Virus record (IMG/VR): IMGVR_UViG_3300030107_003937
Location: 1 to 29,391 of that record
Length of the DNA stretch: 29,391 bases
From: a virus
Direction: 5' to 3' (one strand)
Shown here one piece after another: positions 1 through 29,391 of the stretch. A model generated the notes under the pieces. That model did no database searches. It had not been told where the DNA came from and saw nothing but the letters and a program-made list of their open reading frames with translations. How positions within the stretch are numbered: position 1 is the first letter of the stretch; every line of letters begins with the position of its first letter. The translations under genes were made by a program, and so were the position numbers.

Positions 1-10
1 TAATGACGCA

Positions 11-1414
11 ATGCTCGAACTAACGAGCAAAGTCGATTGGGAAATGGGGAGGAGAGATTTTCGTTTCTTTTTTGAGGACATCTGTAAATTCCAATTAGCC
101 CATTTTCACAAAGAATGGTATGAAAATGCAGAGAAATACAACAAAGTGTGTGTAATTGCAAGTCGTGATCACGGTAAATCGGTATTCTTTCGATGTTATC
201 TCCTATGGAAAATGGCATACAATCCAGGAACAGAAGTCCTGTTTTTCAGCCACAGTCAGCATCAATCAATAGATCATATGGGCAAAATGGATGAATTGAT
301 CGTCACCACTCCTGCCTTAGCCCATCTAAAACCGAAAAGAGGATGGGCGAAGCAATTGTTCAAGATGACAAATAAATCATCCATACGAGCTATGTCCATA
401 GGAAAAGCGGTTCGTGGTGCTCACCCCGACATAGTTGTCCTGGATGACATTCTATCAAGTGAAGCCGATACTCAATTGAAATCCATATCTACATGGTTTT
501 ACACTGCATTACTTCCTGTTCTCCACCACACGGCTCAAATGTGCGTTGTAGGAACTCCTTTCTCATATACTGACCTTTATTCAGAATTGAAAGGATTAGA
601 TGGTTATTGCGTAAGAGAGTATCCTGCAATTAGTGAAGAAACAGGTGATCCTTTGTGGCCCGAGCGTTGGAGTTTGGAAGCACTCAACACTAGGCGGGGC
701 GAAATGACTTCAATAGCATTCACCAGAGAGTATCTATGCAAACCAATAGCGAGCGAGTCAAGCCTATTCCCCGAGGAGATGCTTGATAGGGTCAAAGATG
801 ACTCGCTTGCGCTTTCGTATTATCCCGATCCGGATGAGTCATTGAATTACTACATTGGATGGGATCCGGCAATTAGTGCAGATAGGAGTGCAGACTATAC
901 TTGTATGATAGTCATAGGCATGGATGAGAATAGGCATAAGAGAATAGTCCATGTCCACCATGAGAAAAACATGAATTTCAATCAACAGATTGACAAGATC
1001 ATTGAATTGAATGCCCGATTTAATCCTGTCATTATTGAATTGGAAACAAACAACTTCGCTATGGCTTTCAACCAGGTCTTGCAAGAAATCAGCGATTTGC
1101 CTATCAAACCATTCAACATGAGCCGTATGAAAAAAGAGGCTCTAATGCACACGCTTCAACTTCATTTTGAGCAGAAGCACCTAATCATCCCATACAAAGA
1201 TGAAGGAGCAACAAGAAGGCACATGAATACCATGTTAAGTGAACTTTCATTCTTTACCATGCTTGAAAATGGAAAGATGGAAAGTCTTGGTCGGCATGAT
1301 GACATGGTGATCGCCCTTGCACTTTCGGTACAGGCGACTAAGGAATATCGGGAAAACATCATTATCCTAGATGGTGAGACATGGAAGAATAGGTTGGGGT
1401 GGGTCGATGCGTGA
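11..1414 (+). CDS. terL: Terminase large subunit (DNA-packaging ATPase/nuclease)
   Basis: This is the motor that pumps viral DNA through the portal into the procapsid and cuts the concatemer. The N-terminal ATPase shows a Walker A-like motif ASRDHGKS (residues 50-57), a Walker B run IVVLDD (141-146) and a GTP coupling motif (181-183). The C-terminal RNase H-like nuclease shows acidic residues at D285 (in YIGWDPAIS), E344 (in VIIELETNNF) and D430/D431 (in GRHDDMVIALAL), as in T4-type large terminases. At 467 residues its length is normal for the family. The ATG at 11 is the first start visible, but no in-frame stop precedes it within the window, so the true start could lie upstream. It overlaps the next gene by 8 nt. 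The family call is firm; the exact start is not. Confidence 0.93.
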   Translation: MLELTSKVDWEMGRRDFRFFFEDICKFQLAHFHKEWYENAEKYNKVCVIASRDHGKSVFFRCYLLWKMAYNPGTEVLFFSHSQHQSIDHMGKMDELIVTTPALAHLKPKRGWAKQLFKMTNKSSIRAMSIGKAVRGAHPDIVVLDDILSSEADTQLKSISTWFYTALLPVLHHTAQMCVVGTPFSYTDLYSELKGLDGYCVREYPAISEETGDPLWPERWSLEALNTRRGEMTSIAFTREYLCKPIASESSLFPEEMLDRVKDDSLALSYYPDPDESLNYYIGWDPAISADRSADYTCMIVIGMDENRHKRIVHVHHEKNMNFNQQIDKIIELNARFNPVIIELETNNFAMAFNQVLQEISDLPIKPFNMSRMKKEALMHTLQLHFEQKHLIIPYKDEGATRRHMNTMLSELSFFTMLENGKMESLGRHDDMVIALALSVQATKEYRENIIILDGETWKNRLGWVDA

Positions 1415-2807
1415 TTACCTGCAACCCATTGAAGGGGTAGAGGATTTGACGGATTCAGTAGAGAAGATTGCACCCGCTATAGGTGCTGCTATTATGTCCG
1501 GAGGTAGAGCAGTTATGTCATCTCCAACTGGTCGTAAAGTAGTAGCTCAAGGTGCAATGATGGGCGTTGATGCACTCAAGAATAAATTGCAACAGAAACA
1601 AGAAGAAACTCAACAGGCAGAAGAAGAGTTGAGAATGGCAGAGGAACAACAGGCTCAACAGGAACAACAAAATCAAACAATGCCGGATCAACCTGCAACA
1701 GAAGAAGGCCAGGGAGCGGAGATTACAGGGATGCAGAATCCCGATAGCCCTCCTCCTACGGATCAGGAAGGAACAGAACTTCCTACCGAAGCACCTGCTC
1801 CGCCTCAAGTTCCATTGATCAAATATCGTACATGGTTTCCAGAACATTTTGGCATGACGGGGAGAGAAGTCACTGAAATTCTTGTTAAGGCTAAAGAAAA
1901 CAAGGTTTTGGATGCTATTCAACCTCTTTTGAAATTAGAGAAACAGGCAATCCTGGATCAGTTTGTTGGAGTGGATCCTCAGTTGTACAATGAATTGCCA
2001 TTAACTGATTTGGACTACGATGCTTTGAATCAAAACTCAGAACGATTAAATCTGCCATTTAGGAGATTTGTGAAAACATGGGAAAGTGATAGTAGTGAAG
2101 AAAGCAGAGAGTCTGCAACACGAACCTGGAGAACCACTATTGACAAGTCAGAAAGATTGTCGCACCGTGAAAGATCTATACTCAATGGTTGTAGAGGCAT
2201 ACTCGCTGAAAGAGGGGCTTTGAATGCTCAGACACTAAAGGCATATGGCATTCAAGCAAGCCCCGCAGAAATCTCATCTTTGATTAAATCTCACGGATTC
2301 CTCTTTGACATTATTTCTATTGGTCAATTTACCAAGTCACAGGGGCGTGGTTTATTCTATGACATTAGACGAGGTGATGTAATTCTCAAAGATGCAGATT
2401 CTTTCTTAGCAGGTCTGATAGAGAACGGTGGTAGGTTCAAATTTGATTCCAGGCTATATCCCAGGCTTGAAATTGATTTCAGAGCACCTACTGCTCCCTG
2501 GTATGTGGAGGCACTAAACAAACAAGGATTAGGAAATGTAAGTGCAAAAGGAAGAGGTCTTGTAATTGAGGGCCAGGATTCAGTAAAGAAGGCTCTTGAG
2601 ATTGCAGAACCACATTTGAATGGAAATAGTAGGGGCTTCCCATCAGCTAGAAATATGTTGAAAGCCTTGAGAGGAGATAACGATACTCTCATGGTAATTG
2701 CGTATGAATCGCTAAACAAGACCGAAAAGACCCAATTACTCCGCAAACACAAATTAAGTGTTGATGACTTCGACCAAATGAGAGAGGAGGTGCTGGCAAG
2801 TGGTTGA
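1407..2807 (+). CDS. Packaging-cluster protein with wHTH and degenerate LAGLIDADG-fold domain
   Basis: The function is unproven. I place the start at ATG 1407 (466 aa), behind a G-rich GGGTGGG stretch and overlapping terL by 8 nt; an in-frame ATG at 1371 would give a much longer overlap. Residues 18-57 are rich in small residues. Residues 58-90 form a Gln/Glu-rich likely coiled coil, and 91-137 are Pro/Glu-rich. Residues 252-325 read as a winged helix-turn-helix (helices near 256-269, 273-281 and 285-296, then a wing). Residues 329-421 match the LAGLIDADG fold: FLAGLIENGG (333-342), strands such as YPRLEIDF (351-358) and LVIEG (385-389), then EPHLNG (401-406) and a closing helix. The usual catalytic Asp at position 8 of the motif is Gly341, so it is probably not a nuclease. 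Lying between terminase and portal, it may bind DNA, for example as a small-terminase analogue. That role is inference. Confidence 0.72.
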   Translation: MRDYLQPIEGVEDLTDSVEKIAPAIGAAIMSGGRAVMSSPTGRKVVAQGAMMGVDALKNKLQQKQEETQQAEEELRMAEEQQAQQEQQNQTMPDQPATEEGQGAEITGMQNPDSPPPTDQEGTELPTEAPAPPQVPLIKYRTWFPEHFGMTGREVTEILVKAKENKVLDAIQPLLKLEKQAILDQFVGVDPQLYNELPLTDLDYDALNQNSERLNLPFRRFVKTWESDSSEESRESATRTWRTTIDKSERLSHRERSILNGCRGILAERGALNAQTLKAYGIQASPAEISSLIKSHGFLFDIISIGQFTKSQGRGLFYDIRRGDVILKDADSFLAGLIENGGRFKFDSRLYPRLEIDFRAPTAPWYVEALNKQGLGNVSAKGRGLVIEGQDSVKKALEIAEPHLNGNSRGFPSARNMLKALRGDNDTLMVIAYESLNKTEKTQLLRKHKLSVDDFDQMREEVLASG

Positions 2808-4308
2808 TAGTAAGAAAATGGAGCGAATGTTTGCTGCCATAGGGATGGACATGGAAAGGCATAACACTCCAATACCATCTATGCCTCTCTTTACAGAAGG
2901 TGTGCAAGAACCCCCTCTTCTCCAGGGAATAACTATTCCTGCACTCTATGCAGCAGCATACGAATGCATGGTTTTGAGATCAATTCTCAATCATCTATGT
3001 GTTGAGACATTCCGTAAGGGATGGGAATGGAAAGCGAAGTTTGTTTCTAAATGCGTTGAATGTGAAGCCGAATTTCATCAAGAAGTGGATTCATGCAAGG
3101 CTTGTGGTAGTGAGGTTCGCAAGGCCGATAAATCTCAAATTGAGTATGCTGATGCCATTCTCAAAAATGGCAACCGCATGACTCAGAATTTCATTGATGT
3201 CCTAAGAGAAGTTGAAATGGATCTAAACATTGTTGATGATGCATACCTGGTCTTGACGAAGGAGTATTTCATTGACCCCGCTACTAAGCAACCCATGTTT
3301 TTCAGAATAAGAGAAGTATCCAGGGCGGATCCAATTTTCATGCGTATTATTTCAGATAAGAGAGGGATTAGAGGTGGTTCTCAATATACGAGCCTCATTG
3401 ATCGCTCGTTTAGAACCAGTGATCCTGATGCAGTATGTCCTGTATCTGGTATGCAAGTAGTGCCGATTCATTACATCAACCTAGCAGGTGTGGGCAACGG
3501 CCAAGTCTATACTGAGGGCGAAATAATCCATATTAGCAAGTGGTCTCCATCTAAATTGTATGGAAGAAGCCCTGTTGCAACTATGTGGCGACAAGTGAAT
3601 ACTCTCATTGCTATGGATAACTATGTGTATTCCGCATATCAGAAGAGGAGAATGCCTCGTGGCGTTATGGTCATTAAATCATCCAACATGGAAACCGTTG
3701 AAAGGACGGCCAGGAATATCCAGGAGCATCTTGAGCGTGATCCTAGCTATGTACCTACAATTGGCGTTGAAACCGAATCGGGTCGTGGTGGACTTGAGTA
3801 TGTCCGTATGATGGATACCCTGGAAGAATTGCAGTATATCCCAATCAAGGATGACATACGGCAACGCATATCTGCATACTATGGGGTTTCTAACGTGTTC
3901 ATGAATGATGTATCGGGAGGGGGTCTAAACAACGAGGGTATGCAGATCGTAGTCACGAATCGTGCGTTAGCCTATGCTCAGTCAATATACAACAGGCATC
4001 TATTCCCTCTTTTACTTGATGCCTTTGGCGTGAATGAATGGACTATCACATTGAATCCTCATGAGGAAGAAGATGAAATCATGCGATTCCGCAGGGATGA
4101 GATGGCTATCCGCAATATGATGCAGATGAAGCAAGCAGGATACAAAGCAAACCTAAGAGATCAGATTGATGATAAATTCCTTGAGTTTGATTACCAAGAA
4201 CCGGATCCGGCAGAAGTAGCCGCCGAGCAACAAGCGGCTGCAGCCGAACAAGGAGGCGGTGGTGCTGCTCCTCCTGGTGCGCCCCCTGAAGGTGGTGCGC
4301 CTCAATGA
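2800..4308 (+). CDS. Portal protein with inserted zinc ribbon
   Basis: The portal forms the ring at the capsid vertex through which DNA enters and to which the tail attaches. The call rests on its place after terL, its length (502 aa), and features typical of portals: IHISKWSP followed by LYGRSPV in the middle, a long helical stretch with RRMPRGVMVIK, the segment SAYYGVSNVFMND, and an acidic helical C-terminus. A CxxC-x10-CxxC cluster (C85, C88, C99, C102) near the N-terminus looks like a zinc ribbon, which is unusual for portals. The last ~30 residues are Ala/Gly/Pro/Gln-rich. The GTG at 2800 is chosen because AGAGGAGG (2783-2790) sits 9 nt upstream; the first in-frame ATG (2818) is too far from it. 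It overlaps the previous gene by 8 nt and the next by 4 nt. Confidence 0.83.
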   Translation: MVDSKKMERMFAAIGMDMERHNTPIPSMPLFTEGVQEPPLLQGITIPALYAAAYECMVLRSILNHLCVETFRKGWEWKAKFVSKCVECEAEFHQEVDSCKACGSEVRKADKSQIEYADAILKNGNRMTQNFIDVLREVEMDLNIVDDAYLVLTKEYFIDPATKQPMFFRIREVSRADPIFMRIISDKRGIRGGSQYTSLIDRSFRTSDPDAVCPVSGMQVVPIHYINLAGVGNGQVYTEGEIIHISKWSPSKLYGRSPVATMWRQVNTLIAMDNYVYSAYQKRRMPRGVMVIKSSNMETVERTARNIQEHLERDPSYVPTIGVETESGRGGLEYVRMMDTLEELQYIPIKDDIRQRISAYYGVSNVFMNDVSGGGLNNEGMQIVVTNRALAYAQSIYNRHLFPLLLDAFGVNEWTITLNPHEEEDEIMRFRRDEMAIRNMMQMKQAGYKANLRDQIDDKFLEFDYQEPDPAEVAAEQQAAAAEQGGGGAAPPGAPPEGGAPQ

Positions 4309-4610
4309 CGGCATTTGACAAAGCCTGGAAGGTCGTTAAGCGAGATGGCTTGGATTACGGACAACGCCCAATCAAAGAATCTGAGGCTATGACTCATGAT
4401 ACCGAGCTACCATCGCTCAAGACGATAGGAAGAAGCCAAAGGAAAGTCAGCAGGAAATCGGCGGGCAAATCCCCTACGGACATTGGACGAGTCAGTGGCG
4501 CACCTTCGGCCATGCAATCAAGGAAAAACTCCACAGATCATAAGAAAACTGTTGCAGAAGTCAATGTGGATGCCGCTCTTAGGAATGCAGGAGCGAAGGG
4601 GCAACGATAG
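4305..4610 (+). CDS. Small basic protein of unknown function
   Basis: I do not recognise the family. It is a 101-residue protein, rich in Lys, Arg and Ser in the middle (residues 42-82), with a short N-terminal helix-like segment FDKAWKVVKRDGLDYGQRP. It has no Cys cluster, signal peptide or membrane segment. The ATG overlaps the portal stop as ATGA, with AAGGTGGTG about 9 nt upstream, so it is probably translated by coupling to the portal gene. The basic, probably disordered middle would suit binding to DNA or to an acidic protein inside the capsid, but that is a guess. Position and coupling make it a real gene of the head cluster. Confidence 0.6.
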   Translation: MTAFDKAWKVVKRDGLDYGQRPIKESEAMTHDTELPSLKTIGRSQRKVSRKSAGKSPTDIGRVSGAPSAMQSRKNSTDHKKTVAEVNVDAALRNAGAKGQR

Positions 4611-4655
4611 GATAACAATCATTAACGATGGAAAATTTAGGAGCGAGTGAGCGAC

Positions 4656-5006
4656 ATGAGCGAAGGCGATTTGTATGGACTTGAAAAAATGGATCCAATG
4701 GCTCGCAGAGCATTGGCATCTGTTGAGGCTATGTTGAAGGCGATTGATCACAATAATAGGGATGATATTGAGAAGCATCTGAATAATGCTAAGAATGCAC
4801 TCAGTAGCCTGGGCGAAGGTCTTGACCTTCATGACAAACTCGTCAAAGCATTATCAAAGAAGTCAGCCGATGCACTCCAGGTCGGTGTGATAAGGAAGTT
4901 CGACAACACCGATGGTGCGCTTGATGCCAATGATGGTGCAATAGCCCTCGGTGTAGTCCGTGCGGGCAGAACCGACAAGGTGTTCCGCCCACATGAAGTC
5001 TATTGA
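4656..5006 (+). CDS. Hypothetical small head-cluster protein
   Basis: Family not recognised; about 116 residues from ATG 4656. The first two thirds are helical (for example ARRALASVEAMLKAIDHNN, then DIEKHLNNAKNALSSLGEG). The C-terminal third, from ALQVGVIRKFD onward, looks like short beta strands. A GTG at 4647 is in frame. The GGAG at 4640-4643 lies 3 nt from that GTG and 12 nt from the ATG, so neither spacing is ideal and the start is uncertain by three codons. It sits between the small basic protein and another small helical protein, in the stretch between portal and protease where viruses often keep minor head proteins. Confidence 0.6.
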   Translation: MSEGDLYGLEKMDPMARRALASVEAMLKAIDHNNRDDIEKHLNNAKNALSSLGEGLDLHDKLVKALSKKSADALQVGVIRKFDNTDGALDANDGAIALGVVRAGRTDKVFRPHEVY

Positions 5007-5015
5007 GGGAAAAGC

Positions 5016-5498
5016 ATGGCATACGAAGCAAACGGATCGGTGATGGAACGCCTCCGAGCATTGCGTGTGCGTGACGATATAATCCGTAAGCAAGAAACAG
5101 ACCCTATGGGTATGATGGATGCAGGGGTTCAGAATGTTCCTGGCCCAAATGGTGCAGAAGGTGTGCCTCAACATATGTTAGGAGCAGGTACTCCATCTGC
5201 TCTTGGACAAATCTGGACTCAGATTGATGAACAGGCCCTTAACGCCGTTTTAGATGTCGTAAGCCAGGGTGAAAGAATAGCGAGTACATATGCGGGTGCG
5301 AACATAGACATGGGATACTCCAATGAACTTGATGCGGATTTCTTGCAATTTAGAAGCAAAGTCGGAGAACTAAAGAAAATAGCTAGAGCATTGAGAGAGA
5401 AGCACAAGGCACTTAGCACCCATGATCCAACTCAAATGGCTAACAACCAAACAAATGGCAATCTAATGGATATGGCCGGAGGCGGAGGTGCGTTTTGA
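5016..5498 (+). CDS. Hypothetical small helical head-cluster protein
   Basis: Family not recognised; 160 residues. The N-terminal half is rich in Gly, Met and Pro and probably flexible. Residues 70-135 are mostly helical and charged (QIDEQALNAVLDVVSQGERI, then ADFLQFRSKVGELKKIARAL), ending in a Gly-rich tail GGGGAF. The start ATG has GAGGGA about 6 nt upstream. The stop codon shares one base with the next start. There are no membrane segments or Cys. It is most likely a minor virion or assembly protein; this rests only on gene position. Confidence 0.6.
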   Translation: MAYEANGSVMERLRALRVRDDIIRKQETDPMGMMDAGVQNVPGPNGAEGVPQHMLGAGTPSALGQIWTQIDEQALNAVLDVVSQGERIASTYAGANIDMGYSNELDADFLQFRSKVGELKKIARALREKHKALSTHDPTQMANNQTNGNLMDMAGGGGAF

Positions 5499-5830
5499 TG
5501 GCAGACAAAGATGATGCGATGGACATAGCCAAAGCGGCCATTGAAGAGGCTAAGGCTCTCAAAGAGGAGCTACAATTGGTTAAGATGGAAAGAGATGAAT
5601 TGAGGAAGGCCATAGAGGATCCGACTGAGGTGATGAAATCCCAGGGATGGATGCAATATATCACCCCTCATGCAGAAGAGGCATTCGACCCATTGAATAG
5701 GAACGCAGGGGATGAGCAATCATTTAGTGGCCCTTTCCAGGGTAGTGGCGACCTGATCACAAAAGGTGCTCGGTCACGCTTTGAGGAAATCAGAGAATGG
5801 GAAGAAGCAGAGAGGATGATGAGAGAATGA
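5498..5830 (+). CDS. Small coiled-coil protein
   Basis: Family not recognised; 110 residues from ATG 5498. Residues 8-45 form a strongly predicted coiled coil (AKAAIEEAKALKEELQ followed by LVKMERDELRKAIED). The C-terminus is also charged and helical (RSRFEEIREWEEAERMM). A TTG codon immediately before the ATG is in frame, but the ATG is better placed behind GGAGGCGGAGG (5479-5489), about 8 nt away. The gene shares one base with the preceding stop and overlaps the next gene by 4 nt, so all three are probably translated by coupling. It may be a scaffold or oligomerising helper. Confidence 0.6.
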   Translation: MADKDDAMDIAKAAIEEAKALKEELQLVKMERDELRKAIEDPTEVMKSQGWMQYITPHAEEAFDPLNRNAGDEQSFSGPFQGSGDLITKGARSRFEEIREWEEAERMMRE

Positions 5831-6345
5831 GATTCGTTGATCCAATGAAAGATACGCCAGAAGGCAAACTATTGGCTATTGTGAGAGATATAGAGAAAGC
5901 AGTAGGAATAAGGAAGAATTCGAATTACAATACCGAGTGCAACATGGGGTGTGAAGATCCTGAGTGCAAGACTTGTGGGCCGGATGTCAAGAAGTATGTC
6001 CAGGAATCATCGGTTGATAATGTCAAACCGACCTTTGTGGAAATATCCGGTAAAACGGAGATACCTGCAACAGGATATACTGGGAACCAGGTTCTTCCAT
6101 ATTCAGAAGATGGCCCGTCTGCTAAACCGATAAGTGAGGTATTCAAAATGCCATCAGTATCCCAAACAGGATATGACAAGAGTTCATCATCTACGCATAT
6201 GCACTACAACGATGGTGGCGATTATGACTACAGGGCCAAGATTGAGGAATCATTGGCTACTATCAAGAAGGATGCAAATGCAGGACAACTTGGCCTAGTC
6301 CATGAAATCGCGGGACAAATTGAAGCAATCTATTCCCGCCTATGA
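5827..6345 (+). CDS. Hypothetical protein with Cys4 cluster
   Basis: Family not recognised; 172 residues from ATG 5827, which overlaps the previous stop as ATGA and has GAGG (5812-5815) about 11 nt upstream. An in-frame ATG at 5797 would overlap the previous gene by 34 nt and is less likely. Four cysteines in CNMGCEDPECKTCG (C38, C42, C47, C50) could bind a metal ion. The middle (70-140) is polar and Ser/Gly-rich and looks flexible. The last ~35 residues are helical (AKIEESLATIKKDA, then GLVHEIAGQIEAIYSRL). It closes the group of five small genes between portal and the 1102-residue protein. Confidence 0.58.
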   Translation: MRFVDPMKDTPEGKLLAIVRDIEKAVGIRKNSNYNTECNMGCEDPECKTCGPDVKKYVQESSVDNVKPTFVEISGKTEIPATGYTGNQVLPYSEDGPSAKPISEVFKMPSVSQTGYDKSSSSTHMHYNDGGDYDYRAKIEESLATIKKDANAGQLGLVHEIAGQIEAIYSRL

Positions 6346-6354
6346 GGTGGGAAG

Positions 6355-9300
6355 ATGAGTGATTATGTCAAACACAGGACTGATGTGGTTCTTTCATCAA
6401 TAATGGGCCTTGAGCCTCCTATGGATGATTACCTCAAAAGCCTTGATGGGAACATAATCACGAAAGAAGATTTGGCCGCTATGGCAATGACGGCGAATGC
6501 ACCGATCTATTCAATGAGGGATCTTGGTTCGGCTTTGCCTCCTTCTCAAATGGTGATCCCTGATGATTATCAATCATACCTGGCAGGACATTCCAAGATT
6601 AGCACATCTCCTTTGAAGGATTGGCCTATGGTGGATGAAAACAATGATTTCGGTGAACATCATCCATTCGGCATGAATTCAAATTGCTGTCCTTTATTGC
6701 AGAATGCGGCTCATGGCGAGCCTCATTATGTGGATCACTTGTTTGATTTCATCACCCATGCTGCAGAAAATCACAAGGAAAATGAACGCATGAATAAATT
6801 ATCTGGGGAAGATGCCATGCTTTTTGGCAATCCGGATGTTTCTATGCTTGATCTGTACAACAAAGATATGAATCGAGATTATGGTGCGGATGAGAATTGG
6901 GAACAACAGAAAAGAGAATACCTTGCTAATGAGTTTGGGCTTCTTCCTTTTCTGTTTGGCTTGGAATGGCACAGTCCTGGAGAAGCTGAGAGATTCTATG
7001 ACATTCTTTCTAATTTGAGTCAAACATCGGATCCGGAAAGTCCAGAAGCCAGGAGTCTGTTCAACAGAATGCAGGAGAAAACAGGAATCAAGTGGGATAG
7101 GTATCTCCGAAATTGGAGGGATAGATTCACACCGTTGTCTGCATGGTGGCAAAGGCCAAGCGATAGATCCGGCCCTACTGCATCTCCTCCGGCAGATTTA
7201 GCCAATGCTATGCTCACTTCTCCCTTCAGCAGTAATCAAGAACCAGGGCATAATTACCATTGGTGGGAGCCATATCAGTTTCATGGAGGTGTAGGAAGAA
7301 GCATTGATTCGTTGAAATCTGTAATGACTCAATCATATCCAGGTGTCTTTGGTGACAATTGGCTTAGTGATTTCTTACTTGAGGGAGTGCCTGTTGATGG
7401 GCCACATATGTTGTCCGGTTCGCATTTTCCTGCATCATCTAATTCAGCTCCGGAATTATCATCCGCCCTTTCATCACTTTCAACAGGGGATCAAAGTTTC
7501 GAGAGAAGAAGGGCTAATTGGACTCATGCTTCCATGCATAATCACCTTCATCCTTCTGAAATAAATGATGCAGAGGGTAGGATGACTATACCAACCGAGG
7601 CATTGTTGATGAGTAGGTTTGGCGATGATCTGATGAAGGTCACAGAATTAGGGAATCCAAAGGCAGGGAGGCTTAGAGAACAGCATCCCAATTCCAATAG
7701 TACCTACTATGATGTGCATAATCGCCATGCAACCAATAGTGATCAGGCATTACAACAGGTCATGACGGATTTAGCAACCCAGGTTATGCAACAATTTGGT
7801 TCTGACATTTTTGCACCAGTAAATGGCGATGTGAATACCAATACAATTGCTAGAGGAAATATCGGGCAATTGGCCTCAGCCGCAAATCACCTATTGATGA
7901 GAGGAGAGGGTGTCCATGATGGAGAATACATGATCCCAGATGTTTCATCCGGTCAATTATCTCAGAAGATAGGGGCTTTTGGCCCTGTATCTCCTATGTC
8001 TGAATCTGTTGTCGCTCCGCTATTCAATTCCGGCAATACAGATTCCTGGGGTCATGAGATGCCCGCAACCTTGACTTACAAATGGGACAGGAATAGCAAT
8101 GGTTTGATTTGGGATAACAAGGAGTCGCCATTTACTATTCTTCAAAGAACGCCACATAAGGGATTGGTGAGTGCGGTGGATCCTAGTTTTGCAGATAAGC
8201 AAATCCATACAAAGAATAAGGAAATCAATGCGCTTTCAACAAATAGTCTTGGATATAGCAATCTGACATCGCTTCTTCACAAATCGGATGACTATGAATT
8301 AACAGGCATTTTTGATTCCATGATAGAACCCGCTCATGTAGTGCGTGATTTAGATGATATGGACACTCTCAAAGGCTTTAGTGGCGATTGGGTTGTTCAG
8401 AAGAAACCGAAAGGCAAGAGAGTTCTCGTGAAGAAATCTGGAAAAAGCATAGATCCCATTAGCTTACCAAGCAAGGTAAAGAAGTCATTGAAAGATACAA
8501 TCCAGGGAGATGCTACTTTTGATGGGTATGTCAGTGGCGATGTGCTTACTGTAGTGGATCTCCTGGTTCACAAAGATACAGATATGAGTCAAGAGCCGTT
8601 GTCAGATAGGGTTGATGCCCTCAGAACATTGTATTCAACCACCGATCATGTTGAGTTCCCTGCTCCTAATTCATGCGTGAATACTGACAAAGAGGGGCTA
8701 ATCAAGACTATTGCAAACTTAGATCGTACTGATTTATTGATTCGGGATGCCCAATCAACATTCATCAAAGGAAAAGAAGTGCATCCGAAGTGGATACTTT
8801 ACCCTCAAGATAAGATTAGCAAAGAAATGCCTCTCCCGCCTCTTCCCGAAATGAGTATTAGGAATTCAGATCTTGTTTTGGAGTATCCAGGGATATACAC
8901 TCCTGTTATTGTGAAAATTGAAAATGATGACAATGGGCCATATGTTGCAGAATACAACGGTTTGCCTCATCTCGTGAAACAGGCTCAAACCCAATTTAGA
9001 CTATGGAGTCCTGTTGCTGCTCATTATGTTGGTTTGCCTGATCAGGCTATCCCATCATATCGCAAACGCCCTTTGTTTAGGAAATCAATTGACAAAGCCC
9101 CAGAAGTAAATGTGCAAGGTGAGCATGATGATGAGGATAGTGTGTCTAACATCATGCGTCATGCCAGGAAAGCCATTACATCAGAAGAAAGGGCGTTGAA
9201 TGACAAGGAATTGATTGCTCATGTTGATGGTCTCACTCAAAGTATGCTTGACAAGTATGCAGGAGAGTATGGCCTGGAACACACGGAAGATGGCAAATGG

Positions 9301-9663
9301 ACTGTCAATGAGGCTATTGATGACGATATAGCGGAAAAATTCTCATTCCCTCGCATGAATCAAGCATCTTCTGATGGTGGTGCATGGTCGGGTATGCAAG
9401 CAGACATTACAGCTCCAACAGGCCCAACCGAAATAACGGATGAAGAAAATACAACATTTGGCAATCCCCGAAGAAATCAGCAAGAGCCGGATCCGAATGG
9501 AGGGTTTAGGCCATTAAGCATGATCATTGATACTGAAAACGGCCAGGCTACATTAGATGTTAAGGATAGAAAGGCAGTGATTCGTTTTCCCAAGAAAGAT
9601 AAAGATCACGAAGAGAGGGAAAACGAGGTACTGCCCGCCCTTCGTCATGACAACGCTCTCTAA
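6355..9663 (+). CDS. 1102-residue protein with inactive ATP-dependent DNA ligase-like domain
   Basis: The overall family is not recognised. Residues ~660-820 follow the nucleotidyltransferase domain of ATP-dependent DNA ligases in order. An EPAHVVRDLDD lead-in resembles the segment before motif I. WVVQKKPKGKRVLV (679-692) is motif I KxDGxR with K684, G687 and R689 kept but Asp changed to K686. FDGYV (722-726) is motif III with the Glu changed to Tyr. VVDLL (733-737) and EPLSDRVDALRTLY (747-760) are motif IIIa. DLLIRD (793-798) matches motif IV without its Glu. FIKGKEVHPKWILYP (803-817) matches motif V with its lysines lost. The rest (1-640 and 830-1102) has no domain I can name; the C-terminus is acidic and disordered-looking. 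The start ATG has GAGGTGGG just upstream. Its place before the protease suggests a virion or head-assembly protein. Ligase activity is unlikely. Confidence 0.7.
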   Translation: MSDYVKHRTDVVLSSIMGLEPPMDDYLKSLDGNIITKEDLAAMAMTANAPIYSMRDLGSALPPSQMVIPDDYQSYLAGHSKISTSPLKDWPMVDENNDFGEHHPFGMNSNCCPLLQNAAHGEPHYVDHLFDFITHAAENHKENERMNKLSGEDAMLFGNPDVSMLDLYNKDMNRDYGADENWEQQKREYLANEFGLLPFLFGLEWHSPGEAERFYDILSNLSQTSDPESPEARSLFNRMQEKTGIKWDRYLRNWRDRFTPLSAWWQRPSDRSGPTASPPADLANAMLTSPFSSNQEPGHNYHWWEPYQFHGGVGRSIDSLKSVMTQSYPGVFGDNWLSDFLLEGVPVDGPHMLSGSHFPASSNSAPELSSALSSLSTGDQSFERRRANWTHASMHNHLHPSEINDAEGRMTIPTEALLMSRFGDDLMKVTELGNPKAGRLREQHPNSNSTYYDVHNRHATNSDQALQQVMTDLATQVMQQFGSDIFAPVNGDVNTNTIARGNIGQLASAANHLLMRGEGVHDGEYMIPDVSSGQLSQKIGAFGPVSPMSESVVAPLFNSGNTDSWGHEMPATLTYKWDRNSNGLIWDNKESPFTILQRTPHKGLVSAVDPSFADKQIHTKNKEINALSTNSLGYSNLTSLLHKSDDYELTGIFDSMIEPAHVVRDLDDMDTLKGFSGDWVVQKKPKGKRVLVKKSGKSIDPISLPSKVKKSLKDTIQGDATFDGYVSGDVLTVVDLLVHKDTDMSQEPLSDRVDALRTLYSTTDHVEFPAPNSCVNTDKEGLIKTIANLDRTDLLIRDAQSTFIKGKEVHPKWILYPQDKISKEMPLPPLPEMSIRNSDLVLEYPGIYTPVIVKIENDDNGPYVAEYNGLPHLVKQAQTQFRLWSPVAAHYVGLPDQAIPSYRKRPLFRKSIDKAPEVNVQGEHDDEDSVSNIMRHARKAITSEERALNDKELIAHVDGLTQSMLDKYAGEYGLEHTEDGKWTVNEAIDDDIAEKFSFPRMNQASSDGGAWSGMQADITAPTGPTEITDEENTTFGNPRRNQQEPDPNGGFRPLSMIIDTENGQATLDVKDRKAVIRFPKKDKDHEERENEVLPALRHDNAL

Positions 9664-9680
9664 ATCCTGACAGCCCTGTC

Positions 9681-11069
9681 ATGTTGTCATTCATATATGA
9701 TTGCGAAAAGTCAGATTGTTTGATGGCAACCGCAGAGATGCTTCAACCTTCGATTGGATGGTCGGCCTTTGGATCCGATTTCCTAATCAAAGAGGATTCT
9801 GGAAGTGATCTGTATGTTGCAGGATATGCAAGTGTGGATATGGTGGACAAGCAGGGAGATAGAATCCCTACTCATGCTCTCAAGAAAGCATTTGGCAAAT
9901 TCATGGAAAACAAGGCTTACAGAAATGTTCAGCTAGCCCACAGTGGCATCCAGGTTGGAGAAGTCGTTGATTCCTTTTCAGATTCACAGGGGCGTGTATG
10001 GAAATCCGAGGTGGATGATCACGGCCTCTTTGTCGTTTGTAAGATACGAAGCGACATACAGAAGGCACGAGAAGTGCAAAAGCAGGTACGAGATGGAGAT
10101 CTTCGTGCCTTTTCAATAGGAGGCCAGGCTTTGTTCCGTGTGAATAAGCATACACCTGAGCATGGCAACCACCGCGAGATTACTGACCTTGAGTTGCATG
10201 AGATTACTCTCTGCAAGAAGGGAATTAACCCCGAGGCCAGTTATACAATCCTAAAGATGGATGAAACGGAAGTGACTAAAATGACGGACAGCGAAGCATT
10301 AGTAGAGATACGAGACAGCCTAAGTGGAATACTGAAGGCGATTGACAAGAACGAAGAGAAATCTGAGGAGAAATCCGATGAGAAAAGCGAAACTCCGGAA
10401 GTGGAGAAGTCCACCCAGGATGCGCTTAACTACATTGATACTCTTGAGAAGTTTGCACACGAGCAGGGTGTTGATCTCAACGGGCTAAGGACACACTTTG
10501 GCCTAGAGAAAGCATACATGGTCGGAGTAGATGGCAACAGCGGCCACACTCACAGAGGTCAGGGTGACGAGGTTGGATCCGGAGAGGATGCATCTGAGCC
10601 ATCTTACCCATCTCTTTCAGCTCCAGGTGGCAACAAGTATGTCATCAAGCAGCCAGGCGTGAAGAATATGGCTTACAACAGGCCATCGGGCAACAAGAAT
10701 GTAATCAAGTCGCCTGGTCAAGTCACACCTGCCGGATTGGAGAGAGGATACAGGGCATACGCTTCTCTGCGTGACGAGGAGGCCATGAAGGCAATCGTCA
10801 AGCAGGATTGGGAGTCTCGCTACGACAGCGAAACCGCCCGTGCTCTTGAGGTTCAGAAGGCAAACGACTTCGGCGGGCAGATCACTGCTCTAAAGTCCGA
10901 GATTGCGAATCTAAGATCCGAGAACGGAGAGATTCAGAAGTCTGCAACCGCAGTACCAACAACCGACATTCGAGTCCCCACCCACGAGGAATTTGCTCAG
11001 ATGGGCAATGACCTTGAGTCCTGGAAGGCTACCGAAGAACTAGCAAGGAGGGCACTAACAGGCGAGTAA
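9681..11069 (+). CDS. Prohead maturation protease fused to scaffold-like C-terminus
   Basis: The N-terminal ~195 residues are an HK97-type prohead serine protease (peptidase U35/S78 class), which trims scaffold and capsid proteins during maturation. Key features are VAGYASVDMVDKQGDRI (46-62), the His in NVQLAHSG (H87), the Ser in LRAFSIGG (S145), and the conserved ending DLELHEITLCKKGINP (169-184). Residues 201-462 look like a scaffold: an acidic Lys/Glu-rich stretch (224-245), a Gly/Pro/Asn-rich middle with HTHRG, and a C-terminal coiled coil (~395-420, for example ITALKSEIANLRSENGEIQ). An alternative start is ATG 9723 (MATAEMLQPSIGW); neither start has a clear ribosome binding site. Codon use shifts toward C-ending codons near residue 201, where an internal start is proposed. 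Confidence 0.85.
   Translation: MLSFIYDCEKSDCLMATAEMLQPSIGWSAFGSDFLIKEDSGSDLYVAGYASVDMVDKQGDRIPTHALKKAFGKFMENKAYRNVQLAHSGIQVGEVVDSFSDSQGRVWKSEVDDHGLFVVCKIRSDIQKAREVQKQVRDGDLRAFSIGGQALFRVNKHTPEHGNHREITDLELHEITLCKKGINPEASYTILKMDETEVTKMTDSEALVEIRDSLSGILKAIDKNEEKSEEKSDEKSETPEVEKSTQDALNYIDTLEKFAHEQGVDLNGLRTHFGLEKAYMVGVDGNSGHTHRGQGDEVGSGEDASEPSYPSLSAPGGNKYVIKQPGVKNMAYNRPSGNKNVIKSPGQVTPAGLERGYRAYASLRDEEAMKAIVKQDWESRYDSETARALEVQKANDFGGQITALKSEIANLRSENGEIQKSATAVPTTDIRVPTHEEFAQMGNDLESWKATEELARRALTGE
10268..10280 (+). promoter_or_regulatory. Internal ribosome binding leader for scaffold start
   Basis: GGAAGTGACTAAA lies directly before an in-frame ATG at 10281 inside the protease gene. The core GGAAGTGA plus 5 nt to the ATG is the same arrangement as the leader of the capsid gene (5 nt) and nearly that of the decoration gene (6 nt). 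GGAAGTGA is one base off an extended Shine-Dalgarno GGAGGTGA. The same 8-mer also occurs at 9801 and 12866 without an evident gene start, so the core alone is not proof. Confidence 0.5.
10281..11069 (+). CDS. Candidate free scaffold protein from internal start in protease gene
   Basis: This nested reading frame is the same frame as the protease C-terminus and would yield a 262-residue scaffold beginning MTDSEALVEIRDSLSG. Support: it starts exactly after the protease domain; it has the GGAAGTGA leader shared with the capsid and decoration genes; and codon use becomes richer in AAC, TAC, CAC and GAG from about here onward, as in the highly expressed capsid gene. In phage lambda the scaffold is likewise made from an internal start of its protease gene (C/Nu3), so the arrangement has precedent. 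The protein is acidic near the N-terminus, with a coiled coil near its end, as expected of a scaffold. It would be made in excess over the protease fusion. This is inference from sequence layout. Confidence 0.5.
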   Translation: MTDSEALVEIRDSLSGILKAIDKNEEKSEEKSDEKSETPEVEKSTQDALNYIDTLEKFAHEQGVDLNGLRTHFGLEKAYMVGVDGNSGHTHRGQGDEVGSGEDASEPSYPSLSAPGGNKYVIKQPGVKNMAYNRPSGNKNVIKSPGQVTPAGLERGYRAYASLRDEEAMKAIVKQDWESRYDSETARALEVQKANDFGGQITALKSEIANLRSENGEIQKSATAVPTTDIRVPTHEEFAQMGNDLESWKATEELARRALTGE

Positions 11070-11085
11070 TCGTCATGGGTGACAC

Positions 11086-11110
11086 GGAGAAATAATAGGA
11101 AGTGAAAAAA
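11086..11110 (+). promoter_or_regulatory. Translation leader of the major capsid gene
   Basis: An A-rich leader, GGAGAAATAATAGGAAGTGA followed by five A, precedes the capsid ATG at 11111. It shares the 15-mer AATAATAGGAAGTGA with the leader of the following gene (12284-12308). In that second copy the GTG within GGAAGTGA is out of frame with the gene, so the leader is conserved as RNA or DNA rather than as coding sequence. This argues that the in-frame GTG at 11102 is not the capsid start. Confidence 0.7.
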
Positions 11111-12268
11111 ATGAGTGGATCAAAAGGATACATTAGAACAATCGAGGACATGGAGAGGCTATACTACGGTGCGGGTGCAGGTGCAAACGCATGGGCCTAC
11201 TCCGGAACAGACTTGCTCAAGGCGGATTCGCCTCTTGTGAGCAGCACAACCGGAACATATCAGGCCATCTTTGGCCGAAAGGTCTGGTCACAGCTCAACC
11301 AGGAGTTCAACGCCTTTAGCATACTACCGAAGAAGCCCTGGGAGAAGTCCGGATGGAGGGTCGTCACCGACAAGCCTGACAGGGCAAAGGGTGGCGGACT
11401 ACCTGAGAACGGAACTCTACCAGAAACCACCAAGCCTACCTTCGCAGAGGTCAGCACAAAGCCCAAGACTGTGGCTCACACCTTTGACCTAAGCGAGACA
11501 GCAATGTTCCTGGCCGACAAGGATGACGGTCTTGGAGATGCAAGGGCAGTAATGAAGATGGAGATGGCAAAGCACCACGCCGAGCACATCAACGTCATGC
11601 TTCTGGAAGATGTGGACACCACAGCAGGAAACGACTTCGAGTCACTTGACCGATGCCTTTCCTCGTCATTTGTGGAGACCGCAACAGATTTCGTCACCGC
11701 AGCAGCAGATCACAATCAGTACAACCTAACCAGGAGTGCAGGTTCTTCTCAGTCATGGTATGATGCTAACTGTGACGCAGGATCCGCAGGTGCGGCTCGT
11801 GCGCTCAGTCTGAATGTCATTGACGGAATGTTCAGAAGCATATGGGAGAAGGGTGGACAGCCAAAGGTCATACTGACAGGCTACGATACTCTTGAGAAGA
11901 TCCAACAGCTACTACAACCTCAGCAGAGATTTACTGAGATGAAGAGAGTAGTCCCAGGCGTGAACGGTGTCAAGGGTGTTCCAGGTATGGAAGCGGGCTT
12001 CGTAGTCGCAACCTACAACGGCGTACCTCTGATCCCTTCAAAGGATGTCAAGGCAGACTCCGGAGAACTATCAAGGATGTATTTCATCGATTCAGACTAC
12101 ATCTACTTCTGCACGGCCAAACCGACCCTATACCACGAGTCTGGTATTGAAACAGGGGATCCATTCGGAATCAACAGGCTAGGACAGATGGGAATGTTCC
12201 ACACGATGGGCGAACTATGGCAACTATTCTACCGAGCACACGGAAAGGTGAGGGACATCGCAGCCTGA
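11111..12268 (+). CDS. Major capsid protein, HK97 fold
   Basis: This is the shell protein, 385 residues from ATG 11111. Support is its place right after the protease/scaffold gene, its length, and fold-typical features: an N-terminal helical arm, WRVVTDKPDRAKGGGLPENG (an extended-loop-like stretch), TVAHTFDLSETAMFLADKD (start of the spine helix region), HHAEHINVMLLEDVD, a P-domain QPKVILTGYDTLEKIQQLL, an A-domain-like GVPLIPSKDV, and the ending YRAHGKVRDIAA. Codons are strongly biased to C-ending and CTA/GGA forms compared with neighbouring genes, as expected for the most expressed virion protein. A GTG at 11102 would add three residues but lies inside the conserved leader. I see no long N-terminal delta domain; scaffold seems to come from the gene before. 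Confidence 0.85.
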   Translation: MSGSKGYIRTIEDMERLYYGAGAGANAWAYSGTDLLKADSPLVSSTTGTYQAIFGRKVWSQLNQEFNAFSILPKKPWEKSGWRVVTDKPDRAKGGGLPENGTLPETTKPTFAEVSTKPKTVAHTFDLSETAMFLADKDDGLGDARAVMKMEMAKHHAEHINVMLLEDVDTTAGNDFESLDRCLSSSFVETATDFVTAAADHNQYNLTRSAGSSQSWYDANCDAGSAGAARALSLNVIDGMFRSIWEKGGQPKVILTGYDTLEKIQQLLQPQQRFTEMKRVVPGVNGVKGVPGMEAGFVVATYNGVPLIPSKDVKADSGELSRMYFIDSDYIYFCTAKPTLYHESGIETGDPFGINRLGQMGMFHTMGELWQLFYRAHGKVRDIAA

Positions 12269-12283
12269 TGGCTTGGAGAATAT

Positions 12284-12308
12284 GGAGAATAATAGGAAGT
12301 GACAAAAA
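12284..12308 (+). promoter_or_regulatory. Translation leader of the decoration-like gene
   Basis: This is the second copy of the A-rich leader seen before the capsid gene: GGAGA, then ATAATAGGAAGTGA, then CAAAAA, then ATG 12309. The spacing from GGAAGTGA to the ATG is 6 nt. Two neighbouring genes with the same 15-nt leader suggests matched, high translation of capsid and its partner. Confidence 0.65.
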
Positions 12309-12680
12309 ATGGCAAACACGAATCTAACAGGAAACGGCACACTTGTATTCGACAGCCGCCTATGGGGTGGAGTCGGAGAAGCAGACACAGCATGGCTACA
12401 AAGCCCAATTGGAAGCAACGCAGCAACAGGGACGATCAGTCTCGGTATTGTTGATGTGGTGATCACTGACGGAGATGCGGCAGCGGCTTACGACCTGGCT
12501 CTATCAACCAACGCAATCGTTGGATCTGAGCTAGTCGGAATCCTAAGCCTACACAACACTACTACGGCGGCAGGAAACGACTTCCCTGTGGCAGGGAATC
12601 TATCAACAAGCACCCTGCTGAAATTCACAGGAGCGGGTTCTGACGGTGACACGATTAGGATCACATTCCTATACCGTTGA
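12309..12680 (+). CDS. Candidate capsid decoration protein
   Basis: This is a 123-residue, beta-rich protein with almost no charged helices: strands such as GTLVFDSRLWGG, TISLGIVDVVITDG, SELVGILSLHNT and GDTIRITFLYR alternate with Gly/Ala/Thr-rich turns. It directly follows the capsid gene, shares its leader sequence, and has the same biased, expression-tuned codons. Those three facts make a stoichiometric outer-shell (decoration or cement) protein the best guess. I cannot place it in a named decoration family by eye. A short tail-related beta protein is the main alternative. Confidence 0.6.
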   Translation: MANTNLTGNGTLVFDSRLWGGVGEADTAWLQSPIGSNAATGTISLGIVDVVITDGDAAAAYDLALSTNAIVGSELVGILSLHNTTTAAGNDFPVAGNLSTSTLLKFTGAGSDGDTIRITFLYR

Positions 12681-12691
12681 GGTGAGCCAAG

Positions 12692-13198
12692 ATGGCTCTT
12701 AGCCTCCAATACATAGGGGCGCGACCCTACTGTGAAATAACCGTAGGTAAGCACCAAGTCCTGGGCTTTTCCAGGGGGATGATCAGAGATGATGTTCCCC
12801 AGGATCTAATCCGAAACAAAATCATGCCTTTGATTGAGAATGGCGGAACCGCCTGGAAAGTCATTGGAAGTGATGATGTTCAAGCTGAGAAGATGCTCAA
12901 AACGATTGTCCCTACACCGGAACCAGTAGTGGAACTTGAACCTGAACCAGAAGTAGTGGAAGAAGTGGTTGAAGAAGTAGTGGAAGAAGTGGTTGAAGAA
13001 CCCGAACCAACACCTGCTGTAAGTGATGCGGAGATTGATGTGGATATTCTATTAGCAACTGCGGGCTTTGACTCATCTTTGACACGGGCGCAAATGATGT
13101 CCTGGTGTTCTGAGAAGGGAATACCTGTGAATAACAGATCAACGAAGGCATCAATGACAGATCAGGCCCGTGAATATATCACGGGGGCTTCTGAGTGA
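12692..13198 (+). CDS. Virion protein with acidic VVEE repeat linker and C-terminal HeH/SAP-like domain
   Basis: 168 residues in three parts. Residues 1-60 (ALSLQYIGARPYCEITVG, then a Gly-containing loop and VPQDLIRNKIMPLIENGG) resemble the N-terminal part of small phage head proteins. Residues 71-110 are a Pro/Glu/Val-rich acidic linker with VVEE repeats. Residues ~115-165 (LTRAQMMSWCSEKGIPVNNR, then STKASMTDQAREYI) follow the helix-extended loop-helix layout of HeH/LEM/SAP domains, which bind DNA or other proteins. GAGGTGAG (12679-12686) supports the ATG. The next gene overlaps by 4 nt (GTGA). It is probably a minor head protein. The domain call is by pattern only. Confidence 0.55.
   Translation: MALSLQYIGARPYCEITVGKHQVLGFSRGMIRDDVPQDLIRNKIMPLIENGGTAWKVIGSDDVQAEKMLKTIVPTPEPVVELEPEPEVVEEVVEEVVEEVVEEPEPTPAVSDAEIDVDILLATAGFDSSLTRAQMMSWCSEKGIPVNNRSTKASMTDQAREYITGASE
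12953..13000 (+). repeat. Two tandem copies of a 24-bp coding repeat
   Basis: Positions 12953-12976 and 12977-13000 are identical 24-mers encoding VVEEVVEE. They form the acidic linker of the surrounding gene. Copy number could change by slippage, which would alter only linker length because the unit is in frame. Confidence 0.9.
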
Positions 13199-13722
13199 CC
13201 GATTCATACGCAGACATTGATGATGGCACAGGCCGCTATGCGAGCCGTGTGCGTGTTAATCGCAGAATCTTGACCTTGACCGCCGATGGTACAAATTCAC
13301 TTAATGGAACATTAGACCTCAATGGTAAAATCGGACGAGTCATCCTTGATCCGTCAAGAGTGACTTGTGGATCCAACACAGCAACAGGTGGTTCACTCAA
13401 AATTACAATGGATGTTGAAGATAGTGAAGGTGTTGAGTATCCTTACTGCGACACTATTGCGGCACTTGATGTTAGAACCTCAAGCAACGCTCCTCTAAAT
13501 TTCGTGACATCAGAAGGGGCGAACAAAAATGCAGATGGCGGAGCTACTAGCGGTGTCCATTTTACAGTAGCCGCACCTGGTAGCTCCACTACTGGTGGAG
13601 TAGTAATTGACGAAGCGGCATCATGGAATGGCTTGGTTTGTGGAAGGGTAAGATTCACCGTTGCGACCTCAAATAGCACTTTTTCAGCAGGTACAATAAG
13701 AATAGTTGTATTGCATGAGTAA
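13195..13722 (+). CDS. Beta-rich virion protein of unknown family
   Basis: 175 residues from a GTG start that overlaps the previous stop as GTGA, so translation is probably coupled. Almost the whole chain reads as beta strands and loops: RVRVNRRILTLTADGT, GKIGRVILDPSRVTCG, GSLKITMDVEDSEG, GRVRFTVATSNSTF and GTIRIVVLHE. There are no coiled coils, signal peptide or membrane segment. The last strands resemble the ending of the candidate decoration protein (SDGDTIRITFLYR against SAGTIRIVVLHE), so the two may share a fold. It is likely a head-surface or neck protein; evidence is composition and position. Confidence 0.55.
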   Translation: MTDSYADIDDGTGRYASRVRVNRRILTLTADGTNSLNGTLDLNGKIGRVILDPSRVTCGSNTATGGSLKITMDVEDSEGVEYPYCDTIAALDVRTSSNAPLNFVTSEGANKNADGGATSGVHFTVAAPGSSTTGGVVIDEAASWNGLVCGRVRFTVATSNSTFSAGTIRIVVLHE

Positions 13723-13763
13723 AGTAGTGGTTAAATACGATTGAATGAAAGGTAGGATTCAGT

Positions 13764-14087
13764 ATGGCATTGACAGTCGAGCAATTGGGAAGAACAAACG
13801 TCACGGGCAACAGGCTTAGTGTTGCTCTGAAAATTACTCCGGACAGTTCCTGGCTTGCAGCAGGTGAGTCTTTGGATCTCACAACATATGTCGCTAACAT
13901 TGAGACCGTTCACATTGAAACCGATCCAGGTGGATACACTTGGGCGTATGATCGGTCTGCAAAGAAACTCCTGGCTTACTATGCAGACAATGATGCGGGT
14001 GCAGATGGGGCTTTGATAGCGGTTGCAAATGCTGTCGATTTATCCGGCATTACAGTGTATATCACAGTCACAGGTGGGCGAGCCTGA
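13764..14087 (+). CDS. Small beta-rich structural protein
   Basis: 107 residues. The opening MALTVEQLGRTNVTGNRL followed by SVALKITPDSSW and AAGESLDL, with later WAYDRSAKKLLAYYA, resembles a type of small structural protein often found after the capsid gene in marine phages; I do not know a proven function for it. GGTAGG (13751-13756) 7 nt upstream supports the ATG. The 41-nt gap before it (13723-13763) contains TTAAATA at 13731-13737, which resembles an archaeal TATA element but is too common in such sequence to call. Confidence 0.6.
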   Translation: MALTVEQLGRTNVTGNRLSVALKITPDSSWLAAGESLDLTTYVANIETVHIETDPGGYTWAYDRSAKKLLAYYADNDAGADGALIAVANAVDLSGITVYITVTGGRA

Positions 14088-14102
14088 TCGGGGGCTTGCT
14101 TT

Positions 14103-14405
14103 GTGGGCCTAGAATTAGATGAATTGTGCTTCGAGGAAGCTCACGCAATAGAACGCCGCCGTAAGGTGCGGATGCAAGAAATTGCATCAACCGAAGGGTC
14201 AATACGAACAGACGACTCGCCTTTCAGTAAGGAGAACCTAGCGAAAGCCGATACTGTTCGAGTAAAGATCCGAGGTAGAGAAAAATATGACATTCAAAAT
14301 ATCGGATCCGGTACAAGATGCACATCATGCGGGTTGCTCCATTTCTGTTGGACACCCAGTTGTGCAGGGTGTGGAGCAGATATGGATTACAATTTGGGGA
14401 GTTAA
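14103..14405 (+). CDS. Small zinc-ribbon protein
   Basis: 100 residues from GTG 14103, with GGGGGC about 8 nt upstream. The N-terminal half is charged and helical (ELDELCFEEAHAIERRRKV). The C-terminal half carries CTSCGLLHFCWTPSCAGCG, a CxxC-x10-CxxC zinc ribbon (C73, C76, C87, C90) with an extra C82. The role is unknown. It sits directly before the adaptor-like gene. Zinc ribbons of this sort are common in archaeal proteins; here they could bind nucleic acid or simply stabilise a small fold. Confidence 0.55.
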   Translation: MGLELDELCFEEAHAIERRRKVRMQEIASTEGSIRTDDSPFSKENLAKADTVRVKIRGREKYDIQNIGSGTRCTSCGLLHFCWTPSCAGCGADMDYNLGS

Positions 14406-14420
14406 GGAGGATGAGTCGTA

Positions 14421-16013
14421 ATGCCACGAGTATTCACACCAGGGCATAGGCCCGATCAGCCTCTTTATCCAGATGAGTTGATTTACACCACCGTAGCAAA
14501 GGTGGAATCTTATCTTCAATTACCTGATGCAAAACCTACTGCTCTAATTGCAGACACATCTACTGCCTCAGAGGGGGGTGGAACGGTAATCAAGATGCCA
14601 ATTGCAGGTGCAGATTACCGCAGATGGGGGTTTGCAACGGGGGATACTGTCACTATTTACGACAATGTTGATGCTTTAGGCAGTAGCTTGACGATTTCTG
14701 GAATAGAATCTCATGGTTCAAGCGGAGGGATAACTCTCAAAGCAACCGATCCTGGAACGGCCTATACTAAGAATAATGATGCATATGTTCAACCTGGATC
14801 AATTCTTTCTAATTCATCTCAAAGGGGTATCAGTAAATCCCAAGTGGAAAATTTAATTCAAAGAAGGCAAGACTACATTGATAGAATTTGTAGAATAGCA
14901 TGGAGACCCAGGCTTGTTGTTGATGAATATCAGAATTTTACTACATTCAAACCATACAGGCGCAGATACTACACAGATTATGTCGGTGCGGTTTATTTGA
15001 GAAATAGACCTGTTCAGCGTATCTTACGCATGGGAGTGTGGCAAGGCGACCATTATCGTGAATTGGCTTCATCTAGGGTGCAACTTACTGTAAAAGACCC
15101 CCATTTGTTCAACGGAACTGACAAAATCTTCCTATGCCCTAACATTGCACATACTGCTACATTGTCAAGTGGCAGTACAACCTCTACTTGGGCAAAGGAT
15201 TTCGGTGTCAAGACCATTGCAAGTGAAATCGGCAATCTGATCAACGAGGATGCGGCAACAGGCAAAGTGGCAATTCAAATTGGATCCATGACTGAGAATA
15301 GCAAAGCACTCAATGTCGCACATGAGTTCCTGGCTACTGCGAACAGTGATGATGGAGATGGAGTAGTCCTGATCAGTAGTATGAGATCAACCGATGAAGG
15401 CGAAACCACTACTATTGCGACTACTAATCTAAGTTGTTTTGATTTAGCGCTATGCACGACTGTTAATTCAACTGTTGCATCAACAGGTAGCACATTTACA
15501 GTAGCAGATGGTTCGGCCTTTACACAAGGAAATGGACTATACTACTATGGAACAGGAGCTACAATTAGAGTTGCAAGATGCACAAGAAGCGGAAATAACA
15601 TCACTATCGCAGATGACTTAACCTCTTCATTCCAATCAAACATGACTACTAGCACAGTAGTCTATCAGACAAGATTTGATAGCGATTCAACAGATGAGCA
15701 AAGGCAGAAAGATTGGTGGTCTATGGAAGATAATGGAGCAATCATGTTCAACAATCAATATCCTTTCTTTGAGAACCATAGCCTCAAACTCACATATCTG
15801 TATGGAGAGAGGTATGTGGACAAGGCCATAGAAGATGCTTGCACCAAATTAGTGGCCCTGGACATCATGATGACCGATGATTACACTGCAATGTTCCCCG
15901 AAGGCACACAAAATGTGGATCTTCCTCAGAAGATTCAGAAATTGGAAGAGGAAGTAAAGAGAATACTGATTCCATACCAGGAGGGAATAATTGTTGCAGG
16001 TATGGGTGGTTGA
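14421..16013 (+). CDS. Head-tail adaptor-like protein with inserted beta domains
   Basis: 530 residues. Parts resemble the small head-tail connector family: LYPDELIYTTVAKVESYLQL (15-34), then after an insertion SKSQVENLIQRRQDYIDRIC (139-158) with AWRPRLVVDEY (160-170), and near the C-terminus a helical segment DKAIEDACTKLVALDIMM followed by a helix LPQKIQKLEEEVKRIL. Between these parts lie two beta-rich, Ser/Thr/Gly-rich insertions (~46-125 and ~235-430), which make it several times longer than normal adaptors of 100-150 residues. A strong AGGAGG (14405-14410) precedes the ATG by 10 nt. Such a protein would sit under the portal and receive the tail. The adaptor call is by motif resemblance and position; a different neck or minor head protein is possible. 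Confidence 0.5.
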   Translation: MPRVFTPGHRPDQPLYPDELIYTTVAKVESYLQLPDAKPTALIADTSTASEGGGTVIKMPIAGADYRRWGFATGDTVTIYDNVDALGSSLTISGIESHGSSGGITLKATDPGTAYTKNNDAYVQPGSILSNSSQRGISKSQVENLIQRRQDYIDRICRIAWRPRLVVDEYQNFTTFKPYRRRYYTDYVGAVYLRNRPVQRILRMGVWQGDHYRELASSRVQLTVKDPHLFNGTDKIFLCPNIAHTATLSSGSTTSTWAKDFGVKTIASEIGNLINEDAATGKVAIQIGSMTENSKALNVAHEFLATANSDDGDGVVLISSMRSTDEGETTTIATTNLSCFDLALCTTVNSTVASTGSTFTVADGSAFTQGNGLYYYGTGATIRVARCTRSGNNITIADDLTSSFQSNMTTSTVVYQTRFDSDSTDEQRQKDWWSMEDNGAIMFNNQYPFFENHSLKLTYLYGERYVDKAIEDACTKLVALDIMMTDDYTAMFPEGTQNVDLPQKIQKLEEEVKRILIPYQEGIIVAGMGG

Positions 16014-16016
16014 TCT

Positions 16017-16283
16017 GTGGATTCCGAATTGGTTAATTATTTCAAGAATTTGAGAGTTGCAAGAAAAAAACTCTCAAGGACTATGGAGTCCGTCATGAAA
16101 AATGAGGAAGCCATGTACAAAAAAATTCTCACCCAGGAGAGGCAAATGTCCAGGGAAGATGGACTTGACTATACAGATGAAGAAATAGAAGCCAATGCTA
16201 TGCGTCAAATGGAAACTAGCCCCTTTAGAGCCGCCCTTAAGAACGCTCAAGATGAGTTTGAGGAGGCGTTGAACATTGGCTAA
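16017..16283 (+). CDS. Small coiled-coil protein
   Basis: 88 residues from GTG 16017, just 3 nt after the previous stop. It is nearly all charged helix (ELVNYFKNLRVARKKLSRTM; NEEAMYKKILTQERQMSRED; FRAALKNAQDEFEEALNIG), so probably a helical bundle or coiled coil. It overlaps the following giant gene by 8 nt, and its last codons contain the GAGGAGG that serves as that gene's ribosome binding site. Unknown family; a neck or tail-completion accessory fits the position. Confidence 0.55.
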   Translation: MDSELVNYFKNLRVARKKLSRTMESVMKNEEAMYKKILTQERQMSREDGLDYTDEEIEANAMRQMETSPFRAALKNAQDEFEEALNIG

Positions 16284-19200
16284 AGATGCTATTAGTGCTC
16301 TTAGAGACATTCTTGCAACAAACTGGTCTAAGCCACCAGAACCTTCTATTGAAGATATTGCAGATGTGGATAAGGGCGATGCAAAGAGAGTAAGACTCCT
16401 GGATAACGATGTTATTCGTATCTTTGAAACTGCCCACAATGAGGCTCAACCCGAGCTTGTCTATGATTATGTGAATGAACACATCAATATCACCATTGAT
16501 TGCAGGACTGTTGAAAGTCGAGAAAGATTGTCAGAAATTCGTGATGAGGTTAGAAGAATTATTCATGCGTTCAGAAAAGGAGACAACAATAACTTCGATC
16601 GACTAATTTACAAGACCAGGACTGATCTTTCAGATCGTTCAAAGAAACTCTTTCGGTACACAATTCAATGTGAAGTGATCACATTCAGTCTGCTTGCTAC
16701 TGCGGTTGATCCTGTGGTTAATCCGGCAGATGGATCCGTTAGTGGTGCAAATACCTATCAAACATTGGATGGAGATTTGACGACTTTAGCCGCTATGACC
16801 CCCTCTGATGGGGTATTCATAGTAGGAAATGGCTCTAATTGGATTGCTGAAAGTGGTGCAACGGCCAGGGCATCACTTGGTCTTGGTACATTAGCGACCC
16901 AGGCTTCTGACAATGTGAGTATTACAGGGGGGTCATTATCAGGCATTTCCGGTTTAGTTTCGAGTATTACTGCGGGAACAGGCATAACAGGTAGTGCAAC
17001 GGATGGTGCGGTCACTCTCAATGTAGGTGGGCTGACTGTATCGGAATTAGCCGCAAATAGCCTTCAAACAAGCAGTGAGGCATTTGCCAACAACGACACC
17101 TCATTGATGACTTCTGCTGCTATTGAGGATAAGATTCTCTCATATGGATACACTACTGATACAGGCGACATAACTGGTGTCACGGCAGGAACGGGGTTAT
17201 CTGGGGGAGGTTCAAGCGGTGCGGTCACTCTTGCAATTGATCTCAAAGATGAAGATGACATGGCATCTAATTCCGCTACTCATGCAGCATCACAACAATC
17301 CATCAAGGCATATGTTGATGCAGAAGTTTCGGACTTGGTTGATTCTGCCCCTGGTGCGCTTAACACATTGAATGAGCTTGCTGCCGCTATCAATGATGAC
17401 TCTTCGTTTGCATCCACGATGACTACTAGCATTGGAACAAAATTAGCCAAATCAAGCAATCTTTCAGACTTGGCTAATGCGGGAACTGCACGTTCTAATC
17501 TTGGGGTTGATGCGGCGGGAACGGACAATTCAACGAATGTCACATTAGTCACTTCAAGTCATGACTATCTATCAATAAGCGGTCAAGCCATTACTTTGGG
17601 TCAGATTGACATTTCTGATGATACGAACCTTGCGGTTTCATCGCCAATCACACTTTCGGGAGATACCATTGGTCTTGCCGATCCTGCAACCCTTACCCAA
17701 CTTAATGAGTCAAACGATGCTACTGATGACAAGATATTGCTATGGGATGAAGATGCGTCTGCCTGGAAGTACATGACTCTTGATGATTTACAAGATTCCA
17801 TAGATACATCATCTGCTAATACAGATACTACTTATTCAATCAGTTCTGCAACAGTCACAGGTGGCGTGGATTTCGTCCTTACGGCAGGAGGATCAGGAAG
17901 TGGCACGGATAGCATCAAATTCCTGGGGGGAACAAATACAACAGTTTCACAATCTTCTGATGAGATTACGATTGTTTCTTCCGATACTACTTATTCAGTC
18001 AATACTTCAACCGACAGTAGCAACGCCCGAATCAATCTTGTTGCAGGTGGATCCGGTAGTGGTACTGATTATGTCACATTAGCAGCAGGGTCTAATGTCA
18101 CGATAAGTGAAACAGGAGATACAATCACTATTGCATCAACTGATACCAATACGAATACACAAACGACATATGCTCCTTCGGTGGTTGATTCATCCAATGA
18201 TGCATTGATTCGTCTAACAGCAGGTGGTGCGGGGAGTGGCACACAAGACATCAAATTAGTTGCAGGTAGTAATGTCACGCTTACTCCTGATACCTCTACT
18301 TCACCTCACCAGATCACAATTACTTCAACCGATACCAATACTCAGCTAACCCTATTGGATCAAGACGATATGTCCTCCAATAGTGCTACTGCCGTTCCAA
18401 GCCAACAATCAGTTAAGTCATATGTTGATACAGAAGTTTCCGGCCTTGTTGATAGCGCACCTGCGACACTTAACACTCTAAATGAATTAGCGGCGGCTTT
18501 GGGGGATGATGCTTCATTTTCAACCACTATTTCCAATAGCATAGGCACTAAACTCGCTAAAGCAAGCAATCTTTCAGATTTGGCTAATGCGGGAACTGCA
18601 AGAGATAACTTAGGATTAGGAACAGGTGCGGTATTGGACACCGCCGCAATAGCAGACGGTGGAACGGGATTAGCAACGGCAGATCAGATCCATACTTTCG
18701 TCACAGGTCTTGGTTATACTAGCTCGGCGGGAGACATAACTGCTGTGACTATGACTACGAATGGAGGCATTGCAGGAGGAGGAACAAGTGGTTCTGTTGC
18801 TGTAGGTCTAAATATGCATGATCTATCTGCTGCAGACATCAATGTTGCCAATGATTACATCGCAATCATTGATGCATCCGATTCCAATACAACGAGGAAA
18901 GAAGCCTTTGCAAGTATAGTCACGGCGATTGCGGGAACGAACCTTTCTGCATCAAGTGGAGTCTTGAATGTTGATGATGCGTTCCTGGTCAATAACGCTA
19001 ATGATACAAGCACGGGAACTATCACCGCCGCAGGTTTCACCACCACAGGAACCTGGACATTTGATGATGCGAGCAGTGGAACGGTTGGCATTACTGCAAT
19101 TCATACAGGAACGGGGTTTGCAGATAACGATACATCTCTTATGACCGCAGGGTCAATCAAAGAAAAGATTGAGTCTTATGGCTATTCAACCACTACTGGT

Positions 19201-22200
19201 GACATAACTGCTGTTGTAGCCGGAACAGGGCTATCAGGAGGGGCTACAAGTGGTAGTGCTACTGTTGCTTTGGATCTTAATGGCCTTACTGCGGCTACCG
19301 TATCAATGGCTAATGATTCAATAGCAATCATTGATGCAGACGATTCAAATGCCGCTAAGAAGGAGAGCATTGCAGATCTTGTAGCCGGAATGGCAGGAAC
19401 TAATCTAACTGCAACAAACGGAGTCCTGGCCGCTACTGATACAAATACACAACTTACGAATGAGCAAGTCCAGGACATCGTGGGTGCGATGTTCACATCT
19501 AACACCGAAACTAATACTGCCGTCACTTATGATGACAATGATGGCACTATTGATGTAGTCACCACATTAGATGGTGGGCCACTTTCCACAGAAGCCGTCC
19601 AGGACATCGTAGGTGCGATGTTCACAGGCAATACAGAAACCAGGATTAGTGCTTCCTATGAGGATGGCGATGGCACTATCGATCTGGTTGTTGATGACAT
19701 GACGGCAACAGGTATTGGCGGAAGCATTGCAGATACCCAGGTGGCATACGGAAATAGCACAAACATAGCAGGGGATGCCAATTTCACATGGGATTCATCT
19801 AATGAGATATTGAAGGTCGGAGAAATACTACGAGTTGGAAATGGATCCAATACTGCTCCTTCTATCTCATTTCATGGTGTCACCGATCTAGGATTGCGAT
19901 ATTCAACAGTAAGTAGTGCCGATGTCTTACGAGTCGTTGTTGATGGTGCGGATCAGGTTGATTTCATCAATGGTGCGATACAACCCGTGACGACTAACGA
20001 CATAGATCTTGGAACTGCCTCGCTACAATTCAAGAATGCATGGTTTGATGGAACAGTTGAGGCAGATGCAATTACTCTTGGCGGAACAGCGTTAGGTGCT
20101 CTTGCTACCTTAGATTCGGTTGCGGCGGGTCAAATAGATGCAAACGCCGTTGATAGCTCAGAATTGAAAGACGGTTCAATTGATGAATCGCATCTCAATG
20201 CTACCAATGCACCTACTGATAACTACATATTGAGTTATGATGATGCATCTGGTGGATTCACATGGGTTGCTGCGGGAGCAGGTGGACAAAACAACGAGTA
20301 TTCATTCAAAACCGTTGCAGTAAGCGGTCAAACAGACATTGTAGCAGACACTACAACGGACACTCTTACTTTTGCTGCAGGTTCAAATGTCACTATAACT
20401 ACCAATGCAACAAGCGATACCGTCACCATAGCATCCGCAGATACCAACACTCAGAATGAATATGCGACTTCTTGGGTGGATAGTAGTGCCGATGCCCTCC
20501 TCCGATTGACTGAAAGTGGTGCGGGATCAGGAACACAAGACATCAAGATTGTAGCGGGTAGCAACATAACGCTCACACCAAGCGGTACGGATCTAACCAT
20601 TGCCGCTACTGATACCGACACCACATATTCAGTAGGGGATGGCGGACTCACTCAAAATAACTTCACAAATACTCTCAAGACTAAGCTTGATGGCATCGAA
20701 GCCTCAGCCGATGTGACAGATGCTACAAATGTCAGAACGGCTCTCAACAATGCTATGGCAAGCAACACCCTTACTATTGGCGATGGGAGCACTACTACAA
20801 CATTCCCTGGTTCAATCGTAGTCACAGGCACGACCACCACCAATCATGTTGAAACAGTAAGTACCTCAAATGGAGTGGTATTCGAAGGTTCTTCTGCCGA
20901 TGGAAACGAAGTCACATTATTGGCCGGAACAGTAAGCGCAGATCGGACAATTACCCTTCCAGACGCTACCGGAACCATCTCTCTCTCTGATACTCAATTA
21001 TCAACAGAACAAGTCCAGGACATTGTAGGGGCGATGTTCACATCCAATACTGAAACTCGCATTGCCGCAACATACGAGGATGGTGATGGCACTATTGATC
21101 TCGTAGTTGATGATATGACCGCCAACACTACTTACTCAGCAGGTACGGGTCTTGGCCTATCAACAACAACATTCAATTTAGACGCTACGCATACTGCAAT
21201 AACATCAATTCTGAATGCAAGTTTGGTTGTAGGTAGGGATGGAGATAACCAGATCAAGTTTAGCACCGATAATCAAATGATATTCCGAGTGGATGGTGGT
21301 GACAATGTTATCTTCAAGTCATCCGGAGAAATAGAGGCTACGAGCCTGGACATATCAGGCAATGTGGATGTGGATGGAACGCTAGAAGCAGACGCTATCA
21401 CCCTCAATGGAACGGCACTAGGCGCACTTGCTACATTGGATTCCGTTGCCGCAGGTCAGATAGATGCAAATTCGGTTGATAGTTCCGAGTTAGTGGACGG
21501 ATCCATAGATGAATCGCATCTCAATGCCACCAATTCTGCAACTGATAACCATATTCTGAGCTACGATCAATCATCTGGTGGATTCACTTGGGTTGCCGCA
21601 GGATCGGGCGAAGCAAATGAATACTCATTCAAGACTATTTCAGTAAGCGGTCAAACAGATGTAGTAGCAGACACAACAACGGATACTTTGACCTTAGCAG
21701 CAGCAGGTGGTATGACTATCACTACAAGTGGGGATACGATCACCTTATCCTCAGCAGATAACAACACTCAACTTTCAACTGAGCAAGTCCAGGACATTGT
21801 AGGAGCAATGTTCACGAGCAATACTGAAACAAGGATAGCAGCCACATACGAAGATGGTGATGGAACCATTGACCTTGTTGTAGATGATATGACAGCCAAT
21901 ACTACCTATTCTGCGGGAACAGGTCTCGGCCTATCTACTACTACTTTCAACTTAGATGCCACGCATACCGCAATAACCTCAATTTTGAATACAAGCCTGG
22001 TCATAGGGAGAGATGCCCATAACCAGATCAAATTTAGCACCGATGATCAAATCATATTCAGAGTAGGCGATGCAGATGGTGTCACATTCAAGGCATCGGG
22101 AGAGATTGAAGCAACGAGTCTTGACATATCCGGTGATGTTGATGTGGATGGAACATTGGAAGCTGACGCTATCACTCTCGGTGGAACTGCTTTGGGCGAC

Positions 22201-24000
22201 CTTGCAGTATTGGATTCAGTAGCGGCGGGCCAAATTGATGCAAATGCGGTTGCTGCTTCGGAATTGAATGTTAGTGGCAATGGAAGTAGCGGCCAGGTAT
22301 TGACATCCGATGGCGATGGATCCTTTAGTTGGACGGCTAAGACAACCAATACTGATACGACTTATTCTGCGGGAACGGGTCTTGGTCTATCTTCAACCAC
22401 CTTTAGTGTAGATGCGGCACAAACAGGCATAACTTCTATCCTGGCAACAGATGTGAAGATTGGCGAAGATGATCAGACTAAGGTTGATTTTGAAACGGCT
22501 GACCAAATCAATTTGTATGCTAACAACACCCATAGCGTCACAGTAGCCTCAACCGGACTCCTAACTGTGGATGGTGCTGCGGGAACACCCGCCTATTCTT
22601 TTGCAGATGATACGAATACAGGAATGTATAGTAGTGCAGCCGATACGATAGATTTCGCCGTTGGTGCGACCCAGGTATTCTCAATGAGCAGTTCGGGAGT
22701 CAATGTGCTGAATAATTACAAGTTTGGCATATCAGATGGAGGTGCGGCAAATCCAACTCTCCGATTCGTTGATGACACCGATACGGGCATTTATCGCCCC
22801 GCTAGTGGTCAAATAGGATTCACATCTAATGGAACGGCACAGGTGATATTCAAAGATGGAGTAATAGAGCCTGTCACCGATGACGATATTGATCTGGGAG
22901 CATCCACCAAGCAATTCAAAGATGGTTATTTTGATGGAACTTTGTATGCAGATGCCATTGATCTCAACGGTACGGCATTAGGAGCACTTGCCACCTTAGA
23001 TTCAGTAGCGGCAGGACAAATTGATGCAAATGCAGTAGATAGTTCTGAATTGAAAGATGGCTCAATAGATGAATCACATCTCAATGTTTCCAATTCCCCA
23101 TCAGACAATCAGATCTTATCATACAATGCTGCAGGATCCAATTTCACATGGGTCACTGAAACTGATACTAACACTCAGCTATCAACCGAAGCCGTCCAGG
23201 ATATTGTAGGTGCAATGTTCACAGGCAATACTGAAACGAACATCACTGTCACATACGAGGATGGCGATGGCACGATTGATCTAGTTGCAGTAGATGCTTC
23301 TGCATCGGGCGCACAGACGGGAATAACTACTGATTACAATACGGGGAGAAAAATTGGCCGAGATGCAGACAATCTGATTGATTTCACAACCGATAATGAA
23401 ATTACAGTCCGTGTAAATGCAAATGATGGTGTGGTATTCAAGGCATCAGGGGAGATCGAGGCAACAAGCCTGGACATATCTGGTGATGCAGATATTGATG
23501 GCACTTTGGAAGCCGATGCGATTACTATTGGTGGAACGGCAATTGACTCAGTTTTATCGCCTGTAGCAGGTCATGCGAGTATAGCCACAGTAGGAACGAT
23601 TGGAACAGGAACATGGCAAGGAACGGCAATTGCTTCTGCTTACCTGGATTCAGATACGGCTCATTTATCGGGTTCGCAGACCTTTACTGGTGCAAAGGTC
23701 TTTTCAAGCACTCTACAAGGCTACAAAACGGACATTAAGGCCGTTAGTGGCAACACCACACTTGCCGATTCTGATTCGGGCAAGACGATCTATTGGACAT
23801 CCGGAACACTCACATTACCAGCCAATGCCGAAGTAGGACAGCAGTTCGTAGTCATCAACAATACCAATGGTTCTGCAACACCCGCACTAGGCACTAACAA
23901 CGCCATAGCAACGAATTGGACAGCTCATGCTGCTATGGATGATGAAACTGCAAGAACCTACATTTGCCCTGTGGCTGATAAGTGGATATACATCGGGTGA
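16276..24000 (+). CDS. Tail-terminator-like domain fused to giant repetitive tail fibre
   Basis: 2574 residues in one uninterrupted frame. Start TTG 16276 is chosen because GAGGAGG (16259-16265) lies about 10 nt upstream. Residues 1-142 form a compact mixed domain: ISALRDILATNW, DYVNEHINITIDCRT, ESRERLSEIRDEVRRIIHAF and LFRYTIQCEVITFS. This layout matches small tail-completion/terminator proteins, which cap the tail tube at the neck. From ~150 onward the protein is a Ser/Thr/Asp/Gly-rich beta fibre with motifs typical of marine phage fibres: LDGDLTTLAAMTPSDGVF, repeated TAGTGLSGG, STEQVQDIVGAMFTSNTETR (five related copies of VQDIVGAMFT), EADAITLGGTALGALATLDS (four to five copies) and SFKTVAVSGQTD. 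The C-terminus (~2430-2574) is distinct, with TGTWQGTAIASAYLDSDTAH and a final compact domain. It likely projects from the virion to bind the host or stabilise the neck. The terminator call is moderate; the fibre call is strong. Confidence 0.8.
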   Translation: MAKDAISALRDILATNWSKPPEPSIEDIADVDKGDAKRVRLLDNDVIRIFETAHNEAQPELVYDYVNEHINITIDCRTVESRERLSEIRDEVRRIIHAFRKGDNNNFDRLIYKTRTDLSDRSKKLFRYTIQCEVITFSLLATAVDPVVNPADGSVSGANTYQTLDGDLTTLAAMTPSDGVFIVGNGSNWIAESGATARASLGLGTLATQASDNVSITGGSLSGISGLVSSITAGTGITGSATDGAVTLNVGGLTVSELAANSLQTSSEAFANNDTSLMTSAAIEDKILSYGYTTDTGDITGVTAGTGLSGGGSSGAVTLAIDLKDEDDMASNSATHAASQQSIKAYVDAEVSDLVDSAPGALNTLNELAAAINDDSSFASTMTTSIGTKLAKSSNLSDLANAGTARSNLGVDAAGTDNSTNVTLVTSSHDYLSISGQAITLGQIDISDDTNLAVSSPITLSGDTIGLADPATLTQLNESNDATDDKILLWDEDASAWKYMTLDDLQDSIDTSSANTDTTYSISSATVTGGVDFVLTAGGSGSGTDSIKFLGGTNTTVSQSSDEITIVSSDTTYSVNTSTDSSNARINLVAGGSGSGTDYVTLAAGSNVTISETGDTITIASTDTNTNTQTTYAPSVVDSSNDALIRLTAGGAGSGTQDIKLVAGSNVTLTPDTSTSPHQITITSTDTNTQLTLLDQDDMSSNSATAVPSQQSVKSYVDTEVSGLVDSAPATLNTLNELAAALGDDASFSTTISNSIGTKLAKASNLSDLANAGTARDNLGLGTGAVLDTAAIADGGTGLATADQIHTFVTGLGYTSSAGDITAVTMTTNGGIAGGGTSGSVAVGLNMHDLSAADINVANDYIAIIDASDSNTTRKEAFASIVTAIAGTNLSASSGVLNVDDAFLVNNANDTSTGTITAAGFTTTGTWTFDDASSGTVGITAIHTGTGFADNDTSLMTAGSIKEKIESYGYSTTTGDITAVVAGTGLSGGATSGSATVALDLNGLTAATVSMANDSIAIIDADDSNAAKKESIADLVAGMAGTNLTATNGVLAATDTNTQLTNEQVQDIVGAMFTSNTETNTAVTYDDNDGTIDVVTTLDGGPLSTEAVQDIVGAMFTGNTETRISASYEDGDGTIDLVVDDMTATGIGGSIADTQVAYGNSTNIAGDANFTWDSSNEILKVGEILRVGNGSNTAPSISFHGVTDLGLRYSTVSSADVLRVVVDGADQVDFINGAIQPVTTNDIDLGTASLQFKNAWFDGTVEADAITLGGTALGALATLDSVAAGQIDANAVDSSELKDGSIDESHLNATNAPTDNYILSYDDASGGFTWVAAGAGGQNNEYSFKTVAVSGQTDIVADTTTDTLTFAAGSNVTITTNATSDTVTIASADTNTQNEYATSWVDSSADALLRLTESGAGSGTQDIKIVAGSNITLTPSGTDLTIAATDTDTTYSVGDGGLTQNNFTNTLKTKLDGIEASADVTDATNVRTALNNAMASNTLTIGDGSTTTTFPGSIVVTGTTTTNHVETVSTSNGVVFEGSSADGNEVTLLAGTVSADRTITLPDATGTISLSDTQLSTEQVQDIVGAMFTSNTETRIAATYEDGDGTIDLVVDDMTANTTYSAGTGLGLSTTTFNLDATHTAITSILNASLVVGRDGDNQIKFSTDNQMIFRVDGGDNVIFKSSGEIEATSLDISGNVDVDGTLEADAITLNGTALGALATLDSVAAGQIDANSVDSSELVDGSIDESHLNATNSATDNHILSYDQSSGGFTWVAAGSGEANEYSFKTISVSGQTDVVADTTTDTLTLAAAGGMTITTSGDTITLSSADNNTQLSTEQVQDIVGAMFTSNTETRIAATYEDGDGTIDLVVDDMTANTTYSAGTGLGLSTTTFNLDATHTAITSILNTSLVIGRDAHNQIKFSTDDQIIFRVGDADGVTFKASGEIEATSLDISGDVDVDGTLEADAITLGGTALGDLAVLDSVAAGQIDANAVAASELNVSGNGSSGQVLTSDGDGSFSWTAKTTNTDTTYSAGTGLGLSSTTFSVDAAQTGITSILATDVKIGEDDQTKVDFETADQINLYANNTHSVTVASTGLLTVDGAAGTPAYSFADDTNTGMYSSAADTIDFAVGATQVFSMSSSGVNVLNNYKFGISDGGAANPTLRFVDDTDTGIYRPASGQIGFTSNGTAQVIFKDGVIEPVTDDDIDLGASTKQFKDGYFDGTLYADAIDLNGTALGALATLDSVAAGQIDANAVDSSELKDGSIDESHLNVSNSPSDNQILSYNAAGSNFTWVTETDTNTQLSTEAVQDIVGAMFTGNTETNITVTYEDGDGTIDLVAVDASASGAQTGITTDYNTGRKIGRDADNLIDFTTDNEITVRVNANDGVVFKASGEIEATSLDISGDADIDGTLEADAITIGGTAIDSVLSPVAGHASIATVGTIGTGTWQGTAIASAYLDSDTAHLSGSQTFTGAKVFSSTLQGYKTDIKAVSGNTTLADSDSGKTIYWTSGTLTLPANAEVGQQFVVINNTNGSATPALGTNNAIATNWTAHAAMDDETARTYICPVADKWIYIG
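17248..18622 (+). repeat. Pair of ~87-residue fibre repeats (near 17248-17510 and 18360-18622)
   Basis: Two coding repeats lie about 1.1 kb apart. Both run through SNSATxxxSQQSxKxYVDxEV, then LVDSAPxxLNTLNELAAA, then SIGTKLAKxSNLSDLANAG. The proteins are highly similar, but many third codon positions differ. The unit is a common building block of marine phage fibres. The sequence between the copies is other fibre repeats. Confidence 0.8.
21001..22260 (+). repeat. 258-residue (774-bp) tandem fibre repeat, one full and one partial copy
   Basis: The unit starts at STEQVQDIVGAMFT at 21001 and again at 21775, exactly 774 bp later and in frame. The copies run in parallel through the TYSAGTGLGLSTTTFNLDAT block, the EIEATSLDISG block and AITLxGTALG to about 22260, where the second copy turns to new sequence. 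Related partial copies start near 19456, 19585 and 23182, and the LDSVAAGQIDAN part recurs near 20110, 21436, 22210 and 22995. Confidence 0.85.
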
Positions 24001-24004
24001 TTGA

Positions 24005-25954
24005 TTGACATATATGCAAGGTCTGATTGGCTGCATTCAACAATACGAAACCGCTAATGCGGGAGATCCTGCGATATGGGCCAAAACATTGGATGGAATA
24101 GGCAATTCTGCTGTCGATCAGACATACGACTTAGGTGGTAAGACAACCCACGCGCATGGTGTTGGTTTGAAGCCAGATGGCTCAATTCTATTCGCAGGTT
24201 CTATGGTGGGAACATTCAACGATTATGTGATCGAGTTCCCCCTTAGCACTAATTTTGACCTTTCAACTGCATCCGTGTCCGATACTGCAAGCGACCACCT
24301 TGACATCAGTTCCTATGAAACATTGATTGGAGGTATTGATTTCGCAGATGACGGAAGCAAATTATTCACATTTGGGAGGACTACTGTTGATAGATGGGAT
24401 TTATCCACCGCCTATGATCTCTCAACAGGATCTCATGTGACAAATACATTATCAGTTTCAAGTCAAACTTCTCATATGTATGATGGCTATGTCAAGGGCG
24501 ATGGAACGCGATTATTCGTTGTCGGCTATAATCCAGATTATGTGTATCAGTATGATCTTTCAACCGCTTATGACTTAGGAACAGCGAGCTATACTCAATC
24601 ATTTGACATTTCAGCCAAATCAACAGTCACATCTGGAATTCACTTCTCAAGCGATGGTTATGCCTTCGTAGTGTATGACAATAGTGGCGATGATGCTCAC
24701 AAGTATAATCTCTCATCCGCCTGGGACATCTCAACTGCCTCCTTTCATTCATCAAGCGGATCTTTTGGCTCAACAGAAGGAACGGGTGGCGGTATTTGGT
24801 TTGATGACGATTGGACATATATGTTCCTCGTAGGCGAATCCACCGATGACTGTCATCGTATCAACTTGGCTGATGTTCCCGATGTTCCGGCTAACTTGGC
24901 CGTAAGCACGGCTTCCACTTCACAATTGAATCTAAGTTGGGATGCCGCAAGTGGAGCTGATTCATACCAAATATCGCGTTCAACATCTTCGGGATCAGGC
25001 TATTCTCAAATTGCTACAGGGATTACAACGACTTCTTACAATAATACGGGCTTGAGTGTCGGAGATCAGTATTTCTACAAGATAAGAGCAGTAAATAGCG
25101 ATGGAAATAGTGCTTATTCAAGCGAAGCAAATGGTTGGACATTACCAGGGCAGGTCACAGGCGGATCCGGTTCGGCCCAATCAAATACTCAAATTAACCT
25201 CTCCTGGAACAATCCTTCTGGAACAGAAACAGGCTACAAAGTGGAAAGAGCCACATCATCAGGAGGCTCATTCTCTCAGATCGCCACCCCTTCGGGAACT
25301 TCATACAACGATACAGGGCTGACTCTAAACACGACTTATTACTACAAAGTAAGAGCTTACAACACAGGGGGAAATGGGGCTTATTCAAGCGAGTTCAATG
25401 AAACCACGCAAAATAATGCAAGCGCACCAACGAGCGTTAGTATTGCTACATCTTCGAGTGGAAATTACAATAATTCCGCAATCATCACAAGTAAGAATGT
25501 AGGAAGTAGTCTTGAAGATGCTCTCGTTTCAAATGATGGTTCAACTGCAAGTAGTAATACACTCACCGTTGAGTTCATGTACAATACGGATTACAATGCA
25601 ATGGTTCTCAATAATAGTGGAGAGTTGAGATTCCATACAAAGGCATACGGTAGGGCAACAGGAGGAACATCGTATGCCTTTGACATATCAAACTCCTCAG
25701 TCACTTATGGTTCAGGGAATCCCACAAATGTCATGTCGTCCTCCTCATCAACAGGTTCTCCGATTACTGCTCAAGATGGAACGGGTAGCTCGGGTGTGGG
25801 TGAAGATGCTACCTTTCAACACAATTCGGGAGGCAGAGGCTATTTACTACTTACTATTGGCGACTTTATGAAGTGGGAGGTTGATTTTACTGCTACGAAT
25901 TCGGGCGGTAGTACAACTGCTACAACATTAGATGTTGAACTAGAACTGTCTTGA
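24005..25954 (+). CDS. Beta-propeller plus two FN3 domains, adhesin-like
   Basis: 649 residues. Residues ~38-290 hold about five propeller-like repeats of 45-55 residues, each with a Gly-Ile/Val strand, a DG turn and a YDLSTAYDLSTAS-type ending (WDLSTAYDLSTGS 131-143; YDLSTAYDLGTAS 183-195; YNLSSAWDISTAS 234-246). Two fibronectin type III domains follow at ~292-381 and ~382-467, marked by LNLSWDAASGADSYQISRS, YFYKIRAVNSDGNSAYSSE and YYYKVRAYNTGGNGAYSSE. Residues 468-649 are another beta-rich region of unknown family. Start is TTG 24005, with GGTG 5 nt upstream, or ATG 24014 three codons later. It follows the giant fibre by 4 nt. A surface adhesin or fibre tip is the best reading: FN3 and propeller modules in virions usually bind sugars or host surfaces. 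Confidence 0.75.
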   Translation: MTYMQGLIGCIQQYETANAGDPAIWAKTLDGIGNSAVDQTYDLGGKTTHAHGVGLKPDGSILFAGSMVGTFNDYVIEFPLSTNFDLSTASVSDTASDHLDISSYETLIGGIDFADDGSKLFTFGRTTVDRWDLSTAYDLSTGSHVTNTLSVSSQTSHMYDGYVKGDGTRLFVVGYNPDYVYQYDLSTAYDLGTASYTQSFDISAKSTVTSGIHFSSDGYAFVVYDNSGDDAHKYNLSSAWDISTASFHSSSGSFGSTEGTGGGIWFDDDWTYMFLVGESTDDCHRINLADVPDVPANLAVSTASTSQLNLSWDAASGADSYQISRSTSSGSGYSQIATGITTTSYNNTGLSVGDQYFYKIRAVNSDGNSAYSSEANGWTLPGQVTGGSGSAQSNTQINLSWNNPSGTETGYKVERATSSGGSFSQIATPSGTSYNDTGLTLNTTYYYKVRAYNTGGNGAYSSEFNETTQNNASAPTSVSIATSSSGNYNNSAIITSKNVGSSLEDALVSNDGSTASSNTLTVEFMYNTDYNAMVLNNSGELRFHTKAYGRATGGTSYAFDISNSSVTYGSGNPTNVMSSSSSTGSPITAQDGTGSSGVGEDATFQHNSGGRGYLLLTIGDFMKWEVDFTATNSGGSTTATTLDVELELS

Positions 25955-25963
25955 GGCGGTAAG

Positions 25964-29391: not shown

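Follow-up and report, generated by a model that had tools for sequence, protein, structure and literature searches.

The window analysed here (the whole stretch of 29,391 nucleotides from IMG/VR virus record IMGVR_UViG_3300030107_003937) encodes, in the open reading frame (ORF) at 6355..9663 of the plus strand, a 1102-aa head-cluster protein in which a domain with the predicted nucleotidyltransferase fold of ATP-dependent DNA ligases appears to be catalytically dead. We regard it as probable (about 0.75) that this is a late head-assembly protein with a captured ligase domain, whose adenylation chemistry was lost and which was kept as a non-catalytic module. This reading is grounded in the predicted fold, the loss of the catalytic residues throughout the clade, the fixed three-part architecture of the protein, its fixed position in the gene order, and purifying selection. 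The ligase annotation itself is not new; what is new is that the domain appears dead, that it sits in a head protein, and that a component of the published replisome has probably been misassigned. Throughout the clade, a fold known from DNA repair would have been recruited for the assembly of virus heads.

With the window sequence alone, the DNA ligase family PF01068 was matched weakly and below the Pfam cut-off (E 0.035-0.045), and such single-sequence matches under the curated cut-offs are what favours a chance or misread motif pattern in an unrelated fold. Among the 43 homologues, PF01068 was the family matched most often, by 28 of them (best E, 4.9e-4). Profile-profile comparison of 60 homologues with 36 archaeal ligases was performed with hhalign (probability 61, E 8e-5, score 38.0); the alignment paired K684, K686, G687, and R689 with the Lys, Asp, Gly, and Arg of KxDGxR. 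The best score among 100 column-shuffled ligase profiles was 24.2 (probability, <=3.7), the reversed-profile control scored 16.8, and the other regions of the 1102-aa protein scored below 15. Searches of the PDB sequences with the domain (phmmer and hmmsearch) gave no relevant match, so a fold search was needed. Residues 646-889 were modelled with AlphaFold2 from 60 sequences (pLDDT 87.5, pTM 0.81; an earlier input of 17 close homologues gave a poor pLDDT of 53). Each of the top 50 Foldseek matches in the PDB was a DNA ligase, a complex containing a ligase, or a capping enzyme, the best being the Pyrococcus ligase 2cfm (E 1.2e-7, probability 1.00), and DNA ligases were also prominent among the matches to viral structures. 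The profile and structure comparisons suggested with the original prediction thus returned ligases and capping enzymes, not an unrelated fold. Given the confident model, the uniform fold matches, and the failure of the shuffled profiles, we assign a chance pattern hardly any probability; at the level of the predicted structure it is refuted, and the ATP-dependent DNA ligase nucleotidyltransferase fold of residues ~646-889 is confirmed as a prediction. Note that the best viral-structure match was an unnamed viral protein of 827 aa (BFVD A0A516LT18, E 1.1e-10), which is possibly a distant pseudo-ligase head protein of another virus.

The ligase-like region had been placed at 8332-8814; it is found there, but extends further, to approximately residue 889. 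As delimited with AlphaFold2, Foldseek, and hhalign with the shuffled controls, the nucleotidyltransferase domain together with two C-terminal beta hairpins and a helix occupies 8290..9021 (plus strand; residues 646-889). After motif V, the predicted model continues with four strands and helices; the Foldseek alignments, taken as extents without alignment detail, run beyond the nucleotidyltransferase domain. The C-terminal OB-fold domain of ligases (PF04679, DNA_ligase_A_C) had no sequence match.

Motifs I, III, IIIa, IV, and V are present in the ORF in the predicted order and at the predicted positions (all on the plus strand), and their residues were tallied over 82 distinct homologue sequences. 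The motif I remnant QKKPKGKR (residues 682-689; 8398..8421) has K684 at the nucleophile position and K686 where Asp is required; in the family, residue 684 is K in 56, M in 22, V in 2, and R in 2 sequences (the nucleophile Lys is replaced in 26), and at residue 686 Asp does not occur (K34, E28, and others). In the motif III remnant FDGY (residues 722-725; 8518..8529), Y725 takes the place of the catalytic Glu (Y58, V15, F8, T1; Glu in 0/82). The motif IV position TDLLIRD (residues 792-798; 8728..8748) has TD for the catalytic EG, residue 792 being variable with Glu in 8/82 and the next position being Gly in 3/82. The motif V position HPKWILY (residues 810-816; 8782..8802) is without the catalytic lysines: residue 815 is L46, R20, H10, and K1 (one Lys among 82), and residue 817 is A56, P9, and T9, with zero Lys. 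The structural elements are retained: motif IIIa TVVDLL (residues 732-737; 8548..8565) keeps D735 in 82/82, PLSDR (residues 748-752; 8596..8610), corresponding to the PL.ER signature that follows IIIa in ligases, keeps R752, and G687, D723, D735, and R752 are all invariant. The family also has invariant residues of its own (P685, H739, R797, D798, K805, H810, and W813). Since the catalytic residues are lost in 82/82, the prediction that a large head-cluster protein contains a catalytically dead ligase-like domain held, and the sequences confirm a putatively dead domain across the clade, not only in the window. The description of K684 and R689 as kept is correct for the window, but in the family K684 is found in 56/82 and R689 in 64/82.

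A basic residue, mostly Lys, occupies position 683 or 684 in 80/82 sequences, and two sequences have neither Lys (QV). Together with the invariant polar residues near the motifs (D723, H739, R797, D798, K805, and H810), this is what could be expected of a different nucleotidyl-transfer or nucleotide-binding chemistry operating via non-canonical residues; the nucleophile position has, however, no invariant Lys, as the two QV sequences illustrate, and motifs I, III, and IV have lost their acidic residues or vary at these positions; we consider such chemistry unlikely. The dN/dS of the ligase-like part was ~0.05-0.10 where the synonymous sites were unsaturated, these values being rough because the synonymous sites are near saturation; the domain is therefore constrained and not decaying.

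The domain lies between two other parts of the protein. The N-terminal region (residues 1-640; 6355..8274, plus strand) is conserved and matches no recognisable family, and the most conserved block of the whole protein (residues 976-1025; 9280..9429, plus strand; conservation 0.77-0.82 in 43 diverse members) lies C-terminal of the pseudo-ligase. Family searches of the N- and C-terminal parts revealed neither a shared family nor a domain recognisable as an effector, and no PHROGs entry was matched by the 1102-aa protein. Every one of the 319 complete homologous ORFs (80 distinct) combined the N-terminal, ligase-like, and C-terminal parts, and no ORF without the ligase-like part came up in scans that used just the N-terminal or just the C-terminal part. 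Relatives of the protein were encoded by 504 matching stretches in one viral scan; no homologue was found in the phage collection by whole-protein or domain searches. After the pseudo-ligase, at window residues ~890-915, several clades have a variable Gly/Ala/Ser-rich linker (e.g., KEGAAAGGGG...TVTSS), which could be a flexible segment or a protease cleavage zone.

The surrounding genes form a head module on the plus strand: the terminase large subunit (11..1414; phrog_38, E 4.6e-72), the portal protein (2800..4308; phrog_18178, E 2.6e-54; PF04860, E 4e-11), and, directly downstream of the 1102-aa ORF, the prohead/head maturation protease (9681..11069; PF04586, E 4.7e-10; phrog_23555), followed by the major capsid protein (MCP; 11102..12268; phrog_24667, E 6.3e-52), which is related to that of haloviruses HVTV-1 and HCTV-1 (tblastn with HVTV-1, E 1e-36). 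The order portal, small genes, 1102-aa protein, and protease was found in 15/15 loci, and the MCP came next after the protease in the 14 loci whose sequence reaches that far. It is this gene order that suggests a head or virion location of the 1102-aa protein. Across the same loci, the 1102-aa protein was 37-77 % identical vs 74-97 % for the portal and MCP; because it diverges faster than these, the protein may be accessory, not lattice-forming. Between the terminase and the portal, the ORF at 1371-2807 has a LAGLIDADG-looking stretch (FLAGLIENGGRF); this fast-diverging ORF keeps its position in each of the 15 loci compared. Two disarmed enzymes had been claimed for the head module; the dead ligase is one, but the LAGLIDADG-looking ORF was matched by neither Pfam nor PHROGs.

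An HK97-fold MCP related to Druskaviridae, found together with terminase, portal, and protease, is the gene set that marks a magrovirus head module, and the window has this set. On the relation of the MCP to HVTV-1/HCTV-1 and the published descriptions (PMC10160649, PMC12999244, PMC10768690), the window is therefore from a magrovirus, a group reported to include some of the most abundant viruses in the plankton of the surface ocean (PMC10160649). The complete head module, including a homologue of the 1102-aa protein, was also found, with the same gene order, on a 106-kb contig (CACGHY010000002.1) of the Poseidoniales single-cell genome AG-422-I20, with 93 % (MCP) and 90 % (terminase) identity to the window; this contig, from a close relative, is a direct link of this virus lineage to a Poseidoniales host.

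We propose that the catalytic domain of an ATP-dependent DNA ligase was captured by a late head-assembly protein of a magrovirus, that the adenylation chemistry was lost before the divergence of the sampled clade, and that the dead domain was retained as a non-catalytic module. The 1102-aa protein would act at the portal vertex or inside the head, where the ligase fold may hold a partner without sealing; this partner may be duplex or terminal DNA or, with about the same likelihood, another head protein, each standing clearly below even odds. DNA binding by the pseudo-ligase domain is plausible from the modelled fold. The domain (mean net charge -6) and real ligases (mean -5) could not be told apart by net charge, and bulk charge was therefore rejected as a sign of DNA binding. 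The earlier suggestion that the domain was kept for DNA or nucleotide binding is thus unsupported, as the family does not conserve the nucleophile Lys and the charge is not discriminating. A different role, that of an internal multidomain protein (like T4 Alt) that is ejected and enters the host with the DNA, and whose pseudo-ligase would, for example, cap incoming DNA ends or bind a host repair or replication factor, would agree with the fast divergence relative to the MCP and portal and with the zeta-toxin/ADP-ribosyltransferase proteins that haloviruses have between portal and protease; however, no sequence relation was detectable between the window protein and these halovirus proteins, and the rest of the 1102-aa protein is without a recognisable effector domain. 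We regard this role as a serious rival, though a rather improbable one.

ICTV profiles credit magroviruses with a nearly self-sufficient replisome, including an ATP-dependent DNA ligase, such that few or no host replication factors may be needed (PMC12999244, PMC10768690). An 'ATP-dependent DNA ligase' is also found in the magrovirus annotation of PMC10160649, and one report places the magrovirus ligase beside the prohead protease (PMC7318539). Since the published ligase adjoins the protease and the 1102-aa gene lies just upstream of the protease in every locus checked, the two are very probably the same gene, and the ligase annotation of magroviruses very probably refers to this dead protein. 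If this is the case, the claim of self-sufficiency needs correction, and the virus relies on its host for ligation. Note that one paper reported DNA ligase in nearly all vOTUs, although some of these have no structural genes; a separate ligase may thus exist in other groups of magroviruses. The literature annotation implies that the 1102-aa protein itself works in the virus replisome as an ATP-dependent DNA ligase, which would be in line with the predicted fold and with the ligase genes described for magroviruses (PMC12999244, PMC10768690), one of them beside the prohead protease (PMC7318539); the motif I Asp and motif III Glu are, however, absent in 82/82 sequences, the motif V lysines are gone except for a lone Lys in one sequence, the nucleophile Lys is replaced in 26/82, and DNA_ligase_A_C was unmatched in 11 contigs, and we hold a working ligase to be very unlikely.

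The search for an active ligase in the rest of the genome, which had been proposed as a check, found none in the 32-kb record or in its longer relatives. In 15 virus contigs (74-108 kb), searches with ATP, NAD, and RNA ligase profiles and our own ligase profile gave sub-threshold matches only, and the open frames with these matches all measure 1,113-1,185 aa, as long as this ORF. Of these 15 contigs, 4 carry DNA polymerase B, which was detected in 5/17 magrovirus-like contigs (74-108 kb); MCM was detected in none of the 17, and replication modules are divergent in or missing from the 17 contigs; the absence of a ligase is therefore best supported for the polymerase-bearing contigs. Exact terminal repeats were not found in eight long contigs, and thus the completeness of the contigs is unproven. 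An NAD ligase is encoded in the single-cell genome with the homologue, and the host ligase in this one host cell genome examined is thus of the NAD+-dependent type. Some Poseidoniia genomes have a short ATP ligase (427-463 aa), with KxDG at motif I in some and KxNG (Asp to Asn) in others. We tentatively suggest, at odds well short of even, that magroviruses lack a DNA ligase of their own, that the gene counted as such encodes the dead fold of the head protein, which grips packaged or terminal DNA unsealed, and that the host ligase seals the nicks.

Compared with known systems, the published magrovirus ligase (PMC7318539, PMC12999244, PMC10768690, PMC10160649) comes from the same virus group and, in one report, from the position of this ORF, but is described as a working replication enzyme, whereas the gene matched to it here by position encodes a large head-module protein with a putatively dead domain. 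With the archaeal ATP-dependent DNA ligases (PF01068; Pyrococcus furiosus 2cfm), the window domain shares the predicted fold, the motif order, the structural residues of motif IIIa, and the Arg of PL.ER; it differs in having no motif I Asp, motif III Glu, motif IV Glu, or motif V Lys, in a nucleophile Lys that is not conserved, in the lack of a DNA_ligase_A_C sequence match, and in being embedded in a head-cluster protein. The m3G-cap-binding domain of Snurportin-1 (PF21974) is a non-catalytic binding relative of the nucleotidyltransferase fold of capping enzymes, and was matched weakly by one homologue (E 0.048); Snurportin-1 is, however, a eukaryotic nuclear-import adaptor with no close sequence relation to the window domain. 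Direct homology of the window protein to the halovirus proteins of the same slot, HVTV-1 gp115 (6623-10564) and HCTV-1 gp109 (6929-10561; each in its own genome record), was rejected, as there is no sequence similarity. What is shared, among viruses whose MCPs are related, is a large multidomain protein that lies between portal and protease and includes an enzyme-like domain, and enzyme-like domains recur in this head-cluster slot in haloviruses and the magrovirus; the halovirus proteins (1,210-1,313 aa) differ in having P-loop zeta-toxin domains (in both) and an ADP-ribosyltransferase domain (in HVTV-1), not a ligase fold. Since unrelated large halovirus proteins occupy the same slot, it may suit large, possibly internal, multidomain proteins.
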